In this document: positions 1 through 64,000 of the stretch, one piece after another
How the letters are laid out: the number at the start of each line of letters is the position of its first letter
Position numbering within the stretch: the first letter of the stretch is position 1
DNA from: a virus
Strand: one strand, 5' to 3'
Virus record (IMG/VR): IMGVR_UViG_3300020190_000007
Location: 62,001 to 126,000 of that record
Length of the DNA: 64,000 nucleotides
Made by a program: the position numbers and the translations under genes
The notes under the pieces: generated by a model
Told to the model about the DNA's origin: nothing
The model's database searches: none
The model's input: only the letters and a program-made list of their open reading frames with translations

Positions 1-493
1 TGTGTTGTTTACCACCTTTACCATCAAAGGTCATCTTACATGGTATTGAACCAATTGAATCCCAGCAAAATAAAACGTGTCTTGGAATTTCACCCTTTTC
101 GTGAGCATCAATGATATCGTTTATAAAATCGGTTGCTTGTTCAATGTAGTCAAATGAATCATTGAAGATAAAGTCACCCGTCCATTCACCATTCGCGTCT
201 TTTTCAGCTTGAAAACCCAACTCAATAGCGTGTTCCCATTTCCATTTTCTTTCGGTGATAATAAGAACGGGTAAATGACCTTTCTTTTGTGCGTCAACCG
301 CAGCTAAAATCATAGCGGTTGTTTTTGATGAGTTTGTATGTCCTAAGAACATATTAATACCTCCCATCACGGGTCCAGGTAAACCACAAGCACTATTAAA
401 AGCTTCACCACAATAATAAAAATTTTCATCCTTATATTTTGTTTTCGATGAGAATTTGGATATATAATCGAATTCTTTTTTCTTAATTGCCAT
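1..493 (-). CDS. uvsX: UvsX/RecA-like recombinase, N-terminal part (cut by window edge)
   Basis: The first 164 codons are visible, starting MAIKKKEFDYISKF; the gene runs off the left edge. A Walker A-type loop GHTNSSKTT lies near residues 51-59 and a Walker B-like strand HVLFCWDSIGSIP near residue 140. This arrangement is that of T4 UvsX and RecA, the strand-exchange ATPase of recombination-dependent replication. It lies downstream of the gp32 gene on the same strand, separated by a strong hairpin. No Shine-Dalgarno sequence is seen before the ATG. Family assignment rests on the motifs; the rest of the protein cannot be checked. Confidence 0.85.
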   Translation of the reverse strand, partial: MAIKKKEFDYISKFSSKTKYKDENFYYCGEAFNSACGLPGPVMGGINMFLGHTNSSKTTAMILAAVDAQKKGHLPVLIITERKWKWEHAIELGFQAEKDANGEWTGDFIFNDSFDYIEQATDFINDIIDAHEKGEIPRHVLFCWDSIGSIPCKMTFDGKGGKQH

Positions 494-528
494 TGTATGT
501 TTTGTATTATTTTTAATTAAAAAAAGAA

Positions 529-565
529 GAACTTGGACACGTGATTACAACTAGTGTCCAAGTTC
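529..565 (-). terminator. Rho-independent terminator after the gp32 gene
   Basis: A perfect 12-bp inverted repeat (GAACTTGGACAC / GTGTCCAAGTTC) with a 13-nt loop sits 8 nt after the gp32 stop. On the minus strand it is followed by TTCTTTTTTT. It would separate gp32 from uvsX transcription. Confidence 0.8.
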
Positions 566-572
566 GTTTTAA

Positions 573-1430
573 TTAGAATGGTAAATCGTCATCCCCATCC
601 ATGTCTTCTTGTGGGTCAATTTGAGGAATTGATGTATTTGTTGGTGAAGATGGTTTAGACATTTCAATTTCTTGAGTAGAATTTGAAACGTATTTACCTG
701 TAGTGGTGTCCCATCTTGGCACTTCACCTTTAGCAATCATTTCTAAATATTCTTCAGGTTTTTTAGAATACACATCAGACCAAATCAATTCATCATTAAT
801 CCAAGAGTCCGCAATAACTGAATCACTATGTAGTGGAGATTGGTCCTCAGGGATGATAGATGTTATGGTGGTATATTCTCTACCGTTACCCGCCTTAGTT
901 AGGTTTAGATTAATAATTAAATCCCTTCCCGTCTGTGAGTCAGTAATGTCGCCTTTATTTCTAAAAAGTGGTGCAATTTTATCTAAAACGCCTTCACTTT
1001 TAGTGTTTCTTTTGAATCTCCAAAATTTAACACCATCTTGTTCTCTATCTCTATCAATAACTTTTACAATATAGAACATTTTAGACCTGTATTGACGAGC
1101 TAAAATTGCGTCTTGTTCGTCACCTGTCATTTTTAATCCTTCGTGTACTTCGTTCAGTGGTGAGCGTTTACCCTCTTGGTTTGGGTCATAAAGTTTAACC
1201 CAATTACCATCAACCTGTACCTCATGGAAATACACGGGAACAAATGGACTACTACCGTCTTTGATAGGTAGGATTCTAATTCTTCTTTCACCGCTTCTTT
1301 CACCTTTTGGGAGGAGGGTGGTAAAATACTTTTTCATTCTATCCTCTTGGGATACCTTGTTTGCGTTGCCGCTTGCGACTTGTTTGTCTTTTTCGTACTG
1401 CGCCAGTACTGATTCTGTTGTTGACATCAT
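573..1430 (-). CDS. 32: gp32-like single-stranded DNA-binding protein
   Basis: 285 aa against 301 in T4 gp32. The basic and aromatic core (RRIRILP, MFYIVKVIDRDREQDGVKFWRFKR, residues about 50-145) fits the OB-fold of phage gp32. The tail ends DMDGDDDLPF, the acidic tip that recruits partner proteins in gp32 and SSB. The protein contains no cysteine, so the zinc-binding cysteines of T4 gp32 are absent; the equivalent stretch reads KLYDPNQEGKRSPLNEVHEG. Two adjacent ATGs (1430 and 1427) can start it. Its neighbour uvsX supports a replication/recombination module. It is flanked by terminator hairpins on both sides. Confidence 0.88.
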   Translation of the reverse strand: MMSTTESVLAQYEKDKQVASGNANKVSQEDRMKKYFTTLLPKGERSGERRIRILPIKDGSSPFVPVYFHEVQVDGNWVKLYDPNQEGKRSPLNEVHEGLKMTGDEQDAILARQYRSKMFYIVKVIDRDREQDGVKFWRFKRNTKSEGVLDKIAPLFRNKGDITDSQTGRDLIINLNLTKAGNGREYTTITSIIPEDQSPLHSDSVIADSWINDELIWSDVYSKKPEEYLEMIAKGEVPRWDTTTGKYVSNSTQEIEMSKPSSPTNTSIPQIDPQEDMDGDDDLPF

Positions 1431-1484
1431 ATTTTTGTTTTTTAAAAGTTAGAAAATATTTCTATGTAAAGTATAAACAAAAAA

Positions 1485-1506
1485 AGTCAGATTACAAAAT
1501 CTGACT
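1485..1506 (-). terminator. Terminator hairpin between the 124-aa gene and gp32
   Basis: An 8-bp stem AGTCAGAT/ATCTGACT with a 6-nt loop. T-runs flank both sides (TTTTTTT on each strand), so it could act in both directions. On the minus strand it follows the stop of the 124-aa gene by about 30 nt. Confidence 0.7.
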
Positions 1507-1538
1507 CTCTTTTTTTAAAATTTATTTTTAATGGTTAA

Positions 1539-1913
1539 TTACTCAAGAGTTAAAAGATACAGCAATTTATTCAATAAACCAAGTATCTCATCTCTTAAAT
1601 TTAACAAATCTGTGTCTAACCTATCATCTAAGTCATATGAAAACTCAATAAGGGCTTCAATACAAACTTTGACCATATCAACGGGATTAATCTCTGAAAT
1701 ATTTACTAAATTAATAGTTTTAGTATCCTCGTCAAGTGTAAACCTACCATATTTACCCATAGCAATCTCAACAAATTCGTCAATAGGCTCTGTTAAAGCA
1801 TCATAAGTTTTACCAAAAGCTTCGTGTCTAGCAATACCTTTTGTTTGAAAATGGTTTATTTTCATCTGTAATTGTAAACCTAACAATAAGTTTACTTTAG
1901 AACTCAAATTCAT
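1539..1913 (-). CDS. Small all-helical protein, possibly Dps/ferritin-like
   Basis: 124 aa, function not established. The N-terminal helix LLLGLQLQMKINHFQTKGIA followed by RHEAFGKTYDALTEPIDEFVEIAMGKYGR resembles the H-F/W-Q-T-K-G...H..F...YD....ID...E pattern of Dps-like four-helix bundles; small phage proteins of this type are known without a defined function. The second half is a long helix pair (MVKVCIEALIEFSYDLDDRL). It overlaps the upstream gene by 17 nt, implying co-translation with the 212-aa protein. Metal binding is not demonstrated. Confidence 0.65.
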   Translation of the reverse strand: MNLSSKVNLLLGLQLQMKINHFQTKGIARHEAFGKTYDALTEPIDEFVEIAMGKYGRFTLDEDTKTINLVNISEINPVDMVKVCIEALIEFSYDLDDRLDTDLLNLRDEILGLLNKLLYLLTLE

Positions 1914-2535
1914 CTTCCTCTGTTTCTGGATTAAAACTATCTCTTATTGTATCGTTTGAATAATCCTCAATATCTTGTTTTGTAAGTATGTATTCATTTT
2001 TACCTGTTTGTCGCATCTCGCCTTGTTTTTGTGCAAAAAACTCCTGAGGATTTAAATTAAAGGGGTATGAATCCAAAGAACGTAACTCCAATTTTTCTTG
2101 GGGTGTTCTTTCTTTCATCGTTTCAACTTTACTTCCTAATTCATCAATTTTGTTTATTACGGCATCCATCTGAGATAGTTTTTGTTCTAAATCTGTTAGT
2201 TTGGTAAATACCGTTTCCATTTTATCAACAACATTTGTGTTATTAGACTTACTGTCATCCAAATCCTTTTTAATTGATTTAGTCATGTTAACTAAATCCG
2301 TAATATCTATTTCTTCAGTATCATCAGCGGGTGCTGTAGGTGCTGTAGGTGCTGTAGGTGCTGTTGGAGCTCCGGCCGGCATAGGTGCCTCTGGTGGGAC
2401 ATCACCAGGTGGTGGAATTGGTGAGTCCGTGGCGGGAGGTGGTACTTCACCCTGTTCCATTAAGTTTTTTGTATATTTATTAATCGCGTTATATCTCGCG
2501 AGTTCTTCCATAAGTGATTTTTCTAATCTTTTCAT
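1897..2535 (-). CDS. Proline-linker, coiled-coil protein of unknown function
   Basis: 212 aa, not recognised. Residues 1-27 form a charged helix (MKRLEKSLMEELARYNAINK). Residues about 30-72 are a Pro/Ala-rich linker with APT triplet repeats. Residues 75-150 are a long helix with heptad-like spacing (MTKSIKKDLDD, KLTDLEQKLSQMDAVINKID), probably a coiled coil. The C-terminal 60 residues are acidic and end EEDEFEF. The layout fits a virion accessory or scaffold protein, by inference only. It sits in a three-gene minus-strand run before the giant baseplate genes. Confidence 0.7.
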   Translation of the reverse strand: MKRLEKSLMEELARYNAINKYTKNLMEQGEVPPPATDSPIPPPGDVPPEAPMPAGAPTAPTAPTAPTAPADDTEEIDITDLVNMTKSIKKDLDDSKSNNTNVVDKMETVFTKLTDLEQKLSQMDAVINKIDELGSKVETMKERTPQEKLELRSLDSYPFNLNPQEFFAQKQGEMRQTGKNEYILTKQDIEDYSNDTIRDSFNPETEEDEFEF

Positions 2536-2537
2536 AG

Positions 2538-2744
2538 TTAGTCTTGTAAAAGTTGTCTACCGTCTTCGGTTATAAATTTTTTATTTATCCTTTCTACTAT
2601 ACCATCTTTAGACCTGATTACATAACATTCACCGGTGTTAAGGTCACATTCTTCTTTTTCCATTCCATCGTTTGAAATGTACTTAATTTGTTTTGGATTA
2701 TCTATAAAGTTGTCCAATGTTTTATTTAATTTTTCGTTATTCAT
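2538..2744 (-). CDS. Small hypothetical protein
   Basis: 68 aa. Not recognised. It contains a compact strand-rich core (KQIKYISNDGMEKEECDL, GECYVIRSKDG) with two cysteines. It begins 12 nt after a TATTTATT element and ends 2 nt before the next gene on the strand, so it leads a three-gene operon. Confidence 0.6.
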   Translation of the reverse strand: MNNEKLNKTLDNFIDNPKQIKYISNDGMEKEECDLNTGECYVIRSKDGIVERINKKFITEDGRQLLQD

Positions 2745-2756
2745 GGTATTTTATTT

Positions 2757-2764
2757 AATAAATA
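2757..2764 (-). promoter_or_regulatory. TATTTATT element before the 68-aa gene
   Basis: Reads TATTTATT on the minus strand, 12 nt before the ATG at 2744. One member of the set discussed in the findings. Confidence 0.5.
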
Positions 2765-2788
2765 TCTAAAAAAATTAAAAACTTTAAA

Positions 2789-5700
2789 TTAATCCATTTT
2801 AAAATATACTACATCCCCATCATATAACCCCAAATCGGACATAAGTTTCGATGACATACCCATACCAATTTGGGTAGATTTCGGTCCTCTGCTAATTGGT
2901 CCTTCAACTATTATTGAACCAACGGTTTTGTCTAATTGGTAATTAGGATTTACCGTTAATTGCACATTGTTTTTTGGGTTTTTAAATGTTGTTTTAGCTG
3001 TTTTTATAACATCATTAGTGATTGTTCTTGACAATTGAAAATCCACATTAAAAAATCTGTAATTTGAATCCTTAACATCAGACCATTGAATTCCATTTGT
3101 GAGATTGAATCCCTGTGTATCTTCTATTGGGTACTTTGCTCCACCCATTCTATATACAATAGTTCTAAACCATTCCTCATTACCGTTTCTAACTTTTTGT
3201 ATTAGACGAGTTTCATTATATCCATTATATGGTACGCCGAATCTGTTAATACCAACTTCTTGGATAACCGTTTCACCTTGTATATTTTTACCTTGTCTGT
3301 CCGTAACATATGGTATTCCTTGGTATATAACTGTTTGGTCGGTATCGGTATCGTTAGCGGCTCTCTGTTTGATTTTAGCAATTGCTTTTGATTGAATCTT
3401 ATCAAACAAAACTCTATAACTCGCAACAAATGAATCCCTCGGGTCGGGTAATGAGGAGTATGGTATTCGTGTTCCTGAAAAACTTGTTGAAATACTATTA
3501 CCCTTTATCTGATGAGAAACCTCGGTAATCCAATACGAGCCCCTAAACATAGGTATGTTTTTTAAATAAAAATACATAGTTGGTTGAATCATAACATTAC
3601 CCATAGCTGTAACACCACATTTATATGATGCTTGTTTGTAATAATCAAACAAACTAACATCAACATTGTGCACACCGGCGCCAGAAGCGGACCTTGACAA
3701 ATTTTCTAAAACCTCAAAGGATTCTGATGTATTTTTTAATGTGCTTTGGTCCAGTGTAACTCCTTTGAATATACCTTGATTTTGGTCACCGAAGCTTACC
3801 TCAAACGCAACTACTCTATTAGATTTAGATAAATCGTTTTGTGAAAAACTTTCTAAAGATGTTATCAATAATGGATTCGGTGTTTGCCCGCCAATGTAAA
3901 AACTATCATCAACAAACTTATATGGTTTACTATTGGACATATCAATTCTTTTCGATGTTTGTCCGGCTAATTGTATGATAACTTTTGGTGTCGCCTCTTG
4001 ATAATCAACCTCTAAGAATGTACCAAATAAATTTGAGGCAACCTTTTTTGATGGTGTTATTTTGTTCTTATTTGTCAAATTATTACCGTAAAAATTTATA
4101 TAAGCGGGTAAAGCCCTCATATCTAATCCGGTACCTTGAATTATCATGGAAATAGCGTTGTATAAAGGAAGTTTAGAGTTGTTTGGGTTCAATAAAGGTG
4201 TAAACTTATCTATGTTTAAATAAAATTTATCACCAATGTCTCTATTAGCTTTGTCTAAGAATAAAAATTCCTCTAGTAATAAACGTTGACCAATTGAATT
4301 ACCGGCGGTCCATTTATCGTTAAATGATTTGAAAGTGTTATACAATTCTAACTTTGTTTGAGTTGAATTGTAACCTCTAAACATATCAATACTAGCAGCA
4401 GGATTACCCGTGGCATTACTCGTTAAACCACCTAATAATGGTAAAAGTGTATTCAAATACAAAGCAAGTCTAGCTTCGGCCCCTTTTGGGGTATTTGTTT
4501 CACCTGTACTTTTAAGTATTATCGAATCTTGTAAATAAGTTAAAAAAGCGGCTTTGGTGTTGGTTCCTCCCGCTTCTCGATATCCACCATATATCTGAGC
4601 TAATGGTCTATGTTTTTTTATATTATCTTCAGTTAATTTTATATCTAATAAACTAAAGAAATTAACATAGTAACTATCGATATCTTCACCAATGTATAAT
4701 TTGATAAAATTAAGATTTGGTGTTGTTAAATCCGCAGCACTGAAAGGTTGTGGTTTATACGTTGTAAGAGCACGATAAGGGTCTACCGCGGTTAAACCAT
4801 ATAAAGAATTTGCGTCAATTTCTTTTGGATTAGCTAAGGTAAATTTTATTAAATTAGTGGTGTTTAATATATCTGTGGTAATTGATTGTGCATTTTTCTT
4901 TTGTCTTTCTTTCAGAGTGTTACCAATTAATAAATCAATATCGTTGCTATCATCATCTTTTTTTTCAACAACAGATAATTTTTTTAAAATGTCTTGAAAT
5001 TTAGAGTAATTTAAATTTCTAAAAATTGCATATGGTATTTCTTCATTCATTTTTTCACTAGCAAAATCAATAAAAAAACTTTCGAAGTACTCAAGTATCT
5101 GAGGACTAAATGTACCAATTAAGTCTAATGCTTTTTTGTAATTGGTTGATATCGAATACGTGTTACCTGTTGTCCTAAAATAATCATATGGACTTGGGAA
5201 GGTTTGTCCACTAAAACTAGTTGATAGGTTATCGTTTAGATACCAAAGTGTTTTGAATGTTAATTCTTCGGCTAATGTAAATGTGTTACTATCGGATATT
5301 TCACTATTTTTATGACCACCAAGAGATGGTAATAAGGTGTAATTTTTATCTGATGAGACGTATTTGGAATTATCCATTACCACGTCCCAATAATTCATAC
5401 CACTTTTTTGTGTAACCCTGTGTAGTAATTTATCTGAAGTACTTGTGGAAGAATATGAAACATTTCCTAACGTTATGTCGTAAGTGGCATAATCATTTAC
5501 TATTTGACTGTAAACAGTTTGATAAAATGGTCTTATGCCCACATTTGTGAAACCGGTATATGTGACACCTGATGTGGAGCCAGATGATGTTGATATTTTT
5601 GGTATTACATCAAAAGTTACATACTCATCAGAAACCGCTAATACTGTTGCACCTGTTAGTCCCGTAAGTGGTGTTTGTGAAATTGTAAATCCTGTAGTGC

Positions 5701-8700
5701 TTGTAATATTTGTAATATATGTGTTTGGCGCCGTTTGTCCTGTACCGGCAATAACTGTTACGGTCATTCCTGTTTGTAAATTCACCGTGCTTGTTACATT
5801 AATCGTTGTACCACTACTACTTGCGTTCGTTAATGTTTCTGATATTAACACTCCGTTATTATCAAAAAGAGTTTTACCCGATAACGGTCTGGTTAAATAA
5901 CTCGAGTTTATACACCCATTTAAAATATCATAACCATCTATTAGGTGTGTTTTATATCTATGATAAATTGAACCCCATTTCAATATCAAATGATATGGAA
6001 TAAAATGAGTGGACGATACCTCTCTAAATAAAGATGATGTTAATATTTTTTTATTCTCGAAGGTTATTTCCTCGTCTAAATCAATAAATGGTAATGAATT
6101 TAATAACAAATACGAAGAACCAACATACTTACCTTGTGGGGTTGATTTATTGAAATCATTAAATAATTGATTGTGAAAATAAGGGGTGTTTAATATTGAG
6201 GTTGTGTTTCCTGATACAGATAATGTGTTAGTAAACATGTCAACTTCACCCGATAATAATTTTGATACGTCATTATAACCTGTTTTCAACCAACTGTTTA
6301 TCTCTATCGGCGAACAAATAAATCCTTGTGAACTATTAACCTTTAGAATTCCATTGAATTTAAAATTGTCTCTCGTAAAGTTTGTCTTACCTAAATAATT
6401 CAAATATGTTGTTGAATTAAAAGGATATATGTCTGTTCTATATGCTTCAGGTTCGTAATCAATTAAAATCTTATTTAAATCGTCTTCTTTTAAATCACCC
6501 GTAGGATTAGTGGCGGATTCGTCATATTTTTCAAATTTGAATGGTTCTTCGATTACGTTTGATATGTAATTTGTTGTTGGTAAATGGTCTTTAAAATAAT
6601 TAAACCTTTCAAATGGTGACAGACCTGGTAAGTATCCATTATATACGGTAGTGGTTTTGGGTGTCCCATCTTCATTTTTTTGAATAACACCATTTTCTAA
6701 TAAATTTGTTTTTGTAACAGGAGCAATCAATTTATTTTTATTAGTTATTGTTTTTGCTAACTCAATAATGTCATTATCGTCTTTTATTAATTCTTGAATA
6801 TTTTTAAACTCTTCGTTGGCTAATTGTATAATCATTTGGTCATTAAAAGAATCAAACAGTGTTGTATAAAGAGCCCTTTCGTAAAGTTCATAAACAAATG
6901 CCGCGTAACTTTTATCAATAAATGGTATTGATTCATTTATAACGTCAATACCTGATAAGTCTTCAATTTTTTGATTTTCAGTGTTCGAATCAAAAACATA
7001 GTTTACGTCATTTCTTGTGGGTTCGTTATTTACATTTGTTTCTACCCTATTAGTAACAATTTTAATATATTCTTCAATAAAATCAACTTCAGGCCAAAGG
7101 GTTTTGTCATAAGATTTTAATTTGTGAACTAATTCTTCATCACCAGGATATGCAATTACATTTTGTTTACCACCACCTTGGGGTTTTTTTACTTCAGGCC
7201 ATGGATATATATTTTCACCCTTAGATTCTTTTGATAAGTTTGTGAGTGTTTTTTTTCTATTGTTCGCGGCTTCAAACGCTTTATTATGAACGTCCTTCAT
7301 TAATCTTATGAAAACTTCGGCATTGGCCAATAGGACCGCGAACATGTTTCTAACGGTAGGTTCAAACCCAAATCCATATTCATTACTTTTAATGACCTTG
7401 TTCATTTCTCTTTCAACATCGTCTTCAACTTTTTTTCTTTGTTCCTCAAATGATTTTCTGATTTGAAATATGTCTTCAAAAATTCCATCAATATAAACGA
7501 CAACTTTTTTGTCATTGAGAACCTTATAATATGAACTAATATTTTTTACGTTTCTAATTGAGATTCTTTTAAAATCCCCACTTGTTTTATTTATTAAGAC
7601 ATTATTATTGTATAATTCTTGGGTTAAAAGCTTGGTTTTACCCATCGCGGTATTGAAACTGGTTAAAAGAAGTTCAAGAGCTCCCGCACCATTACCTAAT
7701 ATGTGTTTTGTTTCTGTTTTATCTTTTGCATTCAAATAAAACCACAAATCACTAACAGTCTCGTTGTTTGTTGAGGTTTTAGTAAATGATGTATATTCTT
7801 GTGATAGATACTGTTTACCCCAAGCTTTTATTGAATTTTCAAAATCATTGAGAAGGGTGTCCATTTCTTTTATACCAGAAAAGACATCCATACTGACTTT
7901 ACTAAAAATTTGTTGTTCTAGTATTTTATCAAGACTTTCCGCGATGTACCCAATTTCTTTTAGTGTACGAACAGGAAAACCTTTCGGGATTAAACCTTTT
8001 TGTTCATACTGCCTATATACTGATTTTAATATCGAATAACCTCTTGATGATTGTTTTACTGTCGTTTCGTATAATCCAGTGTTTTGATTAAATTTTGTAT
8101 TGTCTTTTTCTTCAACCAAAAACATATAAGGACAGTTAATAATCGCTGATAGAGGAATGTCATTCAACCACGCAAAAGTGGAACCCACAAATTTTGTTGT
8201 GATTTCAAAATTACCATTAGAATCATTAAATCTAGATTTGAAATCAATCATATGTAATCTGTATCGAATAGCTTTACCATAATAACCTTTAACAGTTAAA
8301 TAAAAGATTGGCCATGGTAAATGGAAAAAAGCCCTGTATGGTGAATTTTCTGAGGATTCAAAAAGTGTTTTTCCTCTTACGTCAACAAAGTTTATAGTAA
8401 TTTGTGGAACAAAGTTAGCCCCTTTTACATCGATGTTTATTGAATCAATACCAAATGTTTGTGCGGTTGGGTCTTTAAATTGGTCTTCACCAAATGTTAC
8501 ATCATATCCGTCTTTATATGTGGATTCTTGTCCTTGAATTGGTTTTGGAACAAAGGCATCCGTCCATGTTGTGTCAAAGTTACCGTCTCCACTAGCGTTT
8601 CTTAAGAAATTAAGATTACCCTTAGCAATTTGTGTTAAGGTATTTCCTAAATTATCATCAGCAATGAGAGTCGTTCTTGGAATTAAATCAGCTTCCAAGT

Positions 8701-8854
8701 TCGCATACATGACTAAGTTTTCTTGTTTATGTCCTCTTGGTTGAACTTCTCCGTTTGAATCGACAACACTATTTGGGTCAACATAAATAAGATTGTTTTG
8801 GTCAACTTTTACAAGTATGTTTTCATTATTTGGGTAATCATTATTGCTCGCCAT
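2789..8854 (-). CDS. Giant baseplate hub-like structural protein
   Basis: 2021 aa, one of the largest genes in the window. Around residues 180-210, PWPIFYLTVKGYYGKAIRYR followed by HMIDFKSRF looks like a hub/tube-type beta domain. Around residues 1770-1795, SYWITEVSHQIKGNS then STSFSGTRIP resembles the closing strands of gp27/gpD-type hub proteins, which form the ring under the tail tube. A Thr/Gly/Val-rich beta stretch near residues 1000-1100 looks like an inserted Ig-like domain. T4 gp27 has only 391 aa, so this would be a greatly expanded version. It overlaps the gp53-like gene by 14 nt. The hub assignment is inference; a structural role is well supported by context. Confidence 0.6.
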   Translation of the reverse strand: MASNNDYPNNENILVKVDQNNLIYVDPNSVVDSNGEVQPRGHKQENLVMYANLEADLIPRTTLIADDNLGNTLTQIAKGNLNFLRNASGDGNFDTTWTDAFVPKPIQGQESTYKDGYDVTFGEDQFKDPTAQTFGIDSINIDVKGANFVPQITINFVDVRGKTLFESSENSPYRAFFHLPWPIFYLTVKGYYGKAIRYRLHMIDFKSRFNDSNGNFEITTKFVGSTFAWLNDIPLSAIINCPYMFLVEEKDNTKFNQNTGLYETTVKQSSRGYSILKSVYRQYEQKGLIPKGFPVRTLKEIGYIAESLDKILEQQIFSKVSMDVFSGIKEMDTLLNDFENSIKAWGKQYLSQEYTSFTKTSTNNETVSDLWFYLNAKDKTETKHILGNGAGALELLLTSFNTAMGKTKLLTQELYNNNVLINKTSGDFKRISIRNVKNISSYYKVLNDKKVVVYIDGIFEDIFQIRKSFEEQRKKVEDDVEREMNKVIKSNEYGFGFEPTVRNMFAVLLANAEVFIRLMKDVHNKAFEAANNRKKTLTNLSKESKGENIYPWPEVKKPQGGGKQNVIAYPGDEELVHKLKSYDKTLWPEVDFIEEYIKIVTNRVETNVNNEPTRNDVNYVFDSNTENQKIEDLSGIDVINESIPFIDKSYAAFVYELYERALYTTLFDSFNDQMIIQLANEEFKNIQELIKDDNDIIELAKTITNKNKLIAPVTKTNLLENGVIQKNEDGTPKTTTVYNGYLPGLSPFERFNYFKDHLPTTNYISNVIEEPFKFEKYDESATNPTGDLKEDDLNKILIDYEPEAYRTDIYPFNSTTYLNYLGKTNFTRDNFKFNGILKVNSSQGFICSPIEINSWLKTGYNDVSKLLSGEVDMFTNTLSVSGNTTSILNTPYFHNQLFNDFNKSTPQGKYVGSSYLLLNSLPFIDLDEEITFENKKILTSSLFREVSSTHFIPYHLILKWGSIYHRYKTHLIDGYDILNGCINSSYLTRPLSGKTLFDNNGVLISETLTNASSSGTTINVTSTVNLQTGMTVTVIAGTGQTAPNTYITNITSTTGFTISQTPLTGLTGATVLAVSDEYVTFDVIPKISTSSGSTSGVTYTGFTNVGIRPFYQTVYSQIVNDYATYDITLGNVSYSSTSTSDKLLHRVTQKSGMNYWDVVMDNSKYVSSDKNYTLLPSLGGHKNSEISDSNTFTLAEELTFKTLWYLNDNLSTSFSGQTFPSPYDYFRTTGNTYSISTNYKKALDLIGTFSPQILEYFESFFIDFASEKMNEEIPYAIFRNLNYSKFQDILKKLSVVEKKDDDSNDIDLLIGNTLKERQKKNAQSITTDILNTTNLIKFTLANPKEIDANSLYGLTAVDPYRALTTYKPQPFSAADLTTPNLNFIKLYIGEDIDSYYVNFFSLLDIKLTEDNIKKHRPLAQIYGGYREAGGTNTKAAFLTYLQDSIILKSTGETNTPKGAEARLALYLNTLLPLLGGLTSNATGNPAASIDMFRGYNSTQTKLELYNTFKSFNDKWTAGNSIGQRLLLEEFLFLDKANRDIGDKFYLNIDKFTPLLNPNNSKLPLYNAISMIIQGTGLDMRALPAYINFYGNNLTNKNKITPSKKVASNLFGTFLEVDYQEATPKVIIQLAGQTSKRIDMSNSKPYKFVDDSFYIGGQTPNPLLITSLESFSQNDLSKSNRVVAFEVSFGDQNQGIFKGVTLDQSTLKNTSESFEVLENLSRSASGAGVHNVDVSLFDYYKQASYKCGVTAMGNVMIQPTMYFYLKNIPMFRGSYWITEVSHQIKGNSISTSFSGTRIPYSSLPDPRDSFVASYRVLFDKIQSKAIAKIKQRAANDTDTDQTVIYQGIPYVTDRQGKNIQGETVIQEVGINRFGVPYNGYNETRLIQKVRNGNEEWFRTIVYRMGGAKYPIEDTQGFNLTNGIQWSDVKDSNYRFFNVDFQLSRTITNDVIKTAKTTFKNPKNNVQLTVNPNYQLDKTVGSIIVEGPISRGPKSTQIGMGMSSKLMSDLGLYDGDVVYFKMD

Positions 8855-9167
8855 AATATAGATTATATAATTCTATACTTCTTTTATAATCTTGTAAAGA
8901 CGTTGTAAGAGGAAAGGGTACTCTAATAACAGTATTATCAGGTATTTCAAATTCAATACTTCCCGCCGTTGGATTTGCCTGTAATATTAACCATCCAAAC
9001 ACTGGTGAACCATAATAATCTTGCGATATTTTATCAAACCTATCTCTACCCTTTTTATAAAACATATATCTATCCGAAGATTTTATTGGGATTTCAATCC
9101 CTGGTACAATCCTAAATTTACCGTCTTCAATAAAAAACTGATATCTATCAAAATACTGTCTACTCAT
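8841..9167 (-). CDS. 53: gp53-like baseplate wedge protein (LysM-like fold)
   Basis: 108 aa. The sequence MSRQYFDRYQFF... RYMFYKKGRDRFDKISQDYYGSPVFGWLILQAN... IRVPFP has the LysM-like pattern 'yti..gDrld.IA..fYgdp.lWw.Ila.N..' seen in gp53 and related small baseplate or tail proteins. Its start overlaps the stop of the upstream giant gene (TAATG), and its end overlaps the next gene, so three baseplate genes are translationally coupled. T4 gp53 is longer (196 aa); a short gpX-like baseplate protein is the alternative. Confidence 0.7.
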   Translation of the reverse strand: MSRQYFDRYQFFIEDGKFRIVPGIEIPIKSSDRYMFYKKGRDRFDKISQDYYGSPVFGWLILQANPTAGSIEFEIPDNTVIRVPFPLTTSLQDYKRSIELYNLYYGEQ

Positions 9168-12100
9168 TATTGTGGTCTATAATAATTTAATTTATCTGTA
9201 ACTTCGTTTGATGTTGAAAAGATTTGGTTCGCTTCATCTATTATTGTTTGGTTTGTTTCATCTGTTGTGGATGAAATTCCAAACTTAATTTCTTTATCGC
9301 TTTTCCTTTTTTTGAATTTTGTTAATTTAAATTTCTGTTCTTCTGGTTTTTCAACAAATTTATTTAATCTTTTTTTCAATTGATTTTTTAAATGGTCTTT
9401 ATATAACAAAGGGTCTTTTAGCTCTGATATAAATGCTTCTACTTTATCGAATAACAATTGTTTCATCATAAATTCAAAATCCGCCGATTGTATTGTTGGA
9501 TTTAAAAATGTAATATTGGTAGATAAACCATCAACTAATTTCGGTGCGTTTGTCTCAATATAATCAACACATGTACTGTATTCGTTATATAACAAATCCG
9601 AAGTAAAACCACTTATTGCAACAGATTTAACAATACTATCTTGTACTGTTGAATCTTTACCATTTTTAATAACAAAATTAACCCTATCTAAATCAGATAT
9701 TAATTGATTTCTTGATTTTTCCAATTCATCCAATATTTGAGTAGAATCGGTGAGTTCATTTATTTTATTTTCAATTATCTCTTTAGTTATAAAATCTTTT
9801 AATTTGACATTTGTATCTGTAAGTATTGAGCCGGTCATTTCTTTATCAAACTCAACCATATTAACTAAATAAGTTGAAGACGAGTCATTAAGAAAATTAG
9901 CCAACCCTGTTTTTAATCCTGATGTATAAACGGTTAATTCTTGTGTCTTTTTATATAAACCAAGTAATGATAATGTTTTACCCGGTGTTGGTGATGTTGA
10001 GGTGTAAATGTCGTATTGATTTATTGGTCTATATTCACCCTTAAATAAAAGAGCAGTAATATCTTTACCGTATTTTGTATAAACTTTGTTATACGTGTCT
10101 TGATACTTATCAAAATAACTTTCTGTTGAGGTGAAGACGGATTTAATTATGTCCGTATATTTTATACTGTTACCATCAAGGGTACCCATATAATTTCCAT
10201 CTTTTACATTTTTAGTATTTTGAGATTGATTGTTTTTGTTAATGGCGTTTGTATAAGTTTTGTTCAAATCTGCTAAAAATTCACGAGTAAATTCTTCAGC
10301 ATTTCTACCTCCAATAGTTTCGTTTGTTGCGATTGACCTCTCATCGTACATTTCTGTGTTTGCAAAGAAATTAGATGATAAGGCGTTTTGTAATCTTTCA
10401 ACAGGTTTAGATAATCCTTGTCCACCAATAAAATTTATAGATAATGTTACCGACGCAATCATAGGTTGAACTCCAATGCCTTCGGGGTTCAAATCAAATA
10501 GTATTTGCCCACCGTCATCATAAGAAATGTTTACATCTCTAATTACTATTTTTGAGTGATAAAAATCGCCAATTCTTAAGACACAAACAGGCGGTGGTCC
10601 AAACGCGGTGTTTCTTGCTCTAACATCTGATTCTTCCGAAATACCTTTAATTGGGATGGTGTCTCCCGGTCTAATACATTGTTGTAAAAATGTAAGTCTA
10701 GCATTTAAACCTTCAGGTGTTGTTGAATGAAATGCTGGATGAAAATATTTTAATTTTTCTTTAAGTGATGAGAAAACAATCGGGTCAGTTTCTTCTAATT
10801 TTTTAAAGTAAAAACATTCGGATAGTGTTTTTGCGATAATTCTTTTTAGTGGGTCAATGGCGGGTTTTCTTGTTGGTGGGTTCACAACAACCTGTCCATT
10901 TTCTTCTATTTTTGTTATAGGTGGTTGTGGTGTTGGTGTATCGGGTTGTTTCTTCTCTGATTTATTATTGTACTTTAAAGACATTGCCGTTTGTCTACAA
11001 TAGAACGCAATTGGTGAGTATTGTTTTAATTTTGGTACTCTAACGAAATCTTTATTAACACAATCTTTATCAGGTTGGGTCCCAGTTAATGTTTCACCAT
11101 AATTGACCGATTCTACAATAATTTTAGTATCATGTTCAAATCCAAAATCTTTTGTATTATACTCTTTTAATATAACAATCGGTTGTCCTTGTTGAATTAT
11201 TTCTTTATCGTTTTCAGAGTTATCTTTGTTTACTAAATTTAAATTTTCTGGCCATTTTATTTGCCATTCTTTTTTTCCTCCGACAGCCGATAATCTATCA
11301 AAAATATCTTGAATTACGGAGTGACTTCTTCTTAGTGATAATCTTTCGTTGTAATCATTAGTCGCAACTGATGAACATGAAGATAAAATTTGAAATCTAA
11401 TTGTTTCCGCCGTTTTACCAGATATGTCTGATATTAAACTATTTAAACTAGATACGTATTTATTAAATGACACATCAGCTTGGTCAAAATAATCACCGAT
11501 TTTTGTTTTTTGAGCATCAATGTCGGATTGTGTTATAACGTGATTAGCATCACCAAAAATAAAAGATTTTTCTGTTTTTACTTGAGTGTCTGTTTGAGAC
11601 AAACCAGTTAAAGTATTTAACGCGGCACCTAATTCATCAATATAAGCTTGTTTTTGGCCTTTGTAATCGTCGTATAATTCTGTATAATTTTTTGTGGTAT
11701 CAAGGTCTAAACTTGGTCCCGGTCTATCATTTTCATACTTTAATTTAATTATAACCTCATCAACAGGTTTAGAATCTGCTTCGTTACCTTGTGTTGTCGT
11801 GTTTGTTGGTGTTGTCTCTGTTGGGTACTCAGTGGTTACCTTATATTGTTTGATAGTTTCAGGGTCTTGTCCTTGATTTAATAAACTTTGAATCAGTTTT
11901 ATATCGTTTGTATCTAATTGAGTAAATCTTCTAATTAATTCGTAGAAATCCAATTCCTTACAACCAGCAAAAAAAGCGTTGATATAATTTTCAGATTCTT
12001 CCTCTGACATTCCTTTGAAAAGTTCTCTCACTAATAAATTTAAGATACTCGGGTGGTCAACAACAACCTTAAATGATAATTGCCCACTTCTTGATGTGTC

Positions 12101-14014
12101 TTGATATGTATATATTGGTTCGGGTCTACCCAAAAAAGTATTGTCTTGCCATCTCGCTTGGTTGTTTTCACTAATCTTTAAATCGTATGGTGGAAACCAC
12201 ATAACCCTACCCCCATTGTTACCTCTTTCACAAAATGGTAAATCATTGTATGTAAATCCTGGTGTATTTGATGTTCTCCATGCTAAGTTTTCAATTGAAA
12301 ACATATATTTTTTAGCATAAAATCCATCACCCGTTCCGACACCGTTTGGTGTTTCAAATATATTTGTTGAGTTTTTAGACCCAAATGAATTTTTAAAACT
12401 ATTTTTTGCATCATAGTTTCCGCTTGATATAGGTGCAATATTAATATTATACGGTCTACTATCACCACCCATTACACTATCATCGAACTTTCTAATATTA
12501 GCGGTTCTTTTCATTGTATCTGAATAGTTCATATAGGACCTATCTTTAGTCCAAACACGACAATATTCAGCTCCTGTTTCTTGTTTATACTTATCAACAA
12601 ACTTAATTGCGGAACCTCGTGACAACATACTATCACCCTCTTTAAAGATTCTACTGGTTTGGTCAATAACGTTACCAACATGTGTTCTTGTTGCTTGACC
12701 ATCTTTAGGCATTGAATCCAATATTTCTTGAGTTTTACCTAAAATTGAATCTTCTCTAAATCCGTATTTTGTTGAAATTGAATTGTTATAATCGTTACTT
12801 TCTCTTGATTGGAATTCCTCGTTCCATAATCCAATCTTATTCTTTGAGTTTTTACTAATCCACGTAAGTTTACCACTAATTGGTCCACCTTGGGAAATAT
12901 TTCTTTGTCTCTCAAATAAAGCGGCTTGTACCGGGTCAAACATTAAACTTAAGAAGTAACTACTTTTAACCATGTTGTCATTAAAATCTGACATAGTATA
13001 TTTTACGTCTTCCGCTCTATCGTCTCCAATATAAGCAACACCTTTTGGTGCTTCAAGTCCTAAAAAGTTTTTAATTCCACCGGCAACATTGTTTGCAAAA
13101 TTAAAAAGTTTTGATGATTGTTGTGACCTTGCTGTTGTTGTGTAATTTGGTGCGTATGTTGAATATGATAATTGGTCAAACAAAATTTGTTTCTGACCCT
13201 CACCTAAGTATTCAACCATTAAGTCAGATGGTTTTCTACCTAATTTTGGTCTTCTTTGAATACCAACTAAACTACCTAAAACACCTGTTACATCTTGTAA
13301 TATCGCACCCGCTTCGGTTTTTGGTGTCGGTCTATTTACAATAGGGTTTCTTGGGTTGCTTAAATAATCTCCTGGTATTTCACTAAATGGAAATTCAATA
13401 CCCGCAACCGTTTGGAGAAAATCTACACCTTTACCTAATAAACTTTTAGCAACAGTAATTTTATAGTTTTTTTCAATTAGAGGTTCTCTTCCTGTAACTA
13501 TGTTTATCGCTGTTGCGATGTTACCATCCAATGCGTCAAGTATTCTAGCCCTACCTAAAGTTGCTGATTCTAAATTTTGTTGTAGTCTGGCTAATACAGG
13601 ACCTTGTTTGTTTTCTCTAATATTTTGTGTAGCAAATTTCATTAACCTCGAATCGTCATCGAAGTTTTGACCCGCCATAATACTAACTAAATTAGTTGTT
13701 TGGGGTTCAAACGAATTAATATAACCCGCAGATAAAATACCACCATTTAGTTGTGATAAAGTTGGTAAAGACGTGTTTGTGTATTCCTCAATAGTGCTAT
13801 TTGGTGGAATATATAGGTTAATAAAATTTTGACCAAAGTATACCGACCAATTTGTTTTAACATCACCAGGGTCAACATTAGCAAAATTGTTTAGATTTTG
13901 AACAACGTAATTTGTATCAGTAAACGTTTGAGGTCCATTGGGTCTGTTTAGGGTTTTTGAAATTAAAAAATCTCTAAACGCTTTGGTAGTATTAAAATCT
14001 AAATATGTTGGCAT
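9167..14014 (-). CDS. Giant baseplate/tail structural protein
   Basis: 1615 aa. Around residues 600-660 it carries RVMWFPPYDLKISE, then LGRPEPIYTYQDTSRSGQLS and FKVVVDHPSILN, a pattern of tail-tube-initiator-like and baseplate proteins (GR.EP..tY..T.R..sF). A second similar beta module lies near residues 1130-1200 (IGDFYHSKIVIRDVNISYDD... VTLSINFIGG). The linking regions are long, helical and polar. A position just upstream of the gp53-like and hub-like genes supports a baseplate role. No single T4 counterpart is clear; gp48/gp54-like function is one guess. Confidence 0.6.
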   Translation of the reverse strand: MPTYLDFNTTKAFRDFLISKTLNRPNGPQTFTDTNYVVQNLNNFANVDPGDVKTNWSVYFGQNFINLYIPPNSTIEEYTNTSLPTLSQLNGGILSAGYINSFEPQTTNLVSIMAGQNFDDDSRLMKFATQNIRENKQGPVLARLQQNLESATLGRARILDALDGNIATAINIVTGREPLIEKNYKITVAKSLLGKGVDFLQTVAGIEFPFSEIPGDYLSNPRNPIVNRPTPKTEAGAILQDVTGVLGSLVGIQRRPKLGRKPSDLMVEYLGEGQKQILFDQLSYSTYAPNYTTTARSQQSSKLFNFANNVAGGIKNFLGLEAPKGVAYIGDDRAEDVKYTMSDFNDNMVKSSYFLSLMFDPVQAALFERQRNISQGGPISGKLTWISKNSKNKIGLWNEEFQSRESNDYNNSISTKYGFREDSILGKTQEILDSMPKDGQATRTHVGNVIDQTSRIFKEGDSMLSRGSAIKFVDKYKQETGAEYCRVWTKDRSYMNYSDTMKRTANIRKFDDSVMGGDSRPYNINIAPISSGNYDAKNSFKNSFGSKNSTNIFETPNGVGTGDGFYAKKYMFSIENLAWRTSNTPGFTYNDLPFCERGNNGGRVMWFPPYDLKISENNQARWQDNTFLGRPEPIYTYQDTSRSGQLSFKVVVDHPSILNLLVRELFKGMSEEESENYINAFFAGCKELDFYELIRRFTQLDTNDIKLIQSLLNQGQDPETIKQYKVTTEYPTETTPTNTTTQGNEADSKPVDEVIIKLKYENDRPGPSLDLDTTKNYTELYDDYKGQKQAYIDELGAALNTLTGLSQTDTQVKTEKSFIFGDANHVITQSDIDAQKTKIGDYFDQADVSFNKYVSSLNSLISDISGKTAETIRFQILSSCSSVATNDYNERLSLRRSHSVIQDIFDRLSAVGGKKEWQIKWPENLNLVNKDNSENDKEIIQQGQPIVILKEYNTKDFGFEHDTKIIVESVNYGETLTGTQPDKDCVNKDFVRVPKLKQYSPIAFYCRQTAMSLKYNNKSEKKQPDTPTPQPPITKIEENGQVVVNPPTRKPAIDPLKRIIAKTLSECFYFKKLEETDPIVFSSLKEKLKYFHPAFHSTTPEGLNARLTFLQQCIRPGDTIPIKGISEESDVRARNTAFGPPPVCVLRIGDFYHSKIVIRDVNISYDDGGQILFDLNPEGIGVQPMIASVTLSINFIGGQGLSKPVERLQNALSSNFFANTEMYDERSIATNETIGGRNAEEFTREFLADLNKTYTNAINKNNQSQNTKNVKDGNYMGTLDGNSIKYTDIIKSVFTSTESYFDKYQDTYNKVYTKYGKDITALLFKGEYRPINQYDIYTSTSPTPGKTLSLLGLYKKTQELTVYTSGLKTGLANFLNDSSSTYLVNMVEFDKEMTGSILTDTNVKLKDFITKEIIENKINELTDSTQILDELEKSRNQLISDLDRVNFVIKNGKDSTVQDSIVKSVAISGFTSDLLYNEYSTCVDYIETNAPKLVDGLSTNITFLNPTIQSADFEFMMKQLLFDKVEAFISELKDPLLYKDHLKNQLKKRLNKFVEKPEEQKFKLTKFKKRKSDKEIKFGISSTTDETNQTIIDEANQIFSTSNEVTDKLNYYRPQ

Positions 14015-14020
14015 TTACAT

Positions 14021-14028
14021 TATAAATA
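14021..14028 (-). promoter_or_regulatory. TATTTATA element before the 1615-aa baseplate gene
   Basis: TATTTATA on the minus strand, 6 nt before the ATG at 14014. Confidence 0.55.
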
Positions 14029-14042
14029 GAAACTTTTTAATT

Positions 14043-16004
14043 TTAATTAAATTGAGGTGGCAAGGTAAAAGATGTGTAATCTAATTGTGAAGGTGTAACC
14101 GTTTGACGCATTTCATTTACCACTGATGGACTTTTATACATTTCCCGAACAACCGCATCCAAAACAGGACCATTTGTTTTAAAGTTATGTTCGTGTTTAT
14201 AATTAACCACTGCGGCCGTTTGATTTGAGTTTTGATTATTGGTATTACCTTTTAATTTATTTTCCAAATCAGATTCACTTACACCCATACTTTTAGCAAC
14301 CAAAGCTTTAGCGGGTGCAACTGCTTCACTAACCATCTTAGAAAATAACTCTTCGTCCGTTTTTTGTAACCCACCTAAACTTGTTTTTTCTTTTAAATTT
14401 TCAGATAACTCTAACCCTTCAATGTATTTGTCAAATTCAGCTAAAGGTTGTCTTATTGTCGCGGCCGCTTGTACCTTAGCAACTGTTAATAATGCACTTA
14501 TGTCTTTTTGCATATTTTGGGTTGCGGTATATTGGTCTCTTGCAATATCTTCAACAGACATATCTTCAAAAGCTTTTTGGTTCTCTAATAAACCTTTTGC
14601 AATTGTTGGACTTAATTCATCTAATGCAACTTTAGTATCCTGCAATCCTAATTCTTTTGCCAAGGATTGAGGGATGTCAATAACCATTCTACCACCCTCC
14701 ATTTTAGAGATGTTGGTTAAGAACTCTTTTTCTTTTTCGTCAATTTGTAGACCTGATGATAACAACGCGGTTGCTGCTGACGACCTTTCCGCAGCTTTGA
14801 TTGCGGTTTTAGACATCTCTTCCATACTCATACCCATTTGGTCCGCTAATGCTTTAGATTTTCTAAGATTAGCTCCTGTGATTTCAAACCTACCTAATTC
14901 AGTATTATATGTGGCTAATGAACCTGCAACACCTATCATAGCATCTTGTAATCCACCAGCATCGTTGGTCGCCATATACATTAATTTTAATGGGTCATTA
15001 AAGTCACCAATAGCGCCTCCTATAGCTTGTAATTCAGCAGATAACGCAATTGCTTGGTCCGGGTCAAAAAGTTTTTCCGCCATTGTTTTAACCTTTTCAA
15101 TATTCATATTAAATTCAATAGACTTCTGAACCATTCTGGTTAATCCCTCAACACCATTTTTAAATCCAATGGTATTTAATTTGTCCATATTAGCACCAAC
15201 ATCCGCCACTACTTTTCTTGCATTTAAACCAAGAGTTAATGAACTTTTACCCGCTTTGTCAATTTCTTTGATTGCATCTTTTGCACCAATACCTATTTTG
15301 TCAAAACTATCTAACGCGGCACCCAATCTATATAAATCACCATAAAATGCTCTTGCTGTTTTTTGAGATTCTTGTAAAACATCTTTACCGAATGTTGTCA
15401 TCTTACCAGTTTGTTCAACCATTTGTACTGAATAATCTTTCACATCCTCAAAACTAAATCCCATGGCGGTTGCGGCTGGTAATGTTTCAAATATATTGTT
15501 TCTAAATTGTCTCGATAATTCACCGGTTAAACCAAGTTCAGAATTAATTTTATTTCTTAATTCCACTTCTTGTTTTTGTATTTTTTCCAATTCTTTACCG
15601 AGAAAAGACACCATTTCACTAGTTCCTTTAACACCTAATTGAACCATAAAATCAGGTAGATTTTTTGATTCTCTCGCTATTTTACCTATTGTTTCAGATA
15701 TGGTGCTAAATTGAAATACAGTATCTTTTTGTAATGATAATGATGAAACAGGATTTGAATACCCTAAGTCCGCAATGTCTTGTGTTTTTAGTAAGTCGGT
15801 TGCATAAGACGCTGTTTTACTACCCGCACCTCCTGTGTTCCCTCCGCTTGATGGTTCTTTTTGGTTATAAAATGACCAATAATCATCTACTTTACCCATT
15901 AAAGAACTATTATTCTGTACTGATTGCAATTTTAAGAACTCGTTTTTGAATTGAGTATAATTTAAACCTGCTCTTAGTTTGGATACCTCTTCATTAATTG
16001 TCAT
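14043..16004 (-). CDS. 29: Tape measure protein (gp29-like)
   Basis: 653 aa, close to T4 gp29 (590 aa). Long helical, Ala/Lys/Glu-rich sequence without cysteine. The central segment (about residues 130-480) has hydrophobic helices with small residues (LPAATAMGFSFEDV, LSAELQAIGGAIGDF, MIGVAGSLATYN, AATALLSSGLQ) as in tape measure cores. It lies directly after the tail chaperone pair, the standard position. The general rule of about 1.5 angstrom per residue would give a tail near 100 nm. Start ATG 16004 follows a TATTTATA element by 3 nt. Confidence 0.82.
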   Translation of the reverse strand: MTINEEVSKLRAGLNYTQFKNEFLKLQSVQNNSSLMGKVDDYWSFYNQKEPSSGGNTGGAGSKTASYATDLLKTQDIADLGYSNPVSSLSLQKDTVFQFSTISETIGKIARESKNLPDFMVQLGVKGTSEMVSFLGKELEKIQKQEVELRNKINSELGLTGELSRQFRNNIFETLPAATAMGFSFEDVKDYSVQMVEQTGKMTTFGKDVLQESQKTARAFYGDLYRLGAALDSFDKIGIGAKDAIKEIDKAGKSSLTLGLNARKVVADVGANMDKLNTIGFKNGVEGLTRMVQKSIEFNMNIEKVKTMAEKLFDPDQAIALSAELQAIGGAIGDFNDPLKLMYMATNDAGGLQDAMIGVAGSLATYNTELGRFEITGANLRKSKALADQMGMSMEEMSKTAIKAAERSSAATALLSSGLQIDEKEKEFLTNISKMEGGRMVIDIPQSLAKELGLQDTKVALDELSPTIAKGLLENQKAFEDMSVEDIARDQYTATQNMQKDISALLTVAKVQAAATIRQPLAEFDKYIEGLELSENLKEKTSLGGLQKTDEELFSKMVSEAVAPAKALVAKSMGVSESDLENKLKGNTNNQNSNQTAAVVNYKHEHNFKTNGPVLDAVVREMYKSPSVVNEMRQTVTPSQLDYTSFTLPPQFN

Positions 16005-16007
16005 ATC

Positions 16008-16015
16008 TATAAATA
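16008..16015 (-). promoter_or_regulatory. TATTTATA element before the tape measure gene
   Basis: TATTTATA on the minus strand, only 3 nt before the ATG at 16004. It overlaps the last base of the 3-nt gap after the small chaperone frame. Confidence 0.55.
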
Positions 16016-16198
16016 TTATTTAGGAGCGTTTTCTAATTCAATAATATACTCCACGTAATATCTACGTATGAAAACGGGCATGGTGATAATATCACCATAA
16101 CTAAAACCTCTTTTGATTAAAAATAAAATTTCATCTAACTGTCCTTTCTTATAAGCCATAGAAAGGGCGAAAAAACTCAACCCCGAACCCAATTTCAA
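16016..16198 (-). CDS. Downstream frame of tail assembly chaperone, probably a frameshift product
   Basis: An open frame of up to 60 codons overlaps the last 50 nt of the 249-aa chaperone gene in the +1 frame. Its own starts are poor: TTG at 16198, or an internal ATG at 16159 with no Shine-Dalgarno. The C-terminal residues (MAYKKGQLDEILFLIKRGFS, then IITMPVFIRRYYVEYIIELENAPK) look like a compact helical domain, as in the short second chaperone of long-tailed phages. A T6 run at 16170-16175 in the overlap lets tRNA-Phe slip. Slippage there would give a fusion of about 293 aa. Independent translation of a 47-aa protein cannot be excluded. Confidence 0.65.
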   Translation of the reverse strand: MKLGSGLSFFALSMAYKKGQLDEILFLIKRGFSYGDIITMPVFIRRYYVEYIIELENAPK

Positions 16199-16898
16199 CT
16201 TGGGTGTCTTCTCCTGACGGGGTTTTTACTGTTTTTGTTAAATCTAATCCTGGTTTATTTTCTTTTACAAATTTTTTGAAATCTTGGGAATCTTTGATTG
16301 GTAATCTTTCCACAAAATTGTGAATATTCATCATATCCTTGTTTCCTGCAACAGATTTAATCATCATTTCTAATTGTTTTGTCACGATAGGTGCAACACC
16401 TTGACCGTTCCAACTTCTTTTTAAATCATCAAGTTCTTTTTCTTGTTTTGGTGTTAAAAATTTAAATGTAATTTGAACTTTTGATTTTTCCATAAAATAT
16501 GGGTATTCACCATTCGAATCGCATTCTAAATTAAAATCTTTGAATTTTAATTCACTCATATCAACAGATACTTCAAATTCCTTTTCGGTTTTAGGGTCTG
16601 TTAAATAGAATTTATATTCAGGACCGAAAGCGGTGTTTCTTAAAAATATTAATACCGCTTGTCTATCTTCTTCAACAATATCTTCAATTTGAATATCTCT
16701 ATCCAAAATTTTTCTTTTTAATAATTCATCTATTACACCATTCGAGGCAATAAGATTTTGAGCTGATAATATATTTTCATCGGCGGCTGTTAAATACGCA
16801 ACCTTGAGTGATTTCTTTTTATTTTGATAGTGTATACCTCTTGAGGGTAGTTCAACAACATCATATGCAATTGTTGGGTCAACTCTAAATTCTTCCAT
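16149..16898 (-). CDS. 26: gp26-like baseplate hub/tail assembly chaperone
   Basis: 249 aa against 208 in T4 gp26. The start VELPSRGIHYQNKKKSLKVA followed by YLTAADENILSAQNLI...ELLKRKIL...LEDI-type region, then DRQAVLIFLRNTAFGPEYKF with the beta segment of PKTEKEFEVSVDMSEL, matches the pattern of T4-type baseplate proteins of the gp26 class (small tail-assembly factor not usually kept in the virion). The gene is immediately upstream of the tape measure, where all long-tailed phages place their tail chaperones. Its 3' end overlaps the small +1 frame. Confidence 0.72.
   Translation of the reverse strand: MEEFRVDPTIAYDVVELPSRGIHYQNKKKSLKVAYLTAADENILSAQNLIASNGVIDELLKRKILDRDIQIEDIVEEDRQAVLIFLRNTAFGPEYKFYLTDPKTEKEFEVSVDMSELKFKDFNLECDSNGEYPYFMEKSKVQITFKFLTPKQEKELDDLKRSWNGQGVAPIVTKQLEMMIKSVAGNKDMMNIHNFVERLPIKDSQDFKKFVKENKPGLDLTKTVKTPSGEDTQVEIGFGVEFFRPFYGL
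16170..16178 (-). other. Candidate slippery site in tail chaperone gene
   Basis: Minus strand reads GAG TTT TTT CGC in the chaperone frame. A P-site tRNA-Phe on the first TTT can re-pair one base forward on TTT, and the next codon TTC enters the downstream frame. A -2 slip gives the same frame. An AGGAG stretch lies about 30 nt upstream. Confidence 0.5.
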
Positions 16899-16947
16899 AT
16901 TTTTTATTTTATAACTAGTATAGTTTACGAAAACTTTTAAAAAAAGT

Positions 16948-16972
16948 AAAGGTCTCCTTTTGAGAGACCTTT
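16948..16972 (-). terminator. Terminator after the tail tube gene
   Basis: 9-bp perfect stem AAAGGTCTC / GAGACCTTT with a 7-nt loop, followed on the minus strand by ACTTTTTTTAAAAG. It lies 26 nt after the tube stop and before the chaperone gene, probably isolating high-level tube transcription. Confidence 0.8.
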
Positions 16973-16997
16973 TATTGACAGATTTTTTATTATTTGA

Positions 16998-17486
16998 TTA
17001 GTAAACTAAAATACATCTATCCATTCTTAACGAACATGTGATAGATGCAATATCATCTCTTGAATAATCAAGTTCGTTAAAGTTTAAGTCGGTTATGAAA
17101 GAACCTTGAAGTATCCATTTTTCAACCACAACCCCCGTTGGGTCTAACATCTCTAATTCAATATCCTTTTTATAACCAGCTGCGTAACCCATACGACCTG
17201 TTACTGATTCGGCGTGTAGACGGAACCATTCCATCAACGCTTGTGACGCTGAAGGACCAATTGGGTCTTTGAAGGTTACTCTTATTTCACTCCATTCAAA
17301 TCTACCAGCAACATATGTTGAGGTGTTTATAAAAGGAATTGCAACTGAATTTATTTTTGCGCTTGGTCTTGCACTTGATGTTACATACCATTCATTTATT
17401 CCTAATGATGAAGGAAATCTAAGTATGAATCGGTTAACTCTTTTCGGTTCGTAAGGAACCGGCATTTTCATTAATAAATCTGCCAT
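16998..17486 (-). CDS. 19: Tail tube protein (gp19-like)
   Basis: 162 aa, essentially the T4 gp19 length (163). The N-terminus LLMKMPVPYEPKRVNRFILR, the central SARPSAKINSVAIPFINTST and the C-terminal DIASITCSLRMDRCILVY are typical of contractile-tail tube subunits, which form hexameric rings stacked inside the sheath. It stands as its own transcription unit between a long regulatory gap upstream and a terminator downstream, as expected for an abundant protein. Confidence 0.9.
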   Translation of the reverse strand: MADLLMKMPVPYEPKRVNRFILRFPSSLGINEWYVTSSARPSAKINSVAIPFINTSTYVAGRFEWSEIRVTFKDPIGPSASQALMEWFRLHAESVTGRMGYAAGYKKDIELEMLDPTGVVVEKWILQGSFITDLNFNELDYSRDDIASITCSLRMDRCILVY

Positions 17487-17527
17487 GTCAATATTTGTTT
17501 TTTATTTTTTTTATTTTTAATCTTTCT

Positions 17528-17535
17528 TATAAATA
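17528..17535 (-). promoter_or_regulatory. TATTTATA element upstream of the tail tube gene
   Basis: TATTTATA on the minus strand, 41 nt before the ATG at 17486, leaving room for a conventional leader. Confidence 0.6.
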
Positions 17536-17609
17536 TGTTGTATATGAAAAAACAAAAAAAATCTTCTCAATACTTGATTTTGTGAAAATTATTTCGTATT
17601 TTTTCCATA

Positions 17610-17706
17610 CTAGTACTAGATGCTAGTAAATTAAGAACTAGATTAAAGAAACTAGAATAACTAGAAAGAAATAAACTAGATAAAAATAAACTAGAACTAG
17701 AACTAG
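17610..17706. repeat. Dense CTAG array (ten copies in 97 bp)
   Basis: CTAG starts at 17610, 17616, 17623, 17638, 17652, 17661, 17676, 17691, 17697 and 17703. Seven are in the form ACTAGA, and spacings cluster near 6 and 15 bp. It lies in the 348-bp non-coding gap between sheath and tube, upstream of the tube promoter candidate. No open frame covers it. A protein-binding array or a replication/packaging mark is possible; nothing in the window identifies the binder. Confidence 0.6.
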
Positions 17707-17785
17707 AATACTGGTGCATATACTGGGTAATTTATAATTTTATTTTTTTTATATTTAGTAGTTCCGTAGGTCACACTATATTATA

Positions 17786-17803
17786 ATGTTCCACGTGGAA
17801 CAT
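17786..17803. promoter_or_regulatory. parS-like centromere palindrome
   Basis: A perfect 18-bp palindrome ATGTTCCACGTGGAACAT. The inner 16 bp, TGTTCCACGTGGAACA, agrees with the bacterial chromosomal parS consensus (TGTTNCACGTGNAACA) bound by ParB. It lies in non-coding DNA, 32 bp from the sheath stop. No ParA or ParB gene is seen in the window. As RNA it could also fold as a 7-bp hairpin with a 4-nt loop, but it has no adjacent U-tract. Confidence 0.7.
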
Positions 17804-17809
17804 AAAATA

Positions 17810-17827
17810 GGGAGGGTTTCCCCTCCC
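17810..17827 (-). terminator. Terminator after the sheath gene
   Basis: Stem GGGAGGG / CCCTCCC with a 4-nt loop, 7 nt beyond the sheath stop. On the minus strand it continues TATTTTATG; on the plus strand CTTTTTATT follows, so either direction is possible. Confidence 0.75.
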
Positions 17828-17834
17828 CTTTTTA

Positions 17835-20690
17835 TTAGATATCATCAAATGATGCTCCTGTTGGTGTAATTATGAACTCAACATCTATGAATTCTAGAGC
17901 TCTTGTTGGTTTGATATAAATCTTACCTCTCAAAGTATTAGAGTCAATGTCTTCTGGGTCGTTGGAAACCGTAACACGGAATTCATATAAACCCCTTTCC
18001 CTTTTAATTGCATCTAATATTGGGTTAACCAATCTCAAGAATTCATTACGAACTTGTTCGTCATTTTGTTCGAATAACAATCTTACCGCTACTGCCGAAA
18101 TTAATTTTCTAGCCCTTAACAATAATCTTCTTACGTTAATTCTATCCAACGCCGATTCACGAATTTGAAGGGTTTTGTTACCCCATATAATTGTGCCGGT
18201 ATCTGCGTATGTTGCTATTGGGTTAATTCTAGCTTTGTATAGGTCATCTCTTTCATCTAAAGTTAATTTCTTAACCGCTTTAATTGAATTTACTAATCCT
18301 CTTGAATAACCCGCTACCGCAAACCAAGGGAAAGATACGTTATCGGTTAACGCAATATTTCTTAAAACTTCACCAGTTGGTGGTAGATATATTTGTACGG
18401 CGTTGTCTACGTCTCTAACTTGAATCCAAGGCCAATAAACAGCTGAATAATTACTATCAATCGACACACCGTCCAAAGCGTCTATTACTTCATCCGCAGT
18501 ACTGTAGTTTGGTGGTGAAATTACGTAAAGAGAATCCGCTCTATCGTCTTCAATCATATCAATTGCATATGACGTTAAAGAACTATTGTCATAGAAGTTA
18601 ATACCCGGTGTTGCAAAAATGTTTATATCAACTGATTCAGGATTTGAGAAGGTGTCAATACCTTGGGCGTAAGCGTAGTAATCAGAGTTTCCCGATACCG
18701 TGCTAAACACGCCTCCATTATTGGTATTACCACTTGTGTAAGTGTTTTTACCAAAGATGAATCCATCACCGTAGGTTCTCACATTTCTATAGATATCCCA
18801 ACCATCAAATCCTCCAGCAGCGGTAAAAGTGAACTTACGATAATTGATGTTTGTCAATACGTTACTAACTCCACCTGTTTGACCCTCTAAATCATACGAT
18901 GTAGTTAAGAAAGTTGTTCCTGTGATTGTAGACGCGTTTGTTGATAAGTGGAAACCCTTAGTCGTACCAGCCGCTGAAGTTCCTTTGAATTTAAATAAGT
19001 CCCTATCGTATGTTACTTTATTGGTTGGACTTGATAAACCAAAGTATGTTTTTCTCACTTTATCACCTGAAGATAAAACCGGTGTTCCATCTGCGAGATA
19101 AGATTCGGTATCACCAGCATTAAAGAATGTAGTTTTGTAAATCACAGAACCCAAAGTGTCTGAACCGAAAGTACTGTTATTCGGGAATCCTTTAAATCCG
19201 GCGGGATATGCGTCAACGGGGTGATTATCAGACATTAACAGCATAATGTATTTTGAACGTATTTCATATTCACCATCGGATGTACCAACCTTTTTAGCCA
19301 CATAATTAGGTAAATCTGGATTCATACTACATCTACTAAATTTTTCAAGTACGACAATATTATTGTCTGTATCGTTAAAATCTCTAACAATTAAGTCAAA
19401 GTCACCCGTGTCTATATTGATATTAATAATAGAAATTTTTACCTCAAAGTTCGCTGCGTCCCCGTCTGATATTGTAATTACATCAAATAAATCATTGACT
19501 TCACCACCTCTTACTTCAGAAACAACAGTTGGTGATATTGGAGTATCATAAGACGTTTTAAAGTCATTACCAACAGTTTCATAAGATTCTGTTAAGCTTA
19601 AACCTCTAATATATCCTTCTTCATAAGCTCTTAACAAATAATTTGGATAAGCTTCAAATACATAAATAGGAACGTCACCTTTTAATTTGTCATAAACATC
19701 TGTACCAAATACTTTTGTTACATATTTTGATGACGACGCATCCATACTACAAGTAAATGATTTTGCTCCGCTCGTTGAACCTGTAATATTCACTGTAAAT
19801 TCAGCTAAAGGATTTGTAGTAATTCCTGAACCTGTCACAATGAAATTAGCATTCCCCGTGGACTCTAAGTTTAAAGTTTGTTGGCTGTAAGAGCCTCTTG
19901 GTCTGAACGCTAAAACAACCTGATTATTATATGCCGTATTGAGTGTTGCGTTGTAGGTGAACTTAGTCACATCAAATCTACTTGCACCACTGTTGTATAC
20001 AAATAAGTAAGAATACACTTCAGAACCCGCGGAATTTACTAAAACATTATACCATTCCTTATTGTTATTATTATTTGCGTTATTTAAACCTGTTAGAGGA
20101 GAAAGTTCTTCAAGTGATGCGGTTTGACCAGAGGTTTGTGAAGTTGGTACTTCACCCATAACAAACCACTCTCCATGATTAGATGATGTGTTACCACTAA
20201 AGTTTGCCACAATATAATCTGTAATATAATTTCCATCTACAGATATTTTATCTGATAGTTCACTATAAATCGTACTTGCCGTGATTGTTGTGGTCTGTGC
20301 TGACATTGTTAAACCCGTGGTTGTACCACTAAGCGATTCCAATATAACACCAGCAATTGTCTTAACCCCGTAAGTTTTAACAGGTAAGTAACCCGTTAAA
20401 CCCAATATTTTTGTTACAAATAATTGGTTTGATTCTTCTAAATAAGATTTTGCAAAATAAGGTAATTCATATTTTGGGTTATTGTTGTTGTCTTTTAAGG
20501 GACTTGTTCCTCCAAAATATGACTTGAATTCGTCAAAATTAGTTATTAATAAAGGTTCAAAAGCGGGACCCTTTAAGGTTTCACCCACCAAACCTAATGT
20601 GCTGACACCAACACTTTGTGCCACGAATGTTAAGTCTTTTTCGGATGTGTATACACCCGGAGATACAAAAACTCTATTTGAATTTGCCAT
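17835..20690 (-). CDS. 18: Tail sheath protein (gp18-like)
   Basis: 951 aa, much longer than T4 gp18 (659 aa). N-terminus VFVSPGVYTSEKDLTF and then GLVGETLKGPAFEPLLITNF are the classical sheath start. The C-terminal third has the conserved sheath core: GTIIWGNKTLQIRESALDRI, NVRRLLLRARKLISAVAVR, NEFLRLVNPILDAIKRERGL, and the final strand GKIYIKPTRALEFIDVEFII. The extra length is a Ser/Thr/Gly/Asn-rich beta region at residues about 130-600, probably surface domains on the tail. It contracts around the gp19 tube at infection. Confidence 0.93.
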   Translation of the reverse strand: MANSNRVFVSPGVYTSEKDLTFVAQSVGVSTLGLVGETLKGPAFEPLLITNFDEFKSYFGGTSPLKDNNNNPKYELPYFAKSYLEESNQLFVTKILGLTGYLPVKTYGVKTIAGVILESLSGTTTGLTMSAQTTTITASTIYSELSDKISVDGNYITDYIVANFSGNTSSNHGEWFVMGEVPTSQTSGQTASLEELSPLTGLNNANNNNNKEWYNVLVNSAGSEVYSYLFVYNSGASRFDVTKFTYNATLNTAYNNQVVLAFRPRGSYSQQTLNLESTGNANFIVTGSGITTNPLAEFTVNITGSTSGAKSFTCSMDASSSKYVTKVFGTDVYDKLKGDVPIYVFEAYPNYLLRAYEEGYIRGLSLTESYETVGNDFKTSYDTPISPTVVSEVRGGEVNDLFDVITISDGDAANFEVKISIININIDTGDFDLIVRDFNDTDNNIVVLEKFSRCSMNPDLPNYVAKKVGTSDGEYEIRSKYIMLLMSDNHPVDAYPAGFKGFPNNSTFGSDTLGSVIYKTTFFNAGDTESYLADGTPVLSSGDKVRKTYFGLSSPTNKVTYDRDLFKFKGTSAAGTTKGFHLSTNASTITGTTFLTTSYDLEGQTGGVSNVLTNINYRKFTFTAAGGFDGWDIYRNVRTYGDGFIFGKNTYTSGNTNNGGVFSTVSGNSDYYAYAQGIDTFSNPESVDINIFATPGINFYDNSSLTSYAIDMIEDDRADSLYVISPPNYSTADEVIDALDGVSIDSNYSAVYWPWIQVRDVDNAVQIYLPPTGEVLRNIALTDNVSFPWFAVAGYSRGLVNSIKAVKKLTLDERDDLYKARINPIATYADTGTIIWGNKTLQIRESALDRINVRRLLLRARKLISAVAVRLLFEQNDEQVRNEFLRLVNPILDAIKRERGLYEFRVTVSNDPEDIDSNTLRGKIYIKPTRALEFIDVEFIITPTGASFDDI

Positions 20691-20728
20691 TTTTAAATTG
20701 TTTGGTTAATTAATTTTATTTCTTTATC

Positions 20729-20736
20729 AATAAATA
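20729..20736 (-). promoter_or_regulatory. TATTTATT element upstream of the sheath gene
   Basis: TATTTATT on the minus strand, 38 nt before the sheath ATG at 20690. Confidence 0.55.
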
Positions 20737-20813
20737 TCTTTGTTTTTAGCAAAGATTCCCTTGATTTTTTTAAAAATGGTACTTATGGATACTAATTTAT
20801 ACTTTAATATCTA

Positions 20814-20821
20814 TATTTATC
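20814..20821 (+). promoter_or_regulatory. TATTTATC, variant element before the 58-aa gene
   Basis: One mismatch from the TATTTAT[A/T] form, 6 nt before the ATG at 20828. Confidence 0.3.
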
Positions 20822-20827
20822 TTTATC

Positions 20828-21004
20828 ATGAAAAACTCCTCGAAAAATATAAAGGTTAGTGAAAATCATCATAAAATGTTAAAAGAACATTGCGATAAAA
20901 ATGGATTAAAAATTTACAAGGTTGTTCAAAAATGGATTGATGAGTTTTGTAAAACAGGAAAGGTGAATGATTCACCTAAGAAAAAAGACCTATACGGGGA
21001 TTAA
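20828..21004 (+). CDS. 58-aa ribbon-helix-helix-like protein
   Basis: 58 aa, from ATG 20828 to TAA 21004, on the plus strand inside the minus-strand tail block. The strand-helix-helix pattern SKNIKVSENHHKMLKEHCDK, then NGLKIYKVVQKWIDEFC, is that of ribbon-helix-helix DNA-binding proteins (beta strand NIKVS, helix 1, turn NGLKI, helix 2). Basic overall (17 Lys/Arg). By inference it could regulate neighbouring promoters, including the array and palindrome at 17.6-17.8 kb. It lies convergent to the gp15-like gene with a 10-nt gap. Function unproven; a chance short frame is less likely given its codon use and promoter-like upstream. Confidence 0.6.
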   Translation: MKNSSKNIKVSENHHKMLKEHCDKNGLKIYKVVQKWIDEFCKTGKVNDSPKKKDLYGD

Positions 21005-21014
21005 TTGAATATTA

Positions 21015-22937
21015 TTAAGCACCATTTGTTGAAGACGGTGTTGGAGTAACAGATGGTGTAGGAGTAACACTTGGAGTAACAGATGGTGTTATCGATGCAC
21101 TTACTGATGGGGTAAGAGAACTTGTTGGGGTCACAGATGGCGTTGGGGATGGTGGGGTGACTAAATCAATTTGCAACGTATCATTATCACCGATACTTTG
21201 AGTTAAAATATATGTTTCAGTGTTCGGTGCATTACCGGTATATCCACTTATTAGGTGACCATTTTCATAAACACGTAGAACATATCCGGTTCCACCAGTA
21301 ATCGAGACAAACAAAAAATCACCAGCAACGCTTGAATTAATAAACGCGTTTTGACTTACCCCATATAAAATAGGAAATTCAAAGTTCCACATAGCCGAAA
21401 AACTACTACCAAAAGATGATATTACAGAACCATTAGTATTAGTATTTGTAAACAATAAATTTCTGAAAGGCGTGGGTGTTGGTGTTAATGTTGGAGTTGG
21501 GGTTGGGGTTAATGATGGAGTTAATGATGGTGTTGGTGTTATTGATGGTGTAATAGAAGGGGTAATTGTTGGTGTAACAGATGGTGTCATGGATGGTGTG
21601 GTAGATGGCGTTATCGACGGTGTGACTGAACTAGTTTGAGTTACAGAAGGTGTAATTGATGGTGTTGGTGTTATCGACGAACTTACTGATGGGGTAATAG
21701 AACTTGTTGGGGTTACTGACGGAGTTAATGATGGTGTTGGCGTTATCGACGAACTTACTGATGGGGTAATAGAACTTGTTGGGGTTACTGACGGAGTTAA
21801 TGATGGTGTTGGTGTCGGTGTTGGAGGTATCGTAAAAGTTGATTGGGTGATTACATCGTACCTATATTTTGTTTTTCCAATTGTATCGACTTCAATGGAA
21901 CCAAAAGTGTTTGTTTGTGTTAAATTACTAAATGTACCATCAATAGTATATTGAGTGGTTCCACTATATTGATTTGATTCAATAAAAATTTTCACTGGTA
22001 TACTTATAGAACTACCAGTAACCGTCGATAACGTATCTGTAAAAGATATTTCAACGGTTTTATCCACTTTTTTAGTTGATGTTGCAGTGTATTGTGCAAT
22101 GATTGAACCACTTGAGTAATTTGATGATATAGTTATTATATTTTCAGATTTATCGATTGATGGTATACTTCTTAAATCAGGTTCAATCATCGTTATACTT
22201 CTATTTACCGCTGGTGAAACTTCGAACTCCTCATCATCAATTAGAAACCCTAACATTGTAAATCCATAATTTTGAACGTAGAATCTTCTACCATCCAAGG
22301 TGTCCATTGGGGTATTATCTTCAATTCTATCTAACACGATTGGAATGTAGTGTCCTTTCACTCGGGTGTATCCCTGACGAGACGAAAACTTTTGTAAAAC
22401 CTTTTGATTGAATTTATTTATGTCTCTAAATTTTGTACAGACAATTGTTACATCAAAACTAATGTCAACCGCAATTGGTTGAGGGATTTTATAGATATCA
22501 GCACCCATTTGGTTTCCATCCCAAGTTGGAACCGAAGCGTAAAAGAAATCTCTTCTATCAGGGATGGTTCTTTGAATTGATGGATTAGTACCTAATTGAA
22601 CTTCAGGTTTTCTTACAACCGCGATAAACGGTAATTTAATATTTCCATCTTCATCACTAAAAGACCAATTATTGGTGTATTCACCCCACCTTTGAATTGT
22701 TAAAATTTTTGGAATCATAGGTATTTGGTCACCATCGGAAATTACTTTGAAATTTTCTTTCACAAATTCCAACATACCTAAATCAAGGTCGTCATGTAAT
22801 ATTGAATCAGGAAGGAATGTGTCAGATTTTATAATTTCTTCTAACAATTCTTTTCTTCTACCCATTATTGCAGGACCATCGGCGTTTTGGTTTGCGCCAT
22901 ATACTTTAATATCTTTTTTTCTTTTTGGTAATCCCAT
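21015..22937 (-). CDS. Probable tail terminator (gp15-like) with Thr/Pro/Ser repeat extension
   Basis: 640 aa. Residues about 60-270 resemble gp15 in layout: [94 protein letters not shown]. Residues about 370-490 consist of Thr-Pro-Ser-Val/Ile repeats ([14 protein letters not shown] units), a globular beta domain follows (about 490-595), and a second short Thr/Pro repeat ends the protein. T4 gp15 (272 aa) closes the tail tube. Gene order gp14-like, gp15-like, sheath, tube agrees. The repeat tail may be an exposed stalk. Confidence 0.6.
21480..21835 (-). repeat. Thr/Pro/Ser-coding repeats inside the gp15-like gene
   Basis: Degenerate short repeats of the type GGTGTTGGTGTTA/GATGGTGTAAC on the plus strand encode TPTPS/TPSVTPS units. 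A block near 21660-21730 is nearly identical to one near 21738-21808, about 72 nt apart. Another short copy lies at 21030-21150. Confidence 0.8.
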
Positions 22938-22939
22938 AA

Positions 22940-23452
22940 TTAAATTCCTCTAAATTCAGATTCTTGGGCTATTGCACAAGTGATGGTTCTATAATGAGGT
23001 CTGAAACCAAACATATTATGTTTATTATCTGAAGTAACCTTTCCATCGTTTACTACCGTATAGTATCTAATTCTTTCTTCTGATTCGGGATATCCAATAA
23101 AGTCACCATATCTAATATCAATATCCATTTCTTCAAGATGTTTGATGTATACGGATACTGTCATATTACCAGGTTCCAAATATCTATTTACACCTTTAGT
23201 GTATGAATTATTTTTAGGTTCTTCAATTTTAACCAATCCAAAAAATTCAGTAGGTGGTAAAAATTTAATTTGGTCTTTACCCACCTCACCATAAACATCA
23301 TCTGTGTCGGTTTTTTGTCTATCTACCCTAAATAGAACTAATTTCATACCCAAATCACCATGCAAATATTCTTCACCTAACTGAACATTTAAATCAAAAT
23401 CAGTTTCAGAAAAGAACTTACTTAGCCTGGTTATTGGTAGTTTATTTTTCAT
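22940..23452 (-). CDS. Probable neck protein (gp14-like)
   Basis: 170 aa against 256 in T4 gp14. The layout [20 protein letters not shown], then [20 protein letters not shown] followed by [17 protein letters not shown] resembles gp14: a 'GE' turn, a strand with long loop, then 'GD.I.fp.....y.i' and a conserved end. gp14 with gp13 joins the head to the tail. It sits 2 nt upstream of the gp15-like gene, the T4 order. Start ATG 23452 follows TATTTATA by 4 nt. Assignment is by pattern and order. Confidence 0.55.
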
Positions 23453-23456
23453 TTCT

Positions 23457-23464
23457 TATAAATA
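23457..23464 (-). promoter_or_regulatory. TATTTATA element before the gp14-like gene
   Basis: TATTTATA on the minus strand, 4 nt before the ATG at 23452; it would lead the gp14-gp15 pair. Confidence 0.55.
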
Positions 23465-23505
23465 GTTCATTTATTGATTCTATTTTAGTATATTTAATTT
23501 ATTGT

Positions 23506-25260
23506 ATGCAGAGTCAGATTCCTGAGATAGAAGCGAGAAAAATTTTATCAACTTATCAAGGTTTTAATAACCAACTAATTGAGTGGAAAAGAAAATTATC
23601 CGAAGTGAGAGGTTTTCAGTTAACAAGACCTCAAGCCGATTATGTTTTAAAATACCATGATGTGGTCCCCCGAGTTGCAAAAAAATATATTAGTATTGTT
23701 GATGGGTTTGCGGACAAGTTGATGGAATCTAAATATCTAACAAAACCACCCGAAAAAATATGGTGTGAAAAGTTATTATGTGAAAGTGATATGGCGTATC
23801 ACATATGGGGTAAAATTTTTGAAAGTGAAAAAAATTCAGCTATGTGGGTTCCCAAATCTGCTATTATACAAGAAGAAAAAAAATTAAATAGAGTAGTTGA
23901 TTATTCCCCTTACGATAATAGACCTCCATTATCACATCAAAAAACGGCGATTGAAAAATTATTAGCCAACGACAAATATATTCTCGCTGATGATATGGGA
24001 TTAGGTAAAACGACTTCAGCGATTATTGCTTCGTTAGAAAGCGGCGCAAAAAAGATTTTAATAATATGTCCAGCGTCTCTAAAGATTAATTGGCAAAGAG
24101 AAATTGAAAATTACTCAGACAAGAAAACTTTAATTGTTGAGGGTCGTAAGTGGGGTTCAACATTTAATTACTACATTATTAATTATGATATTATAAAGAA
24201 CTATCATTCAACTGATACACATGAAATTGGTCAAGAAAATACCAATTTAATAACTAATGAAAAATTTGATTTAGTAATAGTAGATGAGGCTCACTATATA
24301 TCAAATACAAGTGCTCAGAGAACTAAATTAATAAATGACATGTTAAAAAATATACCAAAAGTTTGGTTACTAACAGGCACACCCATAACCTCTAAACCAA
24401 TCAATTATTATAATCTATTAAGAATTGTAAATTCAAATGTTACATTAAATTGGCAAGGTTATGTTAAGAGATATTGTGGTGGTTACCAATTTACAGTAAA
24501 CAAAAAAAAAATATGGAACACTAACGGTGCAACAAATTTAGATGAACTTAGGATGAGAACAAAAAATCTTGTTCTGAGAAGGATGAAAACAGACATTTTG
24601 GATTTACCTGATAAAATTATTACACCAATTTTCTTAGATTTAAAAAGCACTTATTACGATGAAGAACTTGAAGACTTTTTAAGAATTACAAGTGAGGCTA
24701 AAAACAAAGAATCATTATCGGTGACAATTAATCGTTTAATGAAAGTTAGACAGATAATTTCACAAGAAAAAATTAATTACACGTGTGAGATTATTGATAA
24801 GTGTTTAGAACAGGGTAAAAAAGTAATCGTGTTTACTAATTTTACAATGTCATTGAATACGATACACGAAAAATACAAAAAGAACTCGGTAGTTTTAGAT
24901 GGTAAAATGTCCAAAGATAAAAGACAACAATCAGTTGACCGTTTTCAAAGTGAGGATAAAGTTAAGGTATTTATTTCAAATATAGTTGCGGGAGGAGTTG
25001 GTATTACCTTAACATCTGCGGAGGTTGTAATTATGAATGACCTATCATTTGTGCCCGCACATCATAGCCAAGCGGAAGACAGAGCTTTTAGGTACGGACA
25101 GAAAAAAAATGTGTTAGTATACTATCCAATTTTTGAAAACACCATAGAAAAAATAGTTTATAATATGCTTCAAAAGAAAAAGAACATTATTGACCAAGTG
25201 ATGGGTGATGGTGATTATTCTGAAAGTTTTGCCCAATCAATTCTTAAAGAGATTCTTTAA
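23506..25260 (+). CDS. SNF2-family DNA helicase/translocase
   Basis: 584 aa from ATG 23506; an upstream in-frame start at 23434 would overlap the gp14-like gene and encodes a hydrophobic run unlike the family, so it was not used. Motifs: Walker A DDMGLGKTT (near residue 162), DEAH-type DEAHYIS (about 260), LLTGTPI (about 287), motif V IVAGGVGITLTSA, motif VI QAEDRAFRYGQ (about 525). The last is diagnostic of SNF2/SMARCAL1-like enzymes, which move on duplex DNA and remodel forks. T4 UvsW is a related superfamily 2 enzyme, so a role in recombination or fork restart is likely. Its 3' end overlaps the convergent nuclease-like gene by 24 nt. Confidence 0.88.
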   Translation: MQSQIPEIEARKILSTYQGFNNQLIEWKRKLSEVRGFQLTRPQADYVLKYHDVVPRVAKKYISIVDGFADKLMESKYLTKPPEKIWCEKLLCESDMAYHIWGKIFESEKNSAMWVPKSAIIQEEKKLNRVVDYSPYDNRPPLSHQKTAIEKLLANDKYILADDMGLGKTTSAIIASLESGAKKILIICPASLKINWQREIENYSDKKTLIVEGRKWGSTFNYYIINYDIIKNYHSTDTHEIGQENTNLITNEKFDLVIVDEAHYISNTSAQRTKLINDMLKNIPKVWLLTGTPITSKPINYYNLLRIVNSNVTLNWQGYVKRYCGGYQFTVNKKKIWNTNGATNLDELRMRTKNLVLRRMKTDILDLPDKIITPIFLDLKSTYYDEELEDFLRITSEAKNKESLSVTINRLMKVRQIISQEKINYTCEIIDKCLEQGKKVIVFTNFTMSLNTIHEKYKKNSVVLDGKMSKDKRQQSVDRFQSEDKVKVFISNIVAGGVGITLTSAEVVIMNDLSFVPAHHSQAEDRAFRYGQKKNVLVYYPIFENTIEKIVYNMLQKKKNIIDQVMGDGDYSESFAQSILKEIL

Positions 25261-26385
25261 GGTATTTGTCATAAAGTCAATATCTTCTTTTTTCTGAGAA
25301 ATACTATTAATTATTTCAATCCATGTATCGTGAATTTTATTGATATCAAAATTTTCGACACTTGAAGGTAAACTCACACAAACTTTTCTTTCTTCTTCTA
25401 TAAAATTTAAGTTTGTGTTTTCAGAAACTTCAAGAGAAAACTCTACATCGTTTTTTGAACAATACATAAAAAACTCAAAGAAAATTTTTGAGTTAAAAAC
25501 ATCATCAATTTTTTCTTCCATAAGTACATTATTTTTGTTATATGTATACCAACCATTTAATTCGGGTATAATTGTATCTTCTTTAAGATGTAAAAAAACC
25601 ATTCTCGTTGGGCTCACAGTATGAAATCTAAAATCATAGTTCAATGATACCAAAACCAAAAAATCAATGTTTTTACCAATGTAGTCCTTTACATCTATTA
25701 TGTTTTTAAAACTATCACCTTGAAATTTAACAACCTTACTTTGAATCCTTTTTACTTTTGTGTCATCCTTATTATTCACCGTGAACAAATCACAACCATT
25801 AATCATATCTATCAAAGAACCTCTATATAAAGATGTCCTGTAAATATTCACCGATTTTACATTTTTTTTAAAATAGTACTCAATACATAATTCTGCAAAC
25901 GTACCTATTCCCATAGTTTTCGATGCGATGTTAAAAAGTTCATATAAAAAATCATTTATCCCAATAATTTTATGGTCAATTAATATACGGTCTTTGTATT
26001 CTCTAAACCATTTAAAATAGTTAATTATTTCTTCTTCAACTGATAAACTATCATCAAAAGTGATATCCCTTAATGGTTTTCCATTTAGGTTATTAATTCC
26101 TTTAAAAAAATAATCCTGAAAAATCCATTCATTTAATTTTTCAATTATTTTTATATTGATAAGATAGTTTGTGTTAAACTGATTCACGGGTGACCAAGAA
26201 CCTTTAGGGGTTAATACACCATAAGTTCCATTTTTTTGACAAAAACCATATTGATTTTTATTAAAATAACATTCTTTAAAAACCTCTCTCCACTCACTCA
26301 AAAAAAGGTCCTTAGTGGGTCCCTTTATTGTGCAAATCTTTTTTATATGATTTTCAATGTTTTTTGAGATTTCAGCAGAATACAT
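25237..26385 (-). CDS. Possible PD-(D/E)xK-type nuclease
   Basis: 382 aa, no confident family. The middle shows an arrangement compatible with restriction-like nucleases: a helix with glutamate (GIGTFAELCIEYYF, near residue 163), a strand with aspartate (MINGCDLFTV), then RIQSKVVKF, a Q-x-K in place of E-x-K. N-terminal GTYGVLTPKGSWSPVNQFNT is a recognisable but unnamed segment. It is preceded by TATATTTG, an early-type promoter box, and converges on the SNF2 helicase gene with a 24-nt overlap. Nuclease activity is an inference from three residues and spacing. Confidence 0.5.
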   Translation of the reverse strand: MYSAEISKNIENHIKKICTIKGPTKDLFLSEWREVFKECYFNKNQYGFCQKNGTYGVLTPKGSWSPVNQFNTNYLINIKIIEKLNEWIFQDYFFKGINNLNGKPLRDITFDDSLSVEEEIINYFKWFREYKDRILIDHKIIGINDFLYELFNIASKTMGIGTFAELCIEYYFKKNVKSVNIYRTSLYRGSLIDMINGCDLFTVNNKDDTKVKRIQSKVVKFQGDSFKNIIDVKDYIGKNIDFLVLVSLNYDFRFHTVSPTRMVFLHLKEDTIIPELNGWYTYNKNNVLMEEKIDDVFNSKIFFEFFMYCSKNDVEFSLEVSENTNLNFIEEERKVCVSLPSSVENFDINKIHDTWIEIINSISQKKEDIDFMTNTLKNLFKN

Positions 26386-26404
26386 GTCATTTAAAATATT
26401 AAAA

Positions 26405-26412
26405 CAAATATA
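26405..26412 (-). promoter_or_regulatory. TATATTTG box (Bacteroidota -7 type)
   Basis: TATATTTG on the minus strand, 19 nt before the ATG of the nuclease-like gene. It fits TAnnTTTG. No clear -33 TTG was found. Confidence 0.5.
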
Positions 26413-26416
26413 AAGA

Positions 26417-26424
26417 TATTTATT
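26417..26424 (+). promoter_or_regulatory. TATTTATT element before gp13
   Basis: TATTTATT, 15 nt before the ATG at 26440, in the same short intergenic gap as the oppositely directed TATATTTG box. Confidence 0.55.
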
Positions 26425-26439
26425 GATAAATAAAAATCA

Positions 26440-27558
26440 ATGTCAACCACTGTAATTTCAAATACTGAAAAACAAAAATTGTACTCGCAAGTCTTTCACT
26501 TGTTAGGTCTACCAGTTAGAGGTGTGGAACTAACGGAGGAACAGATGGACACTTTTTTGGAATTATCCGTGTCTGAGTATGAACAATACGTAAGTGATTG
26601 GTTAATTGAATCACAATGGTCAGCGCTTGCGGGTCTTAACGTTGATACACAATCATTGTCGCGAGCGTTTACAACAAGAAGTTTAGATTATGAAACACAA
26701 TACACCCATTCTTATTCCAAGATTGTTGGATTACAGACGGGAGGTAATAGTGAATTAAAAAAAGATTACATTTCATTGTCCGCAAATACACAAACTTATG
26801 TAGTACCGGCCGGTAGAGAAATTAACGAGTTGCTATGGTTCTCAAGGGCAGAATTGACCGACTCTATTGTTGACCCGTTTTTAGGTGGTTTTGGTGGTCT
26901 TGGAGGTGTGGCTTTTGGTGGTGTTGGTGGATTTGCACAACAAGGCGCGTCTGGCTCATATTTCTTATTACCCGCTTATGATTTACTTTTAAGAATGGGT
27001 GATAGAAATATTAAAAATCGTTTAATAGGTGGCGACTTAACATATAGAATTACAGCAGGACCTAACGGAACGAAAATAGTTCACTTATATAACGTACCGG
27101 GTGGCAGATTTGATTTTGGTTCAATTCAAAATAATAGACAAAAAGTTTGGTATTGGTATTATGACACTACAGACCCTGATACGTGTTTAGATAAAAATAG
27201 TGGTATAGTAAAATTACCATCAGATGTAGAAACCGAAGAACTAACTTGGGATATGTTAAATAAACCTGCACAAAACTGGGTTAGAAAATACTTGATTGCA
27301 TATTCTAAAGAGGGTTTAGGTAGGATATATGGTAAATTTTCAGGTGATTTACAAGTGCCCGATAGCTCGGTAAAATTAGATTATTCAAGTCTGCTCCAAG
27401 AAGGTAAAGACGAAAAATTAAAACTGATAGAGGAATTAATGAATCGTTTAGAAAGACTAAGACCCGACAAATTATTGGAAAGAAAAGGTATGGAAGCTGA
27501 AAACATAAACAAAGCTCTTAAATACAGACCTTTCCAATCACCATTTAACGTTATATAA
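26440..27558 (+). CDS. 13: Neck protein (gp13-like)
   Basis: 372 aa against 309 in T4 gp13. The C-terminal block NWVRKYLIAYSKEGLGRIYG, then KFSGDLQVPDSSVKLDYSSL followed by LQEGKDEKLKLIEEL is the conserved end of gp13/head-tail adaptor proteins. N-terminal helices (ELTEEQMDTFLELSVSEYEQ) fit too. A Gly-rich insertion FLGGFGGLGGVAFGGVGGF at residues about 147-165 is unusual. It completes the neck with gp14 and gp15. Unlike T4, it is alone on the opposite strand, 3 kb from them, facing the DNA polymerase gene. Confidence 0.75.
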   Translation: MSTTVISNTEKQKLYSQVFHLLGLPVRGVELTEEQMDTFLELSVSEYEQYVSDWLIESQWSALAGLNVDTQSLSRAFTTRSLDYETQYTHSYSKIVGLQTGGNSELKKDYISLSANTQTYVVPAGREINELLWFSRAELTDSIVDPFLGGFGGLGGVAFGGVGGFAQQGASGSYFLLPAYDLLLRMGDRNIKNRLIGGDLTYRITAGPNGTKIVHLYNVPGGRFDFGSIQNNRQKVWYWYYDTTDPDTCLDKNSGIVKLPSDVETEELTWDMLNKPAQNWVRKYLIAYSKEGLGRIYGKFSGDLQVPDSSVKLDYSSLLQEGKDEKLKLIEELMNRLERLRPDKLLERKGMEAENINKALKYRPFQSPFNVI

Positions 27559-27559
27559 T

Positions 27560-30457
27560 TCAGATATTAGTTGCGTGGTAAGCGAAATCGTTACCATTTG
27601 TTTGTATTATTTCGTCTTCATTACTCCTAATACTTTCGGCTTGAAGAGAAACTACCTTTCTATTTAAATCAACCCAATATGGGTCAGCAAGATTTAAACT
27701 ATCTTCTACATACATAAAAAATGGGTCCTTATTTACTCTATTCCAAAACAAAACTTCACTGTCAGAAAGAGTCATGACATCATCGTATTTGTCTTGGCCA
27801 TCTTCTTTTAATGGGAATCCACCCACTAATTCACATTGTGTTCTGGTAAAATACTGTCTATCCTCAGGTTTTTCAACCAAAATATCGTGACGTATTTCAG
27901 GTTTAAAGACAACTAAAAGTGTTTCGATTCTTTTGTTAAAATTGGTCAAATATCTAGACACATTATAATTTCCCGTCATATCTGGATTGTCAGATAATTC
28001 TTTTTCAGAAATCATATAACAATTGATTTGAATGTAATTATCTGGCATTGGTTTACCATTTTGTTGAGTAAACTCTTCCTGTTGTTTTTTACTTGGTTTA
28101 GTTATCTTTTGCACATCGCCATCAGATTTATTCTGACCATTATTAATATAATAAATTGTCTCACCAAGAGTTGCGGGGTAGTTATTTTTAATAACCAATT
28201 CCATATGTGCTTGACGAGACATTAATGACCCCGCTTTTGTTGTTTTCTTGATGTGTTTCTTATAATCCTCTACCGATTGTTTAACACGAGATTTGTTAGC
28301 CATTTTAGACAATGGTATTTTTTTATCATAAATTTCTTGAACATATTTGTAATAAAGTTCAACAAAAGACAATCCATCACCATTTAATAAATGTTTTAAA
28401 CCCTCATCCAAAAATTCAACAACATACTGTTGTAGTTTTTTTGATTTAATCGTATTTCCGGTTAATTTAATCTTCTCTTTTCCCTTCTTAATAATTTTGA
28501 TGATGTAGTTTTTTCTTGATACATTAATACAAGCCGGTGCGGTGTAATCAATATCAAGACCCATTTCATTTCTCATAAATGTATCATTAAATTCTGCGGT
28601 GTCGGCTTCAATACCCACATATTCTATACCATCTTGTACTAATTCATTTAAACCTTTACCAACGTAAATGTGGGTATCAACATCATCAGGAGTAGAAAAA
28701 TTTACTCCGTCCGTATCCATAACCAATGGAACATAACCTTTTTTCTCAAAAAACATAATCATCATACGGAGACATTGACGGCCAGTACAAGTAATTGTTT
28801 CACCCATATTCATATCGCCCCACGGAAATACTTGAGGAGCCGATAATGAACCAAAATATGCATTAATGAAAATTTTAATTGGTAATTGTTTACGGTCATA
28901 CATTTCGGCCTCATCTGGATTTGATTTTGATAATTGACTTGCGAGTCTTTTGTATTTGATACGAATGTTTCGGAAATACTTTAACATTGATTTCTGAACA
29001 CCCATAACATCACACTCAGGAAAAACATCATAAACCAATTGAATTGATGGATAAAGTGAAGCATAGTCAAACTTCACAATATTCTTAGAGTATCCAACAT
29101 TCAATAGTCTTGAAAGACCCCCTGTGATTGCTCTTTTCTCATCTTTAGTAGGAATTGCTAACCCATTTTCATACGACCACGCTAACATGATAATTTTCCA
29201 AAGAGTCGCTGTACCCATGGTTGCAATTCTTTCATAAGTGGTTGGTACCAATTTAGATAGTAAAAATGTTGATTGTGAAAATGAATCATCAACAATCATT
29301 GTTTCATATAAGTCATCGTCAAGATATTGTTCCACAATTCTTTGACCGGGCCATATTTCATACTTATTTGGGTACTTGTCCAATAAGTTTTCGGTACCAA
29401 GTTCACCAATTCTTTTATATTTACCTGTTTTAGGATTAACGTAATAACTATGGTTTTCTAAATATATTTTGGAAATGAACGCACCATCAACATACACTCT
29501 ATTAGGTTTTTCTTTCTCTAAATACTGAGTGATATATTTCAATCCCCAAGATTTAATTTCTGAATTGATTGCTTGGGCTCTTCTAACCGCGTGTGAGATG
29601 TCTACAATATTGTGACCCCAAATCACGTGTTGTGTATAAGGTTCAATTTCGTTTGCTAATTTAAGTAGACCCTCTTTTTGTTTAATACCATCAGATGTCA
29701 ATATTGAAGTACACTCAACAATGTCAACACCTAAAATTTCCGCTCTTTTAAGTATAAATGGAAAGTCAAATGATGCTGAGTTATAACCACCAATAATTGT
29801 TGGTTTCAATTCTTTTATGATTTCAAAAAACTCCTCAATACATTTCTTTTCACCATCAGGACCAAAAGCGGAGATTGTTTTTTGTAAACCACGATTGTCT
29901 TTAACTCCAATAAGAATTATCTCATTAGTTATTGGTTCAAGACCAGTGGTCTCAATATCAAATACAAATCTGTGTACACCCGAGTAATCATCAATACCCT
30001 TGAAAAGTCTTTTTTTCTTTTGAATTAGATATTGTTCAACAGGAGACAATATAGTAAATAGATGTTTAAACTTATCACCCCATGGGTCAACTCCACCCTG
30101 TTTGAAAAAATTGATTAGTTCTCGGTATCCTTTTAAACTCTTTATCAAATAGTTTTGACCATTTTCGAGCCTTTCGTTACCGTAAGTCTTAAGTTTATCA
30201 ATAATAATCCCATATTCACCCATTTTTTTCTTTTGAGTGGATTTACTACCTTGATAAAAATTACAAGAACTTAAATCGCCAACCCAAAGGAATGGCGTGA
30301 AAGAATCTGGTTTAACCAATTTACCCCTTTCAGGGTCTTGAATAATTTTGTAAATTTTGTTGTTTTGATAATCGTATTCAACCCCAACAATAAATTCTTC
30401 AGGGTCCCACCCGTTTAAAAAGTTCTCGATTACCTCTTGAGAAATAACTTCTGACAT
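27560..30457 (-). CDS. 43: Family B DNA polymerase (gp43-like)
   Basis: 965 aa (T4: 898). 3'-5' exonuclease motifs: FDIETTGLEP (about residue 166) and GYNSASFDFPFI. Polymerase motif A KFDYASLYPSIQ (about 462), motif B region IKIFINAYFGSLSA (about 533), motif C VMDTDGVNF (about 582). All catalytic aspartates are present, so both activities should be intact. It replicates the phage genome with gp32. The stop abuts the convergent gp13 stop with a 1-nt gap and no terminator. Upstream, a TATATTTG box and an imperfect ACAAC/GTTGT hairpin lie in the 87-bp leader. Confidence 0.95.
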   Translation of the reverse strand: MSEVISQEVIENFLNGWDPEEFIVGVEYDYQNNKIYKIIQDPERGKLVKPDSFTPFLWVGDLSSCNFYQGSKSTQKKKMGEYGIIIDKLKTYGNERLENGQNYLIKSLKGYRELINFFKQGGVDPWGDKFKHLFTILSPVEQYLIQKKKRLFKGIDDYSGVHRFVFDIETTGLEPITNEIILIGVKDNRGLQKTISAFGPDGEKKCIEEFFEIIKELKPTIIGGYNSASFDFPFILKRAEILGVDIVECTSILTSDGIKQKEGLLKLANEIEPYTQHVIWGHNIVDISHAVRRAQAINSEIKSWGLKYITQYLEKEKPNRVYVDGAFISKIYLENHSYYVNPKTGKYKRIGELGTENLLDKYPNKYEIWPGQRIVEQYLDDDLYETMIVDDSFSQSTFLLSKLVPTTYERIATMGTATLWKIIMLAWSYENGLAIPTKDEKRAITGGLSRLLNVGYSKNIVKFDYASLYPSIQLVYDVFPECDVMGVQKSMLKYFRNIRIKYKRLASQLSKSNPDEAEMYDRKQLPIKIFINAYFGSLSAPQVFPWGDMNMGETITCTGRQCLRMMIMFFEKKGYVPLVMDTDGVNFSTPDDVDTHIYVGKGLNELVQDGIEYVGIEADTAEFNDTFMRNEMGLDIDYTAPACINVSRKNYIIKIIKKGKEKIKLTGNTIKSKKLQQYVVEFLDEGLKHLLNGDGLSFVELYYKYVQEIYDKKIPLSKMANKSRVKQSVEDYKKHIKKTTKAGSLMSRQAHMELVIKNNYPATLGETIYYINNGQNKSDGDVQKITKPSKKQQEEFTQQNGKPMPDNYIQINCYMISEKELSDNPDMTGNYNVSRYLTNFNKRIETLLVVFKPEIRHDILVEKPEDRQYFTRTQCELVGGFPLKEDGQDKYDDVMTLSDSEVLFWNRVNKDPFFMYVEDSLNLADPYWVDLNRKVVSLQAESIRSNEDEIIQTNGNDFAYHATNI

Positions 30458-30518
30458 ATCATATAAATTTGTTTTGACACATTTGCTTACAACAAAATGT
30501 TGTAGTTTGTCTTACTAA

Positions 30519-30526
30519 CAAATATA
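30519..30526 (-). promoter_or_regulatory. TATATTTG box upstream of DNA polymerase
   Basis: TATATTTG on the minus strand, 61 nt before the ATG at 30457; the intervening leader includes ACAAC-AAAAT-GTTGT, a possible small RNA hairpin. Confidence 0.5.
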
Positions 30527-30544
30527 CGAAACTTTTCTCACATC

Positions 30545-30913
30545 TTAAAAAATGGTAATAAATAGTTTTTCTTTAACGGGAAGTATCAGTTTTGTGGTTG
30601 GATTTAAACTTGTATTTAAAAATTGAACGGTTATTTTACCTTCGTATTTACCAACTATAGCGGTTTGAGATTCGGTAAATTGATGAGTGATATAATATTC
30701 GTCGGTCGTTTGATTGTATTTTTTATCTCTTGTTGTAATCAAACATGTGGAGTTCAATATCTCGGGTTCACCCGTTTCCACATCGTACATATCAAAAGTA
30801 ATGTCACAACTTTCTAACATGTCATTAAATCCTGACTTATCATTTTTTCCATCATCAATAAGTCTCATTTTTAAAATTGGTTGCGACGCTCCCTGTCTTA
30901 TAAAAAATTCCAT
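30545..30913 (-). CDS. Small beta-sandwich structural protein, BppU-N-terminus-like
   Basis: 122 aa. Pattern: FFIRQGASQPILKMRLIDDG, a D/N-rich loop, CDITFDMYDVETGEPEI, then TESQTAIVGKYEGKITVQFL and LILPVKEKLFITI. This sequence of strands ('p.l...L.d......l.sa.i.f.m.d..tg......', 'T...G.Y.g.f.i.f....  ..lP....l.i.I') is like the N-terminal domain of BppU-type upper baseplate proteins. It probably belongs to the baseplate or fibre apparatus, in agreement with the fibre-like gene upstream. Assignment by pattern only. Confidence 0.55.
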   Translation of the reverse strand: MEFFIRQGASQPILKMRLIDDGKNDKSGFNDMLESCDITFDMYDVETGEPEILNSTCLITTRDKKYNQTTDEYYITHQFTESQTAIVGKYEGKITVQFLNTSLNPTTKLILPVKEKLFITIF

Positions 30914-30917
30914 ATTT

Positions 30918-30925
30918 TATAAATA
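30918..30925 (-). promoter_or_regulatory. TATTTATA element before the 122-aa gene
   Basis: TATTTATA on the minus strand, 4 nt before the ATG at 30913. Confidence 0.5.
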
Positions 30926-30997
30926 TTTTAAAATTAGTAAATTATTATTATTTAACAGATTCAACTTCAGAACAACAAAATGCACTAATAGGGCCGA

Positions 30998-31180
30998 TTA
31001 CTTATAGTGGTTGTATAATGTACTACTAGCTCTTCTGTTTGAAATTGGTGTGGGATATCTACCTGAAACAGGTTTGTTCGCACCACTATAAGTCTTACTT
31101 GGTCGTGGCATGTTAATCTGAGCCTTCATTTGTTTTTGAAGGTACTCAGCAATATCCAACATCATTCCATCAACCGCCAT
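30998..31180 (-). CDS. Small hypothetical protein
   Basis: 60 aa: an N-terminal amphipathic helix (MLDIAEYLQKQMKAQIN) then a basic, proline- and serine-rich, probably unfolded tail. It starts 3 nt after the stop of the 573-aa gene, so it is likely translated with it. Its coding sequence contains both arms of a 12-bp inverted repeat. Function unknown. Confidence 0.5.
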   Translation of the reverse strand: MAVDGMMLDIAEYLQKQMKAQINMPRPSKTYSGANKPVSGRYPTPISNRRASSTLYNHYK

Positions 31181-31183
31181 AGA

Positions 31184-32905
31184 TTAGTAAATTACAATAT
31201 AGTTAGGGCATGGGTCAAACACAGAGTTAATTGTTACTGATACAAGATTTTCACCAGGTATTAACGAATTGATATTAACTTGTTTGTGATGCTGGTTTGT
31301 TGACATAACTGTCGTAGCGTTTGCTGTCCCACCTAAACTACCCAAAACACTAAAGTTTATTGTGACATTACATAACGCTTGTGCTGGTATTGTATGACCG
31401 CTGTCTTCCCATAAATGGAAATCTGCGTTATTATTATTCAATCTAACCCCCGTTAAGTATTGGGTTGTTATAGAAGTAGATGTCGGGGTTGGAGTGGGAG
31501 TAGGAGTCGCAGTTGGTGTAATTGAAGGAGTCGGTGTAGAGGTTGTTGTTAAAGAGGTCATACTATCAATACAATCTGTGACACACTCAGTTATATTATA
31601 ATATGGTTTAGTGGATACTAAATAATTGTGACTAACTCTAACAAAATTTAATGGTTCTTCATAGTATCTAATTCTTTTATAATTAAAACATGAAATTCCC
31701 ATATTATGTATTCCTCCCGAATATTGGGTACCACCCGCCCACGATTGAATCATAGGTTGATACCCCCTTGTTGAGGGTATAACTTCCTCCCACCCTTTTA
31801 ATTTATATATTGTTCTACCATTTAAGTAAATTTTCAAAGTACCCACTCTTCTTCCTCTTTCTAAAGCCCATTTTTTATTTAAAACTTCAATGTCTTCAAA
31901 TGTTGGGGTGGCTCCGGTTAACCAATCACTAATTGCGGTTGTAAGTGTTCGTCCAGTAATTAAATCGTTCCAACCACCATCATTTTCTATTCTACAATCT
32001 GTATAATATTTGTCTCTTTCAAAAGAAATTGTGATATTAAAATCATTTGACGTTCCGTCTGTACATAAAACAGGTGTTTGTCCTGAGGAAGTATAAAAGG
32101 TTTCGGTGAATCCGCTATTTGTTACACATATTCCCGAATATCTAATTGACCTCCATTGTATTCTACCATCATTTGTAAATGAAAATGATAAATTATTATC
32201 GGCATAATCTAATAAATCGTTCTCACCACGAACACCTAAATAATAAATAGTTCTACCGCTTATCCAATCTAAACCATTTCTATTTAGTACTAGGTCAATA
32301 GTCCAACCTTTTTCTGTTCTTCTATGTACTTTATATGAACAGTTATCAGCGCCGGCACCGTGGTTAATTTGATAAGCCCATGGTTTCGCTTCGGGTATGG
32401 AATCTTGAGGGCAACAATTATCTGTATCGGCTAATTTAGCGACACAAGCGTAAGACGCTCCCGTTATTCCTGTTGTGAAACCTGAAGTGTTGAGTGAAAA
32501 TGGGTTTGAAATTGAATTATTGTATCCGTTATTCCTCAAATAGTGAGTATTACTATAAAGTTTGTAAGAGTATACGTCGTTTTGTAAAATAATATCTGAA
32601 TTTCCTAATGTGTTGGTAAACGCCGAGTAACTTAAAGTCCAAGTTAATGCAGAATACGTGTAACCACTGTCATTCACACTATTGTTATACTCAATTAAAG
32701 ATATCGTATCTCTAACGCAATCAGTGTTTTGTAGCGATGTTGTATTAATTGTTAGTGCGGTATAAGTTATGGCGGTATTTAAATCTAAAACTAATTCATC
32801 ATAGTCGTCTTGAGTTTTTGATATTTCATAATCATAGTACTCCGATGAATCTAATTGTAAATCTAACCTACTACCATAATATTTGAGTATGTTTTGACTA
32901 TTCAT
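31184..32905 (-). CDS. Probable tail fibre or baseplate-decoration protein
   Basis: 573 aa, Asn/Ser/Thr/Tyr-rich beta protein. Residues about 160-400 (WTIDLVLNRNGLDWISGRTI, ISFERDKYYTDCRIEND, RRVGTLKIYLNGRTIYKLKG) look like a concanavalin/LamG-type sandwich, as in fibre domains that bind surface sugars. A Thr-Pro-Ser linker ([19 protein letters not shown], about residue 465) is followed by a 95-residue beta domain. The same linker style occurs in the gp15-like protein. Several cysteines are present (CVTDCIDS, DNCCPQDS). Receptor-binding role is inferred. Confidence 0.6.
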   Translation of the reverse strand: MNSQNILKYYGSRLDLQLDSSEYYDYEISKTQDDYDELVLDLNTAITYTALTINTTSLQNTDCVRDTISLIEYNNSVNDSGYTYSALTWTLSYSAFTNTLGNSDIILQNDVYSYKLYSNTHYLRNNGYNNSISNPFSLNTSGFTTGITGASYACVAKLADTDNCCPQDSIPEAKPWAYQINHGAGADNCSYKVHRRTEKGWTIDLVLNRNGLDWISGRTIYYLGVRGENDLLDYADNNLSFSFTNDGRIQWRSIRYSGICVTNSGFTETFYTSSGQTPVLCTDGTSNDFNITISFERDKYYTDCRIENDGGWNDLITGRTLTTAISDWLTGATPTFEDIEVLNKKWALERGRRVGTLKIYLNGRTIYKLKGWEEVIPSTRGYQPMIQSWAGGTQYSGGIHNMGISCFNYKRIRYYEEPLNFVRVSHNYLVSTKPYYNITECVTDCIDSMTSLTTTSTPTPSITPTATPTPTPTPTSTSITTQYLTGVRLNNNNADFHLWEDSGHTIPAQALCNVTINFSVLGSLGGTANATTVMSTNQHHKQVNINSLIPGENLVSVTINSVFDPCPNYIVIY

Positions 32906-32912
32906 GCTATTC

Positions 32913-32920
32913 TATAAATA
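32913..32920 (-). promoter_or_regulatory. TATTTATA element, minus-strand side of divergent pair
   Basis: TATTTATA on the minus strand, 7 nt before the ATG at 32905. Confidence 0.55.
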
Positions 32921-32937
32921 TCTTTCCTTTCTTTTGA

Positions 32938-32945
32938 TATTTATT
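32938..32945 (+). promoter_or_regulatory. TATTTATT element, plus-strand side of divergent pair
   Basis: TATTTATT, 16 nt before the ATG at 32962. With the element at 32913 it gives a back-to-back pair in a 56-bp gap. Confidence 0.55.
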
Positions 32946-32961
32946 ATAAAAAGATTATTGC

Positions 32962-33720
32962 ATGGATAAATACATTAAAAATATTATTGAGGAAACATTT
33001 GCATCAAAAAAACAACAAAGATTCTTCTACGCAAAAGCCAATGACAAGTCAACATCAAAGAAGGAAAGAAATAAATGGTCAAAATGGGCTAAAGAATATT
33101 CTGACGATACTGACTTTAAAAAAATACCAGAAAAGGTTGAAACCGAGGTAGATGAAATTGTGGACGAAAAGGGTAATGTGGCCAGAAAAAAAATTCCTCT
33201 TACCAAAGCAACTAAAGGGGGTTCTCGTTCAATAACCGACAAAGTTGTTAAAACCAGTGCCGGTAGTATGGGTACTCACGGGGTTCACGGTACTCACACA
33301 TCCTTAAGATATTGGGCCGAATCAGACTTAAGTAAGGCTTTAGGATTTGAAAAAACTTTAGGTCAAGACGAGAATATTGAAGGGGCTTATGAATACTTTG
33401 AAGATGATTTAGGTATGAGTGATGATGAAACCGAGGAAAGATTATCTTCTTATGGTTACGATAAAAAATTAAAAGGAGATAAAGTAAGACTTATTGAAAA
33501 CCCCAAAAAATTTGTAAATGACTATGTTGAAAGTGTTTTGAATAAAAAATCAACTCATAGTGATTTAGTAAAAAAAGACCAAACAGAAGATATTGAAGTT
33601 GAATTAAGTCCAATCATAAAAAGACAAGTAATGTCTTTAAAAAATACCATGTCAAAAAACAATATATCTGTTGAAGATGTGATAAATATTCTTAAAAAAG
33701 AAGAAAATACCGGTGAATAA
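32962..33720 (+). CDS. Hypothetical protein, probable virion or core protein
   Basis: 252 aa. It opens with a short amphipathic helix (MDKYIKNIIEETF) and a basic module SKKQQRFFYAKANDKSTSKK followed by ERNKWSKWAKEY, a type of module seen at the start of several T4-like phage proteins. The middle has GTHGVHGTHTSLRYWAESDL; the second half is acidic and helical. It starts the 17-kb plus-strand run. Not assigned a function. Confidence 0.6.
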   Translation: MDKYIKNIIEETFASKKQQRFFYAKANDKSTSKKERNKWSKWAKEYSDDTDFKKIPEKVETEVDEIVDEKGNVARKKIPLTKATKGGSRSITDKVVKTSAGSMGTHGVHGTHTSLRYWAESDLSKALGFEKTLGQDENIEGAYEYFEDDLGMSDDETEERLSSYGYDKKLKGDKVRLIENPKKFVNDYVESVLNKKSTHSDLVKKDQTEDIEVELSPIIKRQVMSLKNTMSKNNISVEDVINILKKEENTGE

Positions 33721-34210
33721 AGAATTAAAAGATAGAATTTTTGATATTCCACAAGATATTTTAGACAAGATAAACCATACAGTAATCGGTTTAAATGGTG
33801 AAAATACGCGAGGTATCGAAAGAGCTAAAAAACTTTTAATCGATAAAAAAGTAAAATATGGTCAACTGAAAAGAATTATTCACGATATCCAAAATATGGA
33901 TAAAACAAAAGATAAAACCAAGTATGACTTATGTGGTGGAGACCTAATGGAAAAATGGGCTAAACAATTTTTACAAGGAGAACGAGATTTAATAAGTGGT
34001 AGAAAAGATTCAAGAAAAAAAGCCGATGAAATCACATCAATAACAGGAGAAAGAAAAAATAGTCATCTCAAAACTCATAAAAAAAGATTTGGTTTTAAAA
34101 TTCCAACCAATTTAGTTAAAAGTAATTCTCATAAAACAAGTGTATCTCCACTCACATCAATGAAATTATTTGAAGAAATAGACAAAATAAAAAAATTAAT
34201 TAGTTATTAA
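33713..34210 (+). CDS. Hypothetical basic helical protein
   Basis: 165 aa, starting at GTG 33713, whose codon overlaps the upstream stop (GTGAATAA), so translation is coupled. Very basic (about 38 Lys/Arg). N-terminal IPQDILDKINHTVIGL and the segment DLCGGDLMEKWAKQFLQGER look folded; the C-terminus ends KLFEEIDKIKKLISY, similar to the tails of several proteins in this window. Unknown function; a structural or DNA-associated role is possible. Confidence 0.6.
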   Translation: MNKELKDRIFDIPQDILDKINHTVIGLNGENTRGIERAKKLLIDKKVKYGQLKRIIHDIQNMDKTKDKTKYDLCGGDLMEKWAKQFLQGERDLISGRKDSRKKADEITSITGERKNSHLKTHKKRFGFKIPTNLVKSNSHKTSVSPLTSMKLFEEIDKIKKLISY

Positions 34211-34211
34211 T

Positions 34212-34874
34212 ATGCCAACACAATTAGAAATAATCGGAGATAGAGAAAGAAATATTCTCATGTCTAAAAATGAGTACAATCTTGGAGATTTGTATAGTTC
34301 AAATAATACTGGAGCGCTGTCAGATGGCGATGAAAGAGGTAAAGGAGAATTAAATAATAGTATTGGTTCTAAAACAGATATTGTAGAAAGAACTTCTTTA
34401 GTTGCAAAAAATCTTTACGGCCCAACAAATGAATACAGTTCAAATAATGCCGGCGCGTTATCAGATGGCGATGAAAGAGGTAAAGGAGAGTTAAATAATA
34501 GTGTTGGTTCTAAAACAGATATTGTAGAAAGAACTTCTTTAGTTGCAAAAAATCTTTACGGCCCAACAAATGAATACAGTAGTGGTAACCCCAATGCACT
34601 ATCAGATGGCGATGAAAGAGGTAAAGGAGAATTAAATAATAGTATTGGTTCTAAAACAGATATTGTAGAAAGAAACGGTCTTTTGTCTAAAAACATTTAT
34701 AATAATTCTTTTGAATATTCTTCGGGCAACCCTAACGCCTTATCAGATGGCGACGAGAAAGGTAGAGGAGAAAACAATACGGGTGGAGTTGGTACCTTAA
34801 CAGATATTAACGAAAGAACGACTTTAGGCGCTAAAAACAAATACGGTAGTACAAAAACTTACCCCGATTTTTAA
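34212..34874 (+). CDS. Four-repeat hydrophilic protein
   Basis: 220 aa made of four 47-residue repeats, with an N-terminal partial copy. Each repeat: (E)YSS-N/G-N-x-x-ALSDGDERGKGELNN, then GSKTDIVERTSLVAKNLY. Repeats 1 and 2 are nearly identical in DNA as well; repeats 3 and 4 have diverged. No cysteine, highly charged. The recurring D-G-D-E could bind a metal ion. No family recognised. The upstream and downstream genes touch it (2-nt gap; TAATG overlap), so it is one of a co-translated set. Confidence 0.7.
   Translation: MPTQLEIIGDRERNILMSKNEYNLGDLYSSNNTGALSDGDERGKGELNNSIGSKTDIVERTSLVAKNLYGPTNEYSSNNAGALSDGDERGKGELNNSVGSKTDIVERTSLVAKNLYGPTNEYSSGNPNALSDGDERGKGELNNSIGSKTDIVERNGLLSKNIYNNSFEYSSGNPNALSDGDEKGRGENNTGGVGTLTDINERTTLGAKNKYGSTKTYPDF
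34290..34853 (+). repeat. Four tandem 141-bp in-frame repeats
   Basis: Units begin near 34290, 34431, 34572 and 34713. Units 1 and 2 share long identical stretches (for example the run encoding SKTDIVERTSLVAKNLYGPT), suggesting recent duplication. Confidence 0.85.
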
Positions 34875-35728
34875 TGATAAAATTTCAATCAATATTAACA
34901 AACATTTTATCCGAAGCGCCTACAAGAAGTACACAAAAAACCCTTGAAAACGCAATCAAAAATAGAATGCCTGTGTCTTTTGATTATAGAGGACCCAAAG
35001 GAGAGGTTCAACCTGGTAGAAGAATCAAAACGGAATTAGTTGCATCGGGATTAACAAAAAAAGGAAATTTAGCGGTAAGGGGTTATGTTAAACCACCATC
35101 AGTATCTAAAAAAGGATTTAGAAAACATGGATGGAGAACATTTATTATAGATAGAATATCGTCAGGTTCAATCCAAGTTTATGAGGATGAACAATTCAAT
35201 CAGAAAAGACCCGGATATAAAGAAGGTGATGATAATAGTTTTTCTACAACATATGTTACAAGTGATTGGGGAGCAATGAAACAACCCCAACAAACAAAAC
35301 CAACACCATCACCAGAACCAAAAAGAAAAGAAGAACCCAAAAAACAAGAACTACCACAACCAAAACCAAAAGAAAAACCATCCACTGTCCCTGTTGAAAC
35401 ACCAAAAAGAGAAGTTGAGGTTTTCAATGATTTAAAAACAAAGGTTAAAGTTGTTGACAATATCAAACAAATTAGTCCTGAAGAATTTAAAACCGCCATT
35501 GAAGATTTATACAAAAAGAAAATGGACGATTGGAAAAAATCTCAAGTAGATATTGGGGGAAATTTAAACGCTGGCGAAGGTACGAGAAGAAGAATTGAAA
35601 AAGACTCGGAATTAGATTTAGATAGATTATTAAAACAAGATAACATTAAAGTTATTGAACCCCCATCAGAAGAAACTGTTGAGTTACAAGAACAATTAAA
35701 AAGAATCAAGACTTTAATTTTGTTTTAA
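34874..35728 (+). CDS. WYL-domain-like protein with proline linker
   Basis: 284 aa. Residues about 23-105 resemble a WYL domain: LENAIKNRMPVSFDYRGPKG, R-R-x-K-x-E-L-V-A (RRIKTELVASGL), GNLAVRGYV, then HGWRTFIIDRISSGSIQVYE. WYL domains are SH3-like ligand sensors, usually fused to HTH regulators and common in defence-system regulators and Cas accessory proteins. No HTH is present here. Residues 135-180 are a Pro/Lys/Glu linker; 180-284 is a charged helical domain ending LQEQLKRIKTLILF. N-terminal helix FQSILTNILSE. It sits among probable virion proteins, so a structural use of the fold is an alternative to regulation. Confidence 0.6.
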   Translation: MIKFQSILTNILSEAPTRSTQKTLENAIKNRMPVSFDYRGPKGEVQPGRRIKTELVASGLTKKGNLAVRGYVKPPSVSKKGFRKHGWRTFIIDRISSGSIQVYEDEQFNQKRPGYKEGDDNSFSTTYVTSDWGAMKQPQQTKPTPSPEPKRKEEPKKQELPQPKPKEKPSTVPVETPKREVEVFNDLKTKVKVVDNIKQISPEEFKTAIEDLYKKKMDDWKKSQVDIGGNLNAGEGTRRRIEKDSELDLDRLLKQDNIKVIEPPSEETVELQEQLKRIKTLILF

Positions 35729-35755
35729 AAATACTTATTTTATAAAAAAATCAAT

Positions 35756-36337
35756 ATGGAAAAAACAGGACAAGGCGTAATATCACAAAATGATTTAATG
35801 CAAAGATTAGTGCAAGCCAAAAAAGTGTTGAACAAAGTTGAGACTGGTGACTTTGAAACAGGTAATGTTAATGAAGAAATACTAAGAAGTAACCCTGAAG
35901 ATATTTTATCGTCAACAACTCAAAACCTACAAGTAAGACAACCACAACAACCAAATTTACAAAAAATACAAGAATCTAAATTACCCGAAGTAATCAAAAG
36001 AGCGATGATTGAAAATCCAATACCACAAATTAGTTTATCGGATTCTTTAGATTTAAACTTTGTCGAAAAAACAAAAAAACTAATGGAATCAGAGGGTGTT
36101 GTCACAAAAAAATCTACACAACAAAGGAGTTCACAAGTAGATAGTTCAGATTTGGTTAAACAACTTACACCAATAATTGAAAACATTGTAAGAAAAACTG
36201 TAGTCGAAATAATGGATTCCAAACTTAATCAAATTTTAACAGCGCAACAAACCATGAGTATTAATGAAAATTTAGTATTAAAGGTTGGTGATTCCGTCTT
36301 TAAAGGTAAAATTACAGGGGTAAATAAATCTAAGTAA
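35756..36337 (+). CDS. Hypothetical protein with conserved C-terminal strand domain
   Basis: 193 aa. N-terminal helix (SQNDLMQRLVQAKKVLNKVE), a Gln/Pro-rich middle (LQVRQPQQPNLQKI), then a helix (LVKQLTPIIENIVRKTVVEI) and a small beta hairpin at the end (NLVLKVGDSVFKGKITGV) that looks like an SH3/KOW-type element. Similar helical adaptors accompany capsid or tail genes in T4-like phages; the role is unknown. Confidence 0.6.
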   Translation: MEKTGQGVISQNDLMQRLVQAKKVLNKVETGDFETGNVNEEILRSNPEDILSSTTQNLQVRQPQQPNLQKIQESKLPEVIKRAMIENPIPQISLSDSLDLNFVEKTKKLMESEGVVTKKSTQQRSSQVDSSDLVKQLTPIIENIVRKTVVEIMDSKLNQILTAQQTMSINENLVLKVGDSVFKGKITGVNKSK

Positions 36338-36389
36338 GTTTGACTTTTTCAATTTCTTTTCTTATAATTTATAAAAAGAAAAGATTTGA

Positions 36390-37610
36390 ATGTCAAAAAT
36401 TAAAATTTTAGCAATACCCCCCGATACACATGGTGTAGGTAAATATAGAATATTAGACCCATATAAATTTATTGGAGACCATTATAGTGACGAATTTCAT
36501 GTCGACATTACATTCTCTGCTGAAAACAACGATAATTTCTTTAAGAACTACGATATTGTGGTCTTCCACAGTTTTATCCATCAAACGAGTCACGAAGAAA
36601 ATATTTCAAGAATTAAGTGGTTAAAATCTCAGGGTATTAAAACCGTAATGGATATTGATGACCATTGGTCTCCCGACCACAGACACCCAATGTATTTTCA
36701 CATTAGAGAAAGTGAGCTACCAAAGAAAAAAGCTGACATGATGAAAGAGTCGGACTACGTTACGTGTACGACTGAATATTTTGCCGATACTTTAAGAAAA
36801 AGATTAAATTTAAAAAATGTTTTAGTATTCCCTAACGCAATCGACCCAAATGAGAGCCAATTTAAACCTAAACCCACACAATCAGATAGACTTAGATTTG
36901 GGTGGCTTGGAGGTTCAACCCACTTACATGATTTAGAACAAATTAGAGGTGGAATTTCAATGATTAATAATGAATACGATAATATTCAATTTGTCTTGTG
37001 TGGTTACGATTTAAGGGGTTCTATTACTGAGGTAAATCAACAAACAGGTGAAAAAAAAACACGACAAATTCAACCCACGGAAACGGTTTGGTACAAATAC
37101 GAACAAATATTTACGGACAATTACAAAACAATTGACTCTGAGTATAAATCATATTTAATGAATTTTACACAAACACCAGAAATTGACGATAGTGATAAAA
37201 AATATAGAAGAGTTTGGACACAACCAATTGGAAAATATGGTTATAATTATAACTTATTTGATGTATCTTTAGCACCAATTATACCCTCACAATTCAACTC
37301 CTGTAAATCACAGTTAAAAATAATCGAGGCGGGTTTCCATAAAAAACCTATTATTGCAAGTGAAACATTGCCCTATACGATTGATTTAAAAACAGCATAC
37401 AAAGAAGGTAAGTTGTTAGATAACGGTAACGCTTTATTAGTACATGAAAACAAAAACCATAAACTGTGGTCAAAGTATATGAAATTATTAATAAATAATC
37501 CAAATATGGTTGAAGATTTGGGTAATAGATTATACGAGACAGTGAAAGACAAATACTCTTTAGTAACAGTTTCAAAAAACAGAACAGAATTTTTCAAATC
37601 AATAATTTAA
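36390..37610 (+). CDS. Glycosyltransferase, GT-B fold
   Basis: 406 aa. GT-B features: N-terminal Rossmann strand ILAIPPDTHGVGKYRIL, YDIVVFHSFIHQT, TVMDIDDHWSP, linker VLVFPNAIDP, C-domain LRFGWLGGSTHLHDLEQI and the donor-binding region LAPIIPSQFNSCKSQLKIIE followed by AGFHKKPIIAS, with the glutamate typical of GT4-like enzymes. A probable role is sugar addition to phage DNA bases, virion proteins or host surface glycans. Two further transferases follow at 40.6-42.5 kb. Confidence 0.82.
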   Translation: MSKIKILAIPPDTHGVGKYRILDPYKFIGDHYSDEFHVDITFSAENNDNFFKNYDIVVFHSFIHQTSHEENISRIKWLKSQGIKTVMDIDDHWSPDHRHPMYFHIRESELPKKKADMMKESDYVTCTTEYFADTLRKRLNLKNVLVFPNAIDPNESQFKPKPTQSDRLRFGWLGGSTHLHDLEQIRGGISMINNEYDNIQFVLCGYDLRGSITEVNQQTGEKKTRQIQPTETVWYKYEQIFTDNYKTIDSEYKSYLMNFTQTPEIDDSDKKYRRVWTQPIGKYGYNYNLFDVSLAPIIPSQFNSCKSQLKIIEAGFHKKPIIASETLPYTIDLKTAYKEGKLLDNGNALLVHENKNHKLWSKYMKLLINNPNMVEDLGNRLYETVKDKYSLVTVSKNRTEFFKSII

Positions 37611-37622
37611 AAACAAAAAACC

Positions 37623-37856
37623 ATGCATTATTTAGTAACAGTAGGTTATGAAACCGAAAATTTAGACAGAAACGGTAATTCAAGATTGCAAAAAGTTAAG
37701 TACATTGTAGAAGCTGAGTCGGTTGAAGAAGCAACTTTGGTTGTTTCAAAGTACAGAGCCGGAGACACGAGGTCTTCAGAAAGTTTGGCGATTGTAAAGA
37801 TGCCAATCGAATGTATTATTGACCCACAAAATACTCCTGAGTACTTTAAAAAATAA
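37623..37856 (+). CDS. Small protein resembling the DUF4494 family
   Basis: 77 aa. Pattern YLVTVGYETEN...KVKYIVEAESVEEATLVVSKY then SLAIVKMPIECII matches small proteins known mainly from Bacteroidota and their phages (DUF4494-like: a strand, 'Ea.s..EAe..v', two strands). Function unknown. Spaced 12 nt after the glycosyltransferase and 5 nt before the HD-like gene. If the match holds, it supports the Bacteroidota host. Confidence 0.6.
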   Translation: MHYLVTVGYETENLDRNGNSRLQKVKYIVEAESVEEATLVVSKYRAGDTRSSESLAIVKMPIECIIDPQNTPEYFKK

Positions 37857-37861
37857 TTAAA

Positions 37862-38428
37862 ATGTTAACCGCAGAGCAAATAGAGTCAAACAAGAAAAAG
37901 TTTCTTGAAACAAACTCGAAATATAAAATTTTTACAGAAGAGTTGTTAGACTTTTTGGGTAATGACTTTTTTTTAGCACCAGCTTCCACATCTTTAGACA
38001 TGTATGGGTGTTTTCCAGGTGGATTATTGGGTCATTGTTTTAAAGCCGCGAAGTATTCGGTTAAAACCAATGAACTACTCCCTGAAACAATGAGGGTAGA
38101 AACGTCTTCTATTTTGAAGTGTATATTTTTATCACAGATTGGTAAAACTTTTATGTTTAAACCAAACCCAAGTGAATGGCATAGAAAAAACCTTGGTAAA
38201 ATGTACGAATTCAACGAACAGGAAGTTTCAATGAAATCAGGTGAAAGGGCAATATATTATGCGGTAAACAACGGGGTAAAATTATCAGAAGACGAATTCC
38301 AATCAATCATGAACTCGGATAAAGAATCGGATGATAAAATGGCTAAGTATCGTTCTGGTACTTTATCTAATGTAATAAGAGTCGGTTTTGAACTATCAAT
38401 ATTAGAAGAAAAAAATGGACAAAAATGA
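37862..38428 (+). CDS. Degenerate HD-domain protein
   Basis: 188 aa. The frame of an HD phosphohydrolase is visible: APASTSLDMYGCFPGGLLGH (residues 39-58) with the first His retained, a helix ILKCIFLSQIGKTFMF where active members read HD-x-GK (here SQIGK, residues 91-95), and ERAIYYAVNNGVKLSEDEFQ then SIMNSDK where a further His is expected. The metal-binding His-Asp pair is thus replaced by Ser-Gln. Active relatives in phages hydrolyse nucleotides. This copy should lack the usual metal site, so a binding or regulatory role is inferred. It overlaps dUTPase by 14 nt. Confidence 0.65.
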   Translation: MLTAEQIESNKKKFLETNSKYKIFTEELLDFLGNDFFLAPASTSLDMYGCFPGGLLGHCFKAAKYSVKTNELLPETMRVETSSILKCIFLSQIGKTFMFKPNPSEWHRKNLGKMYEFNEQEVSMKSGERAIYYAVNNGVKLSEDEFQSIMNSDKESDDKMAKYRSGTLSNVIRVGFELSILEEKNGQK

Positions 38429-39014
38429 AATTGAGTCGTATATTAAACGACTCCAAGAATTAGAAAAAGAAATCCTTAACGATAACTCCGATGATACGTC
38501 AATTATGGGAGACTTAAATAATTTGTTATTTAGTCTTGGTGATGATATCAAAAATCAAGTTGAGGAACAAGTTAATCGATTTGAAGTAAAAGTTAAAAAA
38601 TTACATCCTGACGCAGTGATTCCCAAATACGCAAAAGATGGAGACGCGGGAATGGATTTAGTTGCAACATCAATCTTATCGGAAACCACAACTCATGTTA
38701 CTTATGGTACAGGAATCTCTATTGAAATTCCAAAAGGTTTTGTTGGGTTAATATTTCCTCGCTCATCTATTAGAAAATATGATTTATCATTAACAAATTG
38801 TGTCGGTGTAGTTGATAGTGGATATAGGGGGGAATTACAAGCAACATTCAAAAAATCTAATTGGTTAAAAGGAAATGAATCTGAAAAATATCAAATCGGT
38901 GATAGGATTGTTCAAATAATGATAATTCCATATCCTTCAGTCACTTTTGTTTGGGTAGACGAATTATCTCAAACAGACAGGGGGGAAGGGGGGTTTGGTT
39001 CTACGGGTTCATAA
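38415..39014 (+). CDS. dut: dUTPase
   Basis: 199 aa, longer than usual (about 150) because of a 55-residue helical N-terminal extension. All five motifs are present: DGDAGMDL (76-82), PRSSI (115-119), NCVGVVDSGYRGEL with catalytic Asp (128-141), IGDRIVQI (161-168) and RGEGGFGSTG (189-198). It hydrolyses dUTP to dUMP, supplying the thymidylate pathway and keeping uracil out of DNA, in line with the dCMP deaminase at 50.2 kb. Its start lies within the end of the HD-like gene. Confidence 0.93.
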   Translation: MDKNEIESYIKRLQELEKEILNDNSDDTSIMGDLNNLLFSLGDDIKNQVEEQVNRFEVKVKKLHPDAVIPKYAKDGDAGMDLVATSILSETTTHVTYGTGISIEIPKGFVGLIFPRSSIRKYDLSLTNCVGVVDSGYRGELQATFKKSNWLKGNESEKYQIGDRIVQIMIIPYPSVTFVWVDELSQTDRGEGGFGSTGS

Positions 39015-39037
39015 TAATTTTATTAAAAAAAACTGAA

Positions 39038-39754
39038 TTGAGAAAATCAACAATAAAAACCGTAAATGTAGTGGAAGATAAAAAAACATCTAAAAAAGAT
39101 AGAATTAGGCAAATTATAAAACAACCTAAAGAAAAATTTCTTAACAAAAATCAAGAAAATTATTGGAAAACTTTAGGTGAAAATGAAATAACATTTTGTT
39201 TTGGACCCGCCGGTGTTGGTAAATCTTATATTGCAATGAAAAGGGCTGTTGATTTACTTTGGGACGAAAATAATAAATATGAAAAAATTATTATCGTTAG
39301 GCCAGCGGTCGAAGCGGAGGAAAAATTAGGTTCACTACCCGGTGGATTAGAAGAAAAACTAGACCCATACATCTATCCTTCATACTATTTACTAAATAAA
39401 ATAATAGGTAAAGAGGCAAGAGAAAAATTAAAAGATGAAGGGTTTATTGAAATTGCCGCATTGGCTTATATGAGAGGATGGAATGTTGACAATACAATTT
39501 TAGTCTTCGAAGAGGCTCAAAACACAACCCCGTCCCAAATGAAACTTTTATTGACCCGTATTGGGTTTAATTCAAAATTTTTTATTTCGGGAGATTTAGA
39601 ACAATCAGACAAATTTAAAGACAAAACAAAAACCGGATTATACGACGCAAAAGTAAGACTTGGTGATTTAAAAAACATCGGTGTATTTGAATTTAGTAAT
39701 GAGGATATTGTTAGAAATCCAATTATTACTCAAATCTTAAAAATGTACGATTAA
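39038..39754 (+). CDS. phoH: PhoH-like ATPase
   Basis: 238 aa from TTG 39038. The frame is open further upstream but would overlap dUTPase; no ATG lies near, so TTG is chosen and remains uncertain. Walker A FGPAGVGKS (near residue 57), Walker B ILVFEEAQN, sensor-type FISGDLEQSD, and the RPAVEAEEKLGSLPGGLEEK block are diagnostic of PhoH. PhoH-type ATPases are frequent in marine and freshwater phages; their role in infection is not settled, although RNA/nucleotide functions have been proposed. Confidence 0.88.
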   Translation: MRKSTIKTVNVVEDKKTSKKDRIRQIIKQPKEKFLNKNQENYWKTLGENEITFCFGPAGVGKSYIAMKRAVDLLWDENNKYEKIIIVRPAVEAEEKLGSLPGGLEEKLDPYIYPSYYLLNKIIGKEAREKLKDEGFIEIAALAYMRGWNVDNTILVFEEAQNTTPSQMKLLLTRIGFNSKFFISGDLEQSDKFKDKTKTGLYDAKVRLGDLKNIGVFEFSNEDIVRNPIITQILKMYD

Positions 39755-39791
39755 ACTTTACTTATAAAATTTTATAAATTATATTTCCTAT

Positions 39792-40472
39792 ATGGAAATA
39801 TTTGTTGGTATTGATGGTGTTTTAAGAAATACAATACAGAAATTTGATTACCATTATAGAGATTATTTTTTAAACACCGAAACATGTGAGGAAGAAAAGT
39901 TTGATTATGGTGTAAATGGTGTGCCAATATCTATTGAAAATTTGTTAAGTACCTACAATTTTCAATCAATCGATGAATTTAATAAATTTTTATATTTTGA
40001 TTTCCCAATTGAAATATATGGACACGCCGGTTTGAGTTATAATCAAGCAGCCACTGAATTAAACAAATTAATTTTTGAAAATAAAAACCACAAAATAACC
40101 TTAGTTGGTTTAAGCGAAAAGGGTAAAGCAAAACCCGCCACACTCTTTTTTCTTTCAAAAAATGGTATTATATGTGATAATATCATTTTTTCAACGACTG
40201 GAGAAATAAAAAAATTATGGAAAAAATGTGATTTATGGATAACGGATGATATAAATGTTGTTTCACAATGTCCAATACACAAAAAAGTTATAAAATTTAA
40301 TACCTTTTATAATAATAACTTTACAAATAAACTACAAATAAATAAATTATCAGAAATAAATAAAACATGGTTGAAATTTTCGGTAAAAACTATTATATCG
40401 ATGTTGATAGAATCAGTGACAAATGTCAAACGGGTAATCAAATTCAAAATGAGGACGGAATCACAACATTAG
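39792..40472 (+). CDS. HAD-like protein lacking the nucleophile
   Basis: 226 aa. Motif I reads IFVGIDGVLRNT where HAD phosphatases have D-x-D-G-V-L: the nucleophilic first Asp is Gly (codon GGT, one base from GAT). A later KKCDLWITDD fits motif IV (DD). KITLVGLSEKGKAKPATLFF fits motifs II/III. Active relatives are phage 5'-nucleotidases or polynucleotide phosphatases. Loss of the nucleophile suggests an inactive or repurposed protein, or a sequencing error. The last 35 codons overlap the next gene in another frame and do not look like HAD sequence. Confidence 0.6.
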   Translation: MEIFVGIDGVLRNTIQKFDYHYRDYFLNTETCEEEKFDYGVNGVPISIENLLSTYNFQSIDEFNKFLYFDFPIEIYGHAGLSYNQAATELNKLIFENKNHKITLVGLSEKGKAKPATLFFLSKNGIICDNIIFSTTGEIKKLWKKCDLWITDDINVVSQCPIHKKVIKFNTFYNNNFTNKLQINKLSEINKTWLKFSVKTIISMLIESVTNVKRVIKFKMRTESQH

Positions 40473-40648
40473 AAATAAACCTATTTAAATATGAGATTAT
40501 TAAAAGTTGTATTGAGAGAATACTAAATGAGTTTGATGAAGTAGATGAAGAATTGGGTGAATTTGGCCAAAGTAGTTTATCAACATCTTTTAAAATTGCT
40601 TTTAATACTCTAATAAAATATGACATACTAATATCAGAAGATGAATAA
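40367..40648 (+). CDS. Small conserved-looking hypothetical protein
   Basis: 93 aa. N-terminus MVEIFGKNYYIDVDRISDKC and ITTLEINLFKYEIIKSCIER followed by ILNEFDEVDEELGEF look like a folded small protein (a strand pair, then helices); similar short proteins occur in T4-like phages without known function. It starts 106 nt before the end of the HAD-like frame, an overlap too long for simple coupling. It overlaps the next transferase by 8 nt. Confidence 0.6.
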   Translation: MVEIFGKNYYIDVDRISDKCQTGNQIQNEDGITTLEINLFKYEIIKSCIERILNEFDEVDEELGEFGQSSLSTSFKIAFNTLIKYDILISEDE

Positions 40649-41726
40649 CAAAGAAAATATAGAAAAATTATCGGTTGCTTTAGAAAAACTAAAAACCAAA
40701 ACCAACACCATATATTTTTTGGTGTACGATACAAAAAAGAATCCAAGAGCGTCAGTAAAGCATATTTACGACATCGCTTTAACTTTAAAACAAAGTGGGT
40801 ATAATTCAAAATTACTTGTTGAAGATAAAACATATTCAGGAGTGAATTCTTGGTTGGGTGACAATTACTCCGAATTAGAAATTGTAACAATTAAAGACGA
40901 CCGAGTTGAAATCAAAATTGAAGATGTTATTATTGTTCCTGAGTACTATTCGAACGTGTTGGAATCTATGACCAATATTAGATGTGTAAAAGTCATGTTA
41001 GTTCAACAAAAAGAATACATTTTTGAAACATTACCAATTGGTAGTAGATGGTCCGATTACGGATTTGATAGGGTAATCACAACTACTAAATTTTCTAAAA
41101 AATATATTAGTGAGATTTTTCCCGAGTCTCTGGTGCATATTATTCCTCCAATTATAGGTGATGAATTTAAGGTTAATGATAAAAATACAAAACCAATTAT
41201 TTCTATAATGTGCAAAGACAGGTCAACAAACAAGAGAATTATATCTGAATTTTATATTAGATACCCACACTTGAGGTGGTTGACGTTTAGAGACATGGTT
41301 AATATGTCTTATCAAGAATTTGCTGATAACCTGAGAGAGTGTATTGTTTCAGTATGGGTAGATGAAGATTCCACATTTGGGACCTTCCCATTAGAATCGA
41401 TGAAATCGGGAGTACCCGTAATCGGTAAGATACCAAAGAATGAACCAGATTGGTTAAGTGAAAATGGTATGTGGACATATGACGATTCAAAAATTGTTGA
41501 AATCCTCGGAACATATATTAACGCTTGGTTGGAGGGTGTTGAAATTAATGATGATATCAAAAATAAAATGAAAGACACGTTGTTGCCATATGAATCAGAT
41601 ATTACAAAAAGTAACATATTAAATATTTTTGATTCATTTATAAATAAAAGAATTGATGTAATAGAACAAGCAATAAATAAAATAAAAGAAGAATTTAATA
41701 AATCAACTAAAGAAGAGGTATCATGA
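40641..41726 (+). CDS. Glycosyltransferase, GT-B fold
   Basis: 361 aa. Features: IYFLVYDTKKNPRASVKHIY start, KVMLVQQKEYIFETLP, DRVITTTKFSKKYISEIFP (acceptor domain end), PIISIMCKDRSTNKRIISEF, and donor-site VDEDSTFGTFPLESMKSGVP with E-x-x-x-S-G-V-P. Such proteins transfer a nucleotide-activated sugar. It is followed by a GT-A enzyme (ATGA overlap), so the two may act in sequence on one acceptor. A C-terminal helix (about 35 residues) is charged. Confidence 0.75.
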   Translation: MNNKENIEKLSVALEKLKTKTNTIYFLVYDTKKNPRASVKHIYDIALTLKQSGYNSKLLVEDKTYSGVNSWLGDNYSELEIVTIKDDRVEIKIEDVIIVPEYYSNVLESMTNIRCVKVMLVQQKEYIFETLPIGSRWSDYGFDRVITTTKFSKKYISEIFPESLVHIIPPIIGDEFKVNDKNTKPIISIMCKDRSTNKRIISEFYIRYPHLRWLTFRDMVNMSYQEFADNLRECIVSVWVDEDSTFGTFPLESMKSGVPVIGKIPKNEPDWLSENGMWTYDDSKIVEILGTYINAWLEGVEINDDIKNKMKDTLLPYESDITKSNILNIFDSFINKRIDVIEQAINKIKEEFNKSTKEEVS

Positions 41727-42502
41727 AAGACATATCAATAATTTTACCCATTCATAAATGGGATGAGGAATATGAAACGATGTTTAGAAACGCGTTCAGT
41801 TCAGCCGAACAATTTTATAACGATGTAAAGTTGATAATTGTTGGGCCACCAAGTGTTGTTTCAAAAATAAACATTGAACAATCTAATTTGGAGTATAAAA
41901 TAATGGAAAACAGTGGTGAACAAGATTTTTGTTCACAGATTAATCTAGGTATCACAAATTGTGACACAGAGTGGTTTTCTATTTTGGAAGTTGATGATGA
42001 ATATCACAAAAATTGGTTAACATTAGTAAACTCATACAGAAAAGAAAACCCTGAAGTTGGGGCTTTTTTAAGTTTAGTAAAAGATATCAATGTTGAAGGA
42101 AAGTTTTTAAGTTACACCAATGAATCAACTTGGGCCTATGGATTTACAGATAAACAGGGATTCTTAGATAATGAAGCTTTATTAGAATACCAAAACTTTC
42201 AAATTAATGGTGGCCTATACAAAACATCTGTTATAACAGAGTATGGTAAATTAAAATCAAACATCAAACTAACATTTGGTTATGAATTTTTATTAAGGTT
42301 AACACATAACAATGTGAATGTCATGACGATTCCGAGATTAGGATACCAACACGTAAACTTTAGAGAGGATTCTTTATTTTGGAATTATAAAAATTCAGAA
42401 AAAATGAGACTTTCACAAGAAGAGGTTAAATTTTGGTTAAACACAGCAAAAAAAGAGTTTTTCTTCAAAAACGTAAGAGATATAAATTATGTAGAAAATT
42501 AA
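41723..42502 (+). CDS. Glycosyltransferase, GT-A (family 2-like)
   Basis: 259 aa. GT-A features: ISIILPIHKWDEEYETMF strand-helix start, KLIIVGPPS, INLGITNCDTEWFSILEVDD with the acidic D-D replacing the DxD motif, GAFLSLVKDI, and the later FQINGGLYKTSVITEYGKL acceptor loop and FGYEFLLRLTHNN. It overlaps the preceding transferase by ATGA. Substrate unknown. Proteins of this pair type occur in T4-like phages; DNA-base glucosylation is one possibility, surface glycan modification another. Confidence 0.78.
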   Translation: MKDISIILPIHKWDEEYETMFRNAFSSAEQFYNDVKLIIVGPPSVVSKINIEQSNLEYKIMENSGEQDFCSQINLGITNCDTEWFSILEVDDEYHKNWLTLVNSYRKENPEVGAFLSLVKDINVEGKFLSYTNESTWAYGFTDKQGFLDNEALLEYQNFQINGGLYKTSVITEYGKLKSNIKLTFGYEFLLRLTHNNVNVMTIPRLGYQHVNFREDSLFWNYKNSEKMRLSQEEVKFWLNTAKKEFFFKNVRDINYVEN

Positions 42503-42505
42503 TAT

Positions 42506-43204
42506 ATGCCGCGTAAACGAACCCAAAAAATATATTTTGGGGAGGAACAAGAAAAAGCGGTTGTAAGATACTTAGAATCCGAATCCGAAACAGAAAAGAA
42601 TAAGATATTCAACGAATATTTAAGAGAACCTCTCACAATAATGGTCGAAAGCATAATTCGACGTTATAAATTATATAGAAAAGATTTTGAATTTGTGGAC
42701 ATACACGCAGATACAATGTCTTTTTTAATGACGAAGATTAATAAATTTGACCATACAAAAAACCATAAAGCTTATTCTTATTTTGGTACTATTTGTAAAA
42801 ACTACTTAATGGGTGCAATTCAAAGGGACGCTAAAGAAATGAATCGAAGCGTTTCTTACGATGATATCTCATCCGATTTAGAGGAAAGTGCAGAGCATTC
42901 TTATTACATTGATGAATATCATATTGATTACAAAGATGTTATAATAAAATTTATAATTGAATTAGAAACCTTTATAGAGACAGAAGAATTGAATGATAAT
43001 GAACAGAAAATAGGGTATGCTTTAATTGAGATTTTTAGCAACTTTGAAAAAATATTCCAAATAGGTGAAGGAAATAAATTCAATAAAAATTTAATTCTAT
43101 TATCATTAAGAGAAATGACATCATTATCAACAAAAGAAATCAGAATCTCTCTAAAGAGATATAAAAAAGTTTACGAAGGAATCATGGTAAGATTCGTAAA
43201 TTAA
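42506..43204 (+). CDS. 55: Late transcription sigma factor (gp55-like)
   Basis: 232 aa (T4 gp55: 185). Residues about 65-110 match sigma region 2 as in gp55: DIHADTMSFLMTKINKFDHT, then YSYFGTICKNYLMGAIQRD; the aromatic-rich helix melts the -10 box. There is no region 4 with a clear HTH, as expected for gp55, which relies on gp33 and the sliding clamp. N-terminal MPRKRTQKIYFGEEQEKAVV resembles gp55-like starts. It would direct RNA polymerase to late promoters, for which the TATTTATA elements are candidates. Confidence 0.8.
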   Translation: MPRKRTQKIYFGEEQEKAVVRYLESESETEKNKIFNEYLREPLTIMVESIIRRYKLYRKDFEFVDIHADTMSFLMTKINKFDHTKNHKAYSYFGTICKNYLMGAIQRDAKEMNRSVSYDDISSDLEESAEHSYYIDEYHIDYKDVIIKFIIELETFIETEELNDNEQKIGYALIEIFSNFEKIFQIGEGNKFNKNLILLSLREMTSLSTKEIRISLKRYKKVYEGIMVRFVN

Positions 43205-43213
43205 CTATTTCTC

Positions 43214-43221
43214 TATTTATA
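43214..43221 (+). promoter_or_regulatory. TATTTATA element after the sigma gene
   Basis: TATTTATA, 4 nt before the ATG at 43226, at the start of the second baseplate module. Confidence 0.55.
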
Positions 43222-43225
43222 TATT

Positions 43226-43600
43226 ATGAGGGAAAAGAAAAATATAATATCATTAGACACAGATTCAGCGTTAGCGTTGATGCAAGAAATCTACAACGAT
43301 ATTGTTGAACAAAAAAATACTGCGTCAATGATAACTAAAAAAATGTTAACATTCATGAAAGACGCTGAGGATATGAGCGTCATTGGTCCCGTCATTAAAG
43401 AACAACAAAAAATATTAAACGATTGTACCGAAAAAAAGATTTCATTAGTTAAACTTCAAGGAGCCTTATTAAAACAAACCCAAGGAAGTGGCCCAAATTC
43501 AAGTGGTGGTAAATTACAACTTACTGATGAAGATAGAGTCATATTGGAAAAACTGATGAATGATACTGAAGGAGAGTCGTCAGGAACATATACAGACTAA
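43226..43600 (+). CDS. Small helical hypothetical protein
   Basis: 124 aa, mainly two long helices (DSALALMQEIYNDIVEQKNT and IKEQQKILNDCTEKKISLVK) and a Gly/Ser-rich then acidic tail. Size and shape fit small terminase subunits or tail chaperones, but no motif decides. The stop overlaps the next start (TAATG), tying it to the 652-aa structural protein. Confidence 0.6.
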   Translation: MREKKNIISLDTDSALALMQEIYNDIVEQKNTASMITKKMLTFMKDAEDMSVIGPVIKEQQKILNDCTEKKISLVKLQGALLKQTQGSGPNSSGGKLQLTDEDRVILEKLMNDTEGESSGTYTD

Positions 43601-45558
43601 TGGCTAATTCAAAAGAACCCAAAAAAAAACTTCAAGCTTCGATTGAAGCAATAAAAAAAATTAATGACGACCCAAAGGGTTCATTGGGTTCTATTGCCGA
43701 CTCTTATCAAAAAAACATACCGGACCCAAACGAGTTATTTTCTAAAAAAAGTGCCGATTTAAAAAATAAATTAAAATCTAAGGTAGAAAATAATAAAGAC
43801 ATCTTTAAAGAATTGTTAGAAATTACAGAACAATTCATTACCAGTAACAAAAAAACAAAAACCGATACTACACCAACAAAAAGTGACAGTGTACCTGTCA
43901 ATGTTGACAAGAATCTCGTAAAAGGAAAAATAAAACGTTATGCGGTTTCTTCCTCAAAAACAACTCTAAAATCTGCAAAACAAATTGCAATTAAACATTT
44001 TTCAGAAGCTCTTTTTATGGGTGACGGAATTTGTGGTAGTCAGTCCGTTTTTAATATAGATTCAATAGTCCTAAAACCTGACGAATTTGACTTCTTAGAT
44101 ATTTTTACAATTGACCCCGATTCAGATTGTGGTCAATTAATTTACGAGAAAAAGTCACCTGATAAAAACAAACAAAAGGCGAATAGAAAATTTTATGATT
44201 TAATGTCTTCAGGAGGTTTATACACTTACTCATCAAACAATGGTAAAAACCTATTTAGTACCCAATGGAGTGCTTCAACACAACAATTTTTAATTACAGG
44301 ATTAACTCAAGGTACAACAGGTACAACCAAAGTGCAAGACTTCATCAAAGACTATTATGAGTCTTTGGAATTTCCTGATATTGAAGATATCATGAAGACC
44401 GCTATGATGTTAACCATACAAGGCGGTTCAAGTTGTAGTGACTCAAGTAAATTTACAGTATCATTAAATAAATCTCTAAGATTAATTGATAAATTATTCA
44501 AAGTATGTGGTTCCAATACTCAAAAAGATGAATTAAAAAATCAGACACCTGTTGATATGTTTAGTGAAAACGACCAAGACATTGAATTCTATTTTGATTT
44601 CGATGATGTGGAAGGTATTGACTTAGACGATGAACAAAATAGATTTAAAAGAGTATTAAAGTTTAAAGACTGTTATAATTTTGAAATACCAGTAGACGAC
44701 ATGCATGTGGAGGATTTTATCTACTTAACAAATAATCAGAGCGTAGAGAGTGCGGTAGACAACACTTTAGAAAATTTAGCTAAAGATGCTTTATCACAAT
44801 CAGACTCCTCTTTTGATATTAGCGCATTTTTAAATAACCTATTAAATAATTTCATCATCAATTTACCAAAAGCTTTGGTTATGTCGATTTTGTCGGCTAA
44901 AATATTCTTACCAATTATAGTATTATATAAAATATTTAAAACAGGTTTAACCAATGTGTATTTAAACAGTAAAGAATTAGCCAAGAAATTTTACAAGGCT
45001 ATCGGTGCGATAATTAAAGATTTATTTTGGTTATTCATAAGAGAATTTTATAGATTAATAAAAGTAGATTTATTGGCGTTTATCCAAAGTATTGTACAGA
45101 GAATTATTAAAAATAAGTACAAAAGGTATCTATTAATTATTACATCGTTAATTGCTTTATTGAGGAAAGCTTTAGAGACAGAGATAAATAATTGTTATGA
45201 TTTATTCCAAACAATACTATCAACAATTGAGGCCGCATTATCACAAAAAGCACCTATAACAATACCTTCAATTCTTTTACTATTTTCAGATTCATTACCG
45301 GGTTTCAGTCAAGATAGGGCATTTATGAATATCATGAATAAATTAGAAGCGTCAGGTGTACCTACCGGACCTTTATTTGGTGAATCAAATGACATAGGTA
45401 GTTTGGTAAAATCCGTTGTTGATGGGTATACCGAAGAAGAGGATGCAAATTCATTTGTAAAAATTGTATTGAAAGGTGGAACACTACCCGGTCCACCACT
45501 CGCTGGTGGCGCGGTAATACCACCTGGATTTATTACGGGCGTAGGTAAAAAACAATAA
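43600..45558 (+). CDS. Structural protein with long hydrophobic helical region
   Basis: 652 aa. Residues 1-120 charged; 120-400 globular (GDGICGSQSVFNIDSIVL, FDFDDVEGIDLDDEQ). Residues about 413-560 are rich in hydrophobic helices: FIINLPKALVMSILSAKIFL, PIIVLYKIFKTGLTNVYL, KDLFWLFIREFYRLIKVDLL, YLLIITSLIALLRKAL. The end is Gly/Pro-rich (LPGPPLAGGAVIPPGFIT). No homologue recognised. Neighbouring gp5-like and other tail genes suggest a virion protein, perhaps a baseplate or ejection protein that meets the membrane. That function is inferred. Confidence 0.6.
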   Translation: MANSKEPKKKLQASIEAIKKINDDPKGSLGSIADSYQKNIPDPNELFSKKSADLKNKLKSKVENNKDIFKELLEITEQFITSNKKTKTDTTPTKSDSVPVNVDKNLVKGKIKRYAVSSSKTTLKSAKQIAIKHFSEALFMGDGICGSQSVFNIDSIVLKPDEFDFLDIFTIDPDSDCGQLIYEKKSPDKNKQKANRKFYDLMSSGGLYTYSSNNGKNLFSTQWSASTQQFLITGLTQGTTGTTKVQDFIKDYYESLEFPDIEDIMKTAMMLTIQGGSSCSDSSKFTVSLNKSLRLIDKLFKVCGSNTQKDELKNQTPVDMFSENDQDIEFYFDFDDVEGIDLDDEQNRFKRVLKFKDCYNFEIPVDDMHVEDFIYLTNNQSVESAVDNTLENLAKDALSQSDSSFDISAFLNNLLNNFIINLPKALVMSILSAKIFLPIIVLYKIFKTGLTNVYLNSKELAKKFYKAIGAIIKDLFWLFIREFYRLIKVDLLAFIQSIVQRIIKNKYKRYLLIITSLIALLRKALETEINNCYDLFQTILSTIEAALSQKAPITIPSILLLFSDSLPGFSQDRAFMNIMNKLEASGVPTGPLFGESNDIGSLVKSVVDGYTEEEDANSFVKIVLKGGTLPGPPLAGGAVIPPGFITGVGKKQ

Positions 45559-45559
45559 T

Positions 45560-45760
45560 ATGAATATTGAAAAATTACAAAATATTGTAGAAAATGCAAA
45601 AGATAAATCAAATAAGGATTTATTTGATGCTGAAGAATTTTTATTTAAACAACACGAAGAATTAAAACTGTACATTGTTGAATTAACAAAAAAATTAGAG
45701 TTCATTGAAAATCTACATGGGACAATAATTACTGAAATTGAAAATAGAAAAATACAATGA
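45560..45760 (+). CDS. Small coiled-coil protein
   Basis: 66 aa, entirely helical with heptad spacing (LFDAEEFLFKQHEELKLYIV then ELTKKLEFIENLHG). Starts 1 nt after the upstream stop and overlaps the gp5-like gene by ATGA, so it is co-translated in the baseplate module. Function unknown; a small baseplate chaperone is a possibility. Confidence 0.65.
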   Translation: MNIEKLQNIVENAKDKSNKDLFDAEEFLFKQHEELKLYIVELTKKLEFIENLHGTIITEIENRKIQ

Positions 45761-47316
45761 AAATAGTTGATATAGGTGTATGTTTAGACAACAATGACCC
45801 TAAAGGTTTAGGACGTATTCGTGTTGTTGATTATGATGATTACATTGGGGGTAAATCGAATATAAAAGAAGGTATTCAAAATTGGAGTAAAGATGACCCA
45901 TTTGTAGCATCTCCATTTTTACCCAATAATATAAATTTTATACCTGAAAATAAACAAGCGGTTAAAATCATTAGATACGATACCGAAAAAACAACAGTAA
46001 ACCAAGAATACATTGCAGGTCCGTTTTCAACAAGATATGATTTTAACTCACAAGAATTTAATACACAAATATCTCAAACATCTTATGGTGTTTCTGTTGA
46101 GGATAAGGTAGATATTATAAAAAATGAAGAAGGAACTCTTCCCGAGAATTGTAAAAACGCCTTATCGAAATATAGAGACTATTCTGTAGGTGGAAAGTAT
46201 GGTTCTGATGCTTTATTTACACAAGACGGATTAGTTTTAAGAGGTGGTAAGTTAATTCAAAAGGAGGTTGCTAGTAATCAAAACAGAGAACTTCTAACAA
46301 AAGGATTCCCAATAGTTTCTGATAAGGTTGCTAAATTACATTTAAAAAAATTCGGACCTAAACAATTTATATCAGAAGAAATAAAAACGGAAAATGTAAC
46401 AGAGAATTCAAATTTAAAGTTCATAATTGAGTATGATGTTGACAACCTGACAAACCCAACTTATGTAAATTTTTATTTATATCAAATAAAACCTAATGTA
46501 ACTGAAAAATATAATTCAAGTAATTTTACGGAGTCGACGCAAATATTAGCGGGAGAATCTGTTTTTCTATCTGAATCCGGTAACACTTATACGTTTAGGA
46601 TTGATTTAAATTCAATTTTTTTATATAACGTAGCGTCACTAAACAAAAAAATTAAATTAATATATCAAGAAATTAGAAATAAACTAAAAACAATACAAAG
46701 TAATGGATTCGAGGATATTGTTCCTTTTAAAATACTCACAGATTTAATAGTAACTCAATCAGATTCAAACATATATCCTTTTTTCTTTAGACCGACAAAT
46801 GAGTTTGAAAACAGGTCAACAACAAGTACTGAAAAAAATAACAGATTAACTCTGTTTAATAACATAAAAATACCCGGGTCTACTTCAAAATCAAGTTTAG
46901 TTTATAATAGAGATAAGGTTACACCAAACACGAAGACAGTTGAAAAAGTCATAAAAGTTTTAAAAACGGATTCTACGTCTTTTGAACAAACTTTTGGAAA
47001 CGTGACCGCCGATAAAATTTACTTACTTTCTACGGACACAAATTTTACGGATAAAAAAATTGATTTTCCTGTTTTAAACACTTATGAATATGACCAATCT
47101 GACTATATTGAAAAGATAGAACCAAATACATATTCTTTAGTGAGAGGTGAAATATTATTAGATTTTATTGATGCTCTTTACACCGTTTTAACTAGTCACG
47201 TACACAATATCAATAAAGAGTATGTTAAGAATGGATACTCCCCTCACGCAAAATTGGAAATACTGTATAAAAAATTAAGGGACGAGTTGATAAATAAATC
47301 TATTAAAATCAACTAA
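45757..47316 (+). CDS. gp5-like baseplate spike/OB-fold protein
   Basis: 519 aa. Residues 1-95 have the OB-fold signature of gp5/gpV spike proteins: VDIGVCLDNNDPKGLGRIRV, then DPFVASPFLPNNINFIPENK and VKIIRYDT, EYIAGPF. Here no lysozyme domain or needle repeat is visible; instead a 400-residue polar, beta and helical region follows (GGKYGSDALFTQDGLVLRGG near 150, HVHNINKEYVKNGYSPHAKL near the end). It likely sits at the centre of the baseplate. The spike tip and lysozyme may be encoded elsewhere. Confidence 0.7.
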   Translation: MKIVDIGVCLDNNDPKGLGRIRVVDYDDYIGGKSNIKEGIQNWSKDDPFVASPFLPNNINFIPENKQAVKIIRYDTEKTTVNQEYIAGPFSTRYDFNSQEFNTQISQTSYGVSVEDKVDIIKNEEGTLPENCKNALSKYRDYSVGGKYGSDALFTQDGLVLRGGKLIQKEVASNQNRELLTKGFPIVSDKVAKLHLKKFGPKQFISEEIKTENVTENSNLKFIIEYDVDNLTNPTYVNFYLYQIKPNVTEKYNSSNFTESTQILAGESVFLSESGNTYTFRIDLNSIFLYNVASLNKKIKLIYQEIRNKLKTIQSNGFEDIVPFKILTDLIVTQSDSNIYPFFFRPTNEFENRSTTSTEKNNRLTLFNNIKIPGSTSKSSLVYNRDKVTPNTKTVEKVIKVLKTDSTSFEQTFGNVTADKIYLLSTDTNFTDKKIDFPVLNTYEYDQSDYIEKIEPNTYSLVRGEILLDFIDALYTVLTSHVHNINKEYVKNGYSPHAKLEILYKKLRDELINKSIKIN

Positions 47317-47321
47317 AACGA

Positions 47322-47329
47322 TATTTATA
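47322..47329 (+). promoter_or_regulatory. TATTTATA element before the 457-aa gene
   Basis: TATTTATA, 11 nt before the ATG at 47341. AAAGGGA just before the ATG is one of the few Shine-Dalgarno-like sequences in the window. Confidence 0.55.
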
Positions 47330-47340
47330 CTATAAAGGGA

Positions 47341-48714
47341 ATGTCGTACTATCGCTCATATTTTTCTAAAAACAATACTATCATCGAAGACAGTAGAGTT
47401 AACACCGCAAAAAATCCAACAACTGAGATTTATTATGGGGACGGATATTCGAGATTCATATTTAAAGTTGATTTTACAGATTTACAATCAAAAATTGACA
47501 GTGGTGATTTAGTTATAACCACAGGAACAACTCACTACTTGAAAATGACTAATACGGTCATTGGTGACGCTAAATTAGTTGGAGACAGTAAGTCCAATGG
47601 TAAAGACCGAGCAACATCATTCGATTTAATATTATTTTCAATACCACAATCATGGGATGAAGGTGTTGGATATGATTATGAATTTACCACTTATGATGAC
47701 AGTTCAGGTAACAAAATATATGACACACGAGCTTCTAATTGGTACGATAGAACTACAACATCGGGATGGACTCATCCAGGTGTGTATACAGGTGCGACCG
47801 TAATAAGTACAATACACTTTGACAATGGTAATGAAAATATCAATGTTAACATTACAAATTATGTAAATGGTATATTACTATCAGGTAACACTGACCATGG
47901 ATTAGGGTTGGCTTTCACATCAGCATTTGAATCCATAACTACGGGTGAAACACAACAATCGGTATCGTTTTTCTCAAAATACACTCAAACATTCTTTGAG
48001 CCATTTGTTGAGACGACTTTGTACGATAGAATATATGATAACAGACATAATTTTATTGAAAAGAGATATAATAATCTTTATCTATATGTAACGAAAGGTT
48101 CTAATTTCTATGATTTAGAAAGTAACCCCACTGTTGATATACTTAATTCAAGTAGTGTTGCTATTTCTGGATTAACAGGTCTTACAACAACAAAAATTAG
48201 AAAAGGTGTCTACAAAGTGAGATTCGGTTTAACAGGACAACTATGTGATGGTAAAAGATTTTTCTATGATAGATGGAAAAATCTAACACTTGATGGTGTG
48301 TCTATAGGTAACGCCACTCAAAAGTTTGTACCAAAACCGTATACATCGGGGTATAGTGTTGGTTCAAACCCAACCGAGACTCAAAACTATAAAATTCAAT
48401 TTTCAGGAATAAAACAGAATGAAAAAATAATTAGGGGTGAATTAAAAAAGATTGTACTTTATTTGAAATCAATTGAACAATCAAGAACAATATTATTTGA
48501 CGATGTTTATTATAGAATTTTCATAAAAGAAGGAAAAACAAATGTAATTGTTTACGATTGGACTAATGTAGATGTTACAAATGAGAATTCTTTTTATTTA
48601 GATACATCGTTTATGATTCCAAGGGAGTATTTTATGGAATTTAAAGCTAAAACATATACTGAGGAAATATTTTACAACGACTATGTCAAGTTTGAAATAT
48701 TATCAGAAATTTAA
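47341..48714 (+). CDS. Beta-rich tail/baseplate structural protein
   Basis: 457 aa, Tyr/Thr/Ser/Asn-rich. N-terminal segment NTAKNPTTEIYYGDGYSRFI then FKVDFTDLQSKI resembles DNRLRE-type carbohydrate-binding-like domains of phage structural proteins. A beta domain with DNRHNFIEKRYNNLYLYVTK and a repeat of Thr/Ile/Val strands make up the rest. It follows the gp5-like gene. Likely a fibre or baseplate plug protein; T4 homologue not evident. Confidence 0.6.
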   Translation: MSYYRSYFSKNNTIIEDSRVNTAKNPTTEIYYGDGYSRFIFKVDFTDLQSKIDSGDLVITTGTTHYLKMTNTVIGDAKLVGDSKSNGKDRATSFDLILFSIPQSWDEGVGYDYEFTTYDDSSGNKIYDTRASNWYDRTTTSGWTHPGVYTGATVISTIHFDNGNENINVNITNYVNGILLSGNTDHGLGLAFTSAFESITTGETQQSVSFFSKYTQTFFEPFVETTLYDRIYDNRHNFIEKRYNNLYLYVTKGSNFYDLESNPTVDILNSSSVAISGLTGLTTTKIRKGVYKVRFGLTGQLCDGKRFFYDRWKNLTLDGVSIGNATQKFVPKPYTSGYSVGSNPTETQNYKIQFSGIKQNEKIIRGELKKIVLYLKSIEQSRTILFDDVYYRIFIKEGKTNVIVYDWTNVDVTNENSFYLDTSFMIPREYFMEFKAKTYTEEIFYNDYVKFEILSEI

Positions 48715-48716
48715 AA

Positions 48717-48724
48717 TATTTATT
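48717..48724 (+). promoter_or_regulatory. TATTTATT element before the 143-aa gene
   Basis: TATTTATT, 3 nt before the ATG at 48728, directly after the preceding stop. Confidence 0.5.
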
Positions 48725-48727
48725 ATT

Positions 48728-49159
48728 ATGGATAACTTAGAAGGAATTATTAAAAATCAACTTGACAATTACAAGAATGAAAATATAACTGAAAACTACA
48801 TGTTTTTCAGTAATCTTAAACAACTTCACAGACAATGTCAAATGTTGTTACAATTAGACCCATCTATCGTTGAAGACATTTTACAAAATGGTCATGATTG
48901 GGCTGATGACCATGTTGCTGTCGCTAAAGAAAATGTTGACCAAGTTTTTGATTTTATGATGAATATAACGAAAGAATCATTAAACGAGGCCAAATCAAAT
49001 AAACTTTGTGCACGAGGAAAATCAGCAGCAAAATCAAAATTTAAAGTCTATCCAAGCGCGTACGCTAATGGATATGCGATTCAAGTTTGTAAAGGTAAAA
49101 TAAAAGGTTTAGATGGGGTAAGAAAGTGCTCGGGGTCATATTGCTCGGGTAAAAAATAA
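48728..49159 (+). CDS. Protein with phage CARGK...YPSAYAN motif
   Basis: 143 aa from ATG 48728; an upstream start at 48683 lies inside the preceding gene and was not used. The N-terminal 80 residues form helices (FFSNLKQLHRQCQMLLQLDP). The C-terminal 50 residues, LCARGKSAAKSKFKVYPSAY then ANGYAIQVCKGKIKG, contain the conserved C-A-R-G-K-x-A-A-K-x-x-F-x-x-Y-P-S-A-Y-A-N module found in proteins of T4-like and other environmental phages; its role is unknown. The cysteines (CARGK, VCKG, KCSGSYC) may bind zinc. The stop overlaps the next start (TAATG). Confidence 0.7.
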   Translation: MDNLEGIIKNQLDNYKNENITENYMFFSNLKQLHRQCQMLLQLDPSIVEDILQNGHDWADDHVAVAKENVDQVFDFMMNITKESLNEAKSNKLCARGKSAAKSKFKVYPSAYANGYAIQVCKGKIKGLDGVRKCSGSYCSGKK

Positions 49160-50187
49160 TGGATAAAAAAATTGTCTGTCAATGCGGTTGGAATTGGTCT
49201 TTATATGATGGTGGAGATGACCCGTATACGTGTCATAAATGTGGTCATGATAATACAGATAAGTACACAATGAAGATTTATATTAGTGAAGAAGATTTAT
49301 CTTATGTAAATGAATCTATTGAATCTGGAGAGGTTTTAAAAGAAGACTTGGCAAGATGGTTTAAAGAAAAATGGGTTGACGTTTCTCGTAAGATTGACGG
49401 TAAACACCCCCCCTGTGGTAGAAAATCGGCTGATGGTGAAGAAGGTAGAAAGGGTTATCCAAAATGTAGACCATCAAAAAAAGTATCAAAAGACACTCCA
49501 AAAACCGCTGGTAGTTATAGTAAAAAAGAAAAAAAATCTATGACTTCTCAAAAAAGAAGAGCAGAAAAGAAAGAACCGAAGATAGGCAAGGGTAACAAAC
49601 CTACAATGACAAAATTTAATGAAAATATGGAAAATATAATTAAATTAGATACAACTACAATTCAAAATACAATTAAACATCCAAAATTGGTTACTGAAAA
49701 TATGGAAATTTCTAACGCTCTCCAATATCATATTATTTATAAAAAATCATTATTAGAAAATGTATACAAATTAGGTACTGATAATTTTTTTAAATTATTA
49801 GAAGAATGTAAAGAACTATATTTGACTGGTCACTTAGATTTATCGGATGAGGATATTACATTCATTTATCAAAATGAATACGGCCCAATTGAAGAAACTA
49901 ATTATGAAATTACAGACCTTTTAAATGAAGCCGAATATCAGGGAAGAAAGGTACAACTTGGAAAAATTATGCAGGGTGATATTAAGAAATTTAAAGTTTA
50001 TGTTAAGAATGATAAAGGAAAAGTAGTAAAAGTAAATTTTGGGTTTGGTGGTAAATCTGCAAAGGGTAAAGTAATGAAAATTAAAAAGAATAATCCCGAA
50101 AGAAGAAAATCATTTAGAGCTAGACACAATTGTGATAATCCAGGTCCACGTTGGAAACCAAGATATTGGGCTTGTAGAACTTGGTAA
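49159..50187 (+). CDS. Three-domain phage protein: zinc ribbon, DUF5872-like, and C-terminal FRARHNC module
   Basis: 342 aa. Residues 4-30: CQCGWNWSLYDGGDDPYTCH-KCGHD, a four-cysteine zinc ribbon. Residues about 66-145: WFKEKWVDVSRKIDGKHPPC, GRKSADGEEGRKGYPKCRPS then MTSQKRRAEKK, a DUF5872-like basic module. Residues about 265-342: FKVYVKNDKGKVVKVNFGFG, NPERRKSFRARHNCDNPGPR then WKPRYWACRTW, a conserved phage C-terminal module. These modules normally occur in separate proteins or pairs. The protein is basic and could bind nucleic acid; function unknown. It ends 1 nt from the convergent dCMP deaminase stop. Confidence 0.7.
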   Translation: MDKKIVCQCGWNWSLYDGGDDPYTCHKCGHDNTDKYTMKIYISEEDLSYVNESIESGEVLKEDLARWFKEKWVDVSRKIDGKHPPCGRKSADGEEGRKGYPKCRPSKKVSKDTPKTAGSYSKKEKKSMTSQKRRAEKKEPKIGKGNKPTMTKFNENMENIIKLDTTTIQNTIKHPKLVTENMEISNALQYHIIYKKSLLENVYKLGTDNFFKLLEECKELYLTGHLDLSDEDITFIYQNEYGPIEETNYEITDLLNEAEYQGRKVQLGKIMQGDIKKFKVYVKNDKGKVVKVNFGFGGKSAKGKVMKIKKNNPERRKSFRARHNCDNPGPRWKPRYWACRTW

Positions 50188-50628
50188 TTAATAATAATTA
50201 ACAACAACCCCACATTCAAGGAGGAGTTGGAGGGATTTCTTTTGAGATTCATCCCACTTCTCCTTATTTTTTGTGGTACATACCTCTTTACAGTAAACAG
50301 TTTTAATTCCACTATTTACTATACCTCTAGCACAGTCCATACATGGTAATCCCGACGTAAGATATATTGTGGAACCTTTTAATGGTGTTCCTACACGAGC
50401 GGCGTTATAAATTGCATTACGTTCCGCATGTTCAAACCAGAAGTATTTTTCAGGTCTTTCCTGACGTTCTAATTTAGAATCGTCCATTCCCCTTGGGAAA
50501 GAATTATAACCCGTAGAAAGTACCTCATTGTCACCCCCAACGATTACCGCACCTATCTGTGTGAATTGGTCTTTTGATTTAAGTTTTACTTGTTCCGCTA
50601 ATCCTAAAAAATATTCCGTCCAATTCAT
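50188..50628 (-). CDS. cd: dCMP deaminase
   Basis: 146 aa (T4 cd: 193). Zinc site: HAERNA (His67, Glu69) and PCMDC (Cys96, Cys99), typical of deoxycytidylate deaminases that turn dCMP into dUMP for thymidylate synthesis. TGYNSFPRG near residue 40 is the substrate loop of phage enzymes. It acts with dUTPase. It overlaps the upstream SAP-like gene by ATGA and forms a two-gene operon with the early-type TATATTTG box. Confidence 0.92.
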   Translation of the reverse strand: MNWTEYFLGLAEQVKLKSKDQFTQIGAVIVGGDNEVLSTGYNSFPRGMDDSKLERQERPEKYFWFEHAERNAIYNAARVGTPLKGSTIYLTSGLPCMDCARGIVNSGIKTVYCKEVCTTKNKEKWDESQKKSLQLLLECGVVVNYY

Positions 50629-50978
50629 ATTAATTTTTGGTTTGAAATAAAATGTACTCTATTATTGTAATATAATCTAAGATTTTCGGCAAGACCTTTT
50701 TCCATTAATTTACTCATCTCTCTACAATTGTCCGAATCACTAATATCAATACCGACTATGAATCTACCATCATATTGTTTTTGATAAGTAATTGGTCGAA
50801 TATATTTTCCTTGGTCTTCCATCTTAAGATATTTCACCATTTCATCTTTAGTCTGTTTACACTCAATATTCCTACTTTCTATCAAACCTTTTAATACGTC
50901 TAATCTTAATTTCTCATAATCAAAGGGTTCGTCGGACATAATTGCTTTTTGTATATTTTTTTTTGATATTTTACCCAT
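50625..50978 (-). CDS. Small SAP-domain-like protein
   Basis: 117 aa. Residues 24-52, LRLDVLKGLIESRNIECKQT followed by KDEMVKYLK, follow the SAP pattern (L...eLk.ll..r.i...g.K.elv..L), a DNA-binding helix-extended-helix. The rest (RFIVGIDISDSDNCREMSKL) is unassigned. Co-transcribed with dCMP deaminase; role unknown. Starts 4 nt after TATATTTG. Confidence 0.65.
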   Translation of the reverse strand: MGKISKKNIQKAIMSDEPFDYEKLRLDVLKGLIESRNIECKQTKDEMVKYLKMEDQGKYIRPITYQKQYDGRFIVGIDISDSDNCREMSKLMEKGLAENLRLYYNNRVHFISNQKLI

Positions 50979-50982
50979 ATTA

Positions 50983-50990
50983 CAAATATA
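50983..50990 (-). promoter_or_regulatory. TATATTTG box before the SAP-like/dCMP deaminase operon
   Basis: TATATTTG on the minus strand, 4 nt before the ATG at 50978, which would give an almost leaderless mRNA. Confidence 0.45.
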
Positions 50991-51013
50991 CTGAAAAATT
51001 GTACAATAAAAAA

Positions 51014-51031
51014 GGGGGACTAATGTCCCCC
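51014..51031 (-). terminator. Terminator after major capsid gene
   Basis: Perfect 7-bp stem GGGGGAC / GTCCCCC with a 4-nt loop, followed on the minus strand by TTTTTT. It lies 24 nt beyond the capsid stop and before the deaminase operon promoter. Confidence 0.85.
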
Positions 51032-51054
51032 TTTCTATTATGAGATAGTTATGA

Positions 51055-52818
51055 TTATCTCAAGGTGTCAAGACTAAATGTAGACAAACCACTTACGTTT
51101 ACCACACCAAAATAACGGTTGTTAACCATTTTCTTAGCGTATCTGGTCATAATACCTTTGATTGGTGTAAAGTTGAATGGATTGTACATTGTAGGTGTTA
51201 ATTGTAATGGAACGTATGGTGCGTAAATATAACCAGCGTCCAACAATGATTTACCTTTGTGACCGATAACAACCTTACCAGCTGGTAAGTATGGGTCACG
51301 GTACACTTGATAACGACCTGCTAAAGAACCGATTTTCTCGATACCCATGTTATATTGGTCTTGCTCAGGAGCCGCGTTTGAAACGTGGAAGTATTCCAAG
51401 TCGTCAAATACTGCAGATACCTCAGAAGATACAACAATCCAGTTAGCTCCACCTCTTAAGGTAGTTTTATGGATTTGAGCTGAGATTTGGTTAATTTTGG
51501 TAACCAATGTTTGGTTCCAGTCTTTTTGAGTGTAACCAGCGAATGATGAACCATCGTTACCGTATCTCCATTCGTTGTAGTCCCACTTAGATGTCCAAGC
51601 GGCACCTTTACGAATGTCACGAAGGATTTCACGGTCGATTTCTGCTGCGATTTGCTCAGACAATAAAGCTGTCAATTCAGCTTCAGCATCGATGTTGTGG
51701 AATGCACTTACGTCTTGTGCTAATTCAGGAGACCAGCTAGCTCTCAATTTTCTTTCAGTTACAGAAACTGTTACTGACTCAAGGTCGAAAGATACTTCAC
51801 CGATTTCTTCTTCGAATTCTAATGAATTGTATTCTCTCCAACTTACCTTAATGTCACTCGCCGCTAATGATGAACCAGCAACTGTGTAATCTGTAAAACC
51901 TGTTGTTACACCGTTGTACTTTTGTAAGTCGATAGATAAGTAAATAACTCCATCAGCGTCACAAACGTTTGTGAATTTACCTGTTCTACCACTGTCTTTA
52001 GAACCGTACTCTACAATGCCTTTACCGTATTTTTGAGTTACTACGCTGAAAGGAATATTAGCGGCTGCAGTAGCACCTAAGTGAGTATATAACGAACTAT
52101 CAAGACCTGATAAAGTGTAAACAGTTAATGATGCTAAGAACTCTTCAGTATCCATGACATGACCATTAGGGCCGGAAAGTTTACTAGCACCTTCGTAAGT
52201 TGTAAAACCTGAAATTTTAGCAATTACACTTGATACTGTGTTACCTGTAGCAATAGCCGCTTGAGTTGAAGCTACGCCGTTACTAAATGTAACAAATTCA
52301 ATTGTTGAGCCAGTAATTGTTGCAAAAGTACCTTTTGAGTAGTCAAACAAACCAGAATCAACTGAATCACTCGCTTCGTAGAAACGGTCATACAAGTTGT
52401 TACCAGTGTAACCAACGGCTGGGTCGGTATCGGTTGTGTTTGGGAAACCGAATGGTTGACGGTGTGCGTTTGCCGATGTTCTATCTTGAATTTTAGGTAC
52501 AAAGTAGAACAATTTACCGATAGGTAAGTTCATTGCTTGTACGGATACGATGTCGTTCGCTAACAATTTAGAGAAAACACGACGGATAATAGGGAATACT
52601 ACAGTTTCAAATGAACCTGAAGCATCGGCTACAGCCGCTTCGTTGATTAGGTATGAAGCTTGGTTTTCATACAATTGTGCGATGTTGTCTTTTTGGTGAC
52701 CGTTAAGACCCTCAAGGAATCCTAAGTCATCCCATTTTTTAATGGTATCTTCTTTGATAACACGGAGGTGTTTTAATCCAATGTTACCAACCATACCAGA
52801 TTCTAATAATGCTCCCAT
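51055..52818 (-). CDS. 23: Major capsid protein (gp23-like)
   Basis: 587 aa (T4: 521). Conserved gp23 sequence: SFETVVFPIIRRVFSKLLAN, QAMNLPIGKLFYFVPKIQDR, LRASWSPELAQDVSAFHNID then AEAELTALLSEQIAAEIDRE, and NPFNFTPIKGIMTRYAKKMV. The N-terminal 60 residues are charged and helical, ending YLINE-AAVADASG, a fit to the gp21 cleavage rule (I/L-x-E before a small residue) close to T4 E65/A66. So a mature form of about 527 aa is predicted. It starts without a Shine-Dalgarno sequence. It forms the hexameric head lattice. Confidence 0.95.
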   Translation of the reverse strand: MGALLESGMVGNIGLKHLRVIKEDTIKKWDDLGFLEGLNGHQKDNIAQLYENQASYLINEAAVADASGSFETVVFPIIRRVFSKLLANDIVSVQAMNLPIGKLFYFVPKIQDRTSANAHRQPFGFPNTTDTDPAVGYTGNNLYDRFYEASDSVDSGLFDYSKGTFATITGSTIEFVTFSNGVASTQAAIATGNTVSSVIAKISGFTTYEGASKLSGPNGHVMDTEEFLASLTVYTLSGLDSSLYTHLGATAAANIPFSVVTQKYGKGIVEYGSKDSGRTGKFTNVCDADGVIYLSIDLQKYNGVTTGFTDYTVAGSSLAASDIKVSWREYNSLEFEEEIGEVSFDLESVTVSVTERKLRASWSPELAQDVSAFHNIDAEAELTALLSEQIAAEIDREILRDIRKGAAWTSKWDYNEWRYGNDGSSFAGYTQKDWNQTLVTKINQISAQIHKTTLRGGANWIVVSSEVSAVFDDLEYFHVSNAAPEQDQYNMGIEKIGSLAGRYQVYRDPYLPAGKVVIGHKGKSLLDAGYIYAPYVPLQLTPTMYNPFNFTPIKGIMTRYAKKMVNNRYFGVVNVSGLSTFSLDTLR

Positions 52819-52845
52819 TTTAGTATTAATTTTTAATTTTTAAGT

Positions 52846-54201
52846 TTATTTTATTTTTGCCATTAAATCTTTCATTCTTCTGAATTGTGGATTCTCATAT
52901 GCTTTTGATTCCGACAATACTTTTGAAGAAGAAGATGTTTGTGACGTTGTTATTTTATCAACCACTGATTCAGTTACAGGTTTTTTTGTATCTAATTCAG
53001 TTTTTATAGAACTATATAAGTTCTTAGACTCTTTCAAGGTTGAGATTGAATCGAATCTTTTTAAGATGTTTAACTTCTCTTGTTTGGTGGTCGAGTGTTC
53101 AGTAAACAAACGGGTAGCGTAAGCCAAGTTAGCGTTGAATACAGCAACTTCATTTAACTTTTCTTTGAATAAGACTAAAGCCTTTTTATATTCATCGTTT
53201 TGTTTTTTGAGTTTACTAACTTCTTCGTTGATTGAACCCGAACCAGCTTTATATTTTGTTTTGCCTTTAATACCGGCTCTATTCATACCACCTTTATCTC
53301 CGTGAAGATTTGATGTAGTTCTTGATGCTTCATCAACGTCACCCATCTTGGGGTCTTGGTCTTCGTCATCTTCGCACATCTTTTCGTCCTCGTACATCTT
53401 GGGGTCTATTTCATATTCGCACAACTCGTCGTCCTCGGGCATCATCATAGGGTCCATCATGTCTTCATCAACATCATCAAGTTCGATTTCGTAAACTGTT
53501 TGTTCAGAATCATCCATCATTTCTTTCAATTCATTTGAATATTCCGACTCATAACCCATGCCCATGTCTTCATCATCCATTTCCATGTCTTCATCATCCA
53601 TTTCCATGTCTTCATCATCCATTTCCATGTCTTCATCATCCATTTCCATGTCTTCATCATCCATTTCCATGTCTTCATCATCCATTTCCATGTCTGCACC
53701 TAACTTAATGATATACTCGTCATCACCATCAGACAATTCGATGTGGTCATCATCTTTCTTAACGATTACTCCATCTTCAGGACTCATTGCTTTAAAAACT
53801 TTTAAAATTTCGTCTTCGTCAGCACCAGTCATATCAACCACATCGTCATCATCCATGTCTCCAAAGTCGTTCATGTTATCCATGTCGCCAAAGTCGTCAT
53901 CAGATGAATCTTTTGAGTCGATGTCTTTAGATAGTTCATCAGATGAGTTGTCATCATCTTCGTCTGATTTATCGTCCCCAGTGTTATCGTCAGCACCTGC
54001 TGATACATCGTCTGCGGGGTCTTCTTCAGGATTAGGTTGTTCTTTAACAACTTTTTCCTCATCTTCCATGGATTCTTTCAACAAATCGCCGATTTCTTGT
54101 TTCATAGTTGAAGCAAGTATACCTTTTGCGTTTGCCCTTACCGCCTCCTCAAGGGTCTGTACTTGAAGCAATGCTTGTTCTAGAATGGATTTTTCGCTCA
54201 T
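52846..54201 (-). CDS. 22: Prohead core/scaffold protein (gp22-like), very acidic
   Basis: 451 aa (T4 gp22: 269). Located between protease and capsid genes, the T4 scaffold position. Long stretches of Asp/Glu/Met, including a block of about seven EMDDEDM heptapeptides (residues about 169-213), then helices (KLKKQNDEYKKALVLFKEKL; YATRLFTEHSTTKQEKLNIL) typical of gp22. It ends with QFRRMKDLMAKIK, a tail shared with the protease. It should assemble inside the prohead and be degraded by gp21. Assignment rests on position, composition and the C-terminal half. Confidence 0.75.
   Translation of the reverse strand: MSEKSILEQALLQVQTLEEAVRANAKGILASTMKQEIGDLLKESMEDEEKVVKEQPNPEEDPADDVSAGADDNTGDDKSDEDDDNSSDELSKDIDSKDSSDDDFGDMDNMNDFGDMDDDDVVDMTGADEDEILKVFKAMSPEDGVIVKKDDDHIELSDGDDEYIIKLGADMEMDDEDMEMDDEDMEMDDEDMEMDDEDMEMDDEDMEMDDEDMGMGYESEYSNELKEMMDDSEQTVYEIELDDVDEDMMDPMMMPEDDELCEYEIDPKMYEDEKMCEDDEDQDPKMGDVDEASRTTSNLHGDKGGMNRAGIKGKTKYKAGSGSINEEVSKLKKQNDEYKKALVLFKEKLNEVAVFNANLAYATRLFTEHSTTKQEKLNILKRFDSISTLKESKNLYSSIKTELDTKKPVTESVVDKITTSQTSSSSKVLSESKAYENPQFRRMKDLMAKIK
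53563..53694 (-). repeat. 21-bp tandem repeats in the scaffold gene
   Basis: At least six near-perfect copies of CATGTCTTCATCATCCATTT(C) from 53563, period 21 bp, encoding the acidic EMDDEDM units. Near-identity at third positions points to recent expansion by slippage. Confidence 0.9.
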
Positions 54202-54220
54202 ATTATTAAATATATTTACC

Positions 54221-54228
54221 TATAAATA
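54221..54228 (-). promoter_or_regulatory. TATTTATA element before the scaffold/capsid operon
   Basis: TATTTATA on the minus strand, 19 nt before the ATG at 54201. Confidence 0.6.
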
Positions 54229-54281
54229 TGCTGATAATGTAAAAAAATACCGATTATAGTTTGATAACCTATAATAAATTA

Positions 54282-54965
54282 TTATTTACCTAAATAACTA
54301 TCCAACTTTGACATCAAATTTTTCATTCTATTTGAGTCTGATGGATTTTCTTGAATTGATTCTTGATATTGGTCCCTGTCTTTTAAGTCTGAGAATACAT
54401 ATGCACCTGGTGTACTTGGGGATGACACTAAATCAAAACACACTAATTCAAAATCTTCTTGAACAATGTTTTGACCTTTAATATTTTTTAAAGAACCAAC
54501 ACCTCTTGATGATATACCAAGTGTTGCACCATTCATTAATAACATGGCAGCTTGGTCACCTTTAGTACTAACTATTCCCATTTTTTTCCAAGCGGGAGAA
54601 GTAAATAATTTTATTTTACCCATAAGGATTTTACCATCCCACCATGTTTCTAAAATCGAATGTGAAACTCTGTCTAAATCTATTAGTGAAGATGTTGGGT
54701 GATTTAGTTCGTTTAATGCACCACCTTTATTTATAATAGATTGATATTTTTCATTTTCTCTCTTAAGAATGTCTTCAGGGTAGATTCTACCATTTTTATT
54801 TGGTGTATCATATTTTTGTAAAACAGCGTAAAGGACCACATCATCAGAATAGTCCACATCTTTCATTTCAGAAATAATTTTCTGATTTTCTTTTGGTGAT
54901 ATATAACCAGCGTCGTATTCTATTAGTATACCTTTACCGGTTTCATTTGGGCCGAGTATTTTCAT
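54282..54965 (-). CDS. 21: Prohead maturation protease (gp21-like)
   Basis: 227 aa (T4: 212). The herpesvirus-assemblin-type protease core is visible: ALNELNHPTSS with catalytic His89, and GATLGISSRGVGSL with catalytic Ser152/153; ENFELVCFDLVSSPSTPGA-like EDFELVCFDLVSSPSTPGAY gives the following strand. It cleaves scaffold and capsid proteins at I/L-x-E sites. The tail ends NRMKNLMSKLDSYLGK, similar to that of the scaffold. Preceded by TATTTATT. Confidence 0.92.
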   Translation of the reverse strand: MKILGPNETGKGILIEYDAGYISPKENQKIISEMKDVDYSDDVVLYAVLQKYDTPNKNGRIYPEDILKRENEKYQSIINKGGALNELNHPTSSLIDLDRVSHSILETWWDGKILMGKIKLFTSPAWKKMGIVSTKGDQAAMLLMNGATLGISSRGVGSLKNIKGQNIVQEDFELVCFDLVSSPSTPGAYVFSDLKDRDQYQESIQENPSDSNRMKNLMSKLDSYLGK

Positions 54966-54977
54966 CCAACTTTTTAT

Positions 54978-54985
54978 AATAAATA
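54978..54985 (-). promoter_or_regulatory. TATTTATT element before the protease gene
   Basis: TATTTATT on the minus strand, 12 nt before the ATG at 54965. Confidence 0.5.
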
Positions 54986-54995
54986 CCTCAGATAC

Positions 54996-55424
54996 TTAAT
55001 TAATTTTTTTTTCAAAGAAATTAAATAAAGTTTCGTTCGTCAAAACGGTGTCTATTATAGTTTCTGATAAGTTGGTAATAATATTTTCAACTTCTTTAGA
55101 ACGCACATCAAAAAATTTATCGACATACAATGTAATTTCAAGGTCCATGAAAGACCTTTTATTTGTTTTTATGGCACTAGTTTTAATATCCAAATCAACA
55201 ATTGATTCTCTTTTAAATAAATCAGAATTTAAACAATAAACTTTTTCTTTTATTTGTCTTCTTGTTTTTGAAATTAATTTTTCAAAATCGTGGTCGTTTA
55301 TTGTTGGTTGAGTCCATGAATTTAATTGTACGTAGATTGTTTTTAAGTTTTTACAATCAACCGTTCCGTATCCAATTTTTACATTATTGTGAACACCAAT
55401 TGAAATAAACTTTCCTTTTTTCAT
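54996..55424 (-). CDS. Hypothetical protein in head module
   Basis: 142 aa. Beta-alpha pattern (ISIGVHNNVKIGYGTVDCKN, LKTIYVQLNSWTQPTINDHD, FMDLEITLYVDKFFDVRSKE) with a C-terminal helix. Not recognised. It lies between the prohead protease and the plus-strand bS21 gene, back to back with the latter. Small proteins here in T4 (gp67, gp68) are core components, but no sequence likeness is seen. Confidence 0.6.
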   Translation of the reverse strand: MKKGKFISIGVHNNVKIGYGTVDCKNLKTIYVQLNSWTQPTINDHDFEKLISKTRRQIKEKVYCLNSDLFKRESIVDLDIKTSAIKTNKRSFMDLEITLYVDKFFDVRSKEVENIITNLSETIIDTVLTNETLFNFFEKKIN

Positions 55425-55498
55425 TTAATAATATCATACTTATGTACTTTATGGTGTATTTAAAATATACAAAATAAACTTAATAAATCAAAACTTTT

Positions 55499-55506
55499 TA
55501 TTTATA
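55499..55506 (+). promoter_or_regulatory. TATTTATA element before the bS21 gene
   Basis: TATTTATA, 15 nt before the ATG at 55522. The leader TTTCAAAAAAAGATT has no Shine-Dalgarno sequence. Confidence 0.55.
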
Positions 55507-55521
55507 TTTCAAAAAAAGATT

Positions 55522-55722
55522 ATGATAATCGTAAACGTCAACAAAGAAAAAAACCTTGAATCAGCATTAAAAAAATACAAATACAAGGTTCAAAAAACTA
55601 AACAAATCGAAAAACTTAGAAAAAAACAAGAATATGTTAAACCATCGGTTGAAAAAAGAGATAAAAAATTAAAGGCGATTTATAAGCAGCAATTGTTTAC
55701 CGATAAAGAAAAATCAAATTAA
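55522..55722 (+). CDS. rpsU: Ribosomal protein bS21
   Basis: 66 aa, the normal bS21 length. MIIVNVNKEKNLESALKKYK followed by YKVQKTKQIEKLRKKQEYVK and PSVEKRDKKLKAIYKQQ matches bS21, in the form of Bacteroidota (start I-I/V-V, 'E..ALKrYKrK..KT....LR.RQ...KPSv.KR...kaaY.Q'). bS21 sits on the 30S platform near the 3' end of 16S rRNA. In Bacteroidota, bS21 with bS6/bS18 helps sequester the anti-Shine-Dalgarno sequence. A phage copy could replace host bS21 and bias translation to phage mRNA. It is the only plus-strand gene inside the head module; its end overlaps the convergent 246-aa gene by 9 nt. Confidence 0.92.
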   Translation: MIIVNVNKEKNLESALKKYKYKVQKTKQIEKLRKKQEYVKPSVEKRDKKLKAIYKQQLFTDKEKSN

Positions 55723-56454
55723 ACCATTTTTTAATTCAATTAGTTTATAGTAATTGAATTTTGAAATTTCCGATTTTTCAACTTCTAATTTTACATTAGT
55801 AAGTTTACTAACTACAGAATCTTCGGTAGATTCTTTTAATAGTGAATCTAATTTGTTATTAAGTTCTTTTTTTACAGAGTTCATTTCATTAATCAATTCC
55901 TCATCAGTCATTGATACAATCTTATTGAAAGTTTCTTTTTGTTCCTCATTCAAAAAATCACTATACTTAATATTAAAATTATTTACCAACACCGCATTCA
56001 ATAAAGAATGATTTTCTATTTGAACTGAAGGTTTTTCAAAAATTTCTTTTTTCTTTTCTTGAATCAAATGAAATATTAAGTTTTCTCTAGCGTCAATCTT
56101 AGATGCGATATTGTGCATATTGGTTTCCTCCGAAAGAATATCCAAATCGTTATAAAGTAAATTTGATTCCGCTACAACGCCTTTGATTGATTTATCAAAC
56201 TCTTTTATTTCTTTTTTCAAAGATTTAGTTTTTTCTACTAAAATAGGTTCAATAGATTCCACATATAATTTGGCTTTATCTTTTGATGAAATGTTCAAGT
56301 TTTCAATATTTTCATAAAACATATACATTTCAGATAAAGATTTATTTGATTTTAGTTTATTTACTAAATCTTTAATTTCACCTTTATTATTAGAGGCGTA
56401 AGATTCGGTAAGTTTTGTTAATAGTTTTATTTTTAATTTACCAAAGTTTGTCAT
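55714..56454 (-). CDS. Helical head-module protein of unknown function
   Basis: 246 aa, almost all helix, Lys/Glu/Asn-rich (LVEKTKSLKKEIKEFDKSIK, MTDEELINEMNSVKKELNNK). Located between portal and protease, the place of core proteins gp67/gp68 in T4, and begins 5 nt after the portal stop. A short amphipathic start (KLKIKLLTKLTES) resembles that of other putative core proteins in the window. Core role inferred from place and shape. Confidence 0.65.
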   Translation of the reverse strand: MTNFGKLKIKLLTKLTESYASNNKGEIKDLVNKLKSNKSLSEMYMFYENIENLNISSKDKAKLYVESIEPILVEKTKSLKKEIKEFDKSIKGVVAESNLLYNDLDILSEETNMHNIASKIDARENLIFHLIQEKKKEIFEKPSVQIENHSLLNAVLVNNFNIKYSDFLNEEQKETFNKIVSMTDEELINEMNSVKKELNNKLDSLLKESTEDSVVSKLTNVKLEVEKSEISKFNYYKLIELKNGLI

Positions 56455-56459
56455 TTTTG

Positions 56460-58274
56460 TTATTCGTTTAAGAAGTTTTTAAGTTTATTTTCTATTTCAT
56501 AAATATTATCTTGAGCTTTATTCATATCAAACAAATCTTCTAATTTGTCATTTTCGTTCAACATACTCAATATATTGTGTTTTTTTGTTTCGTTCTCACT
56601 CAAAGGAGCGTCTCCACCCCCCGCTGGTGGCGGTGGTGGTGGGGTACCTCCGCCCGTACCCATATTCATACCGCCAGCATCGCCGCCAGCCGCATCTCCA
56701 CCTTCTTGTCTTTCCTCTTCGGGAACCCCATATTTTGAATCAACATCATCAAATACACCACTTCGTTTGATAACGTTTTGTGTGTTAGTTAATTCGAAAC
56801 CAATTGCTCTTTCAATTCTTTGTTGTTGTAAATCAAGAATCACTTCACTGTCACTCATACCAAGAATATTTTTCTTAGCCCAAGTATGTGAAACAGGTAG
56901 GATTCCAATTTGAGATTGGTCAGATGTTGCATCTTTATACAATACAATTTTTTCTTTCCATTGTTCAATTCTCAACAAATCAGATTGTGCTGACGGGTTT
57001 GTTAATGATAATGTGAAATTATCTAATTCATCTTCCAAACCCAATAAGTAAAGATGAATTAATGCTATTTTATTTAATTCTTGAATTACCGATTTTTGAA
57101 TTCTGTTGATTGTTCTTGCAAAACGAATATCCATCAACGCGAGAGTTTTACCGTCACCAACAACTTCTTCAAAACCTAAGAAAGCTTTTGGAATACGAAG
57201 TGCCGCCAACATTTTCTTTTGGATATATTCAATGTCGGCAATTTCACCTAAGTTTTGTGCCCCTGCTAATGTTTCAATAGGATTTGTTTGAGCTGGGTCA
57301 CGAACAGGGATGAAATAATCTTGGTCAACCGCCATTTGATTATATCTCATATCAACTTGACCGTTTCTTGAATCAACCACTTGGTCTCTTTTAAATTTAT
57401 TAGCCACACGTTGTACATAAGCCTCGATGTCTTTGTCATCCATGTTACCAACAAATATTTTAAAAACCCTTCTTTCAGGTGCTCTTGTTGTTCTATAAAT
57501 CAACATAGCATCCTCTGCTAAAAGTAATTGTTTCCAAATTCTTCTAATTTTATCCAACATAGAGGTACCATAAGGAAGTTTTCTATCATCACCCAATAAT
57601 CTAAAATGGGCTATTTCCCAAGCTTGAAATTCTAAATCTTTATTTTTCCATTGAAATCTTAACTCTCTTGTTGGAAGTTGCATTGAGTTTTGTTGATTTG
57701 GTGTTTTGCTTTCTTTACCTTCATGTCTTTCAATTTCAATATTAGGTAATTGTTGACACCCAATAATACCTCTTTCAGGGTCTATTTTAAGGTAAACAAA
57801 GTTATCGCCGTACTTACAAGTACCCCTTGTCCACATTTGTAAGTTAGTGTTCAAATCTAACCTATTCATAAACAAATCATCAAGAATAATTTTGACTCTT
57901 GATGATTCTGAAAAAATAGTTAATATTTCACCTTTTTCAGATAATGTTGTTGATTCTTCGGCGTATATATCTAAAGCGGCAGAAATTTCAGGAGTAAATT
58001 CCATCGATTCATAATCGTAATATGCTGACAACCTATTTGGTTCGTAATATACCGATTGATTATAAAGAGATTGGTCAAGTTTTGTCCACTTGTCTGCAAT
58101 GTATTGACTCTGCTGAGCTTGTAGCATCGATTTTTCATACTCCTCCCTACTATTTGTTTTTAGTATTTGTTCTTTATCAAAATTGAAAGACGGAGCCTCC
58201 TCAGGAGTTACCCTACCAGGGAACCCAAACATTTTTGTTAATCTCTGAAATACCGTTAAATTACTTTCCGCCAT
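56460..58274 (-). CDS. 20: Portal protein (gp20-like)
   Basis: 604 aa (T4: 524). Conserved gp20 blocks: MEFTPEISAALDIYAEESTT, WTRGTCKYGDNFVYLKIDPE, TTRAPERRVFKIFVGNMDDK, QNLGEIADIEYIQKKMLAAL then RIPKAFLGFEE. The C-terminal part has a Gly/Pro-rich linker (GGGTPPPPPPAGGGDAP, about residues 540-560) before a final helical segment. Twelve copies form the DNA-entry ring. It follows terminase with a 52-nt gap carrying TATTTATA. Confidence 0.94.
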   Translation of the reverse strand: MAESNLTVFQRLTKMFGFPGRVTPEEAPSFNFDKEQILKTNSREEYEKSMLQAQQSQYIADKWTKLDQSLYNQSVYYEPNRLSAYYDYESMEFTPEISAALDIYAEESTTLSEKGEILTIFSESSRVKIILDDLFMNRLDLNTNLQMWTRGTCKYGDNFVYLKIDPERGIIGCQQLPNIEIERHEGKESKTPNQQNSMQLPTRELRFQWKNKDLEFQAWEIAHFRLLGDDRKLPYGTSMLDKIRRIWKQLLLAEDAMLIYRTTRAPERRVFKIFVGNMDDKDIEAYVQRVANKFKRDQVVDSRNGQVDMRYNQMAVDQDYFIPVRDPAQTNPIETLAGAQNLGEIADIEYIQKKMLAALRIPKAFLGFEEVVGDGKTLALMDIRFARTINRIQKSVIQELNKIALIHLYLLGLEDELDNFTLSLTNPSAQSDLLRIEQWKEKIVLYKDATSDQSQIGILPVSHTWAKKNILGMSDSEVILDLQQQRIERAIGFELTNTQNVIKRSGVFDDVDSKYGVPEEERQEGGDAAGGDAGGMNMGTGGGTPPPPPPAGGGDAPLSENETKKHNILSMLNENDKLEDLFDMNKAQDNIYEIENKLKNFLNE

Positions 58275-58277
58275 GTA

Positions 58278-58285
58278 TATAAATA
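58278..58285 (-). promoter_or_regulatory. TATTTATA element before portal gene
   Basis: TATTTATA on the minus strand, 3 nt before the ATG at 58274. Confidence 0.55.
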
Positions 58286-58326
58286 GTTTAAGAGAATATA
58301 ATTAATTTTATTATTATAATAAAGGA

Positions 58327-60102
58327 TTATCTTTTTTTATTAAACAACCAAGAGTACCGAGAGTATTGTTCTTTTGTTGCGTTGTTATTATGTCTTGGAA
58401 TATTGGGGTCATTATCCACTGACATTGAACCTATTTGGTCAAACGCTGTTCCGTATGAATAAAATGATTTATTTGGTTCATATGTTCTTTCGGACAATGT
58501 CCAAGATTCTAACATCGCTTTATTAGCATTCTCGTTTTTAGTTAGTTGTGCAAATGAAATATCACCAACATATAATGCCATTGACATACTCATAATCGCA
58601 TCATCGTGAGCCCCTTTCATGTGGTCAGGTCTACCATTTATATAAACAAATGTGTTTAATTCATTCATTAATCTCGCAGACCTAACTTGAAACCCTTTTC
58701 TTAATTGTTCTTCAAAAGCAGCAACAATTTGTGTCCTTTTATTGTTAAAGTTAATACCTGGAATTTTTTCCAACGCTTTAGAGTTGTACTCCCAAATATT
58801 TTTGGTATTAATTCCATCTATATAAAGATTTTTATAATTTAACTCTTGTAGTTTTCTTGATGTTGCAACACCCATACCACCGGTAATATCAACCACAATA
58901 AAAGCTTCATAAAGTATCCCCCATTTATATGCGACCGAAGCCAAATCATCAGGTGGTATTTTACCAACATATTCCGCCACTTGTTCTCTTTCATCAAAAT
59001 CTATGATACTAATTGCAGAAAAGTCCTCACTATCACCTCTTGAAACGTCTACACCCATAATATATTTATGACCCTGTACGGGTTCTTTCCATTGCCAAAA
59101 AGTACCATGCATATACTTTTCTTTTGGGTCCCTCAGCATGTTTTTAACAATATTATCTTGTACTTCAGTTGGAATTACACCGTCCCCTGAACCAAGAAAA
59201 TCACATTCTAATTCTTGGGATATTTTTCTTCTATCAAACTTGAATTTTTTACACATTGATTCAAACCAAGAAGATAAAGGTTTAAAACCTTCTTCTTCGT
59301 ATTGTTTGTAATTTTCAATATCAAAATCAGTCATTACAATATCATCATCGTTATATTGTTCTCTATTCAACATGTAATGAACAATATCATTACATTTAAC
59401 CCATCTCAAATCTTTTGTGTAACGAGGGTCTTTGAACCATCTAAGGTCGGTAATGTGAAAATCATTTACAGCTCTAATTGCTTGGTCATAAACACCATAA
59501 TAAATCGGGTCAAAACCGTTTGGGGTAGAAATAAGAATAATCTTACCACCCGTAGATAATGACGCCATAGACGCTGCCCAAAAGTCTTCACCCGCCTCAA
59601 TATACGCAGCTTCGTCAAATATAAGAATTGTAGGTGTATAACCACGTAAAGCATCCGCAGAAGTTGCAACTGCTTTCACTTCGCAACCATTGTTTAACCT
59701 AAATCTACTTTCTGAGTTTTTATCGGGTGAAAATCCTACATTAATCCAATCAGGCCACTGGTCTAAAAAATGTCTAATCTTGTTAGCCATTTCAACCGCG
59801 GTGTCTTTTTTGTTTGCGATAATAAGAACTCTTTCAGGGTTCTCGGGTTTTGCTAATTGTAATTTTTTAGAAATCCAAGCGGCAGTAACCGTGGTCACAC
59901 CCGCTTGTCTATACTTTCTTGTGATATTTTCATTGTAATCCTCGTAATCTTTTAATAATTGAATTTGGTCAGGAAAAAGTTTTAATGGAACAAATCTTTT
60001 TTGAGTATTATCGTAAGTCTGTAGGTATGTTCTCAAAGCATATGGTGTATCTTTTAAAATACGGGCATACTCTTTTAATTGTTCTATTTTTTGATTACTC
60101 AT
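58327..60102 (-). CDS. 17: Terminase large subunit (gp17-like)
   Basis: 591 aa (T4: 610). ATPase: KYRQAGVTTVTA at residues 63-74 is a deviant Walker A without the usual lysine before T-T, as in a group of terminases with the basic residue earlier in the loop; Walker B ILIFDEAA (Asp163, Glu164); coupling motif near KIILISTPNG. Nuclease: IMGVDVSRGDSEDFSA (Asp352), FIVVDITGGMG (Asp405) and GAHDDAIMSMSMAL. It cuts concatemers and pumps DNA into the prohead via the portal. A cognate small subunit was not recognised. Confidence 0.94.
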   Translation of the reverse strand: MSNQKIEQLKEYARILKDTPYALRTYLQTYDNTQKRFVPLKLFPDQIQLLKDYEDYNENITRKYRQAGVTTVTAAWISKKLQLAKPENPERVLIIANKKDTAVEMANKIRHFLDQWPDWINVGFSPDKNSESRFRLNNGCEVKAVATSADALRGYTPTILIFDEAAYIEAGEDFWAASMASLSTGGKIILISTPNGFDPIYYGVYDQAIRAVNDFHITDLRWFKDPRYTKDLRWVKCNDIVHYMLNREQYNDDDIVMTDFDIENYKQYEEEGFKPLSSWFESMCKKFKFDRRKISQELECDFLGSGDGVIPTEVQDNIVKNMLRDPKEKYMHGTFWQWKEPVQGHKYIMGVDVSRGDSEDFSAISIIDFDEREQVAEYVGKIPPDDLASVAYKWGILYEAFIVVDITGGMGVATSRKLQELNYKNLYIDGINTKNIWEYNSKALEKIPGINFNNKRTQIVAAFEEQLRKGFQVRSARLMNELNTFVYINGRPDHMKGAHDDAIMSMSMALYVGDISFAQLTKNENANKAMLESWTLSERTYEPNKSFYSYGTAFDQIGSMSVDNDPNIPRHNNNATKEQYSRYSWLFNKKR

Positions 60103-60105
60103 ATA

Positions 60106-60113
60106 TATAAATA
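60106..60113 (-). promoter_or_regulatory. TATTTATA element before terminase gene
   Basis: TATTTATA on the minus strand, 3 nt before the ATG at 60102, just downstream of the terminator of the preceding operon. Confidence 0.55.
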
Positions 60114-60118
60114 TGAAA

Positions 60119-60141
60119 AAGGGTGGTTAAAAACCACCCTT
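60119..60141 (-). terminator. Terminator before the terminase gene
   Basis: Perfect 10-bp stem AAGGGTGGTT / AACCACCCTT with a 3-nt loop; on the minus strand it runs into TTTTTC. It lies 7 nt after the stop of the 480-aa gene. Confidence 0.85.
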
Positions 60142-60148
60142 CGAACTT

Positions 60149-61591
60149 TTATACTATGGGACCTTGTGGGTCATCATCGTCATCTGTTAATCGTATACCA
60201 AGACCACCCAAGAAGTTTCCCAAATCATCATCATCTGTTTTATCTGTGATTCGTTCCAATTCTTGGTTAAATCTATTAATTGCGTCATTGTAATTTTTAT
60301 CTCTTAACATTTGACCGATACCTTGAAGTAGTACCCCCATCAATCTTTTACCTTCACCAGAACCTGAAACAACTTCTTTTGTGAATACTAAAAATTCTTT
60401 CGCCGGTAATCTAAAGATACTGGTAACTAGGTAATTTTGAAGATAATATGATTCTTCTTCATTAAAAATTTCATCAGGGAATTGTTGTCTGATTCTATCA
60501 TAAATTGCTGGTCCTAATCTTAAATCCCATACCTCTTTTTCTAACGTATCTTCTGATTGTTCAATTTCAGCGAATCTTGGGTCTTCTTTACCTTCATCAT
60601 CTTTTGGTCTTCCTTGTATACCAAATAACTCATATGTACCTTTAATTAATTCGTGCACTAAAATTGGGAAATTTACCGCTTCTACATAAACTGTTGGTGG
60701 TGTTGTACTACGTTTTACTTGTTCTTTTCCACCCATACCAGCACCTCCCATCATACCTTTCATTTGGTTATCACTTAATTGCCAGTATAATGTATCATTT
60801 ATTGACATTAAAATACCGTAGTTAGCAACCAAATTGTTAGAACCTGTAATTTCAGCAAGTTTGTCCGCAACATACGAATACATGTAGTGACCCTTTTTAG
60901 AGACACCTTGTATCATTGCGTTAATCATTCTTCTTTTAGCTCTTTCAAAATCCATTTTTTCCAAATCAGTGGCTAAGTCTTTTTCAACATCAACAGGGTC
61001 AATATTTTGTTGTTGTTGCATTTCTCGATTGAAACCCTCAGGATTTACTTGACCTTGACCGACAAGTTTTGCATCATATTGTATTTTGTACTTTTTACTA
61101 CCATCTGGTAATCTATAAAAAACTTTATAAATTCCATTATCGAATTCAATTCCACCATTATCACCCTCACTTAAAGTTGATTTTTCCTTTCTACTTAAAA
61201 CAGGAATTTCATCAACAGCCAACCTAATACCTAACGCAATCAATTCCGGTCTATGATTTTCTTCTGCTTGTACAATTTCATTATGTGCAGTCATCATCAT
61301 TTGTACCAACGGCATTATCCCACTCTCATCATCTGTTAATCTAACGTTTGAACCAGTAAGTTCCCTCAATCTTGCAACAACTTGTCTGTATCTTTCAGAT
61401 GCTAATAATTCTTGGAAATTTTTATTTGGTTCATCACCCGTTTTGGGTAGAGGGACTTTTTTAAGTGGAGTATCACCCGTAGAAAGAGTTCTCTGTATGT
61501 CTATGTTCGGTCTATCTTCCGAATCAAAATCCATTGGCATTTCGTTTATATCTTCCAGTAAAGATACTAAATCTTTTTTCTTGAATTTCAT
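60149..61591 (-). CDS. Hypothetical head-module protein
   Basis: 480 aa. N-terminal helix (KKKDLVSLLEDINEMP), a helical globular region (YRQVVARLRELTGSNVRLTD, IALGIRLAVDEIPVLSRKEK), a Met/Gln/Gly-rich loop (MKGMMGGAGMGGKEQ), a conserved-looking segment TVYVEAVNFPILVHELIKGT followed by YELFGIQGR, and an acidic tail. Not recognised; possibly an internal head protein. Overlaps the upstream gene by ATGA and ends at a terminator, so it closes the operon 63855 to 60149. Confidence 0.65.
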   Translation of the reverse strand: MKFKKKDLVSLLEDINEMPMDFDSEDRPNIDIQRTLSTGDTPLKKVPLPKTGDEPNKNFQELLASERYRQVVARLRELTGSNVRLTDDESGIMPLVQMMMTAHNEIVQAEENHRPELIALGIRLAVDEIPVLSRKEKSTLSEGDNGGIEFDNGIYKVFYRLPDGSKKYKIQYDAKLVGQGQVNPEGFNREMQQQQNIDPVDVEKDLATDLEKMDFERAKRRMINAMIQGVSKKGHYMYSYVADKLAEITGSNNLVANYGILMSINDTLYWQLSDNQMKGMMGGAGMGGKEQVKRSTTPPTVYVEAVNFPILVHELIKGTYELFGIQGRPKDDEGKEDPRFAEIEQSEDTLEKEVWDLRLGPAIYDRIRQQFPDEIFNEEESYYLQNYLVTSIFRLPAKEFLVFTKEVVSGSGEGKRLMGVLLQGIGQMLRDKNYNDAINRFNQELERITDKTDDDDLGNFLGGLGIRLTDDDDDPQGPIV

Positions 61592-62394
61592 TTTTTAATT
61601 TTTTTCTTTTCGGCTAACGCCTTTGGTTTAGTATCAGGACCTGGTTGTGGTTCAAACGGGTCAAACGGTTCGTCTTCTTGTGGTCTTGTTGGTGTTTTTG
61701 GTTTGGTTGGTGTTTCTGTTGGTGTTTCAACAGGTGCTGGTTGGGCTGCAGCCATGATTGCATCATAAGTCATAAACTCAGGTACACCATTGTGACCTTT
61801 TTTCGCTCTTGTTGCCGGCATTGGTTGAAACGTCGCTTCCATTTTTTCACTAATAATATTCATGATGTCATTTTTAGATGTAAAATTACTGTATTTTGAT
61901 TCAGTCAAATCTAACACCCATTCTTCAACTTCTGAAACACTTTCGTTCATTTTTTTCTTCCAACCTTGTTTTGCTCTAATAGCAAATTTTATTTCGGCTT
62001 CTTGGTCTATAATTTTTTTAGGTACTTTTTTACCTTCGTCTTGATATTTCTTACTTTTTTCTTTTAAAGAATTAAGTTCTTTTTTTAGTTCTACAACTGA
62101 CTTACCAGCGTGTTCACCGGTTTTTTTAACCTTGGTATCACCCTCCCATTTTTCATTTACACCCCCATGTTTTTTGTCCTTACATTTAGGACATACTTTA
62201 GATTCGTAAGTTTCAATGGTTTTACCATCGGCTTTAGCTGCTTCGATATCTTTTAAATTATTCGCTTTAATCATAACAGCTTCTTTAAGAACTGTTTTAG
62301 ATAAAGTTATAAGTTCGTTATCACTTAAACGAGAAAGAGTTCTCTCTGAAAACCCTTCCATTATTAATTCTTCAATGACTAATCTTCTATTCAT
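61588..62394 (-). CDS. Probable virion-associated protein with FAIRAKxGW module
   Basis: 268 aa. N-terminal helices (RRLVIEELIMEGFSERTLSR), a Cys pair VCPKCKDKKHGG, then residues about 95-150: GKSVVELKKELNSLKEKSKK, EAEIKFAIRAKQGWKKK, a small basic module found in diverse phage proteins (G-K-S..EL...L..LK...FAIRAK.GW). The C-terminal 60 residues are a Pro/Thr linker ending in lysines. Function unknown. ATGA overlaps at both ends. Confidence 0.65.
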   Translation of the reverse strand: MNRRLVIEELIMEGFSERTLSRLSDNELITLSKTVLKEAVMIKANNLKDIEAAKADGKTIETYESKVCPKCKDKKHGGVNEKWEGDTKVKKTGEHAGKSVVELKKELNSLKEKSKKYQDEGKKVPKKIIDQEAEIKFAIRAKQGWKKKMNESVSEVEEWVLDLTESKYSNFTSKNDIMNIISEKMEATFQPMPATRAKKGHNGVPEFMTYDAIMAAAQPAPVETPTETPTKPKTPTRPQEDEPFDPFEPQPGPDTKPKALAEKKKIKK

Positions 62395-62792
62395 GATTCT
62401 TTGAATTTTATTGATTTTTTTTCAAGGGAGATATTCCTTTCTTTTAATTTTTTTGAAACATTTTCATATGACTCACCAAAACGGAAAAATAACCTATCTT
62501 CTTCTAAATCAAAATTAGATTTTTCCCACGCCATAGCAATTATACCATCTACAGCATCAATAACACCGAAATAGTCTGAATTTTGTATTAATTCAAAAAC
62601 TATTTCGGTGTCTTTCAGTAGACCAACTTGGTCTATATATTCAATGTTTGGTGATTTTGGTGTGGATGTTGATGATGCGGGTATGTCAAACCATTCGTCC
62701 ATGTCTATCTCAGTTGATTCACTAAAAATGAATTCATACTGTTTTTGACCCTTATAATCGGTTCCAATTTCGTTGACATATATAAGTCGCAT
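62391..62792 (-). CDS. Small conserved T4-like phage protein
   Basis: 133 aa. MRLIYVNEIGTDYKGQKQYE followed by FIFSES, then EYIDQVGLLKDTEIVFELIQ and NSDYFGVIDAVDGIIAMAWE: this start and 'SD.F...DA.dgiiaMaWE' pattern recurs in T4-like phages of several hosts, without known function. Translationally coupled on both sides (ATGA overlap and 1-nt gap), between two probable virion proteins and upstream of terminase. Confidence 0.7.
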   Translation of the reverse strand: MRLIYVNEIGTDYKGQKQYEFIFSESTEIDMDEWFDIPASSTSTPKSPNIEYIDQVGLLKDTEIVFELIQNSDYFGVIDAVDGIIAMAWEKSNFDLEEDRLFFRFGESYENVSKKLKERNISLEKKSIKFKES

Positions 62793-62793
62793 T

Positions 62794-63855
62794 TTACTTA
62801 AAGTATTTACCTAAAGTATTAGATATTGTTTTGTTAATTTCTTTTTTGATTTCGTCCAAATCGATTTCCTTAACATCATCACCACCTAAATCAGCGTATT
62901 TTGATAAATCAATTTCTTCTTCCGTTGACATTGGTGTGTTTATAAAACTTTCCAATTTGTCCATTGCGTGCATTTCACCTAAATCAGCGTCAGCAGTTGG
63001 TTCAGCTGGTGTAGTATCGTCATCAGCAGGAACGTCAGACATATCATCAGATGGTTCGTCAGATAACTCTACATCATCCTCAATATCCCTATCGAATTTT
63101 TTACCAATCTCTTCGATATCATCATCCTCCAACTTATCTAAATCTACTGCCGAAATAACCATGTTAAGGACATATTTGATATCGTCACTTTCCATTTTAT
63201 CTTTTTGGTCTCTTAGTTCTTGTCCTAATTTTCCTGCAAATTTTTGGATTTCAGTCATATAGTCAGATGGTTTACCTGATTCATCAGATGGTAAATCATC
63301 ACCCATTTCGTCCCCTTCAGGTGCCATTGGAGTATTACTTTCGGGAGCCATTGGGACATCACTTTCGGGAGCCATTGGGACATCACCACCCATTTCAGGT
63401 GATGGTGGTACGTCACCCTCAGGAGCTACGGGAGCTGGCGGAACCTCACCCATTTCTGGTGATGAAACAGGAGCTTCGTTAGCGGGTTCTGAAGTTGGTT
63501 TTTGTTTTAAAACGTACTTAGTTGCTTCATTTAATTCACGTCCAGATAATAACTCTAATCTTTTTAGTGCTTCCGCATATGAATTAAATTTATTTTTATT
63601 TTTCATGAATAGACCACCGATGTAGTCTAATGAATTTTCGTTTAAACCTTTTTTAACGTAGTATCCATCTTTTTCTCTTACAATACCAAATCTGAAACCA
63701 CTTACGGATTCAGAAAGATATTCAGTTTTAGATACTGGTGATTGGTTAGGGGTAGATGATTTTTTATCATTACCGTAATAGGTCAACTCGAGGATACGTC
63801 TTAGTTTGTCGTCTCCGTTAAGTTTTTCGCTTCCTAATGGTTTTAAATCTGCCAT
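62794..63855 (-). CDS. Acidic probable virion/core protein
   Basis: 353 aa. Residues 1-110: DKLRRILELTYYGNDKK, GFRFGIVREKDGYYVKKGLN, YAEALKRLELLSGRELNEAT, a compact domain seen at the start of similar T4-like phage proteins. Residues 120-195: Pro/Glu/Met repeats (VPMAPES units). Residues 195-353: very acidic helices ending KEINKTISNTLGKYFK. The composition resembles the gp22-like scaffold here. It starts the operon leading toward terminase. Function unassigned. Confidence 0.65.
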   Translation of the reverse strand: MADLKPLGSEKLNGDDKLRRILELTYYGNDKKSSTPNQSPVSKTEYLSESVSGFRFGIVREKDGYYVKKGLNENSLDYIGGLFMKNKNKFNSYAEALKRLELLSGRELNEATKYVLKQKPTSEPANEAPVSSPEMGEVPPAPVAPEGDVPPSPEMGGDVPMAPESDVPMAPESNTPMAPEGDEMGDDLPSDESGKPSDYMTEIQKFAGKLGQELRDQKDKMESDDIKYVLNMVISAVDLDKLEDDDIEEIGKKFDRDIEDDVELSDEPSDDMSDVPADDDTTPAEPTADADLGEMHAMDKLESFINTPMSTEEEIDLSKYADLGGDDVKEIDLDEIKKEINKTISNTLGKYFK

Positions 63856-63892
63856 TGCTTTAAATGTTGATAATTATATTATTCTTGTATCC

Positions 63893-63900
63893 TATAAATA
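63893..63900 (-). promoter_or_regulatory. TATTTATA element upstream of the 353-aa gene
   Basis: TATTTATA on the minus strand, 37 nt before the ATG at 63855. The remaining 100 bp to the window edge show no convincing gene. Confidence 0.55.
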
Positions 63901-64000
63901 CATGCATATAGATAAAAAATTTACTGTTTCTATTGCGGTAAGGACAATTTTTTATTTCGTATTGAACTTTTGATATTAAAAAGTTTTTCGATAAATCCAT

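Follow-up and report, generated by a model that had tools for sequence, protein, structure and literature searches.

In phage lambda the short and long tail assembly chaperones, G and GT, are said to arise by a frameshift, a finding attributed to Xu, Hendrix and Duda in 2004. The gene described here resembles the lambda gene in that a short and a long chaperone would come from one gene by a shift near its 3' end, ahead of the tape measure gene. It is unlike the lambda gene in that lambda shifts by -1, whereas our phage would shift by +1, at a P-site UUU_C and in a protein of the T4_baseplate family (PF12322). The chaperones of T4-like phages have reportedly been identified as gp26 and gp51 by Vladimirov, Gautam and Davidson (2022, Virology 566:9), in a paper the title of which argues for a mechanism other than frameshifting. 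The N domain and T domain of our protein have homologues in T4 gp26 and gp51, but T4 has two paralogous genes and cyanophages have a -1 frame or an own start, whereas the branch to which our phage belongs has a conserved +1 site. Both frameshifting in tail chaperone genes and the assignment of T4 gp26 and gp51 are already known. Chaperone frameshifting in long-tailed phages has been recorded as -1, -2 and +1, with T4 called an exception (PMC5009743), and a 2025 paper cites Vladimirov et al. for poly-T -1 signals (PMC12846349).

Shifts in the +1 direction are known from several other settings. The prfB (RF2) gene has a CUU_UGA +1 site with a Shine-Dalgarno stimulator, which is like our site in the P-site slip onto U, the slow A site and the G-rich element upstream, but our site has a sense codon in place of the stop, a longer spacer and a phage with little Shine-Dalgarno use at its starts. 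Other phage and archaeal virus cases are SPP1 gp17.1* (CCC_UAA), Listeria PSA and HSTV-2 (PMC6316719, PMC5009743). SPP1 and PSA also have +1 recoding in tail genes, but there it involves a Pro codon before a stop and the tube gene; the archaeal virus HSTV-2 has a likely +1 chaperone shift, with no link to the gp26-like family reported. For influenza PA-X, experiments have proven +1 shifting at UUU_CGU (PMC3498833), and UUU_CGN has been proposed as such a site in amalgaviruses (PMC5052127). The influenza site UCC_UUU_CGU and the plant amalgavirus site share with ours the P-site UUU_C, the A-site CGN and a Phe-tRNA that pairs better on UUC, while the ribosomes are eukaryotic and the proteins unrelated; the higher affinity of tRNA-Phe for UUC than for UUU is an argument that was made for the influenza site (PMC3498833).

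The window (the whole 64,000-nucleotide stretch of viral DNA analysed here) carries a gp26-like ORF of 249 aa, the short form TAC-N, at 16149..16898 on the minus strand. As an earlier sequence-only reading had stated, this frame is overlapped by a +1 frame for 50 nt; that figure holds if the overlap is counted from a TTG, and the +1 ORF (16016..16225, minus strand) is in fact open for 77 nt into the gp26-like gene. The 3' end of the gene on the minus strand is GAG TTT TTT CGC CCT TTC TAT GGC TTA TAA, and the predicted shift site TTT TTT CGC lies at 16167..16175, where the P-site TTT (16172-16170) would re-pair on TTC (16171-16169) with CGC in the A site. If UUUC is read as a single Phe step, the predicted fusion, TAC-NC (16019..16898, minus strand), is exactly 293 aa long, in line with the earlier estimate of about 293, and the gp26-like gene holds no other such step. 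Genes for a tail tube protein (16998..17486, minus strand; phrog_4542, E 2.5e-24) and a tail sheath protein (17835..20690, minus strand; phrog_23, E 3.9e-59, and PF04984) lie upstream. The stop of the +1 ORF at 16016 is 11 nt ahead of the ATG (16004) of the next gene, a 653-aa ORF at 14043..16004 on the minus strand. The +1 frame does run up to this gene, as the sequence-only reading had it, but that the gene encodes a tape measure protein is probable by position only: the tape measure gene of immuto occupies the same place, the ORF has no significant Pfam or PHROG match, and pairwise comparison with the immuto tape measure finds no similarity.

The comparative evidence set out below makes it very probable that some ribosomes slip by +1 at this conserved site, so that a short and a long tail assembly chaperone are made from one gene. 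We propose that at GAG TTT TTT CGC peptidyl-tRNA-Phe would rest on UUU in the P site while a slowly read CGC occupies the A site, and that a fraction of ribosomes would slip forward one base onto UUC, read GCC next and continue in the +1 frame. The 293-aa TAC-NC made in this way would carry an additional helical T domain of ~50 residues, and TAC-N would be the unshifted product. By analogy with lambda G/GT, the tape measure protein would be coated by the short form, and tail tube subunits would be brought in by the long form, the less abundant of the two. The predicted sequence at the join in the window clade is VEFFALSMAYK for a +1 shift and VEFFFALSMAYK for a -2 shift; in immuto it is GVSFFGLTPEYR if the slip occurs at UUU_C (codon 1) and GVSFLGLTPEYR if it occurs at CUU_U (codon 2). 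CGC makes up 4 of the 661 Arg codons in the window (0.6%), and an in-frame TTT-CGY is found once in its 41 ORFs, at the shift site. A pausing role for CGC is our proposal, and the codon may be fixed by the GCC Ala codon that overlaps it in the +1 frame.

The gp26-like protein matches PF12322 (E 7.5e-10, 39.3 bits against a curated cut-off of 24.5) and phrog_150 (E 7.2e-12), and its N domain matches a profile of T4-like gp26/gp51 (98.8%, E 1.2e-16). For structure modelling the N part and the T domain were folded as separate chains. AlphaFold gives the gp26-like protein a pLDDT of 89, and in Foldseek the model matches predicted baseplate hub/gp26 proteins, with no significant PDB match (the HK97 chaperone 2ob9 is at rank 16, E 2.3). 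The T domain alone (53 aa; 16019..16177, minus strand) is predicted to form three helices with a pLDDT of 92 and has no significant Foldseek match. In profile-profile comparison the +1 ORF of the window clade and its relatives matches the C-terminal domain of T4-like gp51 (89%, E 2.3e-6 for one comparison); an alignment of T4-like proteins was used for this, single T4 gp26 or gp51 sequences being too thin, and in a single-sequence PHROG scan the gp51 family was not matched. On this comparison the T domain has its homologue in the C-terminal part of T4 gp51. T4 gp26 and gp51 are both in PF12322 and are similar to each other, and phrog_150 is covered at 14-235 by T4 gp26, at 13-280 by T4 gp51 and at 242-281 by the short gp51 of cyanophage S-SCSM1. 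From these spans T4 gp26 is the N domain, T4 gp51 the N and C domains together and S-SCSM1 gp51 the C domain alone. Substitutions in the T domain among 30 relatives number 4740, 2675 and 8596 at positions 1, 2 and 3 of the +1 codons; the domain evolves as a protein, following the +1 reading frame.

The layout was compared in 170 distinct relatives drawn from scans of IMG/VR viral contigs and from six named phages: 30 of the window clade, 57 immuto-type, 64 Mel-JY01-type, 13 LR756508-type and the 6 named phages, which are phages of Flavobacterium, Microcystis, Bacillus, Streptococcus and Rhodothermus. Of the 170, 168 have the T domain in the +1 frame; an automatic motif identified 160 of them, and 8 with a truncated contig or a divergent motif were assigned by eye. 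At a conserved Phe-Phe or Phe-Leu pair every one of the 168 carries an in-frame TTT with C or T as the next base. The sites are TTT TTT CGC/CGT, TTC TTT CGC, TTC TTT CGT and TTT TTT CAC; TTT TTT TGG, TTC TTT TGG, CTT TTT TGG, TTT CTT TGG and TTT CTA TGG; and TTT TTT TAC, TTT CTT TAC and TTT CTA TTC. Codon 1 is always TTT (UUU_C) if codon 2 is CTT or CTA, and a TTT at codon 2 can be preceded by TTC or CTT, so that the invariant element is one UUU_Y tetranucleotide. Within the window clade the second TTT is present in 30/30 and CGC or CGT follows in 30/30; UUU then CGN at the frame junction is found in these 30 and in SagM, and the wider clade has mainly UUU_UGG or UUU_CUN. Some relatives have a +1 stop just upstream of the Phe codons, which confines the shift to an overlap of 23-29 nt. 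TTT is the commoner Phe codon (81%), and the conservation of TTT alone reaches only ~1e-5 with 39 lineages treated as independent. In a scan of synonymous sites the last 11 codons ranked 9th lowest among 247 windows, which is suggestive only of a signal at the site.

The sequence-only reading had placed a +1 slip of tRNA-Phe in a tail assembly chaperone gene, and these comparisons support all three elements. The overlap and TTT_Y are kept in 168/168, but the T6 itself is not essential, L047 having TTC TTT CGC, whereas TTT_C is essential. That reading had also left open a -2 shift, in which tRNA-Phe would move back on the T6 run and add one residue (VEFFFALS). TTT TTT permits this here and phage Mu uses -2 (PMC5009743), but in L047, in SagM (TTC TTT CG), in the L248 group (TTC TTT TGG) and in the TTT CTT TGG relatives UUU_Y and the +1 frame are kept where tRNA-Phe could not re-pair two bases back, and a -2 shift is very unlikely. 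The same relatives bear on transcriptional slippage, by which a T run would give mixed mRNAs. The run is T6 here and T7 in many Mel-JY-like relatives, but it is only T3 in L047 and in those with TTT CTT TGG, in which the layout is kept; slippage runs are also usually longer, and we regard slippage as extremely improbable. In a metagenome-derived IMG/VR record, an indel introduced in sequencing or assembly, or decay of the gene, might be suspected as the origin of the two frames. Yet the layout recurs in 168 sequences, isolates such as immuto and SP-15 among them, and the T domain shows a coding-type substitution pattern, which makes such an error or decay scarcely credible.

Alternatively, the T domain could be made as a small protein of its own, from a start such as the ATG at 16157..16159 (minus strand), reached by coupled re-initiation at the gp26 stop. 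The sequence-only reading had found no good start in the +1 frame; there is indeed no conserved one, but it had missed this ATG (TCT ATG GCT), which overlaps the gp26 stop. An ATG stands in the same place in 11/30 sequences of the window clade, some T4-like relatives have overlapping ATGs, and an own start seems to be used in P-SSM2, phiM19, YB07 and Cygsa01. However, the ATG is replaced by ACG in 19/30 sequences of the window clade and has no Shine-Dalgarno sequence before it, and among the 160 +1 relatives counted, 35 lack any ATG, GTG or TTG in the overlap and the 33 nt beyond. Conservation in the +1 frame moreover begins upstream of the ATG, at SFFALS. Two relatives do have an own start, L257 (L257:1501-2530) and L263 (L263:1501-2505), in which the T domain is in another frame with its own ATG, but these have lost the TTT at the site (TTC TTG and TTC CTT). 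A tree nests both inside the +1 clade, and they form a natural control for the frameshift, in which the C-terminal domain of the chaperone has turned into a separate gene. Loss of the site goes with gain of a start, which argues that the site is used in the +1 clade and is the best single argument for the frameshift. An own start in the window phage is accordingly improbable. Two outcomes that the sequence-only reading had taken as contrary to a frameshift were relatives without the overlap or slip site and a small frame translated only from its own start; in fact overlap and slip site are both shared by the relatives, and no conserved start is seen in the small frame.

Upstream of the shift site the window clade has a candidate hairpin, with the 5' arm ACCCCG at 16218..16223 and the 3' arm CGGGGT, also Shine-Dalgarno-like, at 16180..16185 (minus strand), 4 nt ahead of the first TTT. 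The codons NCC CCR pair with TTY GGG GTN. All 30 sequences keep C as the third base of NCC, whether the codon stands for Thr, Ser or Ala, and all 30 keep GGG even though only 5% of Gly codons in the window-clade genes are GGG. The loop-side R-Y pair is G-C in 15, A-U in 12, G-U in 1 and broken in 2 of the 30 sequences (10, 9, 1 and 2 of the 22 that were aligned). In these 22, 97% of hairpin cells are paired and none of 500 shuffles, nor any slid version, reaches the covariation score observed, although only one of the six pairs shows two-sided change and kinship among the sequences inflates such scores; the covariation is strong but not conclusive. In the loop, TCAGGAG (16211..16217, minus strand) is invariant in 22/22 aligned sequences although neighbouring codons vary; a pairing partner for it was looked for and none was found. 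The hairpin, the GGGGU in its 3' arm or both would probably tune the shift rate. The 3' arm is ~8-13 nt upstream of the P-site codon, which would place it inside the paused ribosome, so that it may act like a Shine-Dalgarno sequence or re-form behind the ribosome. The former is doubtful because the phage starts show little Shine-Dalgarno use (3 of 41 window starts, with 1.3 expected). We know of no upstream hairpin of this kind at the PA-X or amalgavirus sites, and none was found in the Flavobacterium-, Microcystis- and LR756508-type clades. Two other candidates in the window were dropped, the inner stem ACCCAA/TTGGGT, which is not conserved in relatives, and the downstream hairpin CCUUUCU...AGAAAGG, which is not kept in them; RNAalifold finds no downstream structure. 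The sequence-only reading had noted neither the hairpin nor the rarity of CGC nor a connection with T4 gp51.

The expression route differs in the T4 and cyanophage branch. KBS-M-1A, P-SSM4, S-CAM4, AsFcp_4, Desulfovibrio phage 7757 and Kevin carry the T domain in the -1 frame, and in all of these except Kevin the homologous Phe-Phe pair falls within a classical U_UUU_UUC heptamer. An ATG lies at or beside the gp26 stop in P-SSM2, phiM19, YB07, D485, D492 and Cygsa01, and S-SCSM1 has the T domain in +1 with ATGs downstream of that stop. In a tree with long branches the +1 clade (38 rows, 100/100) is apart from the clade with T4 (15 rows, 100/100), so that shift direction is a deep trait. We lean slightly towards a scenario in which two ancient branches of the T4-type chaperone family recode the same Phe-Phe pair in opposite directions (+1 at UUU_Y, -1 at U_UUU_UUC), own starts or duplication have repeatedly replaced the shift, and the +1 shift of the window clade is tuned by a hairpin beside UUU UUU CGC in a phage with low Shine-Dalgarno use.

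Most known cases in tail-chaperone genes slip backward, and the branch that includes the window, deep and diverse in its hosts, keeps the predicted forward slip throughout. In the literature searched, in which Vladimirov et al. 2022 is represented by its title and by citing papers, we found no account of a +1 branch, of a UUU_Y rule or of the hairpin, and these appear to be unreported. On these results, +1 recoding would be the conserved means by which a deep branch of contractile-tailed phages makes its long tail chaperone. Named members of the branch have hosts in Flavobacterium, Microcystis, Bacillus, Streptococcus and Rhodothermus, and the results tie the branch to T4 gp26/gp51. The natural series of +1, -1, own start and duplication offers a setting in which to ask how a short-to-long ratio survives a change of expression route, and the window adds a new putative UUU_CGC site in a bacterial virus with a candidate 5' stimulator. 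Submitters annotate the C-terminus of the long form as separate small hypothetical proteins, and this annotation can be corrected.

Several minor observations concern the relatives and the surrounding genes. In L269-L271 and L276-L284, which are cyanophage or T4-like sequences, a short gp51 ORF either reads in -1, with TTT TTC where gp26 ends, or has its own ATG overlapping the gp26 stop, and in S-CAM4 and AsFcp_4 the short gp51 ORF is entirely unannotated. The tail sheath protein of the window (951 aa) is ~2x the length of the sheath model that it matches (496 positions), which implies a large insertion, and the tail gene cluster also encodes a 640-aa protein with long low-complexity repeats (21015-22937, minus strand). 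The motif ATTTATA, often as CTATTTATA, occurs within 25 nt upstream of 11 of 50 ORF starts in the window, with 1.3 expected by shuffling. It is found on both strands, for example upstream of 16004 (minus strand), mostly 10-11 nt ahead of the ATG, and is possibly a late promoter or a start signal other than Shine-Dalgarno; it also precedes the tape measure gene of immuto.
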